Assembly (NCBI GenBank): GCA_030156255.1
Contig: JASGMV010000011.1
Span: 1 to 64,000 of the forward strand
DNA from: Desulfovibrionales bacterium
GTDB taxonomy: Bacteria; Desulfobacterota; Desulfovibrionia; Desulfovibrionales; Desulfovibrionaceae
Direction of reading: 5' to 3'
DNA length: 64,000 nucleotides
The notes beneath the pieces were generated by a model that saw nothing but the letters and a program-made list of their open reading frames with translations, was not told the origin of the DNA and searched no databases. Positions 1 to 64,000 of this stretch are shown piece by piece (positions within the stretch are counted from its first letter, which is position 1; each line of letters begins with the position of its first letter). Position numbers and translations under genes: made by a program.

Positions 1-29
1 CCCATAAAAGAGTTTTTGAAGAGGGGGTT

Positions 30-71
30 CGGGGGAGAAACTTTTTGAAAATAGTTTCTCCCCCGATTTTT
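30..71 (+). terminator. Rho-independent terminator at the left edge
   Basis: A perfect 13-bp stem (CGGGGGAGAAACT at 30-42 with AGTTTCTCCCCCG at 53-65) closes a 10-nt loop and is followed by ATTTTTAC on the + strand. It would end a + strand gene lying left of the window. It also sits just past the mltD stop on the other strand and may serve both, although only the + side has a T run. Confidence 0.85.
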
Positions 72-1722
72 ACTGCACGTAAACTTTCAAAAGCTCGCCT
101 GCGTAGATACGATTCGAGTTTCTGCCGTTCCAGCGTTTGAGAGACGAGGTGGAGACGCCGAACCTCTCTGCGATCTGCGACAAGGTGTCGCCGCTTCGGA
201 CCCGGTATTGCACCAAGCGATTGTTCACCTCTCCGGCCTCTTTTCTGGCCAGCTCCGTTTCCGAGGTCGAGGCGTCCGGAATGTAGATTTTCTGTCCGGC
301 TCGGATCGTTTCGCGGCCCGTCATGCCGTTGGCTTCCAGCAGGGTGTTGAGGCTGACGCCGAAGCTTCTGGAGATGGACCACAGCGTGTCGCCGGTGTGG
401 ATGATGTAGTTGGAGCGCTGTTGCGCCAGGCGGCGCTTGTGGCTGGCCGGAGTGTCCTGAACGACTCTTGAGCCGCCCCCGCCCGGTATCATGACGTATG
501 TCCCGGGGTGCAGCGTATTGGATTGCGTCCGGTTGACCTTTTTGAGGATGGCGACGGGCACGCCGAACCGCCTGGAAATGCGCCACCAGGAATCGCCGTT
601 GCGAATCCTGTAGTTTTGGTAGCCGGCGAATGGTTTGGCGTCAGGCTTCTCCAGCCAGGCCTGAGCCAGCGTCGCTTTGTCCGTCGGTACGTAAATGGAC
701 GCCTCCATGTAGGGAGGACTTGCGGTTCTGCGGAAGTGGGGGTTGAGCTTGTTGAATTCTTTCCAGGTCATGCCGCAAGCGTCGGCGAGCGCCCGTAAAT
801 CGGCGCCTGGAGGCGTCTGGATGGTCTGGACGTCCTGTTCCTGGTCCCAACGCAGGGGATCGAAGCCCAGGCTTTCCAGATTGGCCACGATTTTGACGAT
901 GGCCAGGAATTTGGGAACGTAATTCTTGGTTTCAGGCCGCAGGCGCACGCGATAGCTCAACAGGTGATTGGCCTCGCAAAGATCGAAGTAGTCCTCGGTG
1001 TCGCTGCGCCGCAACGCCCGTGCAATCTTGCCTTCCCCGGCGTTGTAGGCGGCCAGCGCCAAATACCAGTCGTCAAACATGTCGTGGAGTTGCTTGAGAT
1101 ATTGCGCTGCGGCGAGGGTCGCCTTGTAGGGATCGCGCCTTTCGTCGATCCACCAGTCGACTTTCAGGCCGAACTTGCGGCCGGTTCCGGGGATGAATTG
1201 CCACAAACCCGCAGCGTGGGCCCGGGAGTACGCCCACGGGTTGTATCCGGACTCCGCAAACGGGAGCAAAACCAGAGCGTCCGGCAGGCCTTGCTCACGG
1301 AAAACTTTCCGGACATAGGGCAGATAGGGCTCGGCGCGCTTGAGCCAAGCCTGGAACATTTGCTTTTTTTTGTGGGTGAAGTAGGAAAAATAGTTGTGAA
1401 ATTCTTGTGTTTCGCGGACGTCGAGGTCAAAATCCAACTCGGTTTTGGAATGGAGAGCGGCCTGCTCCTGCTCCGTCAGCTTTTGCTCCGGCTCGCCGGG
1501 AGCCTCCACCTCCGCCTCTTCTTCGATCAAAACCACGGGTTCGGAGTCCTGCTGCCGCTGCTTCATGGACTCCATGAAAGCCTGGCTTTCCGACGGGCTG
1601 GAGACTGTGGGCTGCTTGTGCGTGCAGCCTATCGATGCAACAGCCCAAAAAAGCAGCCAAATCAGCACAAGATGAACAACGTGGCGGTGGTTCGCCGTAT
1701 GATTCTTTTGAAAAAATTGCAT
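70..1722 (-). CDS. mltD: Membrane-bound lytic murein transglycosylase D with three LysM domains
   Basis: This 550-residue protein cleaves peptidoglycan glycan strands to anhydromuropeptides in the periplasm. The N-terminus is a lipoprotein signal ending in ASIGC, so it is probably anchored to a membrane by the cysteine. The middle holds the lysozyme-like SLT domain with the catalytic Glu in FAESGYNPW, followed by AGLWQFIPGTGRKFGL. Three LysM repeats follow (beginning YRIRNGD, YIIHTGD and YRVRSGD) and bind peptidoglycan. The start is the ATG at 1722; an in-frame TTG two codons upstream is less likely. It is divergent from rlmB. Length and domain order are normal for MltD. Confidence 0.95.
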   Translation of the reverse strand: MQFFQKNHTANHRHVVHLVLIWLLFWAVASIGCTHKQPTVSSPSESQAFMESMKQRQQDSEPVVLIEEEAEVEAPGEPEQKLTEQEQAALHSKTELDFDLDVRETQEFHNYFSYFTHKKKQMFQAWLKRAEPYLPYVRKVFREQGLPDALVLLPFAESGYNPWAYSRAHAAGLWQFIPGTGRKFGLKVDWWIDERRDPYKATLAAAQYLKQLHDMFDDWYLALAAYNAGEGKIARALRRSDTEDYFDLCEANHLLSYRVRLRPETKNYVPKFLAIVKIVANLESLGFDPLRWDQEQDVQTIQTPPGADLRALADACGMTWKEFNKLNPHFRRTASPPYMEASIYVPTDKATLAQAWLEKPDAKPFAGYQNYRIRNGDSWWRISRRFGVPVAILKKVNRTQSNTLHPGTYVMIPGGGGSRVVQDTPASHKRRLAQQRSNYIIHTGDTLWSISRSFGVSLNTLLEANGMTGRETIRAGQKIYIPDASTSETELARKEAGEVNNRLVQYRVRSGDTLSQIAERFGVSTSSLKRWNGRNSNRIYAGELLKVYVQ

Positions 1723-1904
1723 GGGCAACTATTTGGGTTGATGCATGTTGCTTTCGTCTAAAGCTCCATGAATTTTTTTAGCAAGGCCTTTTGAGCGGCA
1801 ACACATTGTTTCGACATGAGATCATTAACTGAAAGCCTGAATGTTGGCAACCGCCGCTTGCCGTTCCGAAGCATGCACTGAAAATGACTTTCGCAGGAGG
1901 TCGC

Positions 1905-2654
1905 GTGGCGAATGAATCCGAACGCTCCTTGGTTGTGGGCGCGAAACCGGTGTTGGAGCTTTTGCGCAGGGAGACGGACCGTATCGAAATGGTGTTCGTT
2001 CAGCGAGGCCGCCGCGAGCGGGCGTTGAGCGAGATTCTGGATGCCTGCCGGAAATACGGGGTCGTCTTCCGGCTGGCGCCCAAGGCCGACCTGGATCGTC
2101 TGCACCCTGGCAACCATCAGGGCGTTGCGGCCAGGCTGGCGGAGGTCCGGTATCTCGGGCTGGAGGCTTTGGCGGAGGCGGCTTTGCAAGCGCCTTTACC
2201 GCTGATCGTCGCCCTGGACCGCGTACAGGACCCGGGAAACGTTGGAGTATTGGCCAGGACTCTTTTCGGGCTCGGGGCCGCCGGAATGGTCTTGCCGACC
2301 ATGGGAAGCGCCCATCTGGGCGCGGGCGCCGTGAAGTCGAGCGCCGGGACCCTGCACAGGATTCCCATCTCCCGGCCGCACAATCTCGCCAAGGCGCTGG
2401 ACTATTTCGACGCCCAGGGGTTTCACGTTTATGGAGCGGATGCGGCCGGCGATCCCGTTCAGACCGTCACACTCGCCCAACCCGCCGTGCTCGCGCTCGG
2501 GTCCGAACAAAAAGGCTTGAGGCCCGGCGTGCTCAAGCGTTGCCGCAATCTGCTCAGCATTCCTTTGGCGCAAGATCTCGAGTCGTTGAACGTCGCCCAG
2601 GCCGGCGCGATTTTGGCCTGGGAATTCGCCAGAAAGGTTGGAGCGTCCGGTTAG
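1905..2654 (+). CDS. rlmB: 23S rRNA 2'-O-ribose methyltransferase, RlmB/TrmH family
   Basis: SpoU-family methyltransferase of 249 residues that uses SAM to methylate a 23S rRNA guanosine ribose. The N-terminal part is the substrate-binding domain (VVGAKPVLELLRRE). The knotted SPOUT domain shows motif 1 NPGNVGVLARTLFGLGA, motif 2 LALGSEQKGL and motif 3 IPLAQDLESLNVAQAG. The GTG at 1905 is chosen because AGGAGGT lies four bases upstream; an upstream in-frame ATG at 1884 would put that ribosome site inside the gene. The stop overlaps the convergent fliQ stop by four bases. Confidence 0.92.
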   Translation: MANESERSLVVGAKPVLELLRRETDRIEMVFVQRGRRERALSEILDACRKYGVVFRLAPKADLDRLHPGNHQGVAARLAEVRYLGLEALAEAALQAPLPLIVALDRVQDPGNVGVLARTLFGLGAAGMVLPTMGSAHLGAGAVKSSAGTLHRIPISRPHNLAKALDYFDAQGFHVYGADAAGDPVQTVTLAQPAVLALGSEQKGLRPGVLKRCRNLLSIPLAQDLESLNVAQAGAILAWEFARKVGASG

Positions 2655-2920
2655 CGTATGTAATTCGGGAAATTCAGAAAAAGGTTTGTCGTGTAAGCGA
2701 TCATCTTGTTCATGATCCATGGGAAGGCGAAAATCAACGCCGCGAACATGGCGATGATTTTCGGCACAAAGGTCAGCGTCATTTCCTGAATTTGGGTGGC
2801 GGCCTGCAGCACGCTGACCACGATGCCCACGACCATGCCGACCATCAGCATGGGCAGGGCCAGGGTCAACGCCATTTCAATCGCCTGGCGCGCAAATCCT
2901 ACGATAAAGTCGGGCGACAT
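2651..2920 (-). CDS. fliQ: Flagellar export gate protein FliQ
   Basis: Small two-helix membrane protein (89 residues) of the flagellar type III export gate, which assembles with FliP and FliR. It begins MSPDFIVGFARQAIEMAL and contains the conserved QAATQIQE segment between two hydrophobic stretches. The ATG at 2920 has AGGAGAGGTGCG upstream; a longer in-frame reading from 2941 adds seven residues overlapping fliP. It is the last gene of the flagellar block. fliR, flhB and flhA are not here, since the next gene rlmB is convergent. Confidence 0.95.
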   Translation of the reverse strand: MSPDFIVGFARQAIEMALTLALPMLMVGMVVGIVVSVLQAATQIQEMTLTFVPKIIAMFAALIFAFPWIMNKMIAYTTNLFLNFPNYIR

Positions 2921-2937
2921 ACGCACCTCTCCTAGGG

Positions 2938-3720
2938 TCACTGGAAGCTGTTGACAAGAGAGCCGACGAGCAGATTCCAGCCGTCAACCATGACAAAAAG
3001 CAACACCTTGAACGGCAAGGAGATCATCGCCGGCGGCAGCATCATCATGCCCATGGCCAGCAGAATGCTGGCGACCACCATGTCCAGAATGAGGAAGGGG
3101 ATATAGATGAGAAAGCCGATGGTGAAGCCCGTTTTCAGTTCGCTGATCAGGAAAGCGGCCACCAGCATCATGGTGGAGACCTGCTCCCTGTTTTCCGGAC
3201 GAGGCTCCTTGGTTATGGAGTAAAAGATGGACAGGTCTTTTTCCCTGGTGTGCTTGAATAAAAAGGCCCGAAGCGGGACCTCGCTTCGCTTGAGCGCTTC
3301 GGTAAAGCCGATTTGTTCATCCAGATACGGTTGCAGCGCTTGTTGATTGATCTCTTTCGCCACCGGCGCCATGATCAAGATCGTCATGAAAATCGCCAGG
3401 CTGACCATGATCTGGTTCGGAGGCATCTGGGCGGTGCCCATGGCTTGGCGCAGGAAGTGGAAGACGATGATCAGCCGGGTGAAGGACGTCACCGTCAGCA
3501 TGATCGCCGGCGCCAAGGAGAGCACCGTCAAAACGAAGAGAATCTCCAGGGCGACGGAGACTTTTTCCGGCTCCGCTTCACCGCCGGAAAGCTGCATGGT
3601 GATGGTCGGAATGGTCGGCTCCACGGCGAAGGCGGTCGCCGAGGCCAACACAATCGGCAGGCTAATCAGCAGCGCTGTCAGCGTCAGCTTGATCCATGGC
3701 CTTTTGAAAAGCCTCAGCAT
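2938..3720 (-). CDS. fliP: Flagellar export gate protein FliP
   Basis: FliP (260 residues) forms the core ring of the flagellar type III export gate. A cleavable signal peptide (LLISLPIVLASATAFA) is followed by the family segments MLTVTSFTRLIIVFHFLRQA and PPNQIMVSLAIFMT, and C-terminal membrane helices around MGMMMLPPAMISLPFK. GAGGG lies just upstream of the ATG. The start falls inside the end of fliO by 59 bases, so translation is probably coupled. Confidence 0.96.
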   Translation of the reverse strand: MLRLFKRPWIKLTLTALLISLPIVLASATAFAVEPTIPTITMQLSGGEAEPEKVSVALEILFVLTVLSLAPAIMLTVTSFTRLIIVFHFLRQAMGTAQMPPNQIMVSLAIFMTILIMAPVAKEINQQALQPYLDEQIGFTEALKRSEVPLRAFLFKHTREKDLSIFYSITKEPRPENREQVSTMMLVAAFLISELKTGFTIGFLIYIPFLILDMVVASILLAMGMMMLPPAMISLPFKVLLFVMVDGWNLLVGSLVNSFQ

Positions 3721-4015
3721 TCTTTTCCCTCGACCGACTCTGCGATTCGTCGTCCATGCAGCTCAACAAATTGATGGAATGATCCGTCACCCCAAGCAGC
3801 ATGGTTTTTCCACGGAACTCGATGACGGCGACCTGGTGCTTGGGGCCCAGGGAAAGCCGCCCTTTGAATTGCGGGGCGTCTTTGGAGAACTTCGCGCCCA
3901 CGCCGATGCGATGCCCATAGCGTTTTAATAAATAATACGCCACCAGCATCAAGGCGATGATCAGGAAAAGGGAGCCGGCCGTCTTCAGTATGGGCGAGAC
4001 GCCGTACTCCACCAT
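3662..4015 (-). CDS. fliO: Flagellar biosynthesis protein FliO
   Basis: FliO-type protein with one membrane segment (SLFLIIALMLVAYYLLKRYG) followed by a small cytoplasmic domain with the family pattern LGPKHQVAVIEFRGKTMLLGVT. FliO acts as a chaperone for FliP assembly, and it sits between fliN and fliP as usual. The start is uncertain: ATG at 4015 gives 117 residues, while a TTG at 4042 overlapping the fliN stop would give 126. The last 19 codons overlap fliP. Confidence 0.88.
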   Translation of the reverse strand: MVEYGVSPILKTAGSLFLIIALMLVAYYLLKRYGHRIGVGAKFSKDAPQFKGRLSLGPKHQVAVIEFRGKTMLLGVTDHSINLLSCMDDESQSRSREKNAEAFQKAMDQADADSAAD

Positions 4016-4034
4016 CCCTATGGACTGCGTGGCG

Positions 4035-4757
4035 TTAGGCAAGCTGTTTCACTCTTTCAATCGGGCTGATGATGTCCGTCAGGCGGATGCCGAACTTTTC
4101 ATTGATGACCACGGCCTCGCCCCGGGCGACAAGTTTTCCGTTGACGTAGATTTCCAACGGCTCGCCGGCCAGTTTGTTCAATTCGACGATGGACCCCTGC
4201 CCGAGCTGCAGCAGATCGTTGATCAGAAGCTTGGTTCGGCCAAGCTCCGCCGTCACCTCCAGGGGGATATCCAGGATGAAGTCCAAATCCCTTTTGGACA
4301 TATCCGGCCGCGGGCTTTTGGCTTCCTGGGTCATGTCCCGGAAGTCCGCATCCCTTGTCTGCGTGCGCAGGTATTCCTGCTCTTTCTCCCGTTTGAGATC
4401 GTCCTCTTCCTGATTGGCGAGCGCAGCGGCCCACTCGTTGGCCAAGCCTTCATCCCCCGGACCGGCGCCGCCTTCATCCTGGTCTTCCAGCGCAGCGGCC
4501 CACTGGTCGGCCAACTCTTTGTCGGAGCTGGTTTGCTCGCCTTCGGCTTCCTGGTCGGCGAGCGCAGCGGCCCATTCGTCCGCCAGGGCCTGATCGGAGC
4601 TCTCGCCGCCTTCTCCGGCGTCCTGCTCTTCCAGGGCGGCGGCCCATTCGCTGGCCAAATCCTCGCCGGGATCGGCGTCGCCGCCGGCGTCGTCTCCCTG
4701 GTCGGAGAGCGCAGCCGCCCATTCCGCAGCTAATTTTTCTTGTTCTTCATCAGCCAT
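4035..4757 (-). CDS. fliN: Flagellar motor switch protein FliN with five N-terminal motif repeats
   Basis: The C-terminal ~80 residues are a standard SpoA domain of the C-ring ([19 protein letters not shown] ... [21 protein letters not shown]). The protein is 240 residues, well above the usual ~110-140. The extra length is an acidic N-terminal region holding five copies of LA-x-x-WAAAL-x-x-Q, with tryptophans at residues 13, 38, 62, 86 and 109. Ordinary FliN proteins, including that of E. coli, carry one related motif (DDLWAEALSEQ). The ATG at 4757 follows GAGGTGG. Confidence 0.95.
4410..4733 (-). repeat. Five tandem 23-25-residue coding repeats in fliN
   Basis: The repeat unit is a conserved 12-residue core (LAxEWAAALxDQ) plus a Gly/Glu/Asp-rich spacer of variable sequence. 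Copies are spaced 25, 24, 24 and 23 residues apart. At DNA level the core (about GAGCGCAGCGGCCCA on the + strand) is better conserved than the spacers, which fits selection on the motif after duplication. Confidence 0.9.
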
Positions 4758-4858
4758 GTAGCCACCTCGCAACCTACGGTCTTATTGGACGCGTCTGAGC
4801 CGGTTGTTGAGCCGGTGTTGCTCTTTTGACGTCGGAAACAAGTATTGCAAAAAACATG

Positions 4859-5365
4859 CTACTGAATGACCATGTCCGTAAAGTACACCTGCAGCACCTT
4901 GGAGCCGCCTAAAACTTGATTCAAGCGCTCCACGATTTCCTTTTTCAGTTCGATCTTGCTCTCGAGCGTCGACAATTCCTGGTAGGTCTTGCTGGAGAGC
5001 AGGAGCAAAATGGCGTCCTTGATTTTTGCCTCGTTGGTTTTCATCGCCTCCGAGGCCTGGGCGTCTTTTACTTCCACCGAAACGCCCAGCTTGAGGTAGC
5101 GCCGGCCCAGCGGGTCCGCCAGGTTGACCAGAAAATCCGGCAGCTGGACTTGAATCCCTTGGGTCGCGGCCGGGGCAGGGCCTTTTTGGTCGTTTTCCTG
5201 CACCTGCTCCTTGGCCTGTTCTTCTTGCTTCGCGTCGGCGCTGAAGAATTTCTTGTATGCAAACCAACCGCCGCCGATCAGGACCGCCAGCAGGAGCAAC
5301 AGGATGATCCACTTGAGCAGGCCTCTGCCTTTTTTGCCTTCCGCGCCTTCATATTCTTCAGCCAC
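4859..5365 (-). CDS. fliL: Flagellar basal body-associated protein FliL
   Basis: FliL (168 residues) is a single-pass inner membrane protein that surrounds and stabilises the stator. It has a short lysine-rich cytoplasmic tail, one membrane helix (WIILLLLLAVLIGGGWFAY), a low-complexity linker rich in Gln and Glu, then the periplasmic FliL domain (LPDFLVNLADPLGRRYLKLG) ending in VLQVYFTDMVIQ. The start is GTG at 5365 with GAGGTG upstream. It lies between motB2 and fliN, the expected place. Confidence 0.95.
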   Translation of the reverse strand: MAEEYEGAEGKKGRGLLKWIILLLLLAVLIGGGWFAYKKFFSADAKQEEQAKEQVQENDQKGPAPAATQGIQVQLPDFLVNLADPLGRRYLKLGVSVEVKDAQASEAMKTNEAKIKDAILLLLSSKTYQELSTLESKIELKKEIVERLNQVLGGSKVLQVYFTDMVIQ

Positions 5366-5395
5366 AGTGCACCTCGCTCATGGCGTCCTTGACGT

Positions 5396-6124
5396 TCACG
5401 ATATGTAGCCCCCCATCCTGGGGACGGTGCGCAGCAAAATTTCCACGCGCCTGTTTTTGGCTCTTCCTTCGGGCGTATCGTTCGAGGCGATGGGCGAGAA
5501 CGGCCCGTAGGCCGATACGCTCATTTGGAGCCTCGGCACTCCGAATTTCGAAAAAAATCCCAGCACGGCCAAAGCCCGGTCTTCGGAAATTCGAAAATTA
5601 CTCAACGACGCTCCGCCGACATTATCCGAATAGCCGGCGATGTTCACCGGCGATGTTAAGTAATTGATAACAGGGATAAGTTGGGCGAGCAATTTTTTCG
5701 CGCTATCGTCGAGTTCAGTCTTTCCGAGGGGGAAGAGGAGCTTGTCCGTGAGCACCAGGGCGACCCCTTCAGGGCGCTCCAGTATTTCGAGATTTTCGTC
5801 CAACGTTTTTCTGTTGATGTCGCCCGGCAGCACTTCGTCCGGAAAAAGCAAGTCCTTTATTCTATTCTGTTTTTCCATCACTTCCCAAGGGCGCTCCAGT
5901 ATTTCGCTGACCATCTTGACCTTGGCGTTGACGCGGCCGGCGCCGCGGCTTGTAAGAAATCCAAGCTCTGCGGTATGGACCGTGACTTGGGTGATAAAGC
6001 TTTGATCCATAGAGGACATACTGAGTAATAACACGAAGAATGTCAAAAGCAGGGTCACCAGATCGGAAAAGGTGACCAGCCACATCGCTTTGGGCTTTTC
6101 AGCTTTTTTCTTTTCTCTCGCCAT
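5396..6124 (-). CDS. Second MotB/OmpA-type stator protein
   Basis: MotB-like protein of 242 residues. It has an N-terminal membrane helix with the proton-path aspartate (MWLVTFSDLVTLLLTFFVLL), a linker, and a C-terminal OmpA-type peptidoglycan-binding domain (INYLTSPVNIAGYSDNVGG ... GRAKNRRVEI). Because the Asp is kept, it could be a working stator subunit rather than an accessory OmpA protein. It follows motB by 17 bases and is clearly paralogous to it. Which of the two pairs with the single MotA cannot be read from sequence. Confidence 0.9.
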   Translation of the reverse strand: MAREKKKAEKPKAMWLVTFSDLVTLLLTFFVLLLSMSSMDQSFITQVTVHTAELGFLTSRGAGRVNAKVKMVSEILERPWEVMEKQNRIKDLLFPDEVLPGDINRKTLDENLEILERPEGVALVLTDKLLFPLGKTELDDSAKKLLAQLIPVINYLTSPVNIAGYSDNVGGASLSNFRISEDRALAVLGFFSKFGVPRLQMSVSAYGPFSPIASNDTPEGRAKNRRVEILLRTVPRMGGYIS

Positions 6125-6141
6125 GCGTCGAAGCCTCTTGA

Positions 6142-6960
6142 TTATGGCGCTGTTTCATTTACATCAAAAACAAATCCATTATATTCATAGACATTGGTTC
6201 TGGTTTTAATATTCGGCAGCACTTCTTTAATGTCCGTGGATAATATTTTGTTTCTTCTGTCCAAAACGATATCCACACGGCGATTTCTTCGCCTGTCTTT
6301 TGGAGAATCATCCGGATAGTGCGGATGAAATTTTCCGAACGCCTCGACTTTGAGCTGATCCGGGTTCATCCCTTGATCGATCAAGAATAAATAGACCGTG
6401 AGAACCCTGTTCAGCGATAGCCGCCAGGATATGTCCGGAATGTCGTCCAGTTGATCAACCCGGAACTCCATGCCCATCTCATCGCGCAGGCTTGATGTAT
6501 GGCCGGCCAACAACAGCGGTTTTGTCACTTTTTTTAATACCGGTAAGATTGTTAGCAGTATTTTTTTCCCATCCTCCGTTAATGTGGATTTCCCCGGTCC
6601 GAACAACACGTCGGCGCTGATGGAAAATACGTCAACGAATTTTCCTTGTTCAAATGAAATATCCTCTTCCGCATTTTCCCAAAGCAAAGGCTTCAACATT
6701 TCCAAGTCGTCTATGTCATTCATGGGGCCGGGCTCGACAGTCCGGCGAGTGTCCTGCAGGGAAAGCACGTCGTAACTTTGCTTGCCCCAGCCGAATGTTC
6801 CGATAATGGACCCCAACACCACGAGCTTGCGGCGTTCGTCGACACGGGCCATGCTGACGAGAAGAACGAAAAACGTCAGCAACAAGGTCATCATATCGCC
6901 GAAGGTTATGAGCCAGGCTGGGATGCCCTCCTCGGGCTTGTCTTTTTTCTTCCTGCCCAT
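6142..6960 (-). CDS. motB: Flagellar motor stator protein MotB
   Basis: Stator B subunit of 272 residues directly downstream of motA. The plug and membrane helix read IPAWLITFGDMMTLLLTFF, with the conserved Asp that carries protons or sodium. The periplasmic OmpA-like domain includes LLLAGHTSSLRDE and the C-terminal DSPKDRRRNRRVDIVLD. A GGAGAG ribosome site precedes the ATG. Confidence 0.94.
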   Translation of the reverse strand: MGRKKKDKPEEGIPAWLITFGDMMTLLLTFFVLLVSMARVDERRKLVVLGSIIGTFGWGKQSYDVLSLQDTRRTVEPGPMNDIDDLEMLKPLLWENAEEDISFEQGKFVDVFSISADVLFGPGKSTLTEDGKKILLTILPVLKKVTKPLLLAGHTSSLRDEMGMEFRVDQLDDIPDISWRLSLNRVLTVYLFLIDQGMNPDQLKVEAFGKFHPHYPDDSPKDRRRNRRVDIVLDRRNKILSTDIKEVLPNIKTRTNVYEYNGFVFDVNETAP

Positions 6961-6978
6961 AGCCGCTCTCCGGGAGCT

Positions 6979-7740
6979 CTAGCCTTCCTTTCGACGTAAC
7001 TTTGGGGCCAGGTAGCAGTTGAGTTTTTCTTCGATGATTCTGGGGTTTTCACCTTTTGAAATGGAAAGGATGCCTTCGAGAACCATTTCGCGCAGCAGCA
7101 CCTCCTGTTTGCTCCGGGTTTTGAGTTTGCCGGACAACGGAATGAAGAGGAGGTTGGCCAGGACGGCGCCGTAAAATGTGGTGATGAGCGCAACGGCCAT
7201 GGCCGGGCCGATGGTCGAGGGGTCGCTCATGGACTGCAGCATCTGAACGAGGCCGATGACCGTGCCGATCATGCCCATGGCCGGCGCAAACGTCCCCATG
7301 ATCGCCAGTATCTCGGCGCCGACCTCATGCCGTTCCTCCAGGTACTGGATTTCCGTTTCCAGGATTTCCTGGATGGTCTGCGGCTCCAGGCCGTCCACGG
7401 TCAGCTGGAGGCCTTTGCGCAAGTAGTCGTCATCGATGGACTTGAGCAGCGGCTCCAAGGACAGGATGCCTTCCCGCCGCGCGCGGTTCGCGTAGTCCAG
7501 AAATTGGGCGATGATGGCGTCCGGTGACTCCAGGCCGGTGAAAAAGGCTTTTTTGATGACGGAAATAACGCCGAGAATGTGGCCGAGCGGGTAGTTGACC
7601 AGACAGGCGCCGATGGTTCCGCCGATGACGATCAAGAAAGACGAGATGGAGACGAACATCATGATCGTCCCGCCCATCAGGATGCCCGAAACCACCAGTC
7701 CGAAGGAGAGGACGATGCCGATAATGGTTGCGAGGTCCAT
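6979..7740 (-). CDS. motA: Flagellar motor stator protein MotA
   Basis: MotA/ExbB-family stator protein of 253 residues with four membrane helices. Typical features are the opening MDLATIIGIVLSFGLVVSG, the cytoplasmic loop SLEPLLKSIDDDYLRKGLQLTVDG (contacts the rotor protein FliG) and the third/fourth helices MGTFAPAMGMIGTVIGLV and ALITTFYGAVLANLLFIPL. It starts the motor operon 47 bases after yggS on the same strand and has an AGGAAAG ribosome site. Confidence 0.95.
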   Translation of the reverse strand: MDLATIIGIVLSFGLVVSGILMGGTIMMFVSISSFLIVIGGTIGACLVNYPLGHILGVISVIKKAFFTGLESPDAIIAQFLDYANRARREGILSLEPLLKSIDDDYLRKGLQLTVDGLEPQTIQEILETEIQYLEERHEVGAEILAIMGTFAPAMGMIGTVIGLVQMLQSMSDPSTIGPAMAVALITTFYGAVLANLLFIPLSGKLKTRSKQEVLLREMVLEGILSISKGENPRIIEEKLNCYLAPKLRRKEG

Positions 7741-7787
7741 GATCTTTCCTCGGCCTTATTGTTGCGGTTGACGCAGCAGCGGCGTTC

Positions 7788-8528
7788 TTAATAGGGCCTT
7801 GGACCAAACAAGGCGGTTCCCACCCGGATCAGCGTCGCCCCTTCTTCTACGGCCTGCACATAATCATGGCTCATGCCCATGGACAAGTGGGGGAGCGATA
7901 TCCGCAAGTCTTCTTCCAGCGCCTCTTTCAGTTCCCGAAGTTTCTTGAAATACGGCCGCGCATCCTCGGCGTTTTCACAGTAGGGCGGAAGAATCATGAG
8001 CCCTCGGAGTTCGACGCCTTCAAGCGTTAGCATGGTCTTGGCTATGGATAGGGCGTTGCTCGTTTCGGCTCCGGATTTTTGTTCTTCGCCGGCGATGTTC
8101 ACCTGCAGCAGTATGGGCTGTTTTTGTTTGAAGGCTAGGGCCTTATCGGAAATTTTTTGAGCCAGTTTAATGGAGTCGACGCTGTGAATGAGTGAGAATT
8201 TCCCCGCGACGAGCTTTGCCTTGTTGGACTGTAACCCGCCGACGAAATGCCACTGGACGCCGGGCGTGAGATGTTCCAGAACTTCTTGCTTTTCAAGCGC
8301 CTCTTGCACGTAGCTTTCGCCAAAAGCCCGTTGGCCCGCTTTGGCGAACATCTCGATGCATTGTGCGGGATGCTTCTTTGATATGGCGACGAGCGTCACC
8401 TCATCCGGCGAGCGCCCGACTTTTTGGCAGGCGCTCCCAACATGATCCAGCACCGCCTGCAGCCTGGCCTCCAGCTCCTTTTGCTCGACTCCCTCACGCA
8501 TATCCGACTTGGATGAATGGTTTTCCAT
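7788..8528 (-). CDS. yggS: PLP homeostasis protein, YggS/PROSC family
   Basis: Alanine-racemase-fold protein (246 residues) that binds pyridoxal 5'-phosphate without a known catalytic reaction and buffers cellular PLP. The PLP lysine lies in TLVAISKKHPAQCIEMF; later family segments are WHFVGGLQSNKAKLV, HSVDSIKLAQKI, GLMILPPYCEN and LSMGMSHDYVQAVEEGATLIRVGTALFG. It is 47 bases ahead of motA and may be co-transcribed with the flagellar genes. Confidence 0.95.
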   Translation of the reverse strand: MENHSSKSDMREGVEQKELEARLQAVLDHVGSACQKVGRSPDEVTLVAISKKHPAQCIEMFAKAGQRAFGESYVQEALEKQEVLEHLTPGVQWHFVGGLQSNKAKLVAGKFSLIHSVDSIKLAQKISDKALAFKQKQPILLQVNIAGEEQKSGAETSNALSIAKTMLTLEGVELRGLMILPPYCENAEDARPYFKKLRELKEALEEDLRISLPHLSMGMSHDYVQAVEEGATLIRVGTALFGPRPY

Positions 8529-8611
8529 TTTACTCGACCCTGCGCTTTTCTCTCCAAGAAGCCGTTCCGGGAAGGTCCCAGTGTATTCTTAGAAATTCTC
8601 TAGACGCTACT

Positions 8612-8693
8612 ACACTCTTTGTGAAACCTCAACATCGCTCTCCTGGGGGAGCGGGCCGAACGCTGGAGTGGAGGAGGGGCCCACAAAGAGTGT
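8612..8693. repeat. 82-bp element bounded by 12-bp perfect inverted repeats
   Basis: ACACTCTTTGTG at 8612-8623 is repeated in perfect inverted form as CACAAAGAGTGT at 8682-8693. The 58 bases between contain a second, smaller hairpin (GCTCTCC ... GGGGAGC near 8636-8652). A further hairpin GCGCTT-TTG-AAGCGC lies at 8694-8708. The element sits in the 200-bp gap between yggS and the cyclic-nucleotide-binding gene. It could be a structured leader of yggS, a terminator region, or a small mobile-element scar; no target duplication is evident. Confidence 0.6.
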
Positions 8694-8728
8694 GCGCTTT
8701 TGAAGCGCTCCAATTTTATTGGAAACCG

Positions 8729-9241
8729 CTATGCCGTCCTGCTTAAGGATAACGCCAGCGCCGTGGTGATCTTAACGACTTCGTTATTGCTTTTTCTTAT
8801 TGTCTTTGTGAAATTTTTGCATAAGGATAGAAGTAACTTTACGCCGATTGGCGGGTATTTGTTGATGAAATGAAAGAATTTCTCTTGCGATGTTTCCAAA
8901 AATGTCGAGGGAGTGAGGACATGAACCGTTGCTGATCGTATATCGTCATCCACCAAGGCTATTTCACCAAAGATAGGATGCGAACTTCCCTCTAACGTCG
9001 CTAAAACTTTCGTTGTGGATTTTATGTCGGGTAATGAAATATTCAATTCCTCGAAAAGCATTGATTTCCGTATTTGCACTTTGCCGTCTATCAGTATGAA
9101 CATTTTATCTCCTTTGGTATTTTCCGTGATAAGATTCGTATCGGCGCCTACGTCAATTGTGGAAAATATATTTTTTACCTGAAGGATCTCTTCTTCCGTC
9201 AAGTCTTCAAACAAGGTGATTTTGCTCCAATTGATCTGCAT
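8729..9241 (-). CDS. Stand-alone cyclic nucleotide-binding domain protein
   Basis: A single cNMP-binding domain of the CRP/PKA-regulatory type (170 residues) with no DNA-binding or enzyme domain. The opening LFEDLTEEEILQVKNIF, GDKMFILIDGKVQI and the phosphate-binding cassette FGEIALVDDDIRSATV with its Glu and Arg are intact, so it should bind cAMP or cGMP. It starts 7 bases after the channel gene stop, with GAGGA upstream. It is therefore probably made with the channel and may act on it as a separate sensor subunit. Confidence 0.85.
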   Translation of the reverse strand: MQINWSKITLFEDLTEEEILQVKNIFSTIDVGADTNLITENTKGDKMFILIDGKVQIRKSMLFEELNISLPDIKSTTKVLATLEGSSHPIFGEIALVDDDIRSATVHVLTPSTFLETSQEKFFHFINKYPPIGVKLLLSLCKNFTKTIRKSNNEVVKITTALALSLSRTA

Positions 9242-9248
9242 GAGTTCC

Positions 9249-10373
9249 TCAACAGGTTTTCAGATATAAGAACATGTCATAATGCGACAACGGGGTGTCC
9301 TTGCTCGGATTGATTTTGACGTCCGGTCTCTGGCTGCCGAGTTGTGTTTTTTGGCCTGCTGACTTGAAGAGCTCTAAAATAAATTGATCGAGGGCGGATT
9401 CCTTATCCAAAACATCGGCAAGCGCAATCGTCCGGGGGAGCTTGCATAGGGCGATGGGCAGCTTTTCCGCAGGCAAGCGTTCGATCAATTCCCCCCAGGT
9501 CTTTTCTTTCTCCGCCGGGCCGAGGTGTTCGAACTTTAATGCTTGGTTGTTATTGTCTCCAAATATTTTGAGAATAAAGGACCAGATGGAGGGGTTGGCG
9601 CCCATCAAGCCCAAGACCTGGTTATCCAGCTCTCCCTGGACCATCACCTCGTTGACTCCCGCACGCACGAGGTGCGGTTGATTGTCCGAAAGGGCCGCCG
9701 TCGAATAAATGGGAATCTTTTGAGCCATGGATCTTATGGCAAGCGCGCAATAGATGGTTTCTTGGTCCGCTTCGTTTGGACTTAGATGACCTTGCGGCAC
9801 TATGTAGATAACTTTTGCATACTGGGGATTCGCCTTCCGTATGATGGCCTCTTTGCTGATATTTCCATAAACAAAATGTATCTGCTGCTCCAAGTTCAGT
9901 TGGCCTAGAATTTCCTCCCGTTGTTGTTGCTCCAACGTATTGACCAGGACAAGCTGCGCCTTGTCTTCCGTGTTCGAATCGATGATCGTCTGAACGAGTT
10001 TTAGCGTATAGATGTTCCATCCAAAAATGATAATATGGTTTTTGATGTTCACCTTTGCAAACCCTTTCCTTTGTTTCGCTTTCTTTTCAACCAGTACGGA
10101 TGCGATGTTGCCGGTCAGCGCGGAGACGAGTCCAATGCCGGAAAGCATGACCAGCACGCCAAGGAATTTGCCGAGTGGGGTTTGTGGGACGATATCTCCG
10201 TAGCCTACGGTTGTAATGGTGACGATGACCCACCAGATTGAATTGAGAAGAGAACCGTTGTCATGCTCTTTCAATTCAACGAAGTAGAAGCAGATCGAAC
10301 TCGCGATTAATAAAATGAAGATGAAGGCGACCAGCTTGCCCAGGCTGGATGTGAAGAATCCGAAATGTTTCAT
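9249..10373 (-). CDS. Potassium channel with TrkA-N (RCK) domain
   Basis: Two-helix K+ channel followed by a cytoplasmic RCK domain (374 residues). The first helix is LVAFIFILLIASSICFYFV; the pore helix and filter are SIWWVIVTITTVGYGDIVP, with the full TVGYGD signature; then an inner helix. The RCK Rossmann part begins KNHIIIFGWNIYTLKLV, where the glycine motif is reduced to GWN. The start is ATG at 10373, or TTG at 10391 overlapping the upstream stop. It is the middle gene of a three-gene operon. Confidence 0.9.
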   Translation of the reverse strand: MKHFGFFTSSLGKLVAFIFILLIASSICFYFVELKEHDNGSLLNSIWWVIVTITTVGYGDIVPQTPLGKFLGVLVMLSGIGLVSALTGNIASVLVEKKAKQRKGFAKVNIKNHIIIFGWNIYTLKLVQTIIDSNTEDKAQLVLVNTLEQQQREEILGQLNLEQQIHFVYGNISKEAIIRKANPQYAKVIYIVPQGHLSPNEADQETIYCALAIRSMAQKIPIYSTAALSDNQPHLVRAGVNEVMVQGELDNQVLGLMGANPSIWSFILKIFGDNNNQALKFEHLGPAEKEKTWGELIERLPAEKLPIALCKLPRTIALADVLDKESALDQFILELFKSAGQKTQLGSQRPDVKINPSKDTPLSHYDMFLYLKTC

Positions 10374-10387
10374 GTGAAAATTTTGTC

Positions 10388-11158
10388 TCAAGCTCTGAAG
10401 GTTTTCGACCAGTTCCCGACGATTTCCATTTCTTGAATCACTTGCAGGCTCTCCGGATTGATCTCATGCGCGCGGTTCATGGACTCCATGGCTTGTTCGA
10501 CCCAACCGCCCAGGCGCAGGCTTTGCGACGCATAAACGTAGAGAAGTTCAGGTTTGTTTTCATAGATCGTCGCGATCAACGCATCATACCGGTCCTTGAA
10601 AACCGATTTGACCAGGGGCCGCTGTGCGTAAATGAACCGGGCGAGTAGTAAATTGTTTTGGTGGAAGTTCAGATATTCCGGCATCAACCGCCGGCATTGG
10701 GTGAGAATGAAACGTATGCGGCTTATTTCCCGGAGCATGCTTTCTTTCGTTTGAGACAATACCTGAACGAGCTGGAGACCCACGTCTCGCTCCAGCGGCG
10801 GGAGGTCCATGCTTTGCATGTCGTCGAATCTGGGGGCGTATGTCAGGTGCTGGTAGGCGTCTTCTTTTAGCTTCAGGGATTCATGAAAAATGTAGCCAAT
10901 GCCCCAATCGAGAAATTGGCCGACGGGCGATTCAATGGGATCGGTCTGAAAAACGTGATGCGAAGTGTCCTTCAATCGCCAAAGAAGCCCCTTGCTCATT
11001 TCCGAACCGAGCAAGTCTTGCAGCACATGGAAATCGACCCACCCGATTTCATCAAACAAGCAAAACTGCTCTTCCAGGGTGAGGGCGCTCTCACAAAAAT
11101 CCCGGAACATGTCCCTCACAAATTCAGCCATCTTATCAACGATCCAACCCTTGGACAT
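10388..11158 (-). CDS. Unrecognised protein, first gene of the K+ channel operon
   Basis: I do not recognise this 256-residue soluble protein. It has no signal peptide or membrane helix and is mostly helical by composition. The last ~80 residues (YENKPELLYVYASQSLRLGG ... MNRAHEINPESLQ) resemble one or two TPR-like helix pairs. It has an AGAGG ribosome site and ends at the very start of the channel gene, so it is almost certainly translated with it. A regulatory or assembly role for the channel is only inferred from position. Confidence 0.75.
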   Translation of the reverse strand: MSKGWIVDKMAEFVRDMFRDFCESALTLEEQFCLFDEIGWVDFHVLQDLLGSEMSKGLLWRLKDTSHHVFQTDPIESPVGQFLDWGIGYIFHESLKLKEDAYQHLTYAPRFDDMQSMDLPPLERDVGLQLVQVLSQTKESMLREISRIRFILTQCRRLMPEYLNFHQNNLLLARFIYAQRPLVKSVFKDRYDALIATIYENKPELLYVYASQSLRLGGWVEQAMESMNRAHEINPESLQVIQEMEIVGNWSKTFRA

Positions 11159-11422
11159 GAGGACCTCTTTTCAACCCACTCCTGATACAAGCGCGGGAAT
11201 CGGGCTTGTTTCTGTTCAACGAATAGCGAGTCGAACATTCCCGGGGGATGCCGAACGTGGCCTTTCGAGGCATGCGGGTTCGTCCGTCTTGCATGGCTTG
11301 TTCGCAGTCCATGAGCCGAGCGTCGCTCGCTGCACCAGCTTTACCCGACCATGGCTTCAATTGAAACTTGTCATTTCCGGTTGCTGGGGTTATTTCTTGG
11401 AAAATCTCTAAAAAGGTGCGCC

Positions 11423-12238
11423 ATGCTCAAAAAAATTTTAGTGCTTATCAGCATTTTCCTTTTTATGTCTTGTGCGAAACAAAAAATCAATACAACAGCG
11501 ACCGCCCTTTCCGGGAATCGCAGTGCATATGAAACGGAAAGAGCTTTCACTGCTCCTGATTCGTCGACTCTTGAAACTGTAAAGCACAAAACATTATCGA
11601 CTTTTACGCAAAGCGGCATGGTGAGAGTCATTTCCAATGACGCCTTCAATGCGTCTGCCGGGGATTCTTCTTTGTACGAGATGAAATTTTTTCCCTGCGC
11701 CCATGTGAGCCTGGATGTTGGAACCCATTTGGTGTTGACGGATTTGCGAACGGATAAGACGATTCAGCTTGTCGTGGTCACCAATCAAAAGACCAATCCG
11801 GAATACATTCTGGAGATGCCCGAAGAGGCCGGCAAACCGTTTCATGTAGCGGAAGGGCAGAGCCTCTTCGGGCAAATCAAAATAATCGATGATGATCGTC
11901 CTGCTACCGAGGAGCTGAGCGTTGATTATGAAAAAGCAGTCAATGAAACGAGCTTAAACCACTATGGCGGCGCAGCAGGGGCGGCGCCGAAGGCAAATAC
12001 ACAGCCAACCCCCGTTTATATTCAAGTGGGGGCGTTTAAAGACCATTCCAAAGCTCAGAATGTTTTTACTGAACTTAAAAATAAGGGATTCACTGATTCG
12101 AGAATTGTAACCATCAAGATTGGCGAGAATACCCTTTACAGAGTACAAGCCGGAATTTTTGAAAATGAAAACACCGCCGCAACCAAGCTGCGCGCCCTCG
12201 AAAAAGATTATCCCGGCAGCTTTATTCTAAAGGATTAA
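11423..12238 (+). CDS. SPOR-domain lipoprotein
   Basis: Predicted outer-membrane lipoprotein of 271 residues. The signal MLKKILVLISIFLFMSC ends at the lipobox cysteine. The middle (residues ~60-160) is RlpA-like in places (LVLTDLRTDKTIQLVV), and the C-terminal ~70 residues are a SPOR domain (VYIQVGAFKDHSKAQNVF ... YRVQAGIFENENTA) that binds denuded glycan strands at the septum. This suggests a link to cell division or wall remodelling. The end overlaps the convergent IHF gene by 17 bases. Confidence 0.85.
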   Translation: MLKKILVLISIFLFMSCAKQKINTTATALSGNRSAYETERAFTAPDSSTLETVKHKTLSTFTQSGMVRVISNDAFNASAGDSSLYEMKFFPCAHVSLDVGTHLVLTDLRTDKTIQLVVVTNQKTNPEYILEMPEEAGKPFHVAEGQSLFGQIKIIDDDRPATEELSVDYEKAVNETSLNHYGGAAGAAPKANTQPTPVYIQVGAFKDHSKAQNVFTELKNKGFTDSRIVTIKIGENTLYRVQAGIFENENTAATKLRALEKDYPGSFILKD

Positions 12239-12518
12239 GCTCCGCCCGAAATTTCCTCGAAAGCCGGAACACCACCACTTTGCGAGGCGGCAGGGTTATC
12301 GTCTGGTTGGTCTGCGGGTTTCTACCTTTTCTGGCCCTTTTGTCGTATGCTTCAAATTTGCCGAAACCGCTGACAAGAAGCGCATGATCCTTTTTTATCG
12401 CCTCTTTCATGATATCGAGCGTGGTCTCCACCAACTCTTTGATTTCCGCTCGGTTTTTGTTGGTTTTTTCATAAATGTAGTCAACAATTCCGGCCTTCGT
12501 TAACGTGCGACTGCTCAT
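12222..12518 (-). CDS. HU/IHF family DNA-binding protein, IHF-alpha-like
   Basis: Nucleoid protein of 98 residues that bends DNA as a dimer. It begins LTKAGIVDYIYEKTNKNRAE, has the conserved VSGFGKFEAYDKRARKGRNP arm entry with the proline-tip motif RNPQTNQ, and the return strand PPRKVVVFRLSRKF. A strong GGAGGAGG site precedes the ATG. It is closer to the IHF alpha than the HU pattern, but the partner subunit is not in the window. Confidence 0.9.
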   Translation of the reverse strand: MSSRTLTKAGIVDYIYEKTNKNRAEIKELVETTLDIMKEAIKKDHALLVSGFGKFEAYDKRARKGRNPQTNQTITLPPRKVVVFRLSRKFRAELNPLE

Positions 12519-12978
12519 AATTCCTCCTCCACTGCGGGCCGCCTACATGTTTGGTGGTAGGCGGGGTCTCTTCTGTTTTAATCATCGAATTCAATATGTG
12601 GTCGTCAGCCAGAAAAAATTAACCAGATAGCCTTGTTGGGCGTTTTTATATCTTTGGATCAAAAATCAGTGATACGTTGTTTCCATCTACCGAAGGCCTT
12701 CGCCGACTTGGAAGCAAGGGCGCCGGCGCCGCCAGCCGCCATACTCTTCGGCCGACTGCGAGGATTTCTCAGCAGCAATTCGACCTTTTTAAATGAATTT
12801 TTAAAAACCTAGCACAATCAGCATGACACTTCAATAAAATTTTCAGATTTTTAAGAGCAAATCGAACGGGTTATTCCCGCCTGCTTCCGGTGAGAGGGGG
12901 CTTTCCTTTTTTTGCCGGAAACTGGCCAGACAGGGTGTATCTTGTTGCATTTATTATATTTTTGTCAAGTTTAATTCC
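12519..12978. other. AT-rich non-coding region between the IHF gene and the epimerase
   Basis: No gene is supported in this divergent gap. It holds a hairpin (CCGCCTAC at 12539-12546 with GTAGGCGG at 12557-12564) just upstream of the IHF ribosome site, so within the IHF leader on the minus strand. A GC-rich palindromic patch lies near 12700-12760, then a marked AT-rich stretch to about 13010. It probably contains promoters for both flanking genes. Confidence 0.6.
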
Positions 12979-13007
12979 TTGATCAATTGGTTCTGGTTGG
13001 GTATTTA
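12979..13007 (+). promoter_or_regulatory. Candidate sigma-70-type promoter of the epimerase gene
   Basis: TTGATC at 12979-12984 and TATTTA at 13002-13007 are separated by 17 bases, 35 bases before the epimerase ATG. Both boxes match consensus at four of six positions, so this is a plausible but unproven promoter. Confidence 0.35.
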
Positions 13008-13041
13008 AGGTGTACGTTTAACACTGGACATCGAGGTATGC

Positions 13042-14049
13042 ATGAAAGTCTTGGTAACTGGTTCGGCGGGATTTATCGGGTTTCATCTGTGCAGGAGGCT
13101 TCTGCAGGAAGGTTATTCGGTGGTTGGTCTGGACAATCTCAATAATTATTACAGCACGGAATTGAAACGGGCTCGCTTGAAGATTGTGACGGAGTCTAGC
13201 GAGTTTAGGTTTTATCAACTCGATATCTCCGATGCGGGGGGAGTCGCCGCAGTGTTTGCGGAGGAACGCCCGGACCGCGTCGTCAATTTGGCTGCGCAGG
13301 CCGGTGTTCGCTATAGTCTGGAAAATCCTCTATCCTATATTGAGTCGAACATTGTCGGCTTTACGAACATATTGGAAGGCTGCAGGCGCAATCAAGTGGA
13401 GCATCTGGTCTATGCGTCCTCCAGCTCCGTGTATGGGCTGAATCAGCAGATGCCTTTCAGCGTGCATGATAATGTGGACCATCCCATCAGTTTGTATGCT
13501 GCAAGCAAAAAATCGAATGAATTGATGGCGCACGCGTACAGCTATCTTTTCCAGTTGCCGACGACCGGCTTGCGCTTCTTTACCGTTTACGGGCCGTGGG
13601 GCCGTCCGGACATGGCGCTTTTCCTCTTTACGAAAGCCATATTGAGTGATGAGCCCATCAAGGTTTTCAACAATGGCAATATGTCCAGAGACTTCACTTA
13701 TATTGACGATATCGTCGAAGGCGTTCTTCGGGTCCTTCTCGCCACGCCGACGCCGAACCCTGCTTGGAGCGGAGAGCGGCCGGATCCCGGCACAAGCGTA
13801 GCGCCTTATCGATTGTTTAACATTGGGAATCATAGTATGGTCCCTCTCACGGATTATATTGATGCGCTGGAGCAGGAGCTGGGAAAGAAGGCTGTTCGAG
13901 AATTTTTGCCAATGCAGCCAGGGGATGTCCCTGCCACCTGCGCCGACATCGAGGATCTCTCTGAGCAAGTCGGCTTCCGTCCGCAAACGGATATTCGCGA
14001 TGGCATCAAAGTTTTTGTTCGGTGGTACCGGGACTATTTTCAAGTTTGA
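13042..14049 (+). CDS. NAD-dependent nucleotide-sugar epimerase, UDP-glucuronate 4-epimerase type
   Basis: Extended short-chain dehydrogenase of 335 residues. The Rossmann motif is [16 protein letters not shown], the catalytic segment is YASSSSVYG followed by YAASKKSNE (Tyr and Lys of YxxxK), and [19 protein letters not shown] is characteristic of UDP-glucuronate epimerases (WbpP/CapI group). It probably makes UDP-galacturonate for surface polysaccharide. GAGGT precedes the ATG. It ends 10 bases before the parS site. Confidence 0.9.
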
Positions 14050-14059
14050 ACGCTTTTCG

Positions 14060-14075
14060 TGTTTCACGTGAAACA
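14060..14075. promoter_or_regulatory. parS: parS centromere site
   Basis: TGTTTCACGTGAAACA is a perfect palindrome and an exact match to the canonical bacterial parS recognised by ParB. It lies between the epimerase stop and the parA start, inside what would be the parA leader. ParB loads here and spreads, which could also influence parA transcription. Confidence 0.95.
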
Positions 14076-14115
14076 TGGAGTCGGCGAGCCCTGCCCTGGC
14101 GGCTCGGGAGGAAAT

Positions 14116-14880
14116 GTGAGCAGGCAAATTGTGGTGGCCAATCAGAAGGGTGGGGTTGGGAAAACGACTACTGCTGTCAATCTCGCGTCCTGCCTCTCGG
14201 TCATGGAGAAAAAGGTTTTGCTTGTTGATTGCGATCCCCAGGGAAATGCGTCCAGCGGTTTGGGGTTCTATCCTGGAGATCGCAGGGAGAATATCTATAC
14301 GGTGCTGTTTCGGCAGCAAGAGGCCAAAAAAGCCATCTATCAAACGGAAATTCCCTATCTCTATCTGATGCCCGCAAGTCAAGACTTGGTGGGGGCGGAA
14401 ATTGAGCTGACGGATAAAATGGGCAGGGAGTTTTACATCAAGGACCTCATGACTCCTTTGGCCGCGGAATATGATTATGTGGTCTACGATTGCCCTCCGT
14501 CTCTTGGTTTGCTGACGGTGAATGCTCTTTGCGCGGCGCGAGAGCTGCTCGTCCCTCTCCAGTGTGAATATTATGCGCTGGAAGGAATCGCGCAATTGTT
14601 GATGACCTATGAGCTTGTAAAAAAACGTCTGAATCCGGAGCTGGCCATCTTGGGTGTCGTTTTAACCATGTACGACCTTCGCAACCGGTTGTCTCGCCAG
14701 GTTAAGAACGAGGTGCGGAAAGCTTTCCCACAGCATTTGTTCGAGTCAATCATCCCAAGGAACGTTCGGCTTTCCGAGGCGCCAAGCTTTGGAAAGCCTG
14801 TCATCACGTACGATATTAAGTCTAAAGGCGCGGAGGCGTATTTGGCCCTTGCGCAGGAAGTTGTGGGGCGCCGCCCCTAA
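14116..14880 (+). CDS. parA: Chromosome partitioning ATPase ParA (Soj)
   Basis: MinD/ParA-family ATPase of 254 residues that drives segregation of ParB-parS complexes. The deviant Walker A is NQKGGVGKTTTAVNLA, the switch I region carries LLVDCDPQGNASSGLG, and Walker B is YDYVVYDCPPSLGLLTVNAL. The GTG at 14116 has GGGAGG upstream. A reading that opens further upstream would start inside parS and is rejected. The stop overlaps the stop of the opposing zinc-ribbon gene by four bases. Confidence 0.96.
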   Translation: MSRQIVVANQKGGVGKTTTAVNLASCLSVMEKKVLLVDCDPQGNASSGLGFYPGDRRENIYTVLFRQQEAKKAIYQTEIPYLYLMPASQDLVGAEIELTDKMGREFYIKDLMTPLAAEYDYVVYDCPPSLGLLTVNALCAARELLVPLQCEYYALEGIAQLLMTYELVKKRLNPELAILGVVLTMYDLRNRLSRQVKNEVRKAFPQHLFESIIPRNVRLSEAPSFGKPVITYDIKSKGAEAYLALAQEVVGRRP

Positions 14881-15404
14881 TCTTCCTGGGCGGATGCGTC
14901 GGGAGAAGAACCGTTGGCTGCGAGCCCTGACGGGGTGGAGTATTTTCCCATTTTTCGAGGGTCCTGCTGCTGGGGCGGGGTGCATTCGGTTGCGATGACG
15001 TCCTCGAAGTGTTTTTTTACGATTCTGGCCCCACAACGCTGGCACTCAAAAGACACGAGCCCGCCAAGGTTGGCGGCCGAAAGGCAAAAAGTTCTCGGGT
15101 TGTCCTGTTGCCAGTTGTCTGTGTGGGCGCCGCAGTGTTCGCAGCTGACGTCGTAATCAACCGGGTAGGAGAAGTCCCAGTAGGCGGTGAGCTCTTCCCA
15201 GTCTGAAATTGGTTCTGAACGTTGTGTGGGACGTGAGGAGCTGGGGGCTTGCGGCGCCGAGGACTCGAGAGCGAGCCCCTTTTCGTTCAGGATCTTCAGA
15301 ACCTCGGGCTGCAGAATGCTCCAGAGGTCCGGATGGAGCAGGGCGGCGCACAGGCTTCCATCCTCATTATAAAGAAGTTTGATCGGCTGTTGTGATGAAA
15401 GCAT
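14877..15404 (-). CDS. Zinc-ribbon protein encoded antisense between parA and parB
   Basis: I do not recognise this 175-residue family. It begins MLSSQQPIKLLYNEDGS, has a Pro/Ser-rich linker, then a zinc-ribbon-like pair of CxxC knuckles (CEHCGAH and CQRCGAR, about 34 residues apart), and a polar tail. TGGAG lies upstream of the ATG and a good promoter lies in front, so it is a real gene despite opposing parA and parB. Position suggests, but does not show, a link with segregation. Confidence 0.8.
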   Translation of the reverse strand: MLSSQQPIKLLYNEDGSLCAALLHPDLWSILQPEVLKILNEKGLALESSAPQAPSSSRPTQRSEPISDWEELTAYWDFSYPVDYDVSCEHCGAHTDNWQQDNPRTFCLSAANLGGLVSFECQRCGARIVKKHFEDVIATECTPPQQQDPRKMGKYSTPSGLAANGSSPDASAQED

Positions 15405-15437
15405 GGCGACTCCAGTGTAAAAATTAGAGGGCGGTTT

Positions 15438-15467
15438 ATTAAATAAATTTTTTGAAGTAGTTGTCAA
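15438..15467 (-). promoter_or_regulatory. Sigma-70-type promoter of the zinc-ribbon gene
   Basis: On the minus strand TTGACA (15467-15462) and TTTAAT (15443-15438) are 18 bases apart, matching consensus six of six and five of six. It sits 34 bases upstream of the zinc-ribbon ATG and within the parB leader region. Confidence 0.6.
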
Positions 15468-15497
15468 TGTAATTGCGGGGCCAACCAGGAGGTAGGC

Positions 15498-16448
15498 ATG
15501 CCGGGATCGAATCGAGGACTCGGACGCGGGCTTGAGGCGCTTTTGGGGAGTGTGCAGCCGCCGGAAACTTCTGAAGCTTCGGGGGGCGTCCCAAAAAATG
15601 TTGTCGAAAACATTTCCATCGATGCGGTGCGTCCGAATCCGCATCAACCCAGAAATGATTTTTCGCAAGACGCCCTGCAGGAGCTGGCGGACTCAATACG
15701 GAGCCAGGGCGTTCTGCAGCCGATACTGGTGAGGGTGGCGCCAACCGGCGGATATGAGCTCGTGGCTGGAGAACGCAGACTTCGGGCCGCCAAGCTTGCA
15801 GGATTGTCGAGCATTCCGGCGCTGGTCCGGCAAATGTCCGACGTGGAAAGCTTGGCCATCGCGCTCATCGAGAATTTGCAGAGAGAGGATTTGAATCCGG
15901 TTGAAGAGGCCAAAGGCTACCAGCGGTTGTTGCACGAGTTTGGTCTCGGACAAGAGGAGTTGGCTCGCCAAGTGGGCAAAAGCCGGTCGGCGTTGTCCAA
16001 CTCCATGCGACTGCTGCAATTATCCGAGGGCATACTCGGAGATATCGCCGCGGGCGCCATCAGCGCCGGGCACGGCAGAGCCATTGTTTCGATTGCCGAT
16101 GAACGTATGAGGGACGTTTTGGCCCAACGCATCAAGGACGCGGGGTTAACGGTTCGGCAAGCGGAGTACCAAGCTTCTTTTTGGAAAGAACACGGTGCGT
16201 TGCCTGAAGATGACGGCGCTTCAACCGAGAAAAGATCTTCAGAGCAGACACGGGCCCGCCAAGGCAAGACGGGAAAAGAGACGGATCCAACGCTTACCAA
16301 GATTTCCGAGGCTCTGAGCCAAGAGCTGGAGCTTTCGGTCAAAGTCGGCGGCGCCATCGACGCCGGTCGAGTGACGATCCATTATAAAACGGCGAAGGAG
16401 CTCTCTCTTTTTCTTGGAAAGTTCGGGTTGGACTTTGAGACGTTTTAG
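15498..16448 (+). CDS. parB: Chromosome partitioning protein ParB (Spo0J)
   Basis: ParB CTPase/DNA-binding clamp of 316 residues. After a short basic tail (RGLGRGLEALLG) comes the N-terminal domain with box I (RPNPHQPRNDF) and the arginine patch GERRLRAAKLAGL that binds CTP. The central helix-turn-helix region (GLGQEELARQVGKSRSALSNSMRLLQL) reads parS, and a C-terminal dimerisation domain follows a linker rich in charged residues. AGGAGG precedes the ATG. Confidence 0.96.
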   Translation: MPGSNRGLGRGLEALLGSVQPPETSEASGGVPKNVVENISIDAVRPNPHQPRNDFSQDALQELADSIRSQGVLQPILVRVAPTGGYELVAGERRLRAAKLAGLSSIPALVRQMSDVESLAIALIENLQREDLNPVEEAKGYQRLLHEFGLGQEELARQVGKSRSALSNSMRLLQLSEGILGDIAAGAISAGHGRAIVSIADERMRDVLAQRIKDAGLTVRQAEYQASFWKEHGALPEDDGASTEKRSSEQTRARQGKTGKETDPTLTKISEALSQELELSVKVGGAIDAGRVTIHYKTAKELSLFLGKFGLDFETF

Positions 16449-16473
16449 TCTGGATGCGCTTCTCGCTCGGGCG

Positions 16474-16497
16474 GGTCTTTCCTTTGCAAGGAAGACC
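16474..16497. other. Hairpin downstream of parB
   Basis: GGTCTTTCCTT (16474-16484) pairs with AAGGAAGACC (16488-16497), with one bulged T. No T run follows, so it may be an RNA-stabilising stem or a weak terminator between parB and the heptose kinase gene. Confidence 0.45.
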
Positions 16498-16624
16498 AAG
16501 GCGCGACCGCAAGGGGGCTCGCAAGAGCAGGCGGGCCGAGCGCCCTGCAGCATTGGCCAACGAAAGGTGAAATTTTTTCAGACAGTAGGCGTGATGGTTT
16601 GTACCAGGAGGCGGATTTTTTACC

Positions 16625-17671
16625 ATGAATTCCGATAGCTCAAAAGAGGCTACATTTCAAAAGATCGGCGCTCCGACATGCGCCGAGGCTGTCAGTAAAC
16701 TGCAAGGCGCGCGTGTCCTTGTGGTTGGAGATGTGATGCTCGATCAATACATTTTTGGCCGGGTCGAGCGGATTTCTCCAGAAGCGCCCGTGCCTGTCGT
16801 GCTGTCGGAACGAGAAGCAAATATCTTGGGCGGGGCGGGGAACGTCGCACAGAACGTCAAAGCCCTGGGTGGAGATTTGGAGCTTGTCGCCGTATGTGGG
16901 GCGGATAAAGATGGCGATGTGTTGCGTTCCTTGTTGGCCGAGAGCAAGATCGCAACAAAAATTTTTGCAACGCCAACAAGACCGACCACCAAAAAAACGA
17001 GGATCATCGCCGCAACGCAACAGGTTGTCCGTGTGGACAGAGAGAGCCCTGCGGATTTGGAAAATCAAATCGTCGAGCAAGTGCTTGAACACCTGGCAAG
17101 CAGACTAAAAGAACATACAGTTGTCATACTATCCGATTACGGAAAAGGCGTTATCAACAAAAAGTTTATGGCAGGGCTGAGCGCACTGCTCCAGAAGCTT
17201 GACGAGCCGCCCATGGTTTTAGTCGATCCCAAGACAATGAATTATCCGATCTATACGCAGGTAGACTTGCTCACGCCGAATACAAAAGAAGCTGCTGAAG
17301 GCGCGAACACGGTCGTCAAGACTATGGAGGACGTCATCGATACGGGGGTCCGGCTTTTTGCCCGCCTCAATCCCAAGCATCTTCTCATCACCATGGGGCC
17401 CGATGGGATGTTGCTTTTCGAAAATTCGCAGGAAGCGTGGCATATCCCAACGTTTGCGAAAAAAGTCTATGATGTCACCGGTGCGGGAGATACCGTCATC
17501 GCAAGCCTCGCTTTGGGGATTGCGGCTGGATTGGGCTTGAAACTCAGCTGTGTGCTGGCGAATCATGCGGCGGGCGTCGCCGTTGGCCAGGTCGGATCGG
17601 TTGCAGTGCGACATGAAGATTTAGCCCAGGCTGTACAACAACCATGTCCCGCAATGAAACGCTTGCTGTAA
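16625..17671 (+). CDS. rfaE1: D-glycero-beta-D-manno-heptose-7-phosphate kinase (RfaE domain I)
   Basis: PfkB-family sugar kinase of 348 residues that forms heptose-1,7-bisphosphate for the LPS inner core. Motifs: LVVGDVMLDQYIFGRVERISPEAPVP reduced to its key PEAPVPV segment, GGAGNVAQNVKALGG, YGKGVI, and the catalytic DVTGAGDTVIASLALG near the C-terminus. The nucleotidyltransferase half found in fused HldE is absent, so this is the split form. AGGAGG lies 13 bases upstream of the ATG, a long spacing. Confidence 0.93.
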   Translation: MNSDSSKEATFQKIGAPTCAEAVSKLQGARVLVVGDVMLDQYIFGRVERISPEAPVPVVLSEREANILGGAGNVAQNVKALGGDLELVAVCGADKDGDVLRSLLAESKIATKIFATPTRPTTKKTRIIAATQQVVRVDRESPADLENQIVEQVLEHLASRLKEHTVVILSDYGKGVINKKFMAGLSALLQKLDEPPMVLVDPKTMNYPIYTQVDLLTPNTKEAAEGANTVVKTMEDVIDTGVRLFARLNPKHLLITMGPDGMLLFENSQEAWHIPTFAKKVYDVTGAGDTVIASLALGIAAGLGLKLSCVLANHAAGVAVGQVGSVAVRHEDLAQAVQQPCPAMKRLL

Positions 17672-17673
17672 CC

Positions 17674-18966
17674 ATGCAAAATAAAACACCTATCTCCCAT
17701 GATGCTGTCCAAGCCCAGAGGCTCTCCAAGTTAATTCAAGCGAGCCAAGCGTTGGCGCAGATAGACTCCCTGGAGGCTCTGCTGCCTCAGCTTTTGACCA
17801 TGGCGCAAGATGTTATGGCCGCAGAAGCCTCATCAATATTATTATATAATGAACAAAAGAAAGTTTTAGAATTTGCTTTGGCGATGAATGAAGTCGTTGG
17901 GCGGGATGAAATAGAGATACTGAAGCACCAAATCGAGCTGCCGTTAGGTCGTGGGATTGCCGGATGGGTCGGCCAGCATAAGTGTTCCGCAAATGTCTGT
18001 GATGTCCAATCCGATCCCAGGTTTGATACCAAAGTCGATGAAGCCTTAAATTTTGTTACGCGTTGTCTGCTGTGCGTACCGATTCTGCACAAGGAGAGTT
18101 TGCTCGGTGTCGTCCAGGTCCTCAACGCCAAACATAAAGATTCGTTTGATGCATCTGATCAAGAGTTGCTGGAAAGTTTTTGCTATCTCGCCGGTGTCGC
18201 GCTCGTGCGATCCAAGCTACTAGAAGAACGCTTATTACAGCAAAAATATCAGACCCAGTTCGAGACGGCGGCGAGAATTCAATCGCACTTCAAGCCGGTG
18301 CAACCAATCCTAAAAGATGGAAGTACAATCTGGGGGTATTCGGAAGCCGCGCAATACGTCGGTGGAGACCTTTACGACATCATTCCCCTGGAAGACAAAA
18401 GCTATCTTGTATACGTCGCCGATGTTTCCGGTAAAGGGTTGCCAGCCGCGCTCATCATGGTCGCTCTCTGGACGCATATCCGGTCCATGGCGACACATTG
18501 CGACGCTTTGAATACGTTGATGGAAAATGTTAATCAATCCATGGTGGATATTCTTGGAAAAGAGATGTTCGCCACCATCGTCATGTGCCGGTACTGGCCT
18601 GAAACAGGCGCATGCTTATATTCAGTTGGCGGGCACATGCCGCCGTTTCTGGTTTCAGGGAACAACGTGCGGCAAGCTCCGCCGATTAAAGGGTATCCGC
18701 TTGGAATTTTTCCAAATACCGTTTTCCAGTATGCATCCGTTACGCTGCAGCCAGGAGACTCGTTACTGTTATTGAGCGACGGCGTCACGGAAGCAAGGGA
18801 CGAGCATAAGGATTTTTTTGGGGAAGCCAATGTGTTGAAGGTATTCAAAGCCCATTCCGGGCCGCCTTGGGGAGAAACTCTTGTTCGCTGCGTTCAAAAG
18901 TGGCGAAAGGGATGTTCCTCCAATGACGATATGACTGTTGTAGAAATATATCGTCAGAAATTTTAA
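17674..18966 (+). CDS. GAF-domain PP2C (SpoIIE/RsbU-type) serine phosphatase
   Basis: Protein of 430 residues with an N-terminal GAF sensor domain (residues ~35-180, AASSILLYNEQKKVLEF ... LCVPILHKESLLGVVQVLN), a helical linker and a C-terminal PP2C-type phosphatase. Metal-binding motifs are present: VGGDLYD, VADVSGKGLPAALIM, GGHMPP, LLLLSDGVTEA and SNDDMTVVE. Such enzymes dephosphorylate STAS-domain antagonists in partner switching, and a STAS gene follows directly. ATG at 17674 is used; an earlier in-frame ATG at 17644 overlaps the kinase gene. Confidence 0.9.
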   Translation: MQNKTPISHDAVQAQRLSKLIQASQALAQIDSLEALLPQLLTMAQDVMAAEASSILLYNEQKKVLEFALAMNEVVGRDEIEILKHQIELPLGRGIAGWVGQHKCSANVCDVQSDPRFDTKVDEALNFVTRCLLCVPILHKESLLGVVQVLNAKHKDSFDASDQELLESFCYLAGVALVRSKLLEERLLQQKYQTQFETAARIQSHFKPVQPILKDGSTIWGYSEAAQYVGGDLYDIIPLEDKSYLVYVADVSGKGLPAALIMVALWTHIRSMATHCDALNTLMENVNQSMVDILGKEMFATIVMCRYWPETGACLYSVGGHMPPFLVSGNNVRQAPPIKGYPLGIFPNTVFQYASVTLQPGDSLLLLSDGVTEARDEHKDFFGEANVLKVFKAHSGPPWGETLVRCVQKWRKGCSSNDDMTVVEIYRQKF

Positions 18967-18989
18967 TCATATTATTCTTGGGTATAGAT

Positions 18990-19316
18990 ATGTTTGATCG
19001 TACACAAGGCTATGATAGTTGGACATGGGATGAGGACAAAACAACTTGTAAAGTGTCCATTGGCGGGGAAATCGATTTTTTGGGAAGCTCTAAAGTCCGT
19101 GAACTTTTTAAAAAATTTATCCGAGAAACGCAGGGTGACGTGGCATTGTATCTTGACCAGCTGGAATATCTCGATAGTTCCGGATTGGCTGTTTTTATAG
19201 AGGCGAGAAGGATTCTTCAGGAGCAAGGGAGAAACATTCAGGTGCTGGCGATTCAAAGGCAGGTTCTAAAAATATTCAAATTGACGCATATAGATGAATT
19301 ATTTGGAATTGTTTGA
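18990..19316 (+). CDS. STAS-domain anti-sigma-factor antagonist
   Basis: Small STAS protein (108 residues) of the SpoIIAA/RsbV type. The beta strand CKVSIGGEIDFLGSSKVRELF leads to the phosphorylation loop LDQLEYLDSSGLAVFIEA, where the first Ser after LD is the usual target of an anti-sigma kinase. It is presumably the substrate of the preceding phosphatase. ATG at 18990 is used; a TTG at 18978 is possible. No anti-sigma kinase gene is adjacent. Confidence 0.9.
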   Translation: MFDRTQGYDSWTWDEDKTTCKVSIGGEIDFLGSSKVRELFKKFIRETQGDVALYLDQLEYLDSSGLAVFIEARRILQEQGRNIQVLAIQRQVLKIFKLTHIDELFGIV

Positions 19317-19439
19317 TCTCTACGTGGTGTCTTGCGGCGAGAGGAGCAGGAGCCTTCCACCCTCACGTCCTCGTCCAAGAAGAAACGATGGCGGTACGCT
19401 CTCTTCAAGGCTGTAGCGCGTTCTCGTTGGAGTGATGCA

Positions 19440-19832
19440 ATGAGCTTTGATTTCATATCCAAGATCGCAGAAGAAAAGATTCTCGATTCCATGAACCGAG
19501 GCGAATTTCAAAATCTCGAAGGCCAGGGACGCCCGATCGTCTACGAAGACGACTCCATGATCCCCGAAGATTTGCGTATGGCTTATAAAATTCTAAAAAA
19601 TTCAGGCCACACGCCACCCGAAATAGAGCAGGAAAAGGAGATACGCTCCGCTATCGACCTCCTGGAGCACTTTGAAGACGAAAAGGAAAAATATAAACAA
19701 ATCCAAAAGGTTAATTATATGATTACGCAGCTGAATTTAAAGTACAACAGACCGATCCCCTTTGAAAAAGAAGAAGTTTATTATGACAAGTTGGTAGAAA
19801 GGGTGCATGTTCGCTCCTCAGAAAAGAAATGA
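19440..19832 (+). CDS. DUF1992 (DnaJ homologue C28-like) domain protein
   Basis: Protein of 130 residues matching the DUF1992 family: FISKIAEEKILDSMNRGEFQNLEGQGRP carries the core IAExxIxxAxxxGxFxxLxGxGkP pattern, followed by PEDLRMAYKILKNSGHTPPE. It lacks a J domain; function is unknown. GGAG lies upstream of the ATG at 19440. The stop overlaps the next start in ATGA, so the two are translationally coupled. Confidence 0.85.
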   Translation: MSFDFISKIAEEKILDSMNRGEFQNLEGQGRPIVYEDDSMIPEDLRMAYKILKNSGHTPPEIEQEKEIRSAIDLLEHFEDEKEKYKQIQKVNYMITQLNLKYNRPIPFEKEEVYYDKLVERVHVRSSEKK

Positions 19833-21214
19833 GCACGATACGTTGTATGCGCGAGATTTTGCTTTTCGTCATTTTAGCCGTTGTACTCGCTCCCCATTCG
19901 CTTGGCGCGCAGGCCGCGCAAACCGAAAGCCGCCGCCAGGTGGTGGGGGAGAGTTATATCGAGCCGCCGCCGCCATCCGCGCCCGAGCTTGTGTCCAATC
20001 TGAAGGATTATATGGAGCAAAGGCTGCATGCGTATTATCCCTCGGCGCAAGAAATCTATGACTCCGCCTCGACGGGGTTCGGTCCTTTTTCGTATGTTCG
20101 CCTGAAGCCAGTCAAGACAACGCCCATCTTGGCTGGCGACATCGCCGTTTACGGCGGAGGGCTCGAGGCGCTGGCCATCATGAGCAAAGATAGCCGGCTG
20201 CGGGTCTGGGGGAAATACCCTTGCAGTGGGTTGCGGATGGTCAATGGGCCTGCGAAGCTTCTCGAATTGACGCCCAACTCGCCTTGGTTGGCCGCTTTGG
20301 ATAAGGATCGATCCACCATCCGCATGGTCGATTTGAAATCCTGCCGATCCGCCAATGTGTGGCTGCGGGCGAAAAATAAAAAAATCCATGCAATTCAATT
20401 CTCTCGCTTCGGCGATTGGGTCGCCGTCGAGACAGATAATGGAGAGATTTTCGCTGGTCCATCGCTCGGCCCTTTAAAGCCCATCCCGAACCTTGCTGGG
20501 GGGATGCTGGCGTTCGGATTTTCCTCCTACGACGGTGTGCTGATCGCCATGGATTCGGATGGACGGATTGTGTTTTGGGGGATGCGCCCCGGCAAGTTGC
20601 TCGGTGAAATGAATTTGGGAAAAGGATTTAAAACGGCGAGAATCGAAGATGATAATTTAGTATTGGAGCGCAATGACGGGACACAGAAAGTATGGAACGT
20701 CATAACAAGAGCATTTGTTGATGCAAAAATAAAGCCTGGAAAAGAACATGTAAAGCTGAAGTTTAGCAACGGAACGCTATCGCTTGACAATAAAATCACA
20801 AGATGGAAAAAGACCGTGATTATGCGTCATCCATCAGTGATGCTTTATTATTCAAAATCAAAAAACAGCTTGAAGCTCCTGGACATGGATGACTCTACAC
20901 ACTATTACAACGCAACAACCGGCGTTCCCCAGCGTGAAGCGAACGCCAGCGACTGGGTTCTATTGCCCGATAACGACAAGAGTACGTATACGGCGAATGG
21001 GAAAAAATACCGATTGGCCGACCTTGCGTATCAAAAAGGCCACAAGGCGCTTTTTTGTCGATATGTCCCCCGAAGCGGCTTCTTTCTCTGGTGGGTGTCC
21101 GAGCCCGACAGTCGGGATTTTCTCGCTAAAAAAGGAAGTCTACCCAAAAGGACATGCGTGTTGGACGACACCCCGCCGAAGTGGGTGGATTTAACCGCAG
21201 AACCTTTGCCGTAG
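19829..21214 (+). CDS. Secreted WD40-like beta-propeller protein
   Basis: Exported protein of 461 residues. The signal peptide (LLFVILAVVLAPHSLGAQA) is followed by a proline-rich segment and then repeated blade-like units such as LRVWGKYPCSG, IRMVDLKSCRSANVWL and DSDGRIVFWGMRPGK, typical of WD40/YVTN-type propellers. No catalytic motif is visible; a periplasmic scaffold role is likely. An internal ATG at 19847 is an alternative start. Coupled to the DUF1992 gene by a 4-base overlap. Confidence 0.75.
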   Translation: MSTIRCMREILLFVILAVVLAPHSLGAQAAQTESRRQVVGESYIEPPPPSAPELVSNLKDYMEQRLHAYYPSAQEIYDSASTGFGPFSYVRLKPVKTTPILAGDIAVYGGGLEALAIMSKDSRLRVWGKYPCSGLRMVNGPAKLLELTPNSPWLAALDKDRSTIRMVDLKSCRSANVWLRAKNKKIHAIQFSRFGDWVAVETDNGEIFAGPSLGPLKPIPNLAGGMLAFGFSSYDGVLIAMDSDGRIVFWGMRPGKLLGEMNLGKGFKTARIEDDNLVLERNDGTQKVWNVITRAFVDAKIKPGKEHVKLKFSNGTLSLDNKITRWKKTVIMRHPSVMLYYSKSKNSLKLLDMDDSTHYYNATTGVPQREANASDWVLLPDNDKSTYTANGKKYRLADLAYQKGHKALFCRYVPRSGFFLWWVSEPDSRDFLAKKGSLPKRTCVLDDTPPKWVDLTAEPLP

Positions 21215-21344
21215 ACATAAATTGTCATGTATTCGGCATGAAACGGTTCTTTACGCACCGCAAAGTTTCATATATCAAATTTATCTGTAGAAGATTCAGT
21301 CGGAATCGATCCGATTTTGCAGACCGTCCGACAATGGAGGCTCG

Positions 21345-22709
21345 ATGATGGAAGAAGGCCAAAAAGAAATGCGTCACGACGAATTGCTGGAAATCGATAC
21401 CAGCATTTCTTCATTAGGTCCGGCCAAGATACCTTCGGTCATGCAATATGCAAAGTATGTAAGTGACGATGATCGTATTTTGATCAATGTTGCTGAGGAA
21501 GAGCCGGATTCCGACGCCGGGAAACCGCAATATCTGGAATTTGAAAAAGCCGGACCAAGGGCCTTCACGTATTTCGATTCGTCCAAAACGAAATGCGCCA
21601 TTTGCACATGCGGAGGGCTTTGTCCCGGGATCAATGACGTCATACGCGCCATTGTCATGGAGGCTTGTTATCACTACAAGGTGTCCGCGGTTTTGGGCAT
21701 CCGATTCGGCCTTGAGGGATTCATTCCGAAATATAAGCACGATATTATGGAGCTGACTCCGTCAAAGGTTTCAGAAATCCATAAGTTCGGCGGTACGATA
21801 CTGGGCTCGTCGCGCGGCCCGCAAAATCCGGAGGAAATTGTCGACGCCCTGGAGCGTTTGAACATCTCCGTGCTGTTCATGATCGGCGGAGACGGCACAA
21901 TGAAAGCGGTCAAGGCGGTTTGCGCGGAGATTGAAAAGCGGCGACTGAAAATCGCCGTTATTGGTATTCCAAAGACTATCGACAATGACATCAACTACGT
22001 AACGAAGTCGTTCGGTTTCGATACGGCAGTCGAAAAGGCGACGGAAGCCATAGAGTGCGCCCATACCGAGGCGAAAGGCGCCATGAACGGGATCGGGCTG
22101 GTCAAGCTCATGGGGCGGGAATCCGGTTTCATTGCGGCGCAAGCCGCCCTGGCGCTCAAGGACGTGAATTTTGTTTTGATCCCGGAGAGCAGTTTCCACA
22201 TAGATGGCCCCGATGGATTTCTGGCGGGACTGGAAGCCAGACTGCGGGACCGCCAGCATGCCGTTGTGGTTGTTGCAGAAGGCGCAGGGCAGGAGCATTG
22301 CCAGATTTCCGGGGAGAAGGACCCCTCCGGGAATCCGGTTTTGTGTGATATTTCCGGGCTCATCATCAGCAAAAGCAAAGAATATTTTGCCCAGAAAGGC
22401 ATGCAAGCGACCTTGAAGTTTATCGACCCCAGCTACATCATCCGGTCGGTGCCCGCCAATTCCAACGACCGGGTCTATTGCGGTTTCTTGGGGCAAATGG
22501 CCGTTCACGCCGCCATGGCCGGGAAGACGGGCATGGTCGTGAGCAATCTCCAGGCCCGGTACGTCCATTTACCCCTGGACTTGGTGATTACCCGAAGAAA
22601 GAAAATCAATATTCACTCCGAGTTTTGGCGCTCGGTGCTGGAGTCGACCGGGCAGCTGATGTACATGCCCGATATGAACCCGGACATGCAGCCCGTTGTG
22701 AACGCCTGA
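21345..22709 (+). CDS. 6-phosphofructokinase, plant-like ATP-dependent clade
   Basis: Phosphofructokinase of 454 residues. TCGGLCPGINDVIRAIV opens the PFK domain; MIGGDGTMKAVKAV has Gly at the position that selects ATP (PPi enzymes have Asp, GGDD); GIPKTIDNDINYVTKSFGFDTAV holds the catalytic Asp; LVKLMGRESGFIA is the substrate loop. The Gly/Lys combination (GGDGT with PKTIDND) is characteristic of the plant-like group. A ~70-residue N-terminal extension precedes the domain. GGAGG is upstream of the ATG. Confidence 0.9.
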   Translation: MMEEGQKEMRHDELLEIDTSISSLGPAKIPSVMQYAKYVSDDDRILINVAEEEPDSDAGKPQYLEFEKAGPRAFTYFDSSKTKCAICTCGGLCPGINDVIRAIVMEACYHYKVSAVLGIRFGLEGFIPKYKHDIMELTPSKVSEIHKFGGTILGSSRGPQNPEEIVDALERLNISVLFMIGGDGTMKAVKAVCAEIEKRRLKIAVIGIPKTIDNDINYVTKSFGFDTAVEKATEAIECAHTEAKGAMNGIGLVKLMGRESGFIAAQAALALKDVNFVLIPESSFHIDGPDGFLAGLEARLRDRQHAVVVVAEGAGQEHCQISGEKDPSGNPVLCDISGLIISKSKEYFAQKGMQATLKFIDPSYIIRSVPANSNDRVYCGFLGQMAVHAAMAGKTGMVVSNLQARYVHLPLDLVITRRKKINIHSEFWRSVLESTGQLMYMPDMNPDMQPVVNA

Positions 22710-22739
22710 CTTTACCTCTTCGCATCCAAGGAGCGCCCG

Positions 22740-22781
22740 AGGGGCCGCGCAGATTGCACCTGCACGGCCCCTTTTCTTTCG
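22740..22781 (+). terminator. Rho-independent terminator of the phosphofructokinase gene
   Basis: AGGGGCCG (22740-22747) pairs with CGGCCCCT (22765-22772), extended by an inner GCAG/CTGC stem, and is followed by TTTCTTTC. Confidence 0.85.
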
Positions 22782-22936
22782 ATCGTCGGATTCTTATCCT
22801 TGAAAAGCACAAGCTCGCAAATCACAAATGTAAAACGAAACAGGATACGAAATAGTTTCAATTTGTAATCAGAGCCAATGTGTTGGGATAGAGGCGTGCG
22901 TGGTAACTGCGACGTGAAGCGATAGGTGTTCATTCC

Positions 22937-23356
22937 ATGACAGAAGCGCCCCTGCAATTCTTGCGGACTCCCCCCGGAAAGGAGCAAAACCCCGCCCCCG
23001 CCGAGCAGACGGCGGAGACGGGTGGAGGTGGAGGATGGCTTGTGTGCAAGGCCTGCCGTTCTCGCATCACCACGATAGCGCAGCGCACCTCGGTGGCGGG
23101 CCAACACCGGCACGTCTTCTGCAACCCCCACGGCTATGTTTACTCGCTGGGATGTTTTTCCGAGGCCTTCGGGTGCATGGCCTTGGGGCCGCCGTCTCAG
23201 GAATTTTCGTGGTTCGCCGGCTGGGCGTGGCGGATTGCCGTTTGCAAGGGGTGCCGCAACCACTTGGGGTGGGAGTTCGAAAGCACGCAGGATCCTGCTT
23301 GCTTTTGGGGATTGATCCTCGATCAATTGGTGGACGAGCGCGAAGGCAAGATTTAA
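22937..23356 (+). CDS. Cereblon-like CULT-domain protein
   Basis: A single CULT domain of 139 residues, the fold that binds thalidomide in eukaryotic cereblon and also occurs in bacteria. Zinc ligands are Cys37/Cys40 (LVCKAC) and Cys103/Cys106 (VCKGC). The ligand cage of three tryptophans is complete: Trp92, Trp98 and Trp112 in FSWFAGWAW and HLGWEF, with the spacing 6 and 14 seen in cereblon. FCNPHGYVYSLGCF is also typical. No signal peptide; a disordered Pro/Gly N-terminus precedes the domain. The natural bacterial ligand is not known to me. Confidence 0.88.
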   Translation: MTEAPLQFLRTPPGKEQNPAPAEQTAETGGGGGWLVCKACRSRITTIAQRTSVAGQHRHVFCNPHGYVYSLGCFSEAFGCMALGPPSQEFSWFAGWAWRIAVCKGCRNHLGWEFESTQDPACFWGLILDQLVDEREGKI

Positions 23357-23451
23357 AAAAAGGCAAGTCGCTTAGGGATACTTTGACAAGGTGCGTGTAA
23401 CGAACTAATGAAGAAAAAGCTCTTCAAAATCAGCAATACGAGAAGTTCGCC

Positions 23452-24087
23452 ATGCATATTTCCGAAGGGGTCCTTTCCTTACCGGTTTTAGGGACAGGCT
23501 GGGCGTTTGCCGCCGCGGGCGTTTATTTGGGGCTCAAAAAAATGGACCACGAGCGGGTCATGACCGTCGGGCTGCTTGCCGCCGCTTTTTTTGTCGCCTC
23601 CCTGATTCACGTTCCCGTTGGTCCCTCGAGCGTCCATCTCATATTGAACGGACTGTTGGGCTTGGTGCTCGGCTGGGCTGCGTTTCCCGCGATCATGGCG
23701 GGCTTGGCCCTGCAAGCCTTGCTCTTTCAATTTGGCGGCATGACGGTGCTTGGCGTCAATACGGTCAACATGGCTTTACCCGCGGTCATTTGTTGCTACC
23801 TGTTCCGGGGGGCGCTCAAGAAGTCCGGCGCTGCGCGATTGGTGGGGGCGTTTCTCGCCGGCGCTACGGCTATCGCCATGGCGGGCTTGCTGACGGCCTG
23901 CAGCTTGGCGTTTTCCGACGAGGGGTTCGTGACCGCCGCAAAAGCGCTTCTGATTGCGCACATTCCGATCATGGCGGCGGAGGGCTTCATCACCGCCGGC
24001 GCTGTTGCGTTTTTAGCCAAGGTCCAGCCGGAGTTGCTTCACTTAGGCGTACACGCCGGAGGGCGCGCCGCCAGCGACTACAAGTAA
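23452..24087 (+). CDS. cbiM: CbiM, substrate-binding membrane subunit of a cobalt/nickel ECF transporter
   Basis: Membrane protein of 211 residues beginning MHISEGVLS, the metal-coordinating N-terminus of CbiM/NikM. Six or seven hydrophobic segments follow, with the conserved HVPVGPSSVHLILNGLLGL and FGGMTVLGVNTVNMALP. The usual partners (CbiN or CbiL, CbiQ, CbiO) are not next to it; the following ABC genes are of the unrelated ABC-2 export type. It ends at a terminator and so forms a single-gene unit. It may work with a distant CbiQO or alone. Confidence 0.92.
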   Translation: MHISEGVLSLPVLGTGWAFAAAGVYLGLKKMDHERVMTVGLLAAAFFVASLIHVPVGPSSVHLILNGLLGLVLGWAAFPAIMAGLALQALLFQFGGMTVLGVNTVNMALPAVICCYLFRGALKKSGAARLVGAFLAGATAIAMAGLLTACSLAFSDEGFVTAAKALLIAHIPIMAAEGFITAGAVAFLAKVQPELLHLGVHAGGRAASDYK

Positions 24088-24518
24088 CTTCGAGGGACGA
24101 TCACACTATCGCTTCGATCATCACAGGATTTTTTTTGATCCGCAACGAACGGCAATCCCGCTGAATCGATCGGCGTTTCGCCGGCAACGACTCCATTTGG
24201 CGCTCAGCGTCCGCGCACCTTGCGCATGAAAGCGCGCGGACGTTTTGCCGATGGTCCGCCATTGGAATCACCGCCGGCGTTTGGTAGGATGCACGCCGTT
24301 GCAGCCGGCTGCGTAGGGCATGCCGGGCCATGGAGCGTCAAGAAGCTTCGTAGGCGCCTTGGCGCGGTGGAGGACCGGCCGGCCTTTGCCTTCTCCCCAA
24401 CTCCTGATATCCGAAACCGGAGCGCTTGCGTTTCCTTTGCCGGTACGCGCTGCGCGGATCAGACGGTAGGGGAAATATTTCAGCAATCTTCAAGTGCGCG
24501 AGTTGCGCTGCTTTCGCA
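24088..24518. other. Non-coding region after cbiM
   Basis: Apart from the terminator at 24208-24246 I see no supported gene in this gap. Short open frames on both strands show no family features. It must contain the promoter for the ABC-2 exporter operon, but I could not identify convincing boxes. Confidence 0.5.
24208..24246 (+). terminator. Rho-independent terminator of cbiM
   Basis: CGTCCGCGC (24208-24216) pairs perfectly with GCGCGGACG (24234-24242) and TTTT follows directly. It lies 120 bases after the cbiM stop. Confidence 0.75.
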
Positions 24519-25442
24519 ATGACTTCAAATCCAAACAACATCCTGGAAGCAAAAAACGTGGTGAAGCGCTACGGAGCGATCACCGCGGTAAAAGGCGTCA
24601 GCTTCTGCGTGCCGCGGGGCGAATTTTTTGGGTTGCTCGGGCCGAATGGCGCCGGCAAGACCAGCTTGATCCGCATGATCTACGGTTTTTCTCCATTAAG
24701 CGAGGGCGAGCTGCTGGTTTTCGGGAAAGATATTGGAACGCAATGGAGATACATCCGGTCGAGAATCGGCGTTTGCCAGCAGGACAATACCCTGGACCCG
24801 GATTTGAGCGTGGAGCAGAACCTTCACGTCTTTGCGGGGTATTTCAATATGAAGCCCGCGGAAACGCGCTCCAGGACGGACGAGTTGTTGGAGTTCTTCG
24901 CACTGCAGCACAAGCGGCGCTCCAAAGTCATGGACTTGTCGGGAGGAATGGCGCGGCGGTTGGTTCTGGCCAGGGCGTTGATCAACAATCCCGAGCTGCT
25001 CATTTTGGACGAGCCGACCACGGGACTCGATCCGCAATCGCGGCACCAGGTGTGGGACCGGTTGGGCGCGTTGCGCGAAAGAGGCCTGAGCCTGCTGCTC
25101 ACGACGCACTATATGGATGAAGCCGCAAGCCTTTGCGAACGGTTGCTGATCGTGGACCACGGAAAGGCCTTGGTGGAGGGCTCCCCGCAAGAATTGATCG
25201 AAGAGCACGCGGGCCGCAATATCATCGAAATCTCGCCTGCGCCGGATGGGCTCCTGGCGTTTCTCGAGGCGAAAGGGGCGGCGTACGACGACCTCGGAGA
25301 CCGGATCGTGATTTACGCCGGCGCCGAGTCGGGATTGGAGGAAACACTGCGGACGCGGTTTTGCATCGATCAGTGCACCATACGGCCCGCCGGGCTTGAG
25401 GACGTCTTTTTGCGGTTGACGGGAAGGGGGCTGCGAGAGTGA
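24519..25442 (+). CDS. ABC-2 exporter ATP-binding protein (NodI/DrrA-like)
   Basis: ATPase subunit of 307 residues. Walker A is GPNGAGKTSLIRMIYG, the Q loop VCQQDNTLDPDL, the signature LSGGMARRLVLARALI, Walker B LLILDEPTTGLD and the switch TTHYMDEA. The C-terminal DrrA-type extension supports export rather than import. The start is the ATG at 24519, which begins MTSNPNN. The stop overlaps the permease start in GTGA, so the two form one transporter. Confidence 0.93.
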   Translation: MTSNPNNILEAKNVVKRYGAITAVKGVSFCVPRGEFFGLLGPNGAGKTSLIRMIYGFSPLSEGELLVFGKDIGTQWRYIRSRIGVCQQDNTLDPDLSVEQNLHVFAGYFNMKPAETRSRTDELLEFFALQHKRRSKVMDLSGGMARRLVLARALINNPELLILDEPTTGLDPQSRHQVWDRLGALRERGLSLLLTTHYMDEAASLCERLLIVDHGKALVEGSPQELIEEHAGRNIIEISPAPDGLLAFLEAKGAAYDDLGDRIVIYAGAESGLEETLRTRFCIDQCTIRPAGLEDVFLRLTGRGLRE

Positions 25443-26227
25443 GCGTGCGATATCGGGATATTTCCTGGCGATTTTTGAAAGTGCTGCACCGGGACGTGGT
25501 CGTCGCCAAACGGCTATGGAAGGTGAATTTCCTGGTCCCGTTGCTTGAGCCCGCGTTCTATATTCTCGCGTTCGGACTCGGGTTCCGGACGCTGATCGGA
25601 GATGTGGACTACGCCGGATTGAAGCTTACGTATGTGGAGTTTCTGGCCCCCGCGCTGATCGCCAGCGCCGTCATGTGGAATTCTTTTTTCGAGACCACGT
25701 TCGGCTCCTTCGTGCGCATGTATTATCAAAAGACCTTTGACGGAATCCTCGCCACGCCGGTGTCGCTGGAGGAAATCATCGTCGCCGAGATGGTCTACGC
25801 CGCGCTGCGATCCACGGCCGCGGCCGCCATCATGGTCGCGGTGCTGACGCCGCTGGGGTTCGTGGCGTTTCCCGCCTGCCTGCTGATCCCCCTGGTCGCT
25901 TTTCTCGGGGGCATGGTTTTCGCCGCCGCCGGCATGATCTTTACCGGCGCCATCCCGACGATCGACATGTTCAACCTGCCGATTTTTCTGTTTATCACGC
26001 CCATGTTCCTGTTCAGCTCCACGTTTTTTCCGATGACGGACGTACCCGTGTGGGGCAGGGTTTTGTCCTGGGCGACGCCGCTGTATCACGTCGTGGAGCT
26101 GACGAGGGGGTTGGCTTTGGGCGCCATGGACTCCGACCCGTGGGTGAGCCTCGCGTATCTGCTGATCGCTTCGATTGTGCTCGGGGACCTCGCTTTGCGG
26201 TCCATGAAGCGCCGATTGGTGAAGTAG
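25439..26227 (+). CDS. ABC-2 type transporter permease (NodJ-like)
   Basis: Permease of 262 residues with about six membrane helices and the ABC-2 family segments FLVPLLEPAFYILAFGLGF, SFFETTFGSFVRMYYQKTFDGI and the C-terminal FLFITPMFLFSSTFFPMTDVP ... ATPLYHVVELTRG. The NodJ/DrrB relationship suggests export of a small lipid- or sugar-like molecule; the substrate is unknown. The start codon is GTG, overlapping the ATPase stop. Confidence 0.92.
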   Translation: MSVRYRDISWRFLKVLHRDVVVAKRLWKVNFLVPLLEPAFYILAFGLGFRTLIGDVDYAGLKLTYVEFLAPALIASAVMWNSFFETTFGSFVRMYYQKTFDGILATPVSLEEIIVAEMVYAALRSTAAAAIMVAVLTPLGFVAFPACLLIPLVAFLGGMVFAAAGMIFTGAIPTIDMFNLPIFLFITPMFLFSSTFFPMTDVPVWGRVLSWATPLYHVVELTRGLALGAMDSDPWVSLAYLLIASIVLGDLALRSMKRRLVK

Positions 26228-26302
26228 CGCTGCGAACGCATTGACTTGCCGCCTTCGGATATTAATGTCCTACTAATGAATAAGGAATCCGAGAGGGATG
26301 GC

Positions 26303-27469
26303 ATGGGCAACGTCAAAGAAAAGACTCAACTGGCCGTCACGGCGTGTCTGTTGTTGGCCCTCGCGTTGATCGCGGCGGGGTGCGCTGGGGATGGCGGCGG
26401 GGTCGGGAGCGTACATATGAGCAAAGCCCAAAACGATACGCGCTATGAAAAGGCGGTGTTCGCCGGCGGCTGTTTCTGGTGCCTCGAAGCGGACATGGAG
26501 AAACTGAAAGGCGTGCAGGACGTGGTGTCCGGCTACGCGGGAGGCAAGGCCGCGGAGGCCGCGTACGGGCAGGTCAGCACCGGACGGACCGGGCATTTGG
26601 AGTCTGTTGAGGTTACCTACGACCCGGCTGAAATCGGATACGCCGATCTGGTCCGGTATTTTTTCACCCACGTGGACCCGATGGATGACGGGGGACAGTT
26701 TGTGGATCGCGGTTCGCAGTACCGAACCGCCATCTTTTACGCCGACAGCAAACAGAAGCAGGTCGCCGAGCAGATCAAAGAGCAAATCGAACAATCCGGC
26801 GTGCTGCAGGGCGCCGTTGCAACAATGCTTCTTCCGCTGCAGGGATTTTATCCGGCGGAAGATTACCATCAGGATTACTACAAGGAGAATTCCGTCCGAT
26901 ATCAATGTTACCGGGCCGGATCGGGCCGGGATAAGGTTCTGGGCGAAATTTGGACGCAATCCGCGATGAACAAAAGTTTCCTGGGAGCTGTGGACCAAAA
27001 GGGGCGGGACGAGAAAAAAGACGCCGGGGCAAAGCTTGGCGAAGGTGAACTGAAGACCCGCCTGACGCCTCTGCAATATTCGGTGACGCAGGAGGACGCC
27101 ACGGAGCGCGCTTTTGACAACGAATATTGGGATGAGAAGCGCGAGGGGATCTATGTGGACGTTGTTTCCGGCCAACCGCTTTTCAGCTCCACGGACAAGT
27201 TCGATTCCGGCACAGGCTGGCCCAGCTTCACCAAACCCATCGAACCGGACAGCGTGACGACCCGGGAGGACAAAAGTTTGTCCAGGACCCGGGTCGAGGT
27301 TCGAAGCAGCCAGGCCGACTCGCACCTCGGTCATGTTTTTCAAGACGGCCCTCAGCCGACCGGGGTGCGCTACTGCATGAATTCCGCGGCGTTGCGGTTT
27401 GTTCCTGCGAAAGATCTGGAAAAGGAAGGCCTGGGCCGCTTTCAGGATATCTTCAAGAAAGAGAAGTAG
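26303..27469 (+). CDS. msrAB: Fused peptide-methionine sulfoxide reductase MsrA-MsrB, lipoprotein
   Basis: Periplasmic protein-repair enzyme of 388 residues that reduces both S- and R-methionine sulfoxide. A signal ending in LIAAGC makes it a lipoprotein. MsrA (residues ~45-200) has the catalytic [15 protein letters not shown] and the [12 protein letters not shown] segment. MsrB (~240-380) has [12 protein letters not shown] and the catalytic Cys in RYCMNSAAL. The zinc-binding CxxC pairs of some MsrB proteins are absent. The ATG at 26303 has GAGAGGG upstream; an earlier in-frame ATG at 26276 has no ribosome site. Confidence 0.93.
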
Positions 27470-27850
27470 CCGCGATTCGAAGAACCTCGGCGACGTTCCG
27501 CAAGGCGACGGAATCTTCGGTTAGCCGCCTCTAACATGATGCGCTTGAACAGCGGCTTGCATTTCAAGCATGGTCACTGAGGAAATGGCGTTTTTCTTCG
27601 TGCTGTTGCGCGGCGGACGTTCGCCTGCCGCGTTGCGACTTTGGCTTGAAAAATTCAAGGTTGTTGCATAGTTTTGCCTATGCGAATGCGCAGCGGGAAG
27701 GGATGTGCTGCACCGGGGAGCGAACGCCACGCGGTTCGGCGCGGATTTAGCTTGCATAAGCCGGCCGCCTCTGGTCAAGTCCGCCGGAAGGGACTATGGT
27801 CAAAGGAATTTCAGGCCCGCGGATGAGGAAAGCCCACAAGGAGGAAATTC
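27470..27850. other. Non-coding region between msrAB and the CBS-pair gene
   Basis: No gene is supported here. Two short perfect hairpins lie close together: CTTGAA-AAA-TTCAAG at 27645-27659 and GCATAG ... CTATGC at 27666-27683. A minus-strand open frame at 27521-27778 has no recognisable features or ribosome site. Confidence 0.45.
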
Positions 27851-28528
27851 ATGCTCATTGAGAACTGGATGACCAAGAACGTCTTCACCCTGACTCCCGA
27901 GCGGACCATGATGAAAGCTTCCAAGCTCATGAAGGAGAAGAACATCAACCGGATTCCCGTGGTGGATGAGCAGGGCCGGCTCGTGGGCATCATTTCCGAC
28001 CGGGACATCAAGGAAGCCTCGCCGTCGAAGGCCACCACCCTGGACATGCATGAGCTCTATTACCTGCTGGCCGAGATCAAGCTCAAGGACATCATGACCA
28101 AAGGCGTTTACACCGTGAAGCGCACGGATACGGTGGAGAAGGCCGCCGTCATCATGCACTCCAAAAACGTGGGCGGGCTCCCCGTGGTGGACGACGACAA
28201 CCGCGTGGTCGGCATCATCACGGATTCCGACGTGTTCAACGTGCTCATCAACATCACCGGCGTGCTGCACGGCGGCCTCCAGATAGGTCTGGAGCTCTCC
28301 ATGGAGCGCGGCGAGCTGGACAACGTTTTGGACCTGCTGCGCCAGCATGACGCCCGGATCATGTCGCTTCTCACCAGCTACGGGCCTCCGGAGCAGGACA
28401 AACGCCAGGTCTTCATCCGCGTTCACGACATGAGCAAGGAGTCCGTGAACCATCTGAAGTCCGCCCTGGAGAAGGAGCACGAGATCCTGATCTGGACGCG
28501 TGATCCCGTCAGCTCGCTTACCAGTTAA
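27851..28528 (+). CDS. CBS-pair protein with C-terminal ACT-like domain (AcuB-like)
   Basis: Soluble protein of 225 residues. Two CBS motifs (MLIENWMTKNVFTLTPE ... RIPVVDEQGRLVGIISDRDI and LKDIMTKGVYTVKRTD ... GLPVVDDDNRVVGIITDSDV) form a Bateman module that usually binds adenine nucleotides. The remaining ~75 residues resemble an ACT-type regulatory domain, the AcuB arrangement. AAGGAGG lies upstream of the ATG. It stands as a single gene with its own terminator. Confidence 0.9.
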   Translation: MLIENWMTKNVFTLTPERTMMKASKLMKEKNINRIPVVDEQGRLVGIISDRDIKEASPSKATTLDMHELYYLLAEIKLKDIMTKGVYTVKRTDTVEKAAVIMHSKNVGGLPVVDDDNRVVGIITDSDVFNVLINITGVLHGGLQIGLELSMERGELDNVLDLLRQHDARIMSLLTSYGPPEQDKRQVFIRVHDMSKESVNHLKSALEKEHEILIWTRDPVSSLTS

Positions 28529-28556
28529 AAAACGCCGCAACTCGATTTTCATGAAA

Positions 28557-28598
28557 GCCGGAGGCCCCACTCAACAACGGGGCCTTCGGCCTTTTTTT
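28557..28598 (+). terminator. Rho-independent terminator of the CBS-pair gene
   Basis: A 12-bp stem, GCCGGAGGCCCC (28557-28568) with GGGGCCTTCGGC (28579-28590), has one G-T pair and is followed by CTTTTTTTG. It lies between two convergent genes. Confidence 0.92.
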
Positions 28599-28602
28599 GC
28601 GG

Positions 28603-28968
28603 CTATGCGTCCGGCTTCTCCAAGGCGAGCAAGCCGTTTTCCTGCAGGTACGCCACAACGCGGGTCGTTTCGGATGCGGCCATGGTCCCCCCCAACGACA
28701 TGGCCACTCCGCAAGCTTCTGCGATCTCATCCACGGAAGCTCCAAGGTCCAGAGCGTGCTGCAATTGAAAAAGAATACAGCCACGGCAACCGTGAGTCAG
28801 CGCCGCGGCAAGCGCCATGAGCCGTTTTACTTTGCCGGAAAGCGCGCCGTCCGCATGGGCTTCCTGCGGCAAAGCCTCGTAGGCGGCTCCTAAAGTAGGC
28901 GCTACCCGTTTGAATGTTTGGAAGTTTTTGTGAATGACCTGTTTTATCGCCGTTTGTGACTCGACCAT
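28603..28968 (-). CDS. Carboxymuconolactone decarboxylase/AhpD-like protein
   Basis: Helical AhpD-fold protein of 121 residues. The family core reads LAAALTHGCRGCILFQLQHALDLGA with the redox CxxC intact, then SVDEIAEACGVAMSLGG. The histidine normally four residues after the second Cys (CxxCxxxH) is replaced by Gln, so peroxidase-type catalysis may be altered. The ATG at 28968 has AAGGAG upstream. It is divergent from a LysR gene, its likely regulator. Confidence 0.88.
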   Translation of the reverse strand: MVESQTAIKQVIHKNFQTFKRVAPTLGAAYEALPQEAHADGALSGKVKRLMALAAALTHGCRGCILFQLQHALDLGASVDEIAEACGVAMSLGGTMAASETTRVVAYLQENGLLALEKPDA

Positions 28969-29043
28969 GGGCAACTCCTTGGGATGTGGTTGACGATCCT
29001 GGGGAAGCATGGCAGAGCCTTTTACATAAATAAAACGAATATA

Positions 29044-29071
29044 TTTTATAAAAGACATAAATTAAATTTAT
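29044..29071. promoter_or_regulatory. Candidate LysR operator between divergent genes
   Basis: Two perfect AT-rich palindromes lie here: TTTTATAAAA (29044-29053) and ATAAATT-A-AATTTAT (29057-29071). The second ends against the ribosome site of the LysR gene. Spaced dyads in the shared region of a LysR gene and its divergent target are the usual operator arrangement. The AT richness stands out from the flanking genes. Confidence 0.5.
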
Positions 29072-29080
29072 GGAGGTCCC

Positions 29081-29932
29081 GTGCAACTCAGCATGGAGAG
29101 TTTGCGGATGTTTGCGGCCGCCGCGTCGGAGGGAAGCTTCACGAGAGCCGCTGGTCTCGTGCACCGTACACAGGCGGCGGTCAGCATCCGGATGAGGAAA
29201 TTGGAGCAGGAGGCGGGCGGCGCATTGTTTCTTCGCCAGGGGAGCGGGCTCGAGCTGACGCAGAAGGGGCGGGAGCTTTTGGAGTACGCCCACGACATTT
29301 TGCGGCTGCATGACGAAGCGGTGTGCGCTTTGCGCCGGCCAGGGGTGGCCGGTTTGGTGCGTTTGGGCGTTCCGGAGGATTATGCGGCCTATTACCTTCC
29401 GTCCGTGCTGGTCAAACTGGCCAAGAGCCATCCCGGCGTTATGGTGGACGTGCGAAGCGACTTCAGTCCGGAGCTGCTTCGAGCATTGGAGGCTGGAGAC
29501 TTGGACGCCGCGCTGGCTACGCATAGCGAACCTCCGAACGGGGCCGAGATCAATGTCGAGATTCCGCTATGCTGGATCGGTCCGGAAGGCGAGCGCCCGG
29601 AGCGAAAGGACCCCTTGCCGCTGGCGTTGTTCCCCGACGGCTGCGCGTACCGGAAGTTCGCGCTCGAGGCGTTACGCAAGATGGGACGGGCGTATAGAAT
29701 TTGCTGCCAAAGCCACAGTGTTTCCGTGGTGCTGGCCGCCGTCCAGTCCGGACTGGCCATCGCTCCCGTGGCCTCGACGCTGGGAGCTCCCGGATGCCGC
29801 AAACTGGTCAACAGGCGAGAGACGCCGGCCTTGCCTTCGGTTTGGGTTGCGCTGCACCGGGGGGCGCAGGCCGATAGCGAAGCGGTGCAGGCCGTGGCGG
29901 ACCATGTGCGCGCCGCCTTTGCGGAAGGCTGA
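29081..29932 (+). CDS. LysR-family transcriptional regulator
   Basis: LysR regulator of 283 residues. The N-terminal winged helix reads LRMFAAAASEGSFTRAAG ... TQAAVSIRMRKLEQEAG, followed by the effector domain starting RLGVPEDYAAYYLPSVL, which resembles regulators of the group that recognise small organic effectors. The GTG at 29081 is chosen because GGAGG lies four bases upstream; ATG at 29093 is the alternative. It probably controls the divergent AhpD-like gene and itself. Confidence 0.9.
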   Translation: MQLSMESLRMFAAAASEGSFTRAAGLVHRTQAAVSIRMRKLEQEAGGALFLRQGSGLELTQKGRELLEYAHDILRLHDEAVCALRRPGVAGLVRLGVPEDYAAYYLPSVLVKLAKSHPGVMVDVRSDFSPELLRALEAGDLDAALATHSEPPNGAEINVEIPLCWIGPEGERPERKDPLPLALFPDGCAYRKFALEALRKMGRAYRICCQSHSVSVVLAAVQSGLAIAPVASTLGAPGCRKLVNRRETPALPSVWVALHRGAQADSEAVQAVADHVRAAFAEG

Positions 29933-30071
29933 TGTTCTGTTTTTTCGTGGCCAGAGAGCGTCGAGCGTGCGGCGCGAAAAGCAGCGTCACGTCAGCCTGG
30001 ATAGGATTTTTTTCTCTCTTTGAACGCCTTGCGGAAGAATTGTGGTTGCGTCTGCAGGCGCCGTTGAGGCT

Positions 30072-30422
30072 TCAGCGTGGCATGACGCCGGAAAACGTCA
30101 GGGGAAGGCGTTTCTCGGGGGAGGGAAGGCCTCTGCATCCCTCAACAATAACGGACCGGCTTCGAGTCGAGGATTCCCTTAAGCCCGCGATGGCTTGATA
30201 CGCCTCGGAGCGGAAACAGGTCCGAATGGCGTCGGCGTTCTTGAATTCGATGATAATCAGCCGACCGGGCGTCCATCCCCCGGCCACAGGCGTTACGGCG
30301 CCGCCGCGGACCAAATAGCGCCCGCCGCAGCTTTCCACCAACCCCCTTACCTGGTTCACGTATTCCGAGTAGGTTTTCTGATCCAAGACCTCCACAATTT
30401 CAGCTATAAAATAGGCGGGCAT
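30072..30422 (-). CDS. DUF1330 family protein
   Basis: Small ferredoxin-like-fold protein of 116 residues. MPAYFIAEIVEVLDQKTYSEYV, GGRYLVRGG and WTPGRLIIIEFKNADAIRTCFRSEAYQ are the DUF1330 pattern. Function is not established. The ATG at 30422 has GGAG six bases upstream; ATG at 30434 would add four residues. About 15 extra residues at the C-terminus follow the usual end of the domain. Confidence 0.85.
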   Translation of the reverse strand: MPAYFIAEIVEVLDQKTYSEYVNQVRGLVESCGGRYLVRGGAVTPVAGGWTPGRLIIIEFKNADAIRTCFRSEAYQAIAGLRESSTRSRSVIVEGCRGLPSPEKRLPLTFSGVMPR

Positions 30423-30628
30423 TCTCGGCTCCATCGTGGTTATCCGCTGAAGTTTTTGAAAAGGCGCGCGGGCGGAGGCGTTGCTGCCGCGCATGAAACG
30501 GCCATCGCTCCCACGAGGATTTCAAACGCAACACGCTATAGATGCTTCTGTGCTCCGTTGTGGAAGGTTTGCTCCGGCCGGTTTTGCGTCCTGGTCGGTT
30601 GTCCCGCAGAGGGCTACGGGAGCATGGG

Positions 30629-31585
30629 CTAAAAATAGTAGTTCAAGGAAACGGTTCCGCCGACGGTTTCTTGCACCCGATAGATTTTCTCCCGATTTCC
30701 GTGGGTATCGTAGGTATTGAGTTTCCTTTCGAACAGAAATTCCGGCATGAGCTGGATGGAGATGTCCGAGACGGGTTTGTAGTCGAAGAGGAAGGATATG
30801 GTCAGCTCGCGGGTCTCGAGGTAGCCGCCCGGGATCACGGAGCTGGTGTTGGAGAGCCGGTAGAAGCGCGTGCGGCTGTAAAACATGAGGTTCATGTCCA
30901 GGGAGCTTGGGGCGTCGGCGTCCAGCGCGCCCTTGTCGGACAGGTATTTGACGAAGCGGGTGCCTGGAATCTCGATGTTCAGTCCGAAATCGAACCGGCC
31001 GAGCATGAAGCCGTCCGTGGGGTGGATGCCGTTATAGCGGACCCAGGCCAGGGGCAGAACCCACCCGTCCACGAACTGGCCCTTGACTTGGGCGTACAAC
31101 GCTCCCCCGAAAGAATCGGAGACGGTGCTTTCGAAGGAGCTGGACAGGGCCGCTCCGGCCTTGAACACAAACGGGGCGTAGGTGGAGTTCCAGCCAAAGG
31201 GATTCGCCGTGGCGTTGAGGAAATTCCAGCCCAGGGCCACATAGTTGAGCTGGGAAAACGGCTCGCTGCTTTGATCGCCGATGTTGGCGTCCTCGGAGTT
31301 CACCCAGAAATACTGGTCCCGCTCGTAGGTCAGATAGACCTGCTTCCACCACGCCGTGGCCTTGGCGCGCATGAGGCCGTAACCGCCCGTGCTCTTCTCC
31401 ATGTTCGCCCGGGGGTAGCCGCCCAGGCCCACCGTGAAGGCGAAGTCGCTGGTGGAGTTGAATCGGTGGTCGTGGGGCATGTCCTGGAGAGCGTCCACCG
31501 TGTATTGCCCCTGAAAAGCCCAGGCGCTGGATACGGACAGCATGAGAAGCAGGGCCGCGGCGAGGGCCGGCATGGATCGGGGCAT
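30629..31585 (-). CDS. Predicted outer-membrane beta-barrel protein
   Basis: Exported protein of 318 residues with signal peptide AAALLLMLSVSSAWA. The mature part alternates aromatic and polar residues in many short amphipathic strands (QVYLTYERDQYFWV, LTISFLFDYKPVSDISIQL) and ends SLNYYF, the terminal-aromatic signature of barrels inserted by BamA. I do not recognise a specific porin family. It lies downstream of rhlE on the same strand, but a strong terminator separates them. Confidence 0.8.
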   Translation of the reverse strand: MPRSMPALAAALLLMLSVSSAWAFQGQYTVDALQDMPHDHRFNSTSDFAFTVGLGGYPRANMEKSTGGYGLMRAKATAWWKQVYLTYERDQYFWVNSEDANIGDQSSEPFSQLNYVALGWNFLNATANPFGWNSTYAPFVFKAGAALSSSFESTVSDSFGGALYAQVKGQFVDGWVLPLAWVRYNGIHPTDGFMLGRFDFGLNIEIPGTRFVKYLSDKGALDADAPSSLDMNLMFYSRTRFYRLSNTSSVIPGGYLETRELTISFLFDYKPVSDISIQLMPEFLFERKLNTYDTHGNREKIYRVQETVGGTVSLNYYF

Positions 31586-31704
31586 ATCAATCTCTTTGAA
31601 AAAGTTTCAACCGTCGGGTTGACATACCTATTCACAAGAGACAGGGCAAGAGGCCCGCGGCCGTCTCTGGGGCTTGCTGCTTGGAAAGCGGCGCCCGCAA
31701 CGGT

Positions 31705-31742
31705 GTAAAAGAGGCCCGGTCGGACTCGCCGGCCGGGCCTCT
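31705..31742 (-). terminator. Rho-independent terminator of rhlE
   Basis: AGAGGCCCGG (31710-31719) pairs with CCGGGCCTCT (31733-31742); read on the minus strand the stem is followed by TTTTACACC. Confidence 0.9.
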
Positions 31743-31833
31743 CGCCTGGATGGTTGAAGCGTTACGGGGCGGCGTCCTTTCGGGCTCCGCCGTGTCGCGT
31801 CAATTCGGGGTATGTGTCGCCCCGGACGCGGTG

Positions 31834-33102
31834 TTAAGCCGCTGCGCCGCGCGAAGGTGTGCGCTCGGGGCCGTTTTGGGGCCTGCGTTGTCCGCGCGGT
31901 TTGGGCTTGCCGTAGAATTTGCCTTGGGGCTTGCCGCGCCGCCGGTTTGCGGGGCGATCATCGGCCGGCCGGACTTCGGGCGCCTCATATCCTTCGGCCC
32001 GGATGCGTTCGATACGCAGGCCAAGGGTGCGTTCGATGGCGCGCATGCGGCCCGCCTCTTCGGAAGAAACCAGGGTCAGCGCTTCGCCTGTCCGTCCGGC
32101 GCGTCCCGTACGCCCGATGCGGTGGGTGTAGGTCTCGGCCGAGTCGGGGACGTCGAAGTTGATGACGTGGGTGATCAAATCGCAGTCGATGCCCCGCGCG
32201 GCGATGTCCGTGGCGACCATGATCTGCCGTTTTCCGGTGCGGAACTCGTCCATGGCTCGTTGCCGGCGATTTTGCGACAGGTTGCCTTGAAGGAAGGTGG
32301 TGGAGTATCCTTGCTTGCCGAGCTTCGTCGCCAGGGACTTGGCGCGATGCTTGGTCCTGGTGAAGACCAGAACGGAGCCTCCTCCGGTCTGGGCCAGAAG
32401 GTCCTCCATCAGCCGCGGTTTTTCATGGGCGCAAACGGGATAAAGCGTATGCGTGACCTTGGGGGCGACCCTGGTGTTGGCGACCTGGACGACGGACGGA
32501 TCCGTGAGCAGTTCGTCGGCCAAGGCCTTGATGTCCCTCGGCATGGTGGCCGAGAAGAGCAGGGTTTGCTTGCGGTTTTTCAGCAGCCCCATGATTTTTT
32601 TGATGTCAGGGGCGAAGCCCATGTCCAGCATGCGGTCGGCTTCGTCCAGCACAACGGTTTCGATCTGGCGAAGGTCGGCTTGGCCGCGCTGGACCAGGTC
32701 CAGCAACCGGCCCGGACAGGCCACGCAGATGCACGCCTGCCGCAGCGCTTTGATTTGCGGGCCGAAGCCTACGCCGCCGAACACTGCGGCGCTGCGCAGG
32801 CCGGTTTCGCGGCCCAACGCGATGAAAGATTGGTGGATCTGCAAAGCCAGTTCACGGGTGGGGGCCAGAATCAGGGTCTTCAAAGGTCCCCGGCCGCCGC
32901 ACTTGGCGGCGAGCATATTTTGAAGGATGGGCAGGGCGAAAGCCGCGGTTTTCCCCGTACCGGTCTCGGCAAGGCCGATAAGATCGCGGCCGTCCAGAAC
33001 GTCCGGGATCGCCTGGGTCTGGATAGGCGTGGGAATGGTGTAGCCGGCGCGTTTGACGCCGGCCATAATCCGATTGTCAAAGTGAAAAACGTCGAAACTC
33101 AC
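31834..33102 (-). CDS. rhlE: DEAD-box ATP-dependent RNA helicase, RhlE type
   Basis: Helicase of 422 residues with all core motifs: Q motif near PTPIQTQAIPDVLDGRD, Walker A AETGTGKTAAF, PTRELA, DEADRML, SAT, the second RecA-like domain with ARGIDCD, and HRIGRTGRAGRTG. A basic Arg/Lys/Gly-rich tail of ~40 residues follows, suited to RNA binding. The start is GTG at 33102. It likely acts in ribosome assembly or mRNA turnover. The RhlE assignment rests on overall style and the short basic tail. Confidence 0.92.
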   Translation of the reverse strand: MSFDVFHFDNRIMAGVKRAGYTIPTPIQTQAIPDVLDGRDLIGLAETGTGKTAAFALPILQNMLAAKCGGRGPLKTLILAPTRELALQIHQSFIALGRETGLRSAAVFGGVGFGPQIKALRQACICVACPGRLLDLVQRGQADLRQIETVVLDEADRMLDMGFAPDIKKIMGLLKNRKQTLLFSATMPRDIKALADELLTDPSVVQVANTRVAPKVTHTLYPVCAHEKPRLMEDLLAQTGGGSVLVFTRTKHRAKSLATKLGKQGYSTTFLQGNLSQNRRQRAMDEFRTGKRQIMVATDIAARGIDCDLITHVINFDVPDSAETYTHRIGRTGRAGRTGEALTLVSSEEAGRMRAIERTLGLRIERIRAEGYEAPEVRPADDRPANRRRGKPQGKFYGKPKPRGQRRPQNGPERTPSRGAAA

Positions 33103-33487
33103 AAAAAGTCCTTGGGTAAAATGCTTGGAAGCGTGGCGGGCGCATGACCGGGCCCGCTGGGCGGAAGCTCCGCCTTCCTATAACAATAGAGTGGTGCGAA
33201 GGGGCGGGAAGTCGGGAGTCGGTCATGCCGAGGCGGGACGCCAGCCCCAGCCGGGCGTCATTGCCGGCGGGTCATGCTGATGGCTGAACATACGCATTTT
33301 TCCGCCATTGTAAAGGGGCCGAATACCGTCCATCCCGGCGGACGGGATTTTACCCATTGCTTTCCTCTTCGGTTTGTGGAACACCTCAACGCGCCGACGG
33401 GGCCTGTTTGGGCCCCTTCTAAACCAATATCCAGACATCATCGGCGCAAAGTAAGCGCGCGTAGGACGCTCAAGGGAGACGTACGTC
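33103..33487. other. Divergent leader region of rhlE and typA
   Basis: No gene is supported. Near the typA end there is a compact hairpin, GGGGCC-TGTTTG-GGCCCC at 33399-33416, followed by TTCTAAACC, 71 bases before the typA start. It is a terminator-like stem in the typA leader, so attenuation is conceivable, but the T run is poor. Confidence 0.45.
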
Positions 33488-35329
33488 ATGACCGCCAAGA
33501 CGACCAATGGAAAGATTCGCAACGTAGCCATTATCGCGCACGTCGACCATGGCAAGACCACGCTGGTGGACGGCATGTTCCGGCAAAGCGGGTTGTTCCG
33601 CGCCAACCAGGAAGTGGCGGATAGGGTCATGGACAATTTGGATCTTGAACGGGAGCGCGGCATCACGATTGCGGCCAAGAACTGCTCCATCGTCTGGCAA
33701 GATACTAAAATCAACATCATCGACACCCCGGGCCACGCCGATTTCGGCGGCGAGGTGGAGCGCGCCCTGTCCATGGCCAACGGCGCCATCCTGTTGGTGG
33801 ACGCATCCGAAGGCCCGCTGCCCCAGACGAGGTTCGTTCTCTCCAAGGCCCTGGCCGTCGGTTTGAAGCTTATCGTGGTCATCAACAAAATCGACCGCAA
33901 CGACGCCCGGCCCAAAGCCGTGCTGGATGAAGTGTACGACCTGCTCATCGACCTGGGCGCCAGCGAAGACCAGCTCGACTTTCCGCTGTTCTACGCCATC
34001 GGCCGGGACGGCGTGGCCATGAAGGAGCTGGGGGAGACATCGGACAACCTCCACGTGCTCATGGACTCCATCGTGGCCGACATTCCCGCGCCGGAGCACG
34101 ATACGGACGCCCCGTTCCAGATGCTCGTATCGGACTTGGGCTATTCCGATTATCTGGGCCGGCTGGCCATCGGCCGGATCGTCAACGGCGCGGCCAAACG
34201 CAACATGGAGCTGGCCTGCATCGGCGAGAACGGGCAGCCCCGCCCTTTGCGCATCGCTGCGCTCCAGGCTTACGAAGGCCTGCGCATGCAAGACGTTGAC
34301 GTGGCCGAGGCTGGCGACATCATTGTTTTGGCGGGCATCGAGGACGTCAAGATCGGGGACACCATCTGCACCCGCGAGGAGCCCAAGGTCTTGCCCCGCA
34401 TTCGTGTGGACGAACCGACCGTGAGCATGCTCTTCACCATCAACACGTCGCCCCTGGCCGGACAGGAGGGCAATCAGCTCACCTCGGCCAAAATTCGTGA
34501 GCGCCTCGAGCGTGAAGCCCTGGCCAACGTCGCCATTCGGGTGGAGGACACGGAGTCGCGCGACGCGTTTCTGGTCAAAGGCCGCGGCGAATTCCAGATG
34601 GCCATCATCGTGGAGACCATGCGGCGGGAGGGATTCGAGCTGACGGTGGGACGTCCTCAGGTCATTCTGAGGGAGATCAAAGGCCGGGTTTGCGAACCCA
34701 TGGAGCGTCTTTTCGTCGACTGCGGCGAGGAGTTCGTCGGCGTGGTGACCGAGAAACTCGCCCAGCGCAAGGGCCGCATGACCAACCTGATCAACAACGG
34801 CGCTGGCCGGGTCCGCCTGGAGTTCATCATTCCGGCGCGGGGAATCATCGGCTATCGTGATGAATTTCTCACGGACACCAAGGGTACCGGGATCATGAAC
34901 ACGTATTTTGAGGGATACGAACCGCATCGCGGCGAGTTTCCCTCCCGCCGCAGCGGCTCCCTGGTCGCCGACCGCCCCGGCAAGGGCGTGGCTTACGCTC
35001 TGTACAACCTGGAGCCGCGGGGCCGGCTTTTCATCACGGCGGGCGAACCCGTGTACGAAGGTATGATCGTGGGCGAACACAACCGCGAGAACGACATCGA
35101 CGTCAACCCGACCAAGGAAAAAAAGCTCACCAACCTGCGCGCATCCGGGCGGGACGAAAACGTGATCCTGACGCCGGTTCTGCCCATGACCCTGGAGCGC
35201 GCCCTGCAGTTCATCCGGGACGACGAGATGGTCGAGGTGACGCCGCATTCCGTCCGGTTGCGCAAGTCGGTGCTCCCGGCCAGCCAGCGGCACATGCTCG
35301 CCGGCAAGAAAAAGAAAGCCAAGGAGTAG
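33488..35329 (+). CDS. typA: Ribosome-associated GTPase TypA/BipA
   Basis: Translational GTPase of 613 residues. G1 is AHVDHGKTTLVDGMF, the switch RERGITIAAKNCSI, G3 DTPGHADFGGEVERAL, G4 NKIDRND. Elongation-factor-like domains II, III and V follow, and the BipA-specific C-terminal domain ends with VTPHSVRLRKSVLP. It assists 50S assembly and stress or cold growth. GGGAG is upstream of the ATG. Confidence 0.96.
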   Translation: MTAKTTNGKIRNVAIIAHVDHGKTTLVDGMFRQSGLFRANQEVADRVMDNLDLERERGITIAAKNCSIVWQDTKINIIDTPGHADFGGEVERALSMANGAILLVDASEGPLPQTRFVLSKALAVGLKLIVVINKIDRNDARPKAVLDEVYDLLIDLGASEDQLDFPLFYAIGRDGVAMKELGETSDNLHVLMDSIVADIPAPEHDTDAPFQMLVSDLGYSDYLGRLAIGRIVNGAAKRNMELACIGENGQPRPLRIAALQAYEGLRMQDVDVAEAGDIIVLAGIEDVKIGDTICTREEPKVLPRIRVDEPTVSMLFTINTSPLAGQEGNQLTSAKIRERLEREALANVAIRVEDTESRDAFLVKGRGEFQMAIIVETMRREGFELTVGRPQVILREIKGRVCEPMERLFVDCGEEFVGVVTEKLAQRKGRMTNLINNGAGRVRLEFIIPARGIIGYRDEFLTDTKGTGIMNTYFEGYEPHRGEFPSRRSGSLVADRPGKGVAYALYNLEPRGRLFITAGEPVYEGMIVGEHNRENDIDVNPTKEKKLTNLRASGRDENVILTPVLPMTLERALQFIRDDEMVEVTPHSVRLRKSVLPASQRHMLAGKKKKAKE

Positions 35330-35431
35330 AGGGGCGCGGGGGCGGCGCCTTGCCAAAGAAGACCTTCGCTTCTATGATCTGTGGAATAGGGAAAATTTTT
35401 GCGCAACATTTCACGGTGGAGGACAGGCTCG

Positions 35432-36100
35432 ATGAAGGCGATCTTTGCGTCGGCGTTTTTGGCGTCCATGTTGTTGCTTTTTTCGGGACCGGTCTCGGCC
35501 TTTGACTTGAGCGGAGTCGCGAAGTCCCTCGGCTCCTCGGAGATGGAGGGAACGGAGGCTTTGGCGAAGACCCAGGCGGGCCTCAAGCAGGATTTGATCT
35601 CCGCCCTCAGCGGCCTGCTCACCTCCCAGTCCTCTATGGCCAAGACCCTGGGAGAGGCGTCCACGGCCGACAATTTGCTGTCCACCGCCAAAACCCTGGC
35701 TTCGAAAAACGTGAGCGACGATCAGGTGGCCTCGGCGGTTTCCGCGGTCACGGGCTACAATGAAGAGCTGAACGACAGCCAGCATGCGCTCGAAGCCCTG
35801 GACGCCGACGCAAAGGCCTCCATTGCCGACTCCCTGATTTCCTACGCCAAAGGCGCCAACCAACTCGGCCTGTTGGACGACGGATTTATCTCCGCGGCCA
35901 GCCAGCTTCAGGAGTTGCTGGAGAAGGCGACGGCCGCGCAAACCGCTTCGCTGCTCGACAAGTTCTCTTTCCTTGCCTCCATGGCGCCGCAAGTCTCGGA
36001 CTTGGCGTCTTCCGTGGGCTCCACCACCATGGGACTCATAGAATTTTGTCGGTCCGCCGGGCAGAACGTGTCGGGCGCGGCCTCTCTGATGGGAATCTGA
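35432..36100 (+). CDS. Secreted helical protein of unknown function
   Basis: Exported protein of 222 residues: signal peptide ASMLLLFSGPVSA, then an Ala/Ser/Leu-rich mature part of about 200 residues that looks fully alpha-helical with heptad-like spacing (SGVAKSLGSSEMEGTEALAK, LLSTAKTLASKNVSDDQVAS). A single cysteine lies near the C-terminus. I recognise no family. GGAGGA lies upstream of the ATG at 35432. It stands alone between typA and a terminator. Confidence 0.75.
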   Translation: MKAIFASAFLASMLLLFSGPVSAFDLSGVAKSLGSSEMEGTEALAKTQAGLKQDLISALSGLLTSQSSMAKTLGEASTADNLLSTAKTLASKNVSDDQVASAVSAVTGYNEELNDSQHALEALDADAKASIADSLISYAKGANQLGLLDDGFISAASQLQELLEKATAAQTASLLDKFSFLASMAPQVSDLASSVGSTTMGLIEFCRSAGQNVSGAASLMGI

Positions 36101-36144
36101 ACGCCGGCGCTTGTATCTTTTCAATCAGCTTGTTCAAAGAATTT

Positions 36145-36176
36145 GAAGGGAGCGCAAAAGTCCTCGCGCTCCCTTC
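36145..36176. terminator. Hairpin between convergent genes
   Basis: GAAGGGAGCG (36145-36154) pairs perfectly with CGCTCCCTTC (36167-36176). The flanks have only short T runs on either strand, but the position between two convergent stops suggests a two-way terminator. Confidence 0.7.
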
Positions 36177-36262
36177 ATCACCTTCCTGCAGCCAACAAGT
36201 CTGAAAAGTTCATTTTTTTCGGCTGATGGGTCGTTCCCCCGGTTTGTATCGCTCAAATCGCC

Positions 36263-37117
36263 TTAAGCGGATATGAGCGCCAACGCGCCCAGGGCGACGG
36301 CCACCCCCGTTAGCTGTCTCTTGTTCAGCCGTTCGCGCAGGAGCAGGGACGCCAGCAACACCGTAGACGCTGGGTAGAGCGAGCCCAGGATGGCGGCGAT
36401 GTCCAATCTGCCGGTCTGGGTCGCCAGGACGAAGAAGGCGTTCCCTGCGGTGTCCAGCAGCCCGCAAGCAATGATCAGCGCCAGTTGGCGCAGGCTCGGC
36501 ATGTGAAGAAGGTCTCTGCGCAGCAGGCACAAGGGCGTCGCCAGCGACAAGGACGCGATTCTGGCTGCGAGCAACGGCCAGAGCAATCCGCCTTGGCCGG
36601 CGGCGTCCATGCCGATGAAAAACAGCCCGAAGCCGGCGCCGGCCCCCAAGCACAACCAGAAATGGGAAGCCGACATGCGGCCGCGGCCCGGGGTGTACGT
36701 CAGCAGGCCGATAGCGACAAAGCCGAGGACCATGCCCGCCATGCGCAACGCCGAGGGCAGGCCTTCGGTCCAGGCCGAGGCGAGCACGGGCAGCAACGCC
36801 GTGAGTACGGCCGACAGCGGGGCGGCCACGCCCATGGAGCCGCGGGACAGCGCCGTGTACAAGGCCAGAATGCCCGCAGCTCCAGCCAACCCGGCGGCGC
36901 CTCCGTAAAGCATGGACGCCGCGGCCGGCAGGGGTTCGGAGCTGAACGCAAGCAACCCGACCAGAGATATCCCCCCCACGAGCTGGGAGAGCCACATGAC
37001 CTGCAGCACGGGGCTGCGTTTGGCGGCCAGTCCCCCGCTGAAATCTCCCGCCCCCCAGGTTGCGGCGCAGGCCAGGCCAAAGGTCAGCGCCAGGAAGCGG
37101 GGCGAAAAAAAGTCCAT
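36263..37117 (-). CDS. EamA/DMT superfamily exporter
   Basis: Ten-helix drug/metabolite transporter of 284 residues made of two EamA repeats: the first begins LALTFGLACAATWGAGDFSGG, the second runs through FWLCLGAGAGFGLFFIGM and ends with LLASLLLRERLNKRQLTGVAVALGALALI, where the ERL motif is typical. It is divergent from an ArgP-like LysR regulator, an arrangement known for amino-acid exporters, so export of a basic amino acid or metabolite is a reasonable guess. Confidence 0.88.
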   Translation of the reverse strand: MDFFSPRFLALTFGLACAATWGAGDFSGGLAAKRSPVLQVMWLSQLVGGISLVGLLAFSSEPLPAAASMLYGGAAGLAGAAGILALYTALSRGSMGVAAPLSAVLTALLPVLASAWTEGLPSALRMAGMVLGFVAIGLLTYTPGRGRMSASHFWLCLGAGAGFGLFFIGMDAAGQGGLLWPLLAARIASLSLATPLCLLRRDLLHMPSLRQLALIIACGLLDTAGNAFFVLATQTGRLDIAAILGSLYPASTVLLASLLLRERLNKRQLTGVAVALGALALISA

Positions 37118-37336
37118 GCTTTGATCCTCGTTGATTGATAAGGCGAATCGCCTCGATTACCGCCGCGCTCCACTGTCGAAATTGCCTGCTCGCTCCCGTG
37201 GAGCAGACTGCAGCCGTTGGCCTTGCAGGCATGGTTTTCGCTCTGATCGGCCGCGCTGGTAAAGAGCTTACGCCAACCAAATTCAAAAGCATAATAAATA
37301 GTTGAGATGTATCATTAGAGATGCTAATGGCACTCC

Positions 37337-38227
37337 ATGCTGGATTACAAGCTGGTGGAGGCCCTGGCTCTGGTGGTCATGGAGGGCGGTTTCGAGAAGG
37401 CCGGACGTGTTCTGCATTTGACGCAATCAGCTGTTTCCCAGCGGGTGCGGCTGTTGGAGGAACTGGTCGGGCAGGTCTTGCTCGCCAGGACCAATCCGCC
37501 GCGGCCAACCGACGCAGGGCGGGGGTTGATCCGCCATTACCTCCAAGTGAAGCGCCTGGAGGAGGACCTTGCGCCGCGTTTGTTTCCGAGGGACGAACAC
37601 GGCTTCACCAGCCTAGCCCTGGGGGTGAACGCGGACAGCCTGGGAACGTGGTTGTTTCCGGCCGTGGGGGATTTTTTGAAGCGGGAGCGGTTGGTCCTTG
37701 ATCTGCGGCTGGACGACCAGGAGGAGACCCACAAGCTTTTGCGCGACGGCGAGGTGGCGGGGTGCGTGGGAGCGCGGGACGAGCCCATTCAGGGCTGCTC
37801 CACCACCTATCTCGGCCGTATGGACTACCGGCTCTTCGCCTCGCCGGACTTCGCCCGGACCTGGTTTCCAAACGGATTGACCCTGGAGGCGGCCGGCCGG
37901 GCGCCGGTCATCATCTTCAACCGCAAGGATGACCTGCACAACAAGCTTTTCGTAAAGGCGTTGGGCCGGGCGCCGGACAGCTATCCGGCCCATTATGCGC
38001 CCTCCTCGGAACTCTTTCCTGCTCTTGTGCTTCAGGGGGTGGGGTGCGGCATGTTGCCGGAAGAGCAAAGCCGGGAACTGGAGCGCCAGGGAGCCATCGT
38101 GGATGCGGCCGGCGGCGTCGGGGTCTCGGTGAGGCTCTATTGGCGGCGTTGGAACGTGGCCTCGAAGCTGCTGGAGCGGTTCAGCCGAGAGTTGGTGGAC
38201 AGGGCCCAGGTGTTCTTGGCTCAGTAA
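37337..38227 (+). CDS. ArgP/IciA-type LysR transcriptional regulator
   Basis: LysR regulator of 296 residues. MLDYKLVEALALVVMEGGFEKAG followed by LTQSAVSQRVRLLEELVGQVLLAR is the ArgP/LysG winged-helix pattern, and ILFARTxPP-like LLARTNPPRPTDAGR is a hallmark of that group. ArgP members sense lysine or arginine and activate a divergent exporter; here the divergent gene is a DMT exporter rather than LysE/ArgO. Its stop abuts the stop of the convergent yqjK-like gene with no gap. Confidence 0.9.
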   Translation: MLDYKLVEALALVVMEGGFEKAGRVLHLTQSAVSQRVRLLEELVGQVLLARTNPPRPTDAGRGLIRHYLQVKRLEEDLAPRLFPRDEHGFTSLALGVNADSLGTWLFPAVGDFLKRERLVLDLRLDDQEETHKLLRDGEVAGCVGARDEPIQGCSTTYLGRMDYRLFASPDFARTWFPNGLTLEAAGRAPVIIFNRKDDLHNKLFVKALGRAPDSYPAHYAPSSELFPALVLQGVGCGMLPEEQSRELERQGAIVDAAGGVGVSVRLYWRRWNVASKLLERFSRELVDRAQVFLAQ

Positions 38228-38440
38228 TCAGGCTTGGCGGGCCCGCCGCCGTTTGAGACAACGCCATATTTTGCATCCCAGCCGCAGTCCGGCCAAGGCG
38301 AGAACAGCCCGTCGGCGCAGGAGGCGCGCGTCCCGCGTCGCGTCGCACAGCTCCAGCGCCAGAGAGGTTTGCAAGAGCTTGGTTTCCCGGACAAGGAGGG
38401 CCTTTCGCGCCTGGCGGGAGCTCAATCGTCGCCGGGACAA
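38228..38440 (-). CDS. YqjK-like small basic protein
   Basis: Small, very basic protein of 70 residues (MSRRRLSSRQARKALLVRETKL ... cut here) with a central hydrophobic patch LALAGLRLGCKIW. It overlaps the holin-like gene by 19 bases and occupies the position of yqjK in the E. coli yqjCDEK cluster, with a similar size and charge. No specific residues prove homology, so the name rests mainly on context. Confidence 0.65.
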   Translation of the reverse strand: MSRRRLSSRQARKALLVRETKLLQTSLALELCDATRDARLLRRRAVLALAGLRLGCKIWRCLKRRRARQA

Positions 38441-38808
38441 CGGGTCTCCCGTTTGAGCAGCTCAAGGCTTTCATGGAAAGGCTTGGGCCGTGTGCGAAGC
38501 TTGCGCAGGCTCAGCCCGATGAGCAGAGCGGCCGCCGCGCCGTAGACCAGGGCGGCCGCCGCCAGCCCGAGAAGCCGATGCTCGGGCGGCAAGAGCGCGA
38601 TGGCCGCCGCGGTGGCCAGCAACAGGCACATCGCCCCGCAAAAAAGGCCGAGGGCCAAAGCCAGGAAGAGCCCTGCGACGAAACTGGCCTCTTCGCGCAG
38701 CTCCAAGGAAAAAAGCTCGGCCCGGTTGGCGGCCAGGCGTCGGGCGAGGCTCCAGGCTCTGCCCATGCTTTCGGGCAGCCGTAGCAGGCGATCCAGGGAG
38801 GATGGCAT
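38422..38808 (-). CDS. YqjE-type (holin superfamily III) membrane protein
   Basis: Protein of 128 residues: an amphipathic N-terminal helix (LAANRAELFSLELREEASF) leads into two membrane helices (LFLALALGLFCGAMCLLLATAAAIALL interrupted around PPEHR, then LAAAALVYGAAAALLIGLSL). This matches the YqjE/actinobacterial Holin-X family. Despite the family name it is not a phage gene here: its neighbour is a YqjD homologue. A stress-related inner-membrane role is likely. Confidence 0.85.
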   Translation of the reverse strand: MPSSLDRLLRLPESMGRAWSLARRLAANRAELFSLELREEASFVAGLFLALALGLFCGAMCLLLATAAAIALLPPEHRLLGLAAAALVYGAAAALLIGLSLRKLRTRPKPFHESLELLKRETRCPGDD

Positions 38809-38809
38809 G

Positions 38810-39118
38810 CTACTTCCGGGAGAAAAGCCAACCGAGGAACAGGCCAGCCAAAAGCGTCACTCCGGCGGTCTGATAGGGCTTTTCCCGCACGTAGGCGTCC
38901 ATCTTGTCGGCCTGTTCGGACACGGCCTGGGAGACGGACTCCTCCCAACCGGAGAACCGGGACTTGGCTTCGTCCAGGGTCTTGCGCAGCCGTTCGCGGG
39001 CCTCGCGGGTGTTGTCGTCCACGTCGCCGGCCGTGGCCTGGATCAAGGCCTTGGCGTCCTTCCAAAGCATGTCGAAGTCTTCTTGGATTTTGGCTTTTGC
39101 CTCTTTGGCGCGCTCCAT
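38810..39118 (-). CDS. yqjD: YqjD/ElaB-type DUF883 membrane protein
   Basis: Protein of 102 residues with a long charged coiled-coil-like helix (DFDMLWKDAKALIQATAGDV ... ERLRKTLDEAKSRF) and a C-terminal tail anchor VREKPYQTAGVTLLAGLFLGW, the DUF883 signature. In E. coli such proteins tether ribosomes to the membrane in stationary phase. The stop is one base before the next start. First gene of a three-gene unit. Confidence 0.9.
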   Translation of the reverse strand: MERAKEAKAKIQEDFDMLWKDAKALIQATAGDVDDNTREARERLRKTLDEAKSRFSGWEESVSQAVSEQADKMDAYVREKPYQTAGVTLLAGLFLGWLFSRK

Positions 39119-39801
39119 ACGGCTCCTCCTGGTTTCGTGTCACGGGGGCAGGCAACGATTCCAAGCCATTGTACGTCTCCTATGAGCTCAGGGCAAGGGG
39201 CGGACGAGGAAATGCAGCAGGCGGCGGCTCCGGAAGATCCAAACAGGGATGGACGGGCTTTTGGGGAAGCCGTTTCGAGCCGGCGGGACCAAACGCCGCC
39301 GAGTTTGGGATTTACTTCAATAAAATAATATAAAGATTATTGTAATATAACATAATAAAATAAAATATTTTTTTTAAAAAAATAAAAAATAATTGCAAAA
39401 AAATATGCAAAGAAAAAATACGCTTTTCGAGAGGCCTGCGGCGAGGCGGGAAGAGAGGGATGAACGAACGTGCTCGGCGCTCATGGCGCTTCGAGGCCGC
39501 TATAGGGGCTTTGAGCGTCTCTGCAAATTTGCGGCGGGCGTCTCCGTGGGGGCTTTCCCGGCCGGTGGGGGATGCGGTTGCTCGCGGACAGGCGACCGGG
39601 CCCCCGCCGAGCTTGGCGCTCGCAACGAATTTTGGGGTGAGGGACATCGGATGCGAAAGGTCGGACTTCGGCGGGTTCGTCTCTTGCCGGAGTCGCGTGC
39701 TGTTCACGACTGGCAAAGCGGGCCGGCGGGGCAAAGAGCGATGCTTTAAACTTGATCGGCGCGTTTGCCCTACGCACGCATCGCAGGGACGCGCAGCTAT
39801 G
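39119..39801. other. Non-coding region with an extreme AT-rich tract
   Basis: No gene is supported. From about 39310 to 39425 the sequence is almost pure A/T, including runs of T8 and A7, inside an otherwise GC-rich region. The flanks to 39800 contain open frames on both strands without recognisable features. The tract may be a promoter/UP-element region, a binding zone for a nucleoid protein, or a scar of transferred DNA. Confidence 0.6.
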
Positions 39802-40251
39802 TTATGGCTCCCAGCGCTGAAGCTCCAGAATGTTTCCTTCGATATCAGTAAGGTATTGGAAAGTTATTGACCCGGCCCCGGGGATGGCTCTGCGGGTCAA
39901 CTCGCCCACGGCCTGGCCGCCCCTGGCCAGAATTTTGTCGGCTGCGGCCTCCACGTCGTCCACGGCGAAGGCGATATGGGAGAAACCGGGGGTGCAGGCT
40001 CGGACGCCCGGACGCTGGTCCATGCTGTCGTAGGAGAAAATTTCCAGGGTCGGCCCCTCCGGCCCGTGGCCGGGCAGACGGAGGTGCGCGCCGCGAAGGC
40101 GGGCGCTGCGCAGTCCTACGGCTTTGTCCAGCCAGTCGCCGGCCATGTCCCGCTCTGGCGGAACGGGTTCGCAACCAAAGACTTCCTGATAAAAGGCGGC
40201 CAGCTTGCGCCAGTCGCGGGCGATCACGTTGACGTGGGCGAAGCGAATCAT
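39802..40251 (-). CDS. VOC (glyoxalase/bleomycin resistance) superfamily protein
   Basis: Protein of 149 residues with two beta-alpha-beta-beta-beta units. Metal-ligand positions look complete: His in MIRFAHVNVIA, Glu in GPTLEIFSY, His in FSHIAFAVDDV and Glu in NILELQRW. Substrate is unknown. It follows the methyltransferase/C_GCAxxG gene with a 4-base overlap and may act on the same compound. Confidence 0.88.
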   Translation of the reverse strand: MIRFAHVNVIARDWRKLAAFYQEVFGCEPVPPERDMAGDWLDKAVGLRSARLRGAHLRLPGHGPEGPTLEIFSYDSMDQRPGVRACTPGFSHIAFAVDDVEAAADKILARGGQAVGELTRRAIPGAGSITFQYLTDIEGNILELQRWEP

Positions 40252-41333
40252 GCGGGTTCCTTTTCGTATTCACGGAGAAGCCTCAGCGCCAAGCTTGCGG
40301 CTCTGCCGCACAGAGTGGGGCAGGTGCGCTGGAGGACGCCGCCACCCATGACCGCCTCCCGCTGTTGCGGGTCTCCCAGGCTGCCTCCCAGGATTTCCGT
40401 GCAGTAGATGGATCCATAGATGTTGGAGAAGGCGTCCGTGAATCGCTTGGCCAGAGTGTAGGCCGCCTCAGCCGGGCCTTTGGGGTCCGTGCGTCCGTGG
40501 ATCAGCCCCACGCCCATGAGCGCGCCGGACACGGCGCCGCACGGGCCGCTGGTCCGGGCGTAGCCGCCGCAAAAGCAGGTGGAGATCGCCGGGATCGCGG
40601 CGTCCTCGACGCCCAGCTCCCGGGCCATGGCCATGAGGACGCTCTCGGCGCAGAACCAGCCGGATTGAAACAGCTCCTGGGCTCGCGGGTGCGCATCGTA
40701 GGCGTCGGAGCGGCCCTCTACCGGACGAAAACCGCGGGCCAGGAACATGGATGCGCCCTGCGGCCCGTCGGGGCGCCCCGCCTCGACGCAGCAGGAAACC
40801 CCGGCGTCCTCGACGGACTCGCCGTTCAGTCCCGCCTCGCGCAGCCAGCGCGCAACCTCGGCTCGGGAGAAACCAGCGTCTTGCGCTTGCCGCCCGCCGT
40901 CCGGGCAACCGCAGGTTCGGCGGTCCAGCTCCGTAAGGACCAACCGGCCTCCGGGTTTGAGCTTCGCGGCCATTTCCGCCACGGCCGCGGCCGGTCGCTC
41001 GGTCCCCAACAAGGCCCGGTCGGCCAGTATGGCGTCCAGGCTTGCGTCCTCGATGGGCAGAGCCCCGAGGGCTCCCTGTCGAAAGTCCATAGAGTTGTTG
41101 GCGCCGAACTGCGCTTTCAGGTGTTCAAGGGGGCCTTGCGACGGCGCTACGGCGAGCGTTTTGACGCCGCGCGCCAGCAGGCCTTGGGTGAGGCAAACCG
41201 AGTTTGAGGATGCGTCTGCAGCAAGATCACCCGGTCGGACCATCGCCGCCTCGCATACCCGATCCCGCAGGGCCGCCGCGTCGAAAGTCAGGCCATTGGC
41301 GCTTTCCGCACCGGCGGAGAAGGATGTCGACAT
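40248..41333 (-). CDS. Methyltransferase-like domain fused to a C_GCAxxG_C_C domain
   Basis: Protein of 361 residues. Residues ~1-200 resemble a class I SAM methyltransferase (LDAILADRALLGTERPA and LKPGGRLVLTELDRR), but the glycine-rich motif I is degenerate (LAADASSNSVCLTQG). Residues ~215-355 are a C_GCAxxG_C_C domain: FQSGWFCAESVL, CFCGGYARTSGPCGAVSGAL, YCTEILGG and RTCPTLCG. The latter family is often found with redox or metal metabolism in anaerobes. AAGGA precedes the ATG. Confidence 0.85.
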   Translation of the reverse strand: MSTSFSAGAESANGLTFDAAALRDRVCEAAMVRPGDLAADASSNSVCLTQGLLARGVKTLAVAPSQGPLEHLKAQFGANNSMDFRQGALGALPIEDASLDAILADRALLGTERPAAAVAEMAAKLKPGGRLVLTELDRRTCGCPDGGRQAQDAGFSRAEVARWLREAGLNGESVEDAGVSCCVEAGRPDGPQGASMFLARGFRPVEGRSDAYDAHPRAQELFQSGWFCAESVLMAMARELGVEDAAIPAISTCFCGGYARTSGPCGAVSGALMGVGLIHGRTDPKGPAEAAYTLAKRFTDAFSNIYGSIYCTEILGGSLGDPQQREAVMGGGVLQRTCPTLCGRAASLALRLLREYEKEPA

Positions 41334-41415
41334 GATGCGTCCTTATTGTTGGTTGTCCTCCGGAGACGGGAAAATCCTATGCGGATTCCGCCATGAACGA
41401 GACCCGGCCGCCCGC

Positions 41416-41922
41416 CTATTCGAAACGCTTGGCCGAGACGATGACCACGGGCTCCACGGGGAAATCCTGGAACGGACCCACGTTCTTGACGACTTTCCAG
41501 TTGATTTTCTTCGCCACGTCGAGCCCTTCCGCGATCCGGCCGAAGACGCAGTAGCCGAAGCCCGCGTCCGTGTCGTCGGTATGGTCGAGCATCGTGTTGT
41601 CCGCGGCGTTGAGGTAGAATTGGTCCGAGGCCGAATGGGGCTCGGGCAGCCGGGCCATAGCCACGGTTCCGGCGGTGTTGCTCAACCCGTTGCCGGCCTC
41701 GTTTTGTATGGGCTCGCGGGTGGGTTTGCGCTCCATGGTCATGGTGTACCCGCCGCCCTGGCTGACGAAATTGCGGACAATGCGGTGAAAAATGGTCCCG
41801 TCGTAATGGCCGGCGTCCACGTAGGCGAGAAAGTTCTCCACGGTTTTGGGAGCCTTGTCTTCGAACAATTCGATGAGAATATCGCCTTGGCTGGTTTCGA
41901 GAAGCACGTGCGGATTGCTCAT
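41416..41922 (-). CDS. Cyclophilin-type peptidyl-prolyl cis-trans isomerase
   Basis: Cytoplasmic cyclophilin of 168 residues without signal peptide (PpiB type). HVLLETSQGDILIELFEDKAP, FHRIVRNFVSQGGG (catalytic Arg and the QGG loop), NTAGTVAMAR and FGRIAEGLDVAKKI are all present. The ATG at 41922 follows AAGGA; longer in-frame readings upstream are not supported. Confidence 0.95.
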   Translation of the reverse strand: MSNPHVLLETSQGDILIELFEDKAPKTVENFLAYVDAGHYDGTIFHRIVRNFVSQGGGYTMTMERKPTREPIQNEAGNGLSNTAGTVAMARLPEPHSASDQFYLNAADNTMLDHTDDTDAGFGYCVFGRIAEGLDVAKKINWKVVKNVGPFQDFPVEPVVIVSAKRFE

Positions 41923-42124
41923 GGTCGGTCCTTTGTGTGGAGGTTTCGTTTTGATATCGACGAAGGGTGCGCCACGATATCCCTGGCCGGTCCGGAGGGC
42001 AAGCAACGGGCGGGGCGGACGGGCGTGGAGCGCGGCGTTCGGTCGATGCGGATCGGACGGGAGGGCTGCGCCGACCGCGCGGCAAGAACATTCCGGTTTC
42101 TGTCGGGGCAAGGCCCGGAGAGCG

Positions 42125-43285
42125 CTACGCCCTGTTCGCCAGTTTTTCCTTGGAGGGAACCATTCTGCAGAGGATGAAGGAGCAGACGGCCAGGCCGGCG
42201 GCGCCGACGAAAACCAGCCGCTGGTGGGAGAGCCACATCAGGCCGCCGAATACCGGGATGATCACGGCCGCAATGTGGTTGATGGCGAATCCCACGGCCA
42301 TGCTGGGGGCGATGTCCTGTGGGTCGGCGATCTTCTGGAAGAACGTATTGATGGCGATGCTGCAGTTGAACAGGGCTTGGTTCACGACGTAGGCGAGAGT
42401 GACGAGAATCGTGCTGTCGGTAAAGGCGTAGGTCAAAAATACAAAAAACAACCCGGAGTATTCAATCGACAGAACCGCTCGCTCGCCGAATCTGTTGATG
42501 GCGCGTCCGATGAGAGGAGACAGGAAGAACAGAACGACGTTGTTCACGATGAACAAGGCGGTGACGCCCTGGACCGGGAATTTGAATTTCTCCACCAGCA
42601 GGAACAGGGCGAAGGCCACGAAGATTTGCCTGCGCGCGCCGGCCATGAAAGTCAGGGCGTAGTAGAGCCAATAGCGCCGGCGCAGGATCATTTTTTTGTG
42701 TTGGGGCGGTATGTTCTTGTCCGTGGGGTCGAAGAACAGGCAGCCGAATCCGACCAGAACGACGCTCATCCCTACGAGCAGGAACATGGAGGTGTAGTTA
42801 AGGAAAAACGCCAAAACAAAAATGAACCCGGACGCGAAGATGCTGGTGGCCGCGGCCACCGAACGGAGGCGTCCCGCGACAATCGGCGCGTACCCCTTGT
42901 TGAAATATTGCAAGGTCAGCGACTGGTTGACGGGTTCGAAATAGTGGAATCCGAACGACATGATCAAGGTCGTCAGGATGATGCCGCTGAAATTCGGCAA
43001 GAACCCGGCCAGGGCCGCTCCTACGCCCAACAGGACCACGGCGAGCGCGGCCAGGCGGCGCTCCGAGATGATGCAGAGCAGATAAATGACGAGTAGGGAG
43101 AGCAGCCCCGGGACCTCCCGCACGGACTGGAGCACGCCCATCTCGAACCCTCCGAGTCCGGCGCGCTCCACGCAGAAATTGGTGATCAAGGATCGCCAAC
43201 CTTGAAGGCCGAAAGTCGAAGCCGAGGTCAAAATCAGAAGATAGAGAAACATGCGGCGATTGTCGGCCGCGGGCTGCTGTTCCAT
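42125..43285 (-). CDS. Major facilitator superfamily transporter
   Basis: Protein of 386 residues with about twelve membrane helices. Features include the cytoplasmic loop IISERRLAALAV in place of a canonical motif A, a central loop DPTDKNIPPQHKKMILRRRY and a second-half loop LIGRAINRFGERAV that resembles motif A. I cannot assign a substrate. ATG at 43285 is used; ATG at 43306 is possible. It lies downstream of the serine hydrolase on the same strand, likely in one operon. Confidence 0.82.
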   Translation of the reverse strand: MEQQPAADNRRMFLYLLILTSASTFGLQGWRSLITNFCVERAGLGGFEMGVLQSVREVPGLLSLLVIYLLCIISERRLAALAVVLLGVGAALAGFLPNFSGIILTTLIMSFGFHYFEPVNQSLTLQYFNKGYAPIVAGRLRSVAAATSIFASGFIFVLAFFLNYTSMFLLVGMSVVLVGFGCLFFDPTDKNIPPQHKKMILRRRYWLYYALTFMAGARRQIFVAFALFLLVEKFKFPVQGVTALFIVNNVVLFFLSPLIGRAINRFGERAVLSIEYSGLFFVFLTYAFTDSTILVTLAYVVNQALFNCSIAINTFFQKIADPQDIAPSMAVGFAINHIAAVIIPVFGGLMWLSHQRLVFVGAAGLAVCSFILCRMVPSKEKLANRA

Positions 43286-43341
43286 GGCGGGGGAGCATGG
43301 TCGCATGGTTCTGGGTTGTCAAGAAAAAGACTGGCGAGGGC

Positions 43342-44424
43342 TCATTCGACCTTGGCTTCGATGGCCAGCGCCAGGTCCACCATATCTTTGATCACGCCGC
43401 CGGTGTTGGCGGCCAAGGCGATGAGCAGGTCCTTGGACGGAAAGTAGGCGAAATAGGTGTTGAATCCGGAGATCGCGCCGGTCTTGCCCGGTATCAGGCG
43501 GCCGTCGCGGACCACCATGTCCAGGCCGTAGCCGTAGGTCATGGACCCGGATTCCAGGGCGAGGCTTTTGTCGGCCAACCTGGCCGGCTTGAACATGTCG
43601 TCGAGAAGCCGTTTGGGCAGGATTCTGTTCGGCTGGAAAGCCTGTTTGAGCTTGAGCAGGTCCGGTATGGTGGAGACGACGCCTCCCGAGGCGTAAGGAG
43701 CGACCAGGCTGGCTTGGGGGGCGTTGCGGGTCTCGCCGTCGACTTTGCGATATCCCCGAACCCTTTCCGGAATGATTTCGGCGTTGGAGCCGAGCCTGGT
43801 CGCGCGCATGCCCAGCGGATCGAGTACGGCCTGTTGCAGATAGGCTCCGTAAGGCAGGCCGGCGACCTTCTCCACCACCAGTCCGAGCAGGATATAGCCG
43901 GAGTTGCTGTAGCGGGTCTGCTGGCCGGGGGTGAACTCCAGAGGCTTTGCGCCGAACATGGCCATGAGCTCCCAGGGTGTGTAATCCCGGGCCTGGTTGG
44001 AGGCGAATGGTTCGATTTTGGTGATATCCGCCAGCCCGGACATGTGGCGCAAAAGCTGCTCCAGGGTGATGTCGCGTCCGTACGGAGCGCTTGGGATGTA
44101 CGCGGCCGCAGTGTTCTTGATGTCCAATCGTCCCTCGGCGTAAAGCTTGAGAACGCACAGCGCGGTGAGGGTCTTGGTGATGGAGCAAATGGGGAAAACG
44201 GCGTCCGCGGTCATTTGCACGTCATGCTCGAGGTCGGCGTCGCCGTAGGCTCGAACGATTTCCCGCGAGCCGTGCGCCGAGACCCCGACAACCAGCCCGA
44301 CCATCCCGGACTCCTGCATGGCGGATTCCACCAGGTTATCCAGGTCGCGGGCGGTCCAGGCGAATGCGTTGGAGCTGAAGAGCAAAAGCCACAGAAGAAA
44401 AAAGGCGATTTGTTTTTTGTTCAC
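43342..44424 (-). CDS. Exported serine hydrolase of the class C beta-lactamase family
   Basis: Protein of 360 residues with signal peptide FFLLWLLLFSSNAFA. The penicillin-binding-like motifs are FPICSITKTLTAL (SxxK nucleophile), RYSNSGYILLGL (Tyr-x-Asn) and PGKTGAISGFNTYFAYF (KTG-like third motif). Such proteins are usually esterases or D-amino-acid peptidases rather than true beta-lactamases. The GTG at 44424 has AAGGA upstream. Together with the following MFS gene it may process and move a wall or peptide compound. Confidence 0.9.
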   Translation of the reverse strand: MNKKQIAFFLLWLLLFSSNAFAWTARDLDNLVESAMQESGMVGLVVGVSAHGSREIVRAYGDADLEHDVQMTADAVFPICSITKTLTALCVLKLYAEGRLDIKNTAAAYIPSAPYGRDITLEQLLRHMSGLADITKIEPFASNQARDYTPWELMAMFGAKPLEFTPGQQTRYSNSGYILLGLVVEKVAGLPYGAYLQQAVLDPLGMRATRLGSNAEIIPERVRGYRKVDGETRNAPQASLVAPYASGGVVSTIPDLLKLKQAFQPNRILPKRLLDDMFKPARLADKSLALESGSMTYGYGLDMVVRDGRLIPGKTGAISGFNTYFAYFPSKDLLIALAANTGGVIKDMVDLALAIEAKVE

Positions 44425-45191
44425 GGCCAGGTCCTTCTCAAATCTTAACCGACCCGTCTCCGGTTTTTTTTGAAGGCGGGTGCGGCGCATCCGCATCTTG
44501 GGGGTGTTGCGACGCTTGCCATTATAGCGCCATTATGCAAATTGAGGCATAATAAGCAATCGATCCTTGCGGGCGGAACGCTTGTGACGGATCGGGCTGT
44601 TGAGTCGTCCGGAGGGGCGGCGGGTCCGGCGCTCCTTGCGGGAGGGAAGCGCCGCGGCCCGTCGTGGCGCTTGGGCGCGCTCCCCGGACGAACTTCGCAA
44701 CCCGATGCACACGTGGAGGCGGCGGCTGCGTGCGTCTGGAGACTTGAAACGTATCTGTCCCCTCATTCGAAAGCGAGCACGCATTGATTGGTGTTGACCG
44801 GGCTCAGTCGTTAACTTGAAAAGTTAACCTGTTCGGCAAGGATTCACCCGAAAATCCTTGCCGCGAAATGCTTGCAAGCAGGCTGCGCCAGTCGTTAAGC
44901 ACGAGCATTTCAAGCGGAAACGCCATCTGTCTTGGATCGCTATTTTTGAACGGCCTGCGTTCGACGAATTTTTCAACAGCCAGGCAGGGAGCACCCCGTT
45001 ACCGGGCGGCTCTGCGCCTGCTTTCCACCATCCTTTCGGCTGGAGCGCTATTGCTCGATTCGCCGCAGTCCCGCCTCAGATCCGAACGGTTGCTTCCGCG
45101 GTTGTGGGGCTTGTCTTTTTATTCTTCATTACGGTCATTTTGATTCGCTTCAAGGAGGTTTGAATTTTTTTTGGTGAGTTTGAAAAAACTA
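44425..45191. other. Intergenic region rich in hairpins, with one copy of a dispersed repeat
   Basis: No gene is firmly supported over 760 bases. It contains TTATGC ... GCATAA near 44535, the perfect hairpin GTTAACTT-GAA-AAGTTAAC (44810-44828) and an 11-bp perfect stem CGGCAAGGATT (44834-44844) with AATCCTTGCCG (44853-44863), which runs directly into repeat copy A. A plus-strand open frame ending at 45163 closes with one membrane-helix-like segment, but has no good start. Confidence 0.55.
44862..44924. repeat. Dispersed intergenic repeat, copy A
   Basis: About 63 bases that align with 49833-49893 at roughly five of every six positions. Shared blocks include GGCTGC, CGTTAAGCA and AGCATTTCAAGCG. 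Both copies lie in long gaps flanking minus-strand operons. Confidence 0.6.
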
Positions 45192-45220
45192 TTGACACTG
45201 AAAATCAATTTCAATAAAAG
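45192..45220 (+). promoter_or_regulatory. Promoter with an overlapping Fur-box-like operator
   Basis: TTGACA (45192-45197) is a perfect -35 box; TAAAAG (45215-45220) follows after 17 bases. The spacer contains TGAAAAT-C-AATTTCA (45199-45213), a 7-1-7 inverted repeat with six of seven arms matching, in the form of a Fur site. A repressor bound here would occlude RNA polymerase. It is 56 bases before the ATG of the next gene. Confidence 0.6.
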
Positions 45221-45275
45221 GGAGTCGTCGGTCGCATGGCCGACCCGACAGACTCTAACGTTGCAAGGAGCGCGT

Positions 45276-45701
45276 ATGTTTTGTCCCCAGGATCTTGTTG
45301 GCGTAGCGAGAAGCCTTGCTGAAGAAGAGGTATATCTCAACGGGCGCCGCGCGTTTCCCGTCAGATTGCATATGGTTCAGTTCACCCAGGAAGGCATGAG
45401 CAAGCTTGGCCAGGGGATTCGCGACGTGGCCCGGCGTTACGGGCTTTCCGTCGCCCGGGTGAAGGAGTTGATGTCCAATGCGCTGTATTCGGCTCCACCC
45501 AATACAAGCTTGTACTTTCTCTTTCACATTCCGGAGCTTGACGCCGACGTCCACGTGGAGATTCCGAGAAAATTTTGGCGGCTCACCGATCTGGCCCGCG
45601 AGCAGGAAGTTCCCGACCATGCGGTCCGGTTGGTTCGCCGAATGAGAGCTCAAGGCGTTGGTCTTGAGGAGCGTGCGGTTGACGGTTGCAAATGCGGCTG
45701 A
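45276..45701 (+). CDS. Unrecognised protein behind a Fur-box-like promoter
   Basis: I do not recognise this 141-residue soluble protein. It has a helix-rich start (MFCPQDLVGVARSLAEEEV), a central segment LGQGIRDVARRYGLSVARVKEL that could be a helix-turn-helix, two strands FLFHIPELDADVHVEI, a second helix-turn-helix-like stretch near LAREQEVPDHAVRLVRRM, and the cysteine-rich end DGCKCG. AAGGAG lies upstream of the ATG at 45276. Context suggests iron-responsive expression; the CxC tail could bind metal. Confidence 0.75.
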   Translation: MFCPQDLVGVARSLAEEEVYLNGRRAFPVRLHMVQFTQEGMSKLGQGIRDVARRYGLSVARVKELMSNALYSAPPNTSLYFLFHIPELDADVHVEIPRKFWRLTDLAREQEVPDHAVRLVRRMRAQGVGLEERAVDGCKCG

Positions 45702-45840
45702 CCTTCGCGTCTCCGGAGCGCCCCGACGCCTAAGCGAAAGGATAGGTTGATTGGATGTTGGTTTCCCCTCCCCAGCAGTAGCGTTTTGAAGGCATAGCCC
45801 CTGCATGTCCTGCATGTTGTCTTGTAGCCTCCTCACTCCA

Positions 45841-45886
45841 GATTCATCCGGTCCAAAAAGCGCTCTTGGGCCGGATGAATCCGTTT
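45841..45886. terminator. Strong hairpin between convergent genes
   Basis: GATTCATCCGG (45841-45851) pairs with CCGGATGAATC (45871-45881), and the stem continues inward through TCC/GGG. CGTTTT follows on the + strand. It probably terminates the preceding plus-strand gene and may also serve the HD-GYP operon. Confidence 0.75.
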
Positions 45887-45931
45887 TGGCCTTCTGAAAA
45901 GCGGCGCTCGGTCTCGGGTGGTGAAACCGCG

Positions 45932-47023
45932 TCAATCGCCCCATTGCTCGAAAATTTTCGCCGCCTCCGAGGCGTGTTCGAGCAGTGCATCGACGATGGT
46001 CGGATCGAACTGGGTCCCGGAGCCTTGTTGAATGATCTCCAGGCACAGTTGCTCCGGAAAGGCCTTTTTGTAGGGCCGTTCGCTTCTCAGCGCGTCGTAG
46101 ACGTCGACCACGGTGACGATGCGGGCTTCTATGGGGATGGCCTCGCCGGCGATCCCATTGGGATAGCCGCTCCCGTCCCATCGTTCGTGGTGGCAAAGGG
46201 CGAGCGTTCTGGCCAGTTGCAGCAGTTCGTTATCCATGTCTTCGTTGAGGACGTCGAGGTTTGGGCAGACTCGGATCGCTTCCGCCTTGCTTTGCAGCGG
46301 ACCGAGGATTTGGCAGCCGTACACGCAGTGCATGCGCATGATCTTCCATTCTTGCTCATTGAGCTCGCCGGGTTTGAGCAGAATGGAGTCGGGGATTCCC
46401 ATTTTGCCGACGTCGTGGAGGGGCGCGCAGTCCCGCAACATGCTGCAAAGATTTTCGGGCAGGCCCAAGACGCGAGCCAGCAACGCGCTGATTTCGCCTA
46501 CCCGAATAACGTGATGGCCGGTTTCATTGTCTTTGTATTCCGCAGCCAAACTCAAACGTTGCATGATTTGCCTTCTGGTGTCTTCGACTTCCGCCGTGCG
46601 CTGCTGAACCAGGACTTCCAGGTTTTCCTGGTAGAGCCTGTTTTCCCGAATCAATCTCGCCCGCTCGAAGGTTTTCTCCAAAGCGTGCTGAACGATGTCC
46701 ATGCTGTGCAGGGGCTTGGTGATGAAGTCCCAGGCTCCCAAGCGGACGGCTTTCATGGCGTCGCCCACGACGCCTACGCCGGAGAGGACAATGACGGGCG
46801 TCTCCGGCGCGATCTCCACGGCCTGGGGTAAAAAGCTGTACCCATCCATGACCGGCATGTTCAGGTCCAGGATGACGGCGTTGATCGTCTCCGGGGCCTC
46901 GGCCAGGGCGCTCAGGCCGGTTTGGCCGTTGTCCGCCTCCTGGACGTCGAAATCCATGTCCTCCAGGTAGGCGCGCAGGGATCGGCGTAGACTCGGTTCG
47001 TCGTCAATAATGAGGATTTTCAT
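45932..47023 (-). CDS. Response regulator with HD-GYP phosphodiesterase domain
   Basis: Protein of 363 residues. The receiver domain has LIIDDEPSLR, the phosphorylatable Asp in VILDLNMPVMDG and FITKPLHS. A short coiled linker leads to an HD-GYP domain with all key residues: HHVIRVGEIS, HDVGKMGIPD, HHERWDGSGYPNGI and VVDVYDALRSERPYK. It should degrade cyclic di-GMP when phosphorylated. It overlaps the preceding REC gene and is last in a three-gene operon. Confidence 0.93.
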   Translation of the reverse strand: MKILIIDDEPSLRRSLRAYLEDMDFDVQEADNGQTGLSALAEAPETINAVILDLNMPVMDGYSFLPQAVEIAPETPVIVLSGVGVVGDAMKAVRLGAWDFITKPLHSMDIVQHALEKTFERARLIRENRLYQENLEVLVQQRTAEVEDTRRQIMQRLSLAAEYKDNETGHHVIRVGEISALLARVLGLPENLCSMLRDCAPLHDVGKMGIPDSILLKPGELNEQEWKIMRMHCVYGCQILGPLQSKAEAIRVCPNLDVLNEDMDNELLQLARTLALCHHERWDGSGYPNGIAGEAIPIEARIVTVVDVYDALRSERPYKKAFPEQLCLEIIQQGSGTQFDPTIVDALLEHASEAAKIFEQWGD

Positions 47024-47411
47024 GGGCCTCAAGCTCTTTTGATAGTTCGAGGACGCGGCGCAGCATGGCTTCGATGTCCGCCGGCTTGAGAAAGATGTCC
47101 CGCCGCGTCACGCCAAGCCCCATGTGCAGGGCCAGTTCGGACATTTCCACGGAGCCGGTGTGGATCATGAATCGCGGGGACGAGCCTCGGGCCTGGGCCA
47201 GATGAATAAAATCCTGGCCGGTCATGCCGGGAAGGCGGATGTCCACGATACAAATATCCACCGGCTTTTCTTCAAGCGCCGCCAAAGCCTCCTCCGCCGA
47301 ATTGGCCAGGGTGATGTCGAACTCCTCATACTCCTCGAAATAGAGCCTGATGAGCTGTCGGATTTTGGGTTCGTCATCAAGCACGAGAAGGCGTATCGGC
47401 TTTTTCGTCAT
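47004..47411 (-). CDS. Single-domain response regulator
   Basis: Stand-alone receiver of 135 residues: LLVLDDEPKIRQLI (acidic pocket), phospho-acceptor Asp in ICIVDIRLPGMTG, Thr in MIHTGSV and Lys in IFLKPAD. With no output domain it probably relays or buffers phosphate between the upstream kinase and the downstream HD-GYP regulator. The ATG at 47411 lies inside the end of the kinase gene, and its own end overlaps the next start by 20 bases. Confidence 0.9.
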   Translation of the reverse strand: MTKKPIRLLVLDDEPKIRQLIRLYFEEYEEFDITLANSAEEALAALEEKPVDICIVDIRLPGMTGQDFIHLAQARGSSPRFMIHTGSVEMSELALHMGLGVTRRDIFLKPADIEAMLRRVLELSKELEAHENPHY

Positions 47412-49551
47412 GGCCGTCTCCTGGCTGGCTGGAGGGAAGTTCAATGGTGAAAACGGCGCCCTGGCCCGCAGCGGAGGATACGGACATGGTCCCGCCATGC
47501 CCTTTCGTTATGATGAAATAGGACACCGAAAGTCCGAGCCCGGAGCCTGTATTGGGCGCTTTGGTGGTGAAGAAGGGTTCAAAGATGCGCTTGTTGAGTT
47601 CGTCCGAGACGCCGGGCCCGTTGTCCTGAATCTCGATGCGCGCCATCGGCCCGTCCCGCCGGATTCGAACGGTTATCCGGGGATCTTCCCGCCGATGCTC
47701 GGGGGCCATCATCGCCTGGGCTGCGTTGCGAAGCACGTTGAGAAAGACCTGTTCGATTTCGGTTTCCGTGCAATTCGCCAGGATTTCCTTGTCGCCGTAT
47801 TGTCGCAGTATGTTGATTTTTTTGAAATCGTAATGTTTTTTCAAGTCGTAATCGTTCCCGGCCAGAATGATCGCCTTGTCCATGATGGCCCGTAGGTCGC
47901 AAACGGAGCGGCGCGATTCGCTGCGTCTGCTGAAATCAAGCATATGTTTAATGATTTCAGAGGCTCTCAATGCGGCGTCTTTGATGTCTTGCGCAAACTG
48001 GTCGATTTGGCGTTGGTGAAGATATTGCGCAACCACTTGCAGGTCCAAGCCAAGTTCTTTTGCTACGTTGACGTTCTTCGCAAAGTCCGGCCGGGTGCGC
48101 TGCATGATGCTTTGCACGGCTTGGAGGACGATGCCCAGCGGATTATTGATTTCGTGGGCTATGCCCGCCGCAATTCCACCCAGGGAGATCATCTTTTCCG
48201 TTTGGATCATCATGGCGTTCATTTTTTTGACTTCGGCGACGTCGCGAATAATGGCGATGGCGTGGCGCCTGTCGCCTATCTCCAGGGATTGGCCGGATAA
48301 CATGCAGTCCAGAGCGGCTCCGCTCTTGGTTCTGGACTCGAACTCCAAATGCAGAATTTTCCCTGTGTGGGCGAATTGTTCAAAGGCCCTTTCGCCAACA
48401 TGCGGATCGGAAAATATATTGAGCTCGGATAAGGTCTTGCCGAGGACCTCCTCTCTTTGGAATCCGAAAATCCGGGAGAAGGTTTCGTTGGCGTCTTTTA
48501 TTTTCAACGCATCGAGATCCATGAGCACAATGCCGTCCGGAGACATCAAAAAGAGTTTGGCGAATTTTTCCTCCGAGTGCTTCAGATCGGTCAAGGCCCG
48601 GTGCAGGCCGCTTAACGCCAGCAACACCAGCGCCAGCGTCACGACCGCTACGCCGCCGCTGATCCAGGCGAGTTTGGCGGCGGGGCGCAACACCTCGGAC
48701 TCCTTGGCCGCGATGGCCATGTACCAGCCGGTGATGGCGTTGTGTCTGGCGGCGAGCATCCGTTCGCCCTCTTTGAGATGCAGCAGAACAATCTCGCCTG
48801 TCCGGGCCGCCTCTTGAACTTTCGCCATGGCGGCTTCCGGCCAGATCGCCTCCGTGTCGCCGGCTGCGGGCGAGGCCAGGACAAAGCCCGAGTCTTCGAG
48901 GAGATAGCCTTTCCCGGACGTTTCGATGCTGACCTCGCGCAGCGTTTCGCCGGCGAAAGCAGGAATGTCGAGGGAGGCGGCCAAGACGCCAAGAACGTCG
49001 CCGGCGGCGTCGGTCACAGGCGCCGCCGCGACCAAAACGGGCCTCCCTGTGACCCGGCTTTTTTCAAGCGTTTCAAGGACGAAATGTTTGTTCGTGGCGC
49101 GAGTAAAAAAGGCGCAGTCCTTGATCGAGAGAGCTTCAACGGACTCGGAGGCGGTGGACAGGACAAGCTCGCCGTTGGCGTTGAACAGGTAGATTTTGTC
49201 GAAAAATCCGTCAGGAACTCTGGCGGCCAGGCGTGCGAGGGCCTTGCTTCGAGCCCGCGCTCCGGCCGGCGCCTTTTCCAACGCCTGACGGAGCACGTTT
49301 TCCCGACTCCAGGACTTGAGGTCGACCACGGTCTCGGCCACTCGGGCGTGGACTTCGCGGTCAAGAAACCTCAGGGCCTGCGACGTGTAGCCGAGCGCCA
49401 GATCCGTTACAATGCTTTTCGTATAGAAGTACGCCAGCAACGTACCGATAAGAACGCCTAAAAAAACAACGACAGTCACCAGCCAGAGGCTGCGATCAAA
49501 CAAAAATTTTTTCCTCAAGGGGGTGGATGCGCTCATGTGCATGACGTCCAT
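47377..49551 (-). CDS. Membrane sensor histidine kinase with dCache and PAS domains
   Basis: Kinase of 724 residues. One N-terminal membrane helix (LVTVVVFLGVLIGTLLAYFY), a periplasmic double-Cache-like sensor (residues ~50-290, with GKGYLLEDSGFVLASP), a second helix ISGGVAVVTLALVLLALSG, a PAS domain (KLFLMSPDGIVLMDLDALKI), H box GGIAAGIAHEINNPLG, N box LNVLRNAAQAM and G boxes DNGPGVS and GSGLGLS. Start among ATGs at 49551, 49542 or 49536 is undecided. It heads the kinase-REC-HD-GYP operon. Confidence 0.93.
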   Translation of the reverse strand: MDVMHMSASTPLRKKFLFDRSLWLVTVVVFLGVLIGTLLAYFYTKSIVTDLALGYTSQALRFLDREVHARVAETVVDLKSWSRENVLRQALEKAPAGARARSKALARLAARVPDGFFDKIYLFNANGELVLSTASESVEALSIKDCAFFTRATNKHFVLETLEKSRVTGRPVLVAAAPVTDAAGDVLGVLAASLDIPAFAGETLREVSIETSGKGYLLEDSGFVLASPAAGDTEAIWPEAAMAKVQEAARTGEIVLLHLKEGERMLAARHNAITGWYMAIAAKESEVLRPAAKLAWISGGVAVVTLALVLLALSGLHRALTDLKHSEEKFAKLFLMSPDGIVLMDLDALKIKDANETFSRIFGFQREEVLGKTLSELNIFSDPHVGERAFEQFAHTGKILHLEFESRTKSGAALDCMLSGQSLEIGDRRHAIAIIRDVAEVKKMNAMMIQTEKMISLGGIAAGIAHEINNPLGIVLQAVQSIMQRTRPDFAKNVNVAKELGLDLQVVAQYLHQRQIDQFAQDIKDAALRASEIIKHMLDFSRRSESRRSVCDLRAIMDKAIILAGNDYDLKKHYDFKKINILRQYGDKEILANCTETEIEQVFLNVLRNAAQAMMAPEHRREDPRITVRIRRDGPMARIEIQDNGPGVSDELNKRIFEPFFTTKAPNTGSGLGLSVSYFIITKGHGGTMSVSSAAGQGAVFTIELPSSQPGDGHDEKADTPSRA

Positions 49552-49832
49552 GGCGGCGTTTGCAGCGGAAGCGTGTTGAGGTCATTCTGGAACGACGCGC
49601 CGCTGGCGGCAGGCCTGCTTTCCGCATGTACTGTATGCTCCACTTCTTTGAAAGAGTCAGCTATAAATCACGGGCATCTATATCATGCAAGAATTAAAGA
49701 ATGGATGGCGATGTCTGAAAAGTCGTTTTCAAGGGAAAGAAGTTACGCCTTCACATTGTAATTCCTTGGAACATAACGCTGCGTTGGAGATTCACAAGAT
49801 TGGGAGGCGTCCTGCATTTGAGGATTACAATA

Positions 49833-49893
49833 CGCGAAGCGCTTGCAGGCGGGCTGCTCCAGCCGTTAAGCAAGCATTTCAAGCGTAAATGCT
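49833..49893. repeat. Dispersed intergenic repeat, copy B
   Basis: Partner of the element at 44862-44924; the alignment needs one 2-base gap after CGTTAAGCA. A related GGCGGGCTGCTCC block also appears at the right window edge near 63961. Confidence 0.6.
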
Positions 49894-49930
49894 AAATAGA
49901 GCCGCAATGCGTTCTGCGGAGAGGAGGAAA

Positions 49931-49948
49931 GCCGGCCGCACGGCCGGC
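49931..49948 (-). terminator. Possible era terminator
   Basis: Perfect 7-bp inverted repeat GCCGGCC/GGCCGGC with a 4-nt loop, followed on the minus strand by CTTTCCTCC. It is 115 bases beyond the era stop and the T run is short. Confidence 0.4.
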
Positions 49949-50063
49949 GGAGGGCGCGGCCTTGCGCGGGACGAGGCGCTGCTCTTCAACCGCCCTTCAG
50001 CGGTCCGCAGCGTTCTTTCGTTGCGTCAAGAAGGAGGTCGGGAAAAATCGAGGGCGGCCTGCG

Positions 50064-51005
50064 CTATTCTCCAAGCCCCAGGGAGTGCAGGAAGCCTGGG
50101 TCCTCCGTCCAGTCGGGAAGGACCTTGACCCAGAGATTCAAGCCGCAGCGGGCTCCGGCAAGCTCTTCGATTTCCTCGCGGGCTTGCTGGCCGATGTTTT
50201 TGAGCATGGCTCCTTTCTTGCCGATAATCATGCCTTTGTGGTTGTCGCGCGCCGTGACGATGGTGGCCTCGATTCTGACGAGATTCTTGCCCCGATCTTC
50301 TTCAAAGGAGTCGATAACCACGGCCGTGGAGTAGGGTAGTTCCTGGTGGAGGGCCAAAAATAACTTTTCTCGAATGATTTCCGCGCTGAGGAATCGCAAG
50401 GGAACGGTGGAGAGTTGATCCTCCGGAAAAGCGGGATCGCCCTCCGGTATGAATTGGGCGAGGGTTTGCAGCAAGTCCTCCAGGCCGTCGCCGGTCAGGG
50501 CGGAAACGGGCACGATTTCGGCGCCGGGGAAGAACTGGCCGACTTCTTTGATGAGCGGCAGCAGCAAAGCCTTGTCTTTGATCTTGTCGGCCTTGTTCAC
50601 GACGACGACCAACGGCGCTCCCGTCTCCAGCACCCGCTGGCGCAACGAGCCGAAGTCCTGCCCCAGGCTGGCGGGCGACTTCAGATACTTCACGCTGTCC
50701 AGCAGCACGGCGATGCAGTTCGCCTCGGCCAGAGCGCGCCAGGCGGACTCCAACAGCAGCCTGTTCATGCGGCCGGAGCGTTGGTGGACGCCGGGGGTGT
50801 CGAGAAAAACTATTTGCAGCCCCGGGCGGTTCAGGATGCCGGTAATGGTGTTGCGCGTGGTTTGCGGCTTCGGGCTGACGATCGCCACCTTCTCGCCGAG
50901 CAGCCGGTTCATCAGCGTGGATTTGCCGGCGTTCGGCGGGCCGAGCAAAGCCACGGCTCCAAACCGGGATGTTTCTTCGGCCTTCTCGGGGTTATGCATG
51001 GTCAT
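50064..51005 (-). CDS. era: Ribosome assembly GTPase Era
   Basis: Era of 313 residues. GTPase motifs: G1 GPPNAGKSTLMNRLLG, G2 region KPQTTRNTITG, G3 DTPGVHQ, G4 NKADKIKD. The C-terminal KH domain (GMIIGKKGAMLKNIGQQAREEIEEL) binds the 3' end of 16S rRNA. Its start overlaps the end of topA by 14 bases, so expression is coupled to topoisomerase I. Confidence 0.96.
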   Translation of the reverse strand: MTMHNPEKAEETSRFGAVALLGPPNAGKSTLMNRLLGEKVAIVSPKPQTTRNTITGILNRPGLQIVFLDTPGVHQRSGRMNRLLLESAWRALAEANCIAVLLDSVKYLKSPASLGQDFGSLRQRVLETGAPLVVVVNKADKIKDKALLLPLIKEVGQFFPGAEIVPVSALTGDGLEDLLQTLAQFIPEGDPAFPEDQLSTVPLRFLSAEIIREKLFLALHQELPYSTAVVIDSFEEDRGKNLVRIEATIVTARDNHKGMIIGKKGAMLKNIGQQAREEIEELAGARCGLNLWVKVLPDWTEDPGFLHSLGLGE

Positions 51006-53418
51006 CCGCCTCGCCTCCGGATTCTTTGATTTCCTGAATGTAGCCGCAGTCCTTTTGCGGGCAGGCCAGGTGCGGGCCTTTGGCCTTGGTGTTTTTCTCC
51101 ACCAGCAGCGGGTGTCCGCAGTCGGGACATTTCTGGTTCACCGGCCTATCCCATACGGCGTATCGACATTTGGGATAACGGTTGCATGCGTAAAAGATTT
51201 TGCCCCGGCGGGAGCTTTTTTCCACAAGCTCCCCGTCGCAATCTGGCTCCGGACACGGGACGCCGGTGGAGAACGGCTCCGTGTGCTTGCATTTCGGATA
51301 GCCCGTGCAGGCGATGAACCTGCTTCCCGTGCGTGCGCGTTTGACCACCAGATCGCCGCCGCATTCCGGGCACGTTCCGACCTTGATCTGGTCCTCTTTC
51401 TCCAGAACAACCAGCGATCCGTCTTCGTTGCGCTTGAAGTTCTTGATGTTCGTACAGTCGGGGTAGGCCGAGCATCCCAGGAATTGGCCCATGCGGCCTT
51501 GCTTGATCACCATGGGGGCGCCGCATTTGTCGCAGACGATGTCCGTGACCGTATCCTGCACGCGCTCCGTCACGACGATCGCGCCGTTTTCGTCTCGCAC
51601 GAAATTCTTGATGCCCTTGCAGTCGGGATAGCCGGAGCAGCCCAGGAATTCTCCGCCGGTTTTGGAGAACTTGATCTGCATGGGCTTGCCGCATTCGTCG
51701 CAAAGAACGTCCGTGACCTGTCCGCCCCGGGACATGTCCTTCTGGGCTTTCTCCAAGGTGGGGTAGAAGCTCTGGGTGAACATTTTCAGGAGCTCCACCC
51801 AGTCCTGTTCGCCATCCGCCACCTTGTCCAATGAAGACTCCATGGACGCCGTGAAGCCGACGTCCATGAGTTCGGGGAAGTGTTCGCTTAACTGGTCGCT
51901 GACGGTGAACCCCAGCTCCGTGGGCGCGAAGCGCCGCTCCTCCATGCGGACGTAGTCGCGGTCCTGGAGCGTCGAGATGATGGTGGCGTAGGTGGAGGGC
52001 CTGCCGATGCCTTTTTCTTCGAGCTCCTTGACCAACGTGGCCTCGGTGTATCGCGGCGGGGGCAACGTGAATTTTTGTTCCTTGGACAGCTTTTTCAATT
52101 CAAGCGGTTCGTTGGGCGAAAGCTTCGGCAACTCCAGGGATTTTTCTTCTTCGTCCCGTCCCGTGACCGCAAGATGGCCGGGGAACAGGAGGCGCTCGCC
52201 TTTGGCCCGCCATTGCGTCGCGCCGCATTGGGCTTCGACGATGGTGTCCTTGAACACGGCGGACGCCATTTGGGAGGCCATGAATCGCGCCCAGATCAAC
52301 GAGTACAGTCTGTGTAAATCTTTCGGCAGCCGGCCCTGCACCATGTCCGGAGTGATGGTGCAATCCACCGGCCGGATGGCTTCGTGGGCGTCCTGGGCCG
52401 AGCCCTTGGTCTTGTACTGCCGCGGGGAGGGGGGATAGTACTCCGGTCCGAATTGCTCCAGAATCAGCCCGTGGGCGGCGTCCCTGGCCTCCTGGGCGAT
52501 ACGCACGGAGTCCGTGCGCATGTAGGTGATGAGCGCCAATTGGCCCAATTCGCCCAAGTCCAGGCCCTCGTAGAGCTTTTGGGCGATGGTCATGGTCTTT
52601 TTGGCGGTGAAGCCGAGCCGGCGGTTGGCCTGCTGCTGCAGCGTCGAGGTGATGAACGGCGGCGCAGGCGTCTTCTTCCTCTCCTTCTCCACGACGGACG
52701 CGACGGTGAAGGAATTGGCTCGGATGCTTTCCTCCAGGCTTTCCGCCTGGGCCTGGGACCCTACGTGCGCTTTTTTCCCGTCGATCTTCCACAGCTCCAT
52801 GGAGAAGGCGGGCGGATTCTCTCCTTCGAGAAGAACCTTGAAAACCCAATACTCTTCCGGATTGAACGCGCGCCGCTCCTTTTCGCGCTCTACAATCAGA
52901 CGCAAGGAGACCGACTGCACCCGGCCGGCGGAGATGCCCCGTTTGATTTTGGTCCAGAGAAGCGGAGACAGCTTGTATCCGACGAGCCGGTCAAGGATGC
53001 GCCGGGCCTGCTGGGAGGCGAAGAGCTTTTCGTTCAGCTCCGTTGGATGTTTGAGCGCCTCCTGGACGGCCCTGGTGGTGATTTCGTTGAACTGGATTCT
53101 GCGAATGTTGGGGTTCTGGTCGCGTATCAGGTTGGCTACGTGCCAGGCGATCGCTTCGCCTTCGCGGTCCGGGTCGGGAGCGAGGTAGACCGTCTCCGCC
53201 TTCCCGGCGGCGGTCTTGAGCTTTTTAACGACCTGCTCCTTGCCTTTGATGACCTGGTAATCAGGCTCGAAGCCATGTGTTTCGTCAACGCCCAGCCCGT
53301 TCTTGGGAAGGTCTCTGACGTGCCCGACGGAAGCGGCGACGTCGAAGTTTTTCCCGAGAATCCTGCTAATTGTTTTCACCTTGGCCGGGGATTCGACAAT
53401 GATGAGCTCTTTTTTCAT
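50992..53418 (-). CDS. topA: DNA topoisomerase I with five C-terminal zinc ribbons
   Basis: Type IA topoisomerase of 808 residues that relaxes negative supercoils. The TOPRIM domain opens with IVESPAKVKTISRILG; the active-site Tyr is in ITYMRTDSVRIAQEA. The last ~240 residues carry five Cys4-type zinc ribbons, starting CDECGKPM, CDKCGAPM, CPECGGDL, CPEPDCDGEL and CPDCGHPL; three are common in enterobacterial enzymes. It overlaps era. Confidence 0.96.
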   Translation of the reverse strand: MKKELIIVESPAKVKTISRILGKNFDVAASVGHVRDLPKNGLGVDETHGFEPDYQVIKGKEQVVKKLKTAAGKAETVYLAPDPDREGEAIAWHVANLIRDQNPNIRRIQFNEITTRAVQEALKHPTELNEKLFASQQARRILDRLVGYKLSPLLWTKIKRGISAGRVQSVSLRLIVEREKERRAFNPEEYWVFKVLLEGENPPAFSMELWKIDGKKAHVGSQAQAESLEESIRANSFTVASVVEKERKKTPAPPFITSTLQQQANRRLGFTAKKTMTIAQKLYEGLDLGELGQLALITYMRTDSVRIAQEARDAAHGLILEQFGPEYYPPSPRQYKTKGSAQDAHEAIRPVDCTITPDMVQGRLPKDLHRLYSLIWARFMASQMASAVFKDTIVEAQCGATQWRAKGERLLFPGHLAVTGRDEEEKSLELPKLSPNEPLELKKLSKEQKFTLPPPRYTEATLVKELEEKGIGRPSTYATIISTLQDRDYVRMEERRFAPTELGFTVSDQLSEHFPELMDVGFTASMESSLDKVADGEQDWVELLKMFTQSFYPTLEKAQKDMSRGGQVTDVLCDECGKPMQIKFSKTGGEFLGCSGYPDCKGIKNFVRDENGAIVVTERVQDTVTDIVCDKCGAPMVIKQGRMGQFLGCSAYPDCTNIKNFKRNEDGSLVVLEKEDQIKVGTCPECGGDLVVKRARTGSRFIACTGYPKCKHTEPFSTGVPCPEPDCDGELVEKSSRRGKIFYACNRYPKCRYAVWDRPVNQKCPDCGHPLLVEKNTKAKGPHLACPQKDCGYIQEIKESGGEADDHA

Positions 53419-53530
53419 AACGCGAACTGGTTAACCATACTTTGGACGGCTGGCAAGCAGGACAAGGACCGGTGGTAAAAATTATCTGAAAATAAGATTG
53501 AGGAAGATATGCGAATAAAGTGAGTTTGTA

Positions 53531-54655
53531 TTAATAATTGCAATGCTTGTTCTTATAGAGTTCGTCTGCGGCCTCTGTTTCAACGGGCAGGGTTATGTTG
53601 AGCTTCAGTCTGCATCCATTGATGCATTCGGCGAAAATGTCTCCATGGTGCTCCGATATGATGCGTTTGACTTTCGCCAGTCCCATACCCACGCTGTTGG
53701 CGCGCGTGGTAAAAAAAGGGTCGAAAATGAATGGAAGATTTTGCGGATGGAAGGTGTCCTGATTGTCCACAAACTCTATCTTTACAAATTTTTCCTTTTT
53801 GACGCATGCTATTTCAATGGCGATGTTGTTGCTGTTTGCGAAATCGAGACTGTTGATCAATATTTCGCTCCAGGCGTGCACCAAGAGCGGCTTGTCTCCC
53901 AACAATCTTGACGCTTCGATGTCGAGATTCCAGGTGACGGACCTGTCCCTGCCGTGCGCCACCCGTTGAGTGGCTTCAACGGCCTCATGTATGGACGTTT
54001 CTACTTCGAACCAGGCGACGTTGCAGGCGGTGAGAGAAGAGTATTCCCTGATAGCCCGGACAAAAAGCTCCAGCTTCATCGACTCTGCGCGTATAGCCTC
54101 AAGATATGCGCGCTCTTTGTCCGAAAAAGTTTTCTTTTTTAACAAGACATTGGCGAAGCCGCCGATGGAGGCGACAGGGTTTCTGATCTGGTGGGCTATG
54201 GACATGGCGAGTTTGTTCAGCCCTTCGCTTCTCTCTTTGTGGAGCTCCGTATTTTGTTTAAGAATATTCTTTTCGCGTTCATAGAGCGTGTGCACTTCCG
54301 TGACGTCGTCAATGACAACGACGATGGCGCTGAGTTGCTCGTTTTCCTTTAAATACGAAGATACGACGTCAAGGTATTTCAGGTCGCCGCCAGGATGCAT
54401 GTAAGGGACGTGCCGTTTGAGATCGACCATCTCTTTCTGGATGACGTCCAGAATGATTTGATTGAATTCAAAATTTTTATCGCCCTCAAAAAAGAATTGG
54501 CTCCACCCGTGCTCAATGATCTTTGCGACGGAGTAGCCGAGAATGGAGGCCAGTGCGGAGTTGGCTTTCAGTATTTTTCCGCCGGGGCCGATGACCATCA
54601 GTCCCACGGGGAGGCTTTCTATGACGTTTTCAATGATGACGTTGCTTATGTTCAT
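53531..54655 (-). CDS. Soluble PAS-domain histidine kinase
   Basis: Cytoplasmic kinase of 374 residues. A PAS domain (ESLPVGLMVIGPGGKILKAN ... ASILGYS) with a PAC-like extension precedes a short coiled coil and the H box MSIAHQIRNPVASIGGF. The ATPase domain is somewhat diverged: the N box is EILINSLDFANSNN and the first G box reads DNQDTFHP, followed by GMGLAKVKRII. No receiver gene is adjacent, so it is an orphan kinase. The ATG at 54655 begins MNISNV. Confidence 0.88.
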   Translation of the reverse strand: MNISNVIIENVIESLPVGLMVIGPGGKILKANSALASILGYSVAKIIEHGWSQFFFEGDKNFEFNQIILDVIQKEMVDLKRHVPYMHPGGDLKYLDVVSSYLKENEQLSAIVVVIDDVTEVHTLYEREKNILKQNTELHKERSEGLNKLAMSIAHQIRNPVASIGGFANVLLKKKTFSDKERAYLEAIRAESMKLELFVRAIREYSSLTACNVAWFEVETSIHEAVEATQRVAHGRDRSVTWNLDIEASRLLGDKPLLVHAWSEILINSLDFANSNNIAIEIACVKKEKFVKIEFVDNQDTFHPQNLPFIFDPFFTTRANSVGMGLAKVKRIISEHHGDIFAECINGCRLKLNITLPVETEAADELYKNKHCNY

Positions 54656-55065
54656 GGAAATCCCGCAAAGTTTTTGTGGAGCGAATTTTTCGTGGAAAAG
54701 AAAGACCGCCTTGCATCGCCAAGGCTGCATCGTTTCGCAGAAAGGCTCCGTCTTTTTCGGGGGCGGCGTTCGCCTCGCGGGGCTTTTTTGCAAAAAAGTT
54801 TTGTAGAGGAGCTGTTGGCGGGTTTTTTTGATCCCTCACGGCCGTGTTCCTGTCGCTTGCATACTTCCGGCTTATCGTTTATCCGCCGCTTTTGGCTACA
54901 GGCTCCGATCACCCCGCAAACGGGCCGGAAGCGTGAGGCAACAATGTCCATATCACCTTGCCACAAAACATATGCGTCGTCTATTAATGTTTGTGATGAC
55001 AAGGGTCGGCAATCATTTTATCATAAGCTGATTCAGCAAAAACTTAAGCTTTACAGGTCAATTCC
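54656..55065. other. Non-coding divergent region between the PAS kinase and the Lon-family gene
   Basis: I see no supported gene in these 410 bases, and no convincing promoter boxes or strong hairpins beyond short GC-rich stems near 54765-54785. It presumably holds the promoters for the two divergent genes. Confidence 0.4.
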
Positions 55066-57495
55066 ATGAACCGCCCAGCCCCGTTGTTGCCTGGAGATTT
55101 AAGAGCGAAACTTGATTCCTCCCAGTTTCAATACAACAGCAGTTCGGAAATCTCTTCGGACGTAGGTCCTCTTCCTTTCCAGCCAAGGTCATTGCAAGCG
55201 TTGGATCTCGCTCTGCATATTCCCGGCAACGAGTTTAACGTATACCTGTCCGGCGAACCGAACCTTGGGCGAACCTTCATGCTTTTGAAATATCTACAGC
55301 CAAAAGCTCTTCTTTTGCCTGTTCCGAATGATATTTTATACATTCATAATTTCGATTTGCCCGAAAAACCTTTGTACGTCGAGCTGCCGGCCGGGCAAGG
55401 CCGCGCCTTCAAGGCGGAGCTTAATCGCACCATCAACAGAATCAAGCGCTCCATCAAGTCCTGCTTTGAAGATGAACAATATTTTCAAAAGCATCATAAC
55501 ATCATGAAAAATTACCAAGAGGAGAAGGATGAACTCGTTGAAAAAATGGATGAAATTGCTACGAAGCGCGGGTTTACTGTCGATATAGACGAAAACGGGG
55601 CTCTGCTGCTTTCTCCCATCGTCGAAGGAAAGGCTTTGGAGCATGAGGAGTACAAGAAGCTCAATCCCGACAAGAAACGTCTTTTGCGCTCCGGAAGCGA
55701 TAAGCTTTTATCCGAAATTTCCGCGTACATGCGCACCATGAACCAAAAAGACATCACCCTGCAGGAGGACGAGGCGAAGCTCAACAAAGACGTTGTCGAA
55801 AATGTTCTTGACGAACATCTCACGCCTCTCGCCGGGCAATACGCGCATGTCGGCAAGCTCAAGCTGTTTTTCGATTCGGCGCGCGCCGAACTGCTGGAGC
55901 ACATCGACCAACTGCTTCCTTCCTCGGGCGCCCCTCTCAATATCGCTTCGGCGTTGACGGACACCGCCGCCGCCAGCGAGGATATTTTCGACAAAATCCG
56001 GGTCAACCTGTTCGTCGACCACAGCTTGACCAAAGGCGGACCGATCGTCATTGCGGAGCACCCGACGTATTTTAATCTGTTGGGTTGCCTGGAGCGAGAG
56101 TCGGAGTTGGGCGCCCTGCACACAGGGTTCGACCTCATACGGTCCGGGGACCTTCACAAAGCGAACCATGGCTTTTTGATCCTCAGGGTCGAGGACATTC
56201 TGGCGAATCCGTCCAGCTGGGAGGGATTGCTGCGGACGCTGCGCTCCGGGCATTCGAAGATCGAAGATCCGGTCGATATCGAGCAGTCGAAGACAAAAAC
56301 CATCGAACCGGAGCCGCTGCCGATCGATCTGAAGATCATTCTGGTCGGCGACGAGTCGACCTATGAATTGCTGCTTTACGCGGACAACAGGTTCCAGAAG
56401 CATTTCAAGATCAAGGCGCAGCTGCAGGAGGTGGCGGACCGGACAACGGAGAACATCCATCTTTTTTTGCAATGCCTCTCGCACATCATTGTGCGCGACA
56501 AGCTTTGTCCGTTCAGCATCGACGCCTTGTGCGAGCTTGTGGACTACGCCAGCAACCTCGCGGAGGACCAAACGAAGCTGTCCCTCAAGTTTTCCCTTTT
56601 ACGGGAGAGGATGCTGGAGGCGGCGGCGCTGTCCGCTTCCTCGAACCAGGAATCCGTCACCCATGGGTTGCTGCTGGAGTCGTTCAAGCAGAGGAATCAT
56701 CGCATCAATCTTTACGAACATGAGTTCTTGTCGGATTACGACCGCAAGATCATCAAGGTGGCGACGCAGGGTTTCGCCGTGGGCAGGGCCAACGGACTTT
56801 CCGTCACCTGCTTCGGGGAGCACGAGTTCGGCCTGCCGCATCAGATCGCCTGCAATCTGGGCGTCGGGCACGGGGGCATTCTGGACCTGGAGCGTGAGGC
56901 GGAGATGGGCGGGCCCATCCACACCAAGGCGATGTTCATCATCAAGAGCTACCTCATCGGCTTGTTCGCCCAGAACAAGCCGATCGTCATGACGGGCAGC
57001 CTGTGCTTCGAACAAAGCTACGCCGGCGTCGAGGGCGATTCCGCCTCGGGCGCCGAGCTGGCCGCGTTGCTTTCCGCCCTGGCCGACACGCCCATCAACC
57101 TGTCCTACGCCTTCACCGGCGCCATTGGCCAATCCGGCGCCGTCATGGCCGTGGGGGGCGTCAGCCAAAAGGTGGAGGGCTTTTTCAATGTCTGCAAGCG
57201 CCACGGCCTGACAGGCGAGCAAGGCGTGCTTTTGCCTTATGACAACATCGACAGCCTGATGCTCAACGACGACGTTATCGCCGCGGTGGCCGACAAGCAA
57301 TTCAGCATTATCCCGGTCAAGACCATCGAGGAAGCCATGGAGGTCTTGACCGGCCTGCCCTGCGGGACCCGCAGCGCGGATGGGGTATTTGAGGTCGGCA
57401 GTCTTTATTCTTTGATCGACAACCGGTTATCCGAACTCTTCTCGGCCGCCGGGAAGTCCAATCTTTGCTTGGCCAGTTTCGCCAAAGCGAATTGA
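55066..57495 (+). CDS. Lon-family (S16) ATP-dependent protease, AAA_32/LonB-like
   Basis: Protease of 809 residues. The N-terminal AAA-like region has an altered Walker A (SGEPNLGRT, with Asn where Gly is usual and Arg for Lys), a long helical insertion (~110-260) and the family segment HKANHGFLILRVEDIL. The C-terminal Lon protease domain keeps the dyad: Ser659 in EGDSAS and Lys702 in VSQKVEGFF, with the same 43-residue spacing as archaeal LonB. It has no membrane segment. Divergent from the PAS kinase. Confidence 0.9.
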   Translation: MNRPAPLLPGDLRAKLDSSQFQYNSSSEISSDVGPLPFQPRSLQALDLALHIPGNEFNVYLSGEPNLGRTFMLLKYLQPKALLLPVPNDILYIHNFDLPEKPLYVELPAGQGRAFKAELNRTINRIKRSIKSCFEDEQYFQKHHNIMKNYQEEKDELVEKMDEIATKRGFTVDIDENGALLLSPIVEGKALEHEEYKKLNPDKKRLLRSGSDKLLSEISAYMRTMNQKDITLQEDEAKLNKDVVENVLDEHLTPLAGQYAHVGKLKLFFDSARAELLEHIDQLLPSSGAPLNIASALTDTAAASEDIFDKIRVNLFVDHSLTKGGPIVIAEHPTYFNLLGCLERESELGALHTGFDLIRSGDLHKANHGFLILRVEDILANPSSWEGLLRTLRSGHSKIEDPVDIEQSKTKTIEPEPLPIDLKIILVGDESTYELLLYADNRFQKHFKIKAQLQEVADRTTENIHLFLQCLSHIIVRDKLCPFSIDALCELVDYASNLAEDQTKLSLKFSLLRERMLEAAALSASSNQESVTHGLLLESFKQRNHRINLYEHEFLSDYDRKIIKVATQGFAVGRANGLSVTCFGEHEFGLPHQIACNLGVGHGGILDLEREAEMGGPIHTKAMFIIKSYLIGLFAQNKPIVMTGSLCFEQSYAGVEGDSASGAELAALLSALADTPINLSYAFTGAIGQSGAVMAVGGVSQKVEGFFNVCKRHGLTGEQGVLLPYDNIDSLMLNDDVIAAVADKQFSIIPVKTIEEAMEVLTGLPCGTRSADGVFEVGSLYSLIDNRLSELFSAAGKSNLCLASFAKAN

Positions 57496-57570
57496 CCGCC
57501 GCGCTGAGTTTCTCTCTGCTTGCGGCGCGGCGAAGCATTCTCCCGGTCGGATCGGGGCGGGCCGGTGGGA

Positions 57571-58497
57571 TCAGGACGCCATTTCCTGCAGCTTCCGGAT
57601 GTCGCGCAGGGGCGGGGCGCCGAACTGGCGCCTGTATTCCCGGCTGAACTGGGAAGGGCTTTCATACCCCACCTGCAACGCTGCGCTTGTCGCGTCCTGG
57701 CTCTCCGTGAGCATGAGCCGCCTCGCCTCGTGCAACCTGAGCCACTTTTGGAATTGGAGGGGGCTCATGGCCGTCATGGCGCGGAAATGGTGATGGAAGG
57801 TCGAAGTGCTCATACCGATTTGTTTTGCAAGGCCTTCTATCTTTAGCTGCTGCGCATAATTTTCCTTGAGCCAATCGACGGCGCGCACGATCTGGTTTCC
57901 ATGGCTTCCGGCGGATGCGATCTGCCGCAGGCGCGGCCCCTGGTCTCCCACCAAAAGTCGGTACAGGATTTCCTTGTGCAAAAGCGGCGCGAGGATCGGG
58001 ATGTCCTCGGGCTGGTCCAGCAGGTCGAGCAACCGCTGAAAGGCGCTGAGCAGGGGCGCGCTGACTTCGCTGACGGCGATGCCCCGGCCGCATTGCGGGG
58101 TGCGGGGCGTGGGCAGATTGCTGTCCACCATCAGTTGGGCCGCAAGCCGCAGATCGATTTGCAGCGCAAGGCCGAGGAGGGGGGCGTCCTTGCTTGCTTC
58201 GACCACGTTCGATACGACCGGCAGCCCCACGGACGTGATCAGGAAATGGTTCGCGTCGTATACGTATTCCTCATCTCCAAGCATGACGCGCTTGGCGCCT
58301 TGGGCCACCAGGCAAAGGCAGGGATCGTACATGGAGCTCATCGGCTCCGTGGGCGCTTCGTATTTGACCAGCACCAGCCCCGGGATTGCGGTTTTCAGGC
58401 AATGTTCTTTTTCTGTCCACCGGGCAATTTCCTGCGCCAACGCACTACGCGTCATGACCAGGCCGCTCTGCGCCGTGGAGTTTTTTTGATTGCTCAT
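57571..58497 (-). CDS. AraC-family regulator of the YqhC type
   Basis: Regulator of 308 residues with an N-terminal AraC_N sensor domain (YDPCLCLVAQGAKRVMLGDE, residues ~50-200) and two C-terminal helix-turn-helix motifs (IEGLAKQIGMSTSTFHHHF and AALQVGYESPSQFSREYRRQFG). E. coli YqhC, of the same family, activates the aldehyde reductase gene yqhD; a decayed alcohol dehydrogenase fragment lies just upstream here on the opposite strand. AGGAGG precedes the ATG. Confidence 0.9.
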   Translation of the reverse strand: MSNQKNSTAQSGLVMTRSALAQEIARWTEKEHCLKTAIPGLVLVKYEAPTEPMSSMYDPCLCLVAQGAKRVMLGDEEYVYDANHFLITSVGLPVVSNVVEASKDAPLLGLALQIDLRLAAQLMVDSNLPTPRTPQCGRGIAVSEVSAPLLSAFQRLLDLLDQPEDIPILAPLLHKEILYRLLVGDQGPRLRQIASAGSHGNQIVRAVDWLKENYAQQLKIEGLAKQIGMSTSTFHHHFRAMTAMSPLQFQKWLRLHEARRLMLTESQDATSAALQVGYESPSQFSREYRRQFGAPPLRDIRKLQEMAS

Positions 58498-58685
58498 TGG
58501 AGCCTCCTTTTACTTTTTTGCCATAGCAGCCGTTCCTTTTGCTCGACAATACATTCGTTGGCCTTTTCGTATGATCAGGCAAAAATTTGAGAGGATCAGT
58601 CTATCCAACGCATTCCAGGGGGCATTAAGGAATATCCGCATTGGGCGGCCCTTTTCCCTCTTGGGCGAGGTTGCGGCCGGCCCGG

Positions 58686-58853
58686 GCAAAAGGTCCGGTC
58701 GTCGCCGGAAGCGGCGGCGTCGAGCGCAACGGGACGTTCGATCGCGCAGTGGAGAGCCTGAAAGCCGTCGAAGGCGCGCTTGCCGAATGCAGCGGCGTCG
58801 AACCGAACCCGCGCATCGTCTCCGTGGCGCGCGGCGCCAAAAGGGTGCGGCGT
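58686..58853 (+). pseudogene. Remnant of an iron-containing alcohol dehydrogenase (YqhD-like)
   Basis: One reading frame encodes GSGGVERNGTFDRAVESLK and then CSGVEPNPRI, the N-terminal NADP-binding pattern of iron-dependent alcohol dehydrogenases (GGGSxKRNGxxDxxxxxLK ... GxEPNPR). Neither the preceding start region nor the metal-binding remainder is present in any frame, so only about 55 codons survive. It is divergent from a YqhC-type regulator, the normal genomic partner of yqhD. Confidence 0.7.
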
Positions 58854-58993
58854 GGCCGTGGCCCTGGAGGGTGTTGGCGCATTCCAATGTGATTTGGGCA
58901 TCAACGGCGAGAAGCGGGCCCCGCGCGGCGCTCCTTTCTTGCCGGAGCAGCGTTTTGGGGCTGAAATCTTGCTGCAATTAACGCAACCTACGT

Positions 58994-60208
58994 ATGAGCA
59001 ATAGAATGACGGAACAACCGGGTGCGGCCTTTCCGCAAGCGCCAGAGCCAAGGGCGGCCGCTCTTTTGCCGCTGATCGGGGCGGTCTTCACTCTCTATCT
59101 GGTCATCGGGCTGGCCATGCCGGTGCTGCCCCTGTACGTCCACAACGATCTGGGGTTCGACACTTTTATCGTCGGCATCGTGGTCGGCAGCCAGTCTTTG
59201 GTGGCGGTAGTCTCCCGCATGGGGGCCGGAGTTTTCGTGGACAGCCGGGGCGTCAAGCTGGCGGTGCTTCTCGGCTTGCTGGTCTCGGCCCTGTCCGGAG
59301 GTTTTTATCTCGTCGCGGTCTTTTTCGCCGGCAAGGCCGTTCTGTCGGTCGTCATTTTGACGCTTGGCAGATTTTGCCTCGGCGTCGGGGAAAACTTGCT
59401 TATTACCGGGTCTCTGTGCTGGGGGATGACGCTTATGGGCCCTGATCGCGTGGGCCAAGTCATGGCCTGGATGGGGACGGCGATTTTCGGGGCCATCGCC
59501 GTGAGCACGCCGCTGGGCAACGCGGTCTATATGCGCTACGGCTTCCTGGGCGTGGCGATCACAGCCACGCTTCTCCCGTTGCTCGCTCTGCCGCTTGTCG
59601 CTTGGCTCCGCTCCGTTGCGCCGCCGCCGCACACGAAACCTCCGTTCATGAAGGTGGCCGGAGCCGTCTGGGGGCCCGGGGTCGGCGTGGCCTTGAGCGG
59701 GGTGGGATTCGGGGCGGTCACCACCTTCATCACCTTGCTCTTCGTGAACCGGGGATGGGGCGGGCTCTGGATCGTTCTTTCCGTTCTGAGCGTCTCCTTC
59801 ATGGCTGGCCGGCTGGTGCTCGGCCATCTGCCGGACAAGATCGGCGGGGCCAGGGTGGCCATGGGGTGCATCCTGGTGGAGATCCTCGGACAGGGGGCGA
59901 TCTGGCTGGCCCAGGGACCTGCGCTTGCGGTGGCGGGGGTCGCGCTTACGGGCCTCGGCTATTCCTTGATTTACCCCGCCCTCGGCGTGGAGGCCCTTCG
60001 GCGTGTTCCGCCGGAGCATCGGGGTCTCGCCATGGGGTCCTATACGGTCTTTCTCGACATCTCGATGGGATTGACTGGGCCAGTGCTGGGTTTGGCTGCG
60101 GACAGGGCGGGGCTCGGGGCGATTTACTTCGTCGGCATGCTGTTGGCCATGGGGGCGGCGATTGTCATTTTTCGCTTGTTGCAGCTTTCCCGCTCCGCCT
60201 CGCAGTAA
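58994..60208 (+). CDS. MFS transporter, YhhS-like
   Basis: Twelve-helix major facilitator of 404 residues. FTLYLVIGLAMPVLPLYVHND, SRMGAGVFVDSRGVK (motif A variant) and LGRFCLGVGENLLITGSLCWG resemble the YhhS family of drug or sugar efflux proteins. GHLPDKIGGARVAM is the second-half loop. No ribosome site is obvious before ATG 58994; ATG 59006 is an alternative. It follows the dehydrogenase remnant on the same strand. Confidence 0.9.
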   Translation: MSNRMTEQPGAAFPQAPEPRAAALLPLIGAVFTLYLVIGLAMPVLPLYVHNDLGFDTFIVGIVVGSQSLVAVVSRMGAGVFVDSRGVKLAVLLGLLVSALSGGFYLVAVFFAGKAVLSVVILTLGRFCLGVGENLLITGSLCWGMTLMGPDRVGQVMAWMGTAIFGAIAVSTPLGNAVYMRYGFLGVAITATLLPLLALPLVAWLRSVAPPPHTKPPFMKVAGAVWGPGVGVALSGVGFGAVTTFITLLFVNRGWGGLWIVLSVLSVSFMAGRLVLGHLPDKIGGARVAMGCILVEILGQGAIWLAQGPALAVAGVALTGLGYSLIYPALGVEALRRVPPEHRGLAMGSYTVFLDISMGLTGPVLGLAADRAGLGAIYFVGMLLAMGAAIVIFRLLQLSRSASQ

Positions 60209-60375
60209 ACACGCTCCCATTGGCCGGAAGCCGCATTGCGCCAAGTTCCGGACGATCGAGCAAAGTTTCGGTAGAATCAGTCAAGTCATTCCATCCCTGC
60301 GGGGGGTAAGGGATAGTACGGGGGCGGCGGCTCTCACGGGCTTTCAGTCCCGCCACCCCTCAAGACCGATAAACG

Positions 60376-60407
60376 GCCGGCGCTTCCGATCCACGGGGAG
60401 CGCCGGC
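60376..60407. other. GC-rich hairpin before the metallo-hydrolase gene
   Basis: GCCGGCGCT (60376-60384) pairs perfectly with AGCGCCGGC (60399-60407). It may end the MFS transcript, although only TTC follows rather than a T run, or it may be a leader stem of the next gene. Confidence 0.55.
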
Positions 60408-60441
60408 TTCAATGCAAGCAATCGCCTGTAACGGGGGGCGT

Positions 60442-61554
60442 ATGGGAGCGATGCGCAAGACCATGTTGATTTTTCTTGCATGTATTGTTGTTCTGCTGGT
60501 CTCCGGCTGCCTCTATCTGCGGCAGGAGAAGTTCGGCAGGCTGCCCGAAGGGGATCGTCTCGTTACGCTCCAGCAATCCCCCAACTACTGGGGCGGGCGG
60601 TTCCACAATCAGGTCGAAATCAAGGAGATCGTAAAAGGCGGGTCGTCCTTTTTCACCTTCATCAAGTTTTTTTTCCACCCAAAAGACAACCCCGAACCGC
60701 CCGGCCCCCCGCCCGTGGTGAAGACGGACCTGAAGGCTCTCGACAAGAACAGAGACGTGGTGGTCTGGTTGGGCCATTCCTCCTACTTTATCCAGCTCGG
60801 CGGCAGGACGTTTCTGATCGATCCGGTCTTCAGCGCCTACGCCTCCCCTTTCTTTTTCAGCACCAGGGCGTTCAAGGGGACCAATATCTACACGGCCGAG
60901 GACATGCCGGATGTCGACTACCTGCTCATCTCCCACGACCACTGGGACCATCTGGACTACGACACCGTCATGGCGTTGCGGCCGAAGACCCGGCATGTGG
61001 TCGCCGGGCTCGGCGTGGGTGAGCATTTCGCCCGTTGGGGCTTTCCGGACGAGATGGTTCGCGAGGCGGACTGGGACGCGTCCGTCAACCTGGAAGAGGG
61101 CGTTGCGATTCACGTGCTGACCGCGCGCCACTTTTCAGGGCGCTGGCTGGACAGGAACAGGACCCTGTGGGTCTCCTTCGCCCTGGAGACGCCGTCGCGC
61201 CGTATCTACTACAGCGGGGACAGCGGATACGGGCCGCACTTCAAGGCCTTGGGAGAGAGGTTTGGAGGCTTCGATTTGGCCCTGCTGGACAGCGGCCAAT
61301 ACAACGAAGCCTGGCCCTGCGTGCATATGACGCCCGAGCAGTCCGTCCAGGCGGCCGAGGACCTGCGCGCCAAGGCCGCCTTGCCGTCCCATGCAGGCAA
61401 GTTCAGCATCGCCTACCATTCGTGGGACGACCCTTTCAAACGGTTCGCCAAGGCGAGCGAGGGGAAGCCGTTCCGGCTCGTCACCCCCAGGATCGGCGAA
61501 GTGGTGGATCTGACGGACCGGGAGCAGACCTTCCAGCCTTGGTGGACGTTGTGA
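60442..61554 (+). CDS. Lipoprotein MBL-fold metallo-hydrolase (RomA/NAPE-PLD-like)
   Basis: Protein of 370 residues. A lipoprotein signal (FLACIVVLLVSGC) is followed by a metallo-beta-lactamase fold: WLGHSSYFIQLGGRTFLIDPV, metal ligands SHDHWDHLDYDTV, DSGQYNEAWPCVHMTPEQ and the late His in LPSHAGKF. The spacing and the HSSYF motif are those of the RomA/NAPE-phospholipase D-like group. Substrate unknown; periplasmic location is inferred. ATG at 60442 has GGGGGG upstream; ATG at 60412 would spoil the signal peptide. Confidence 0.9.
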   Translation: MGAMRKTMLIFLACIVVLLVSGCLYLRQEKFGRLPEGDRLVTLQQSPNYWGGRFHNQVEIKEIVKGGSSFFTFIKFFFHPKDNPEPPGPPPVVKTDLKALDKNRDVVVWLGHSSYFIQLGGRTFLIDPVFSAYASPFFFSTRAFKGTNIYTAEDMPDVDYLLISHDHWDHLDYDTVMALRPKTRHVVAGLGVGEHFARWGFPDEMVREADWDASVNLEEGVAIHVLTARHFSGRWLDRNRTLWVSFALETPSRRIYYSGDSGYGPHFKALGERFGGFDLALLDSGQYNEAWPCVHMTPEQSVQAAEDLRAKAALPSHAGKFSIAYHSWDDPFKRFAKASEGKPFRLVTPRIGEVVDLTDREQTFQPWWTL

Positions 61555-61798
61555 CCTTATGGCGTTCAACCGGGCGACATGCTCCGGAGTCGTCTGAACG
61601 CCTCCTCCCCCACGAAAATTGCAAGCGCGGACTGGCCGAGTTCGCCGATTCTTCAAACTCGTTGAGCTCCTTTTGCGCCTGTCGATCCAGAGTGTTTCGT
61701 TTCCCGGGTGCGAAAATATCGACAGGGGAACTTGCAAGTTTGCCTGACAAAACATATCTCTTGCGCATGTATGGCCCGCCGGAGCAACGTTCCTCTCT
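61555..61798. other. Non-coding stretch before the marR remnant
   Basis: No gene is supported. The stretch has open frames on both strands without recognisable features; CCTGTCGAT (61678-61686) recurs inverted as ATCGACAGG (61717-61725) and could form a stem. Confidence 0.35.
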
Positions 61799-62065
61799 CG
61801 ACGCCATCGGCCAGGGAGCTGATGCTGGCCGAGCGCCAGCTGCAGCGCCCCTGCGAACAGAATCCAACCCCGACGAGCTTTCCCTGCCTCAGCCGTGGCC
61901 TTGGCCCGCTTGAATGACAACGGGTCGGCTGGCGTTGCGGACTTGGCGCGCAGGGAATCGGTCAGGCCTCAGTCCATGGGCGCGACCCTCGCCGCTTTGG
62001 AGCGGGAAGGGCTGGTGCGACTCCTGACCCCCACCTCATTTCAACAAGCAGCCGGCAATGAATAA
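61799..62065 (+). pseudogene. MarR-family repressor broken by frameshifts
   Basis: Pieces of one MarR protein appear in order in different frames: AIGQ, then ELMLAERQLQRP, then LRTESNPDELSLPQ, then AVALARLNDNGSAGVADLA leading to VRPQSMGATLAALEREGLVR, the recognition helix region. At least three frameshifts (near 61813, 61848 and 61890) separate them, and after GLVR the wing and C-terminal dimer helix are missing before the stop. MarR genes commonly precede the efflux pump they repress, as here. Confidence 0.8.
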
Positions 62066-62110
62066 CGATTTTTCCGCCGCAACGCCTTTCGGCCTCATGA
62101 GAGCACGTCA

Positions 62111-63442
62111 ATGAGCGGTACGTTTCGCTCCCTCAAAGGGCACAATTACAAACTCTGGGCCGGCGCCGCCCTGGTCTCCAACGTGGGGACTTGGATGCAA
62201 CGCGCGGCCCAGGACTGGCTTGTGCTCGCACAGTTGACCAACAACAACGCCACGGCCTTGGGCGTCGTCATGGCCCTGCAATTCGGACCGCAGGTCTTTC
62301 TGCTTCCGCTCACCGGGTACGTGGCCGACACCTTCGACCGCCGCAAGATACTTTTCATTACCCAAGGCGGCCTTGGGCTTCTGGCCCTGGTCCTCGGTTC
62401 TCTCGTCGTCACCGGCCATGTGCAGCTTTGGCACGTGTATCTGTGCGCGTTGTTGCTGGGCTGCATTGCGGCCTTCGACATACCGACTAGGCAGACGTTC
62501 ATCGCCGAATTGGTGGGGGACAAGGACTTGGCCAACGCCGTGGCGCTTAATTCTACGTCCTTTCACTGCGCGCGCATGCTCGGCCCGGCCATAGCAGGCG
62601 TGCTCATCGCCTCCATCGGGACGGGATGGGTGTTTTTGATCAACGGCGTGTCGTTTTCCACGGTGCTTTGCGCTTTGGCCCTTATCCGTGTCCGGGAACT
62701 GCACCGAAGCAAGCGGGAGGCGCGCACACGCGTGAATCTGCTGGAGGGATTCCGCTACGTCTGGAATCGCCCCGACCTGAAGGTCGTGCTGGTGATGATC
62801 TTTTTGTTGGGGGCGTTCGGTCTGAACTTCCAGCTGTTCATCTCCACCATGGCGGTGGGCGTGTTCAATGTCGGCGCGGGCCAATACGGGCTGCTGACCT
62901 CTGTCATGGCCGTGGGCTCGGTTCTTGGCGCGCTTTACGCCGCAGGGCGTGAACGTCCCACGATTCCCACATTGACCGTGGCGGCGGCCATGTTCGGCCT
63001 GGGCTGCGCCCTTGCCTCCATCATGCCCAGCTACCTGCTTTTTGCACTTTCCCTGGCGCCCATCGGGCTTTTCGCGCAGATTCTCACCACCTCCACCAAC
63101 AGCCTCATGCAGCTCTCCACCACTCCCGAGATGCGCGGCCGGGTCATCGCCATCACCTTTGCGGTGTTTATGGGCTCAACGCCGCTCGGCAGCCTCATCG
63201 AAGGATGGGTGGCGGACATTCTGAGTCCTCGTTGGGCGCTGTCTCTGGCAGCCGCCGCGGGATTCTCCTCGGTGGCCGTCGGCGTGGGGTATCTGCTGAA
63301 ACATCGCCATGCGCAGCCGCGATACAAGATAAAAACCGCTCCTGTCCGGATGAAGGCGGAGAGCCCGTCGCAACCACCTCCCGGTACGGGAGAACTGGCG
63401 GCTTCCCGGCAACATACGTGGCGAGGCGACGGGCGCAATTGA
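62111..63442 (+). CDS. MFS transporter of the DHA3/EntS type
   Basis: Twelve-helix exporter of 443 residues. It begins LKGHNYKLWAGAALVSNVGTWMQRAAQDWLV, a hallmark of the EntS/DHA3 group, with motif A GYVADTFDRRKILFITQG, DIPTRQTFIAELVGDKDLANA and ISTMAVGVFNVGAGQYGLL. The C-terminal ~45 residues are polar. Such pumps export siderophores or drugs. Its likely repressor gene just upstream is broken, so expression may be unregulated. Confidence 0.92.
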   Translation: MSGTFRSLKGHNYKLWAGAALVSNVGTWMQRAAQDWLVLAQLTNNNATALGVVMALQFGPQVFLLPLTGYVADTFDRRKILFITQGGLGLLALVLGSLVVTGHVQLWHVYLCALLLGCIAAFDIPTRQTFIAELVGDKDLANAVALNSTSFHCARMLGPAIAGVLIASIGTGWVFLINGVSFSTVLCALALIRVRELHRSKREARTRVNLLEGFRYVWNRPDLKVVLVMIFLLGAFGLNFQLFISTMAVGVFNVGAGQYGLLTSVMAVGSVLGALYAAGRERPTIPTLTVAAAMFGLGCALASIMPSYLLFALSLAPIGLFAQILTTSTNSLMQLSTTPEMRGRVIAITFAVFMGSTPLGSLIEGWVADILSPRWALSLAAAAGFSSVAVGVGYLLKHRHAQPRYKIKTAPVRMKAESPSQPPPGTGELAASRQHTWRGDGRN

Positions 63443-64000
63443 ATTTTTACACTCCCAGCCGGAATTGAGCAGCCGTTGTCTGCGTGGAAGAAGAATGAAC
63501 GGATGCAGTTATTTTTTCCAATCTGTTTTATTTTTGAATTTTCTTGAGGTTAGGGAAGGTCGGCAAGACCGGAAGAGCGATGCGCAGGTTCCTCCGTTGG
63601 GGGTATTTGCGTTTTGAAGATCGCCCATGATTTTGCTTTATTGAATTTGCGTCTGAACGTCCGATCTTGTGTTTTCGCAGATCCCTCCGGACGTAATTAT
63701 AAAAAAAACGGTATGATACGCCAAAAATGAAGCGGCTTCAGGCAGGGAGGCGTTCAGGTAGGGATTGCCGGTGTGCAGTATCCGCCTCTTGAACGTATTG
63801 GCATTCTGTGGGAATATGCGGTCCATGCGGAAATGCATGCGAGCGGGCCATAGGTTGCCTGCTCTGGAGGCCGGAGAGTATCGGAAAGATTTTAACTGAT
63901 AAAAGGTTGAAATGTTCTGCGAGGATACGCCTGTAAAACATGACGGCGAGAAGCCTGGGGGCGGGCTGCTCCCGTGATTACGCAAGATTTTCCACGTGAC
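63443..64000. other. Right-edge region without a recognised gene
   Basis: No gene is supported over the last 560 bases. The base composition drops toward A/T, with runs such as A8 near 63702. A minus-strand open frame (63638 to beyond 63985) has no recognisable motif and no ribosome site. A block similar to the dispersed repeat (GGCGGGCTGCTCC near 63961, then TTA and GCAAG) lies at the very end. Confidence 0.4.

What the first reader, a model, noticed from the sequence alone, without database searches (positions are those of the whole stretch)
22937..23356. Bacterial cereblon-like CULT protein with a complete thalidomide-type pocket
Seen: Trp92, Trp98 and Trp112 with spacings 6 and 14, plus Cys37/40 and Cys103/106, reproduce the cereblon CULT pattern in a 139-residue single-domain protein with a disordered N-terminal tail. 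Known: the CULT family includes eukaryotic cereblon and a few bacterial proteins that bind imides and uracil-like ligands. Inference: a free-standing small-molecule or degron reader whose natural ligand in this bacterium is unknown. The position between pfk and cbiM gives no pathway clue.
Basis: partly seen in the sequence, partly recalled or inferred. Interest (0 to 1): 0.78.

Follow-up and report, generated by a model that had tools for sequence, protein, structure and literature searches.

The report
Bacterial cereblon-type (CULT) pocket protein
This is a genuine small bacterial relative of cereblon, the human protein that thalidomide binds, with the drug pocket intact; the family has been known since 2014-15 and is common in sulfate reducers, so this is one more member whose job in bacteria is still unknown.

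Summary
Window 22937-23356 (+) encodes a 139-aa protein whose residues 31-133 align without gaps to MsCI4, the bacterial cereblon of Magnetospirillum (E 2e-25), and to human cereblon (E ~1e-18). An alignment-based model (pLDDT >90 over the domain) matches MsCI4-thalidomide crystals at 1.4-2 A. The pocket resembles human cereblon more than MsCI4 does at two positions (His65, Phe114).

It is not new in kind. Lupas et al. 2015 defined the CULT family, including single-domain proteins mainly of delta-proteobacteria. It is not rare either: 33 of 59 relatives carry it and one genome-collection scan gave 295 loci. Neighbours differ between lineages, so context gives no function.

Three additions: the 'disordered' tail carries a conserved hydrophobic-basic motif (here QFLRTPPG) about 30 residues before the first zinc cysteine; obligate pairing with PIMT is unlikely, as this 99%-complete genome has no convincing PIMT; and Solidesulfovibrio-type genomes hold a strongly constrained tandem paralogue that has lost the first cage tryptophan.

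Best guess: a cytosolic reader of cyclic-imide or uracil-like groups that folds on ligand. Membership is near certain; the mechanism is inferred.

The parts
22937..23356 (+). CULT-domain protein, 139 aa (stop included in coordinates)
   Evidence: ORF; phmmer to MsCI4 2.4e-25 and human cereblon ~1e-18; AlphaFold2 with an alignment of 34 homologues, mean pLDDT 87.8; Foldseek to MsCI4 crystals E 2.6e-12, TM by target 0.90; single copy in the genome
22955..22978 (+). N-terminal tail motif QFLRTPPG (residues 7-14): hydrophobic run + Arg/Lys + Pro, about 30 residues before the first zinc Cys
   Evidence: Motif in 42% of 65 non-redundant homologues against 8% in shuffled tails; PSSM trained on these, tested on 19 held-out Pseudomonadota: score p 0.021, position p 0.003
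22979..23029 (+). Linker, residues 15-31: acidic in the family, Gly-rich at its end here; predicted disordered
   Evidence: pLDDT about 58-64; acidic fraction mostly 0.2-0.4 per column in the family
23045..23056 (+). CxxC zinc knuckle 1 (Cys37, Cys40)
   Evidence: Invariant in 86/86 homologues
23123..23134 (+). Asn63-Pro64-His65-Gly66 at the inserted beta-hairpin; His65 = human His353, Ala52 in MsCI4
   Evidence: Ungapped alignment, offset 13; residue roles from PMC8900816; N and P 85/86, G 84/86
23201..23230 (+). Pocket loop Glu89-Phe90-Ser91-Trp92 ... Trp98 (MsCI4 Glu76-Phe77-Ser78-Trp79 ... Trp85), with unusual Trp96
23243..23254 (+). CxxC zinc knuckle 2 (Cys103, Cys106)
   Evidence: Invariant in 86/86 homologues
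23267..23278 (+). Gly111-Trp112-Glu113-Phe114: third cage Trp (MsCI4 Trp99) and cage-base Phe (Tyr101 in MsCI4, Phe in human)

Best explanation
The protein is a bona fide single-domain bacterial CULT protein with a cereblon-type pocket. Shown here: CULT sequence and predicted fold, complete zinc site and tri-Trp cage, family-wide conservation of the residues that line the pocket, a gene without a conserved neighbour, and a conserved short N-terminal motif. Inferred: it stays in the cytosol and binds a small planar imide (C-terminal aspartimide or glutarimide on damaged or aged proteins, or free uracil/uridine-like imides) through two backbone hydrogen bonds and the Trp cage. As in MsCI4, ligand binding orders the part of the domain that is floppy when empty, and the N-terminal QFLR-type motif is the output: either a lid that closes on the loaded pocket or a docking peptide for a partner. 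The confidence given is for this mechanism; for family membership it is 0.97.
For: Sequence and fold match to ligand-bound MsCI4 and cereblon. Pocket residues conserved in 86 homologues from several phyla, which argues for one shared ligand class. MsCI4 binds thalidomide and uridine, and about a third of its domain folds only on binding (PMC4449219). In eukaryotes the natural cereblon ligand is the C-terminal cyclic imide, which can form by backbone cleavage at Asn during ageing or stress (PMC11974815); that such damage also arises in bacteria is inference. N-terminal motif conserved and position-constrained, also in held-out Pseudomonadota; in cereblon the N-terminal extension runs alongside the same pocket (PMC4287342).
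Against: No ligand, partner or phenotype in the cell was found for any bacterial CULT protein in the papers searched. Gene neighbours differ in each lineage. PIMT, which makes the cyclic imide in humans, is near-universal in relatives but not convincingly present in this genome, so it is not an obligate partner. Model coordinates could not be read, so neither cage geometry nor tail position was measured. The gene is missing from 21 of 50 good relatives, so the function is dispensable.
Confidence: 0.4

Rival explanations
1. The pocket senses free pyrimidine-type metabolites (uracil, uridine) and the protein is a small metabolite-responsive regulator or buffer.
For: MsCI4 binds uridine in the low-micromolar range and not thymidine or cytidine (PMC4449219); the deoxyuridine complex 4v31 is among the best fold matches.
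Against: No conserved pyrimidine gene beside it. One Desulfobacterales lineage has a cytidylate-kinase-like neighbour, but on the opposite strand and only there. The discoverers could not find a biological context for uridine.
Confidence: 0.25
2. It is a protease adaptor: the pocket holds proteins ending in a cyclic imide and the N-terminal motif docks them on Lon or Clp, a bacterial counterpart of cereblon's ligase role.
For: Cereblon is itself a LON + CULT fusion (PMC4287342); the conserved N-terminal motif plus acidic linker could be a docking peptide; this genome has two full-length Lon proteases.
Against: Two Lons are present in nearly all relatives with or without CULT, so there is no co-occurrence signal. 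No LON-CULT fusion was seen in the bacteria examined and no gene linkage to a protease of that kind.
Confidence: 0.2
3. Ligand binding is secondary and the domain mainly makes protein-protein contacts, like its Yippee/Mis18 cousins.
For: A tandem paralogue in Solidesulfovibrio-type genomes has lost Trp92, Phe93, Asn63 and Pro64 yet is more constrained than the intact copy (dN/dS about 0.05-0.1 against 0.15-0.18). Weak Pfam match to Yippee-Mis18.
Against: In the main copies the cage is nearly invariant across phyla, which is hard to explain without a ligand.
Confidence: 0.15

Closest known systems
MsCI4 (MGR_0879), Magnetospirillum gryphiswaldense cereblon isoform 4 (PDB 4v2y, 5amh, 6r0q and others)
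   Same: Single CULT domain, ungapped alignment over 103 residues, same zinc site and tri-Trp cage (Trp92/98/112 = Trp79/85/99), 40-42% identity
   Different: Phe114 in place of Tyr101 and His65 in place of Ala52, both as in human cereblon; extra Trp96; longer N-terminal tail with a family motif
Human cereblon, thalidomide-binding (CULT) domain
   Same: Fold and pocket; human-like at the His353 and cage-base Phe positions; about 38% identity
   Different: No LON domain and no DDB1-binding region, so no ubiquitin ligase; Phe90 replaces His378
Bacterial CULT group of Lupas et al. 2015, e.g. Desulfonatronospira thiodismutans WP_008870657.1
   Same: Same group: prokaryotic, mainly delta-proteobacterial, CULT domain only
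   Different: Nothing essential; the N-terminal motif is not mentioned in the parts of the paper read here
Yippee / Mis18 (PF03226)
   Same: Beta-tent fold, two CxxC zinc knuckles; weak Pfam match (19.1 bits against cut-off 26.6)
   Different: Below the family cut-off; the tri-Trp cage marks CULT

Membership tests
CULT domain family (bacterial single-domain group) | Significant sequence similarity to known CULT proteins | tested here: met
   MsCI4 E 2.4e-25, human cereblon E ~1e-18 to 1e-16
CULT domain family (bacterial single-domain group) | Two CxxC zinc motifs | tested here: met
   Cys37/40 and Cys103/106, invariant in 86/86 homologues
CULT domain family (bacterial single-domain group) | Three cage tryptophans with conserved spacing | tested here: met
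   Trp92, 98, 112 = MsCI4 Trp79, 85, 99 by ungapped alignment
CULT domain family (bacterial single-domain group) | Beta-tent fold | tested here: met
   AF2 pLDDT >90 over most of the domain; Foldseek E 2.6e-12, rmsd about 1.4-2 A to MsCI4
CULT domain family (bacterial single-domain group) | The three tryptophans form one cage in space | tested here: inconclusive
   Model superposes on MsCI4, but coordinates were not readable, so distances were not measured
CULT domain family (bacterial single-domain group) | Protein consists of the CULT domain alone | tested here: met
   139 aa, residues 31-133 are CULT; the rest is tail
CULT domain family (bacterial single-domain group) | Binds thalidomide or uridine | not testable with these tools
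   Needs purified protein
Cereblon proper (CRL4 substrate receptor) | LON domain and DDB1-binding region fused to CULT | tested here: not met
   139-aa ORF with CULT only
Yippee-Mis18 (PF03226) | Pfam gathering score | tested here: not met
   19.1 bits against 26.6

The most novel reading that the evidence does not exclude
Bacterial CULT proteins are a widespread ubiquitin-free quality-control system: the pocket reads C-terminal cyclic imides on damaged proteins and the conserved N-terminal hydrophobic-basic motif hands them to a protease, which would make cereblon's degron reading older than its ubiquitin ligase.
Probability: 0.12. Interest if true: 0.85.

Novelty: new member of a known kind. 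Interest (0 to 1): 0.3.

Why it matters
The protein itself is ordinary for its group. The open question it belongs to is worthwhile: what a thalidomide pocket does in a cell without ubiquitin. The survey gives that question some handles: a conserved N-terminal motif to mutate, a natural cage-less paralogue as a built-in control, and a human-like pocket (His65, Phe114) that might serve as a crystallography surrogate without engineering.

Tried and rejected
Single-sequence structure prediction failed (pLDDT 37.8) and was replaced by the alignment-based model. A genome scan with the single protein found nothing; the alignment found 295 loci. Viral, phage and plasmid searches found no CULT, so a mobile-element role is not supported. 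Operon hypothesis: no shared neighbour; among near conserved neighbours, 45 of 75 upstream and 40 of 80 downstream lie on the opposite strand, so neither an operon nor a fixed pair. Long ORFs (323-324 aa) in L039 and L044 looked like N-terminal fusions, but the extra part looks like read-through of upstream DNA in an open frame (judged by eye); not claimed. PIMT: rejected as an obligate partner. Lon co-occurrence: uninformative. No Rfam family in the window. The first held-out PSSM test lost minus-strand loci (12 of 19 kept) and was redone. The motif regex was chosen after looking at the training sequences, hence the held-out test; there the plain regex gave p 0.028 only.

Full report
Observation. 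The ORF at 22937-23356 (+) is real and reads as described: 139 aa, Cys37/40, Cys103/106, Trp92, Trp98, Trp112. It is the only copy in a 3.84-Mb, 99%-complete genome. Upstream lies a phosphofructokinase (PF00365) and downstream cbiM (PF01891), both on the same strand, with 227 and 95 bases between. The stretch after pfk holds a GC-rich hairpin-like sequence followed by T residues near 22740-22780 (seen by eye), but the terminator scan did not list it, so I do not claim an independent transcript.

Identity. phmmer against all PDB sequences gives MsCI4 of Magnetospirillum gryphiswaldense at E 2.4e-25, then human and mouse cereblon at E 1e-18 to 1e-16, and nothing else of weight. Pfam shows only Yippee-Mis18, below its cut-off, the known cousin family. 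NCBIfam has no match. A structure predicted from 34 homologues has mean pLDDT 87.8, above 90 for most of the domain, and the best Foldseek hits are MsCI4 complexes with thalidomide, deoxyuridine and glutarimides (TM by target about 0.9, rmsd about 1.4-2.1 A).

Pocket. The alignment to MsCI4 is ungapped with an offset of 13, so Trp92/98/112 equal Trp79/85/99, Phe90 equals Phe77 and Phe114 equals Tyr101. According to PMC8900816 glutarimide binds through the backbone of Phe77 and Trp79 and the tri-Trp cage, Tyr101 adds a bond that human cereblon lacks, and human His353 is Ala52 in MsCI4. The window protein has Phe114 and His65 at those two places, so its pocket is closer to the human one there; Phe90 against human His378 is a remaining difference. 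Trp96, next to the cage, is unique among 86 homologues.

Distribution. 33 of 59 relatives carry the gene (29 of 50 good genomes). The order is taken to be Desulfovibrionales because contigs of the relatives match named Desulfovibrio and Desulfonatronospira records of the same length. A scan with the alignment found 295 loci, of which the best 80 were kept: mainly Desulfobacterota, also Gammaproteobacteria, Magnetococcales, a Polyangia and a Spirochaetes bin. 39 of 395 genomes of the phylum and 21 of 399 Pseudomonadota, seeds included, have it. A tree of 84 sequences groups partly by phylum but is poorly resolved (102 columns). No phage, virus or plasmid copy was found. Lupas et al. 2015 (PMC4287342) already named this group, mainly from delta-proteobacteria and consisting entirely of the CULT domain, with a Desulfonatronospira example. 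This is therefore a new member of a known kind.

Neighbourhood. Clustering the neighbours in 113 loci showed no gene family that accompanies CULT across lineages. What is shared is lineage synteny, for example an M23 peptidase in Desulfonatronospira, a cytidylate-kinase-like gene in one Desulfobacterales group, LigT in Desulfonatronum.

The tail. Lupas et al. describe the bacterial proteins as the CULT domain alone. In the sequences here a short motif, two or three large hydrophobics, then Arg/Lys, and often a Pro (QFLRTPPG in the window; LLLKEEPG, YLFRVPPE, LLLREKPG elsewhere), sits about 30 residues before the first zinc Cys, followed by an acidic linker. A regex finds it in 42% of 65 non-redundant tails against 8% in shuffles. 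A PSSM trained on those and applied to 19 held-out Pseudomonadota gives score p 0.021 and position p 0.003. The effect outside Desulfobacterota is modest. In cereblon the N-terminal extension packs along the same pocket, so a lid is one reading and a docking peptide another; neither is shown.

Mechanism tests. If cyclic imides made by PIMT were the ligand, CULT might track PIMT. PIMT is near-universal in relatives, but this genome and G052 (99% complete, also CULT-bearing) show only weak partial PF01135 matches (E 5e-8 and 6e-11, against 1e-55 or better in most others). Spontaneous imide formation remains possible. Two full-length Lons occur in almost every relative irrespective of CULT, so that test is silent.

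A diverged paralogue. In G024 and in Solidesulfovibrio magneticus and Desulfovibrio sp. DV (L037, L070, L091, L082) a second CULT gene follows the first on the same strand. It keeps all four zinc Cys, Trp98 and Trp112 but lacks Trp92, Phe93, Asn63 and Pro64. Among L070, L091 and L037 its dN is 0.009 at dS 0.08-0.2, tighter than for the intact copy (dN 0.05-0.08 at dS 0.3-0.5), so it does not look like a decaying pseudogene. It suggests that a cage-less CULT fold can be kept by selection.

Verdict. CULT membership is near certain and the pocket is complete; the function in bacteria is unknown in the literature searched. Best mechanism: ligand-dependent reader of cyclic-imide or uracil-like groups, confidence 0.4. 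Interest 0.3.

Noticed in passing
L037:9440-9862 (-), L070:8678-8977, L091:8678-8977, L082:8610-8900: Tandem second CULT gene in Solidesulfovibrio-type genomes that has lost the first cage Trp and the NP motif but keeps the zinc Cys, Trp98 and Trp112, and is under stronger purifying selection than the intact copy.
   Followed up: partly
G000 (own genome), G052: No convincing protein-isoaspartate methyltransferase (only weak partial PF01135 matches) in two near-complete genomes of a group where it is otherwise near-universal.
   Followed up: partly
L130, L131, L070/L091, and MsCI4: Several CULT carriers have magnetotactic names or relatives (Desulfamplus magnetovallimortis, Magnetococcales, Solidesulfovibrio magneticus, Magnetospirillum); may only reflect shared habitat.
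   Followed up: no
window 26246-27469 (+): MsrA-MsrB fusion (PF01625 + PF01641) about 3 kb downstream; MsrB shares the beta-tent fold with CULT, probably coincidence.
   Followed up: no
window 19829-21214 (+): 461-aa ORF with no Pfam match and what looks by eye like a signal sequence.
   Followed up: no
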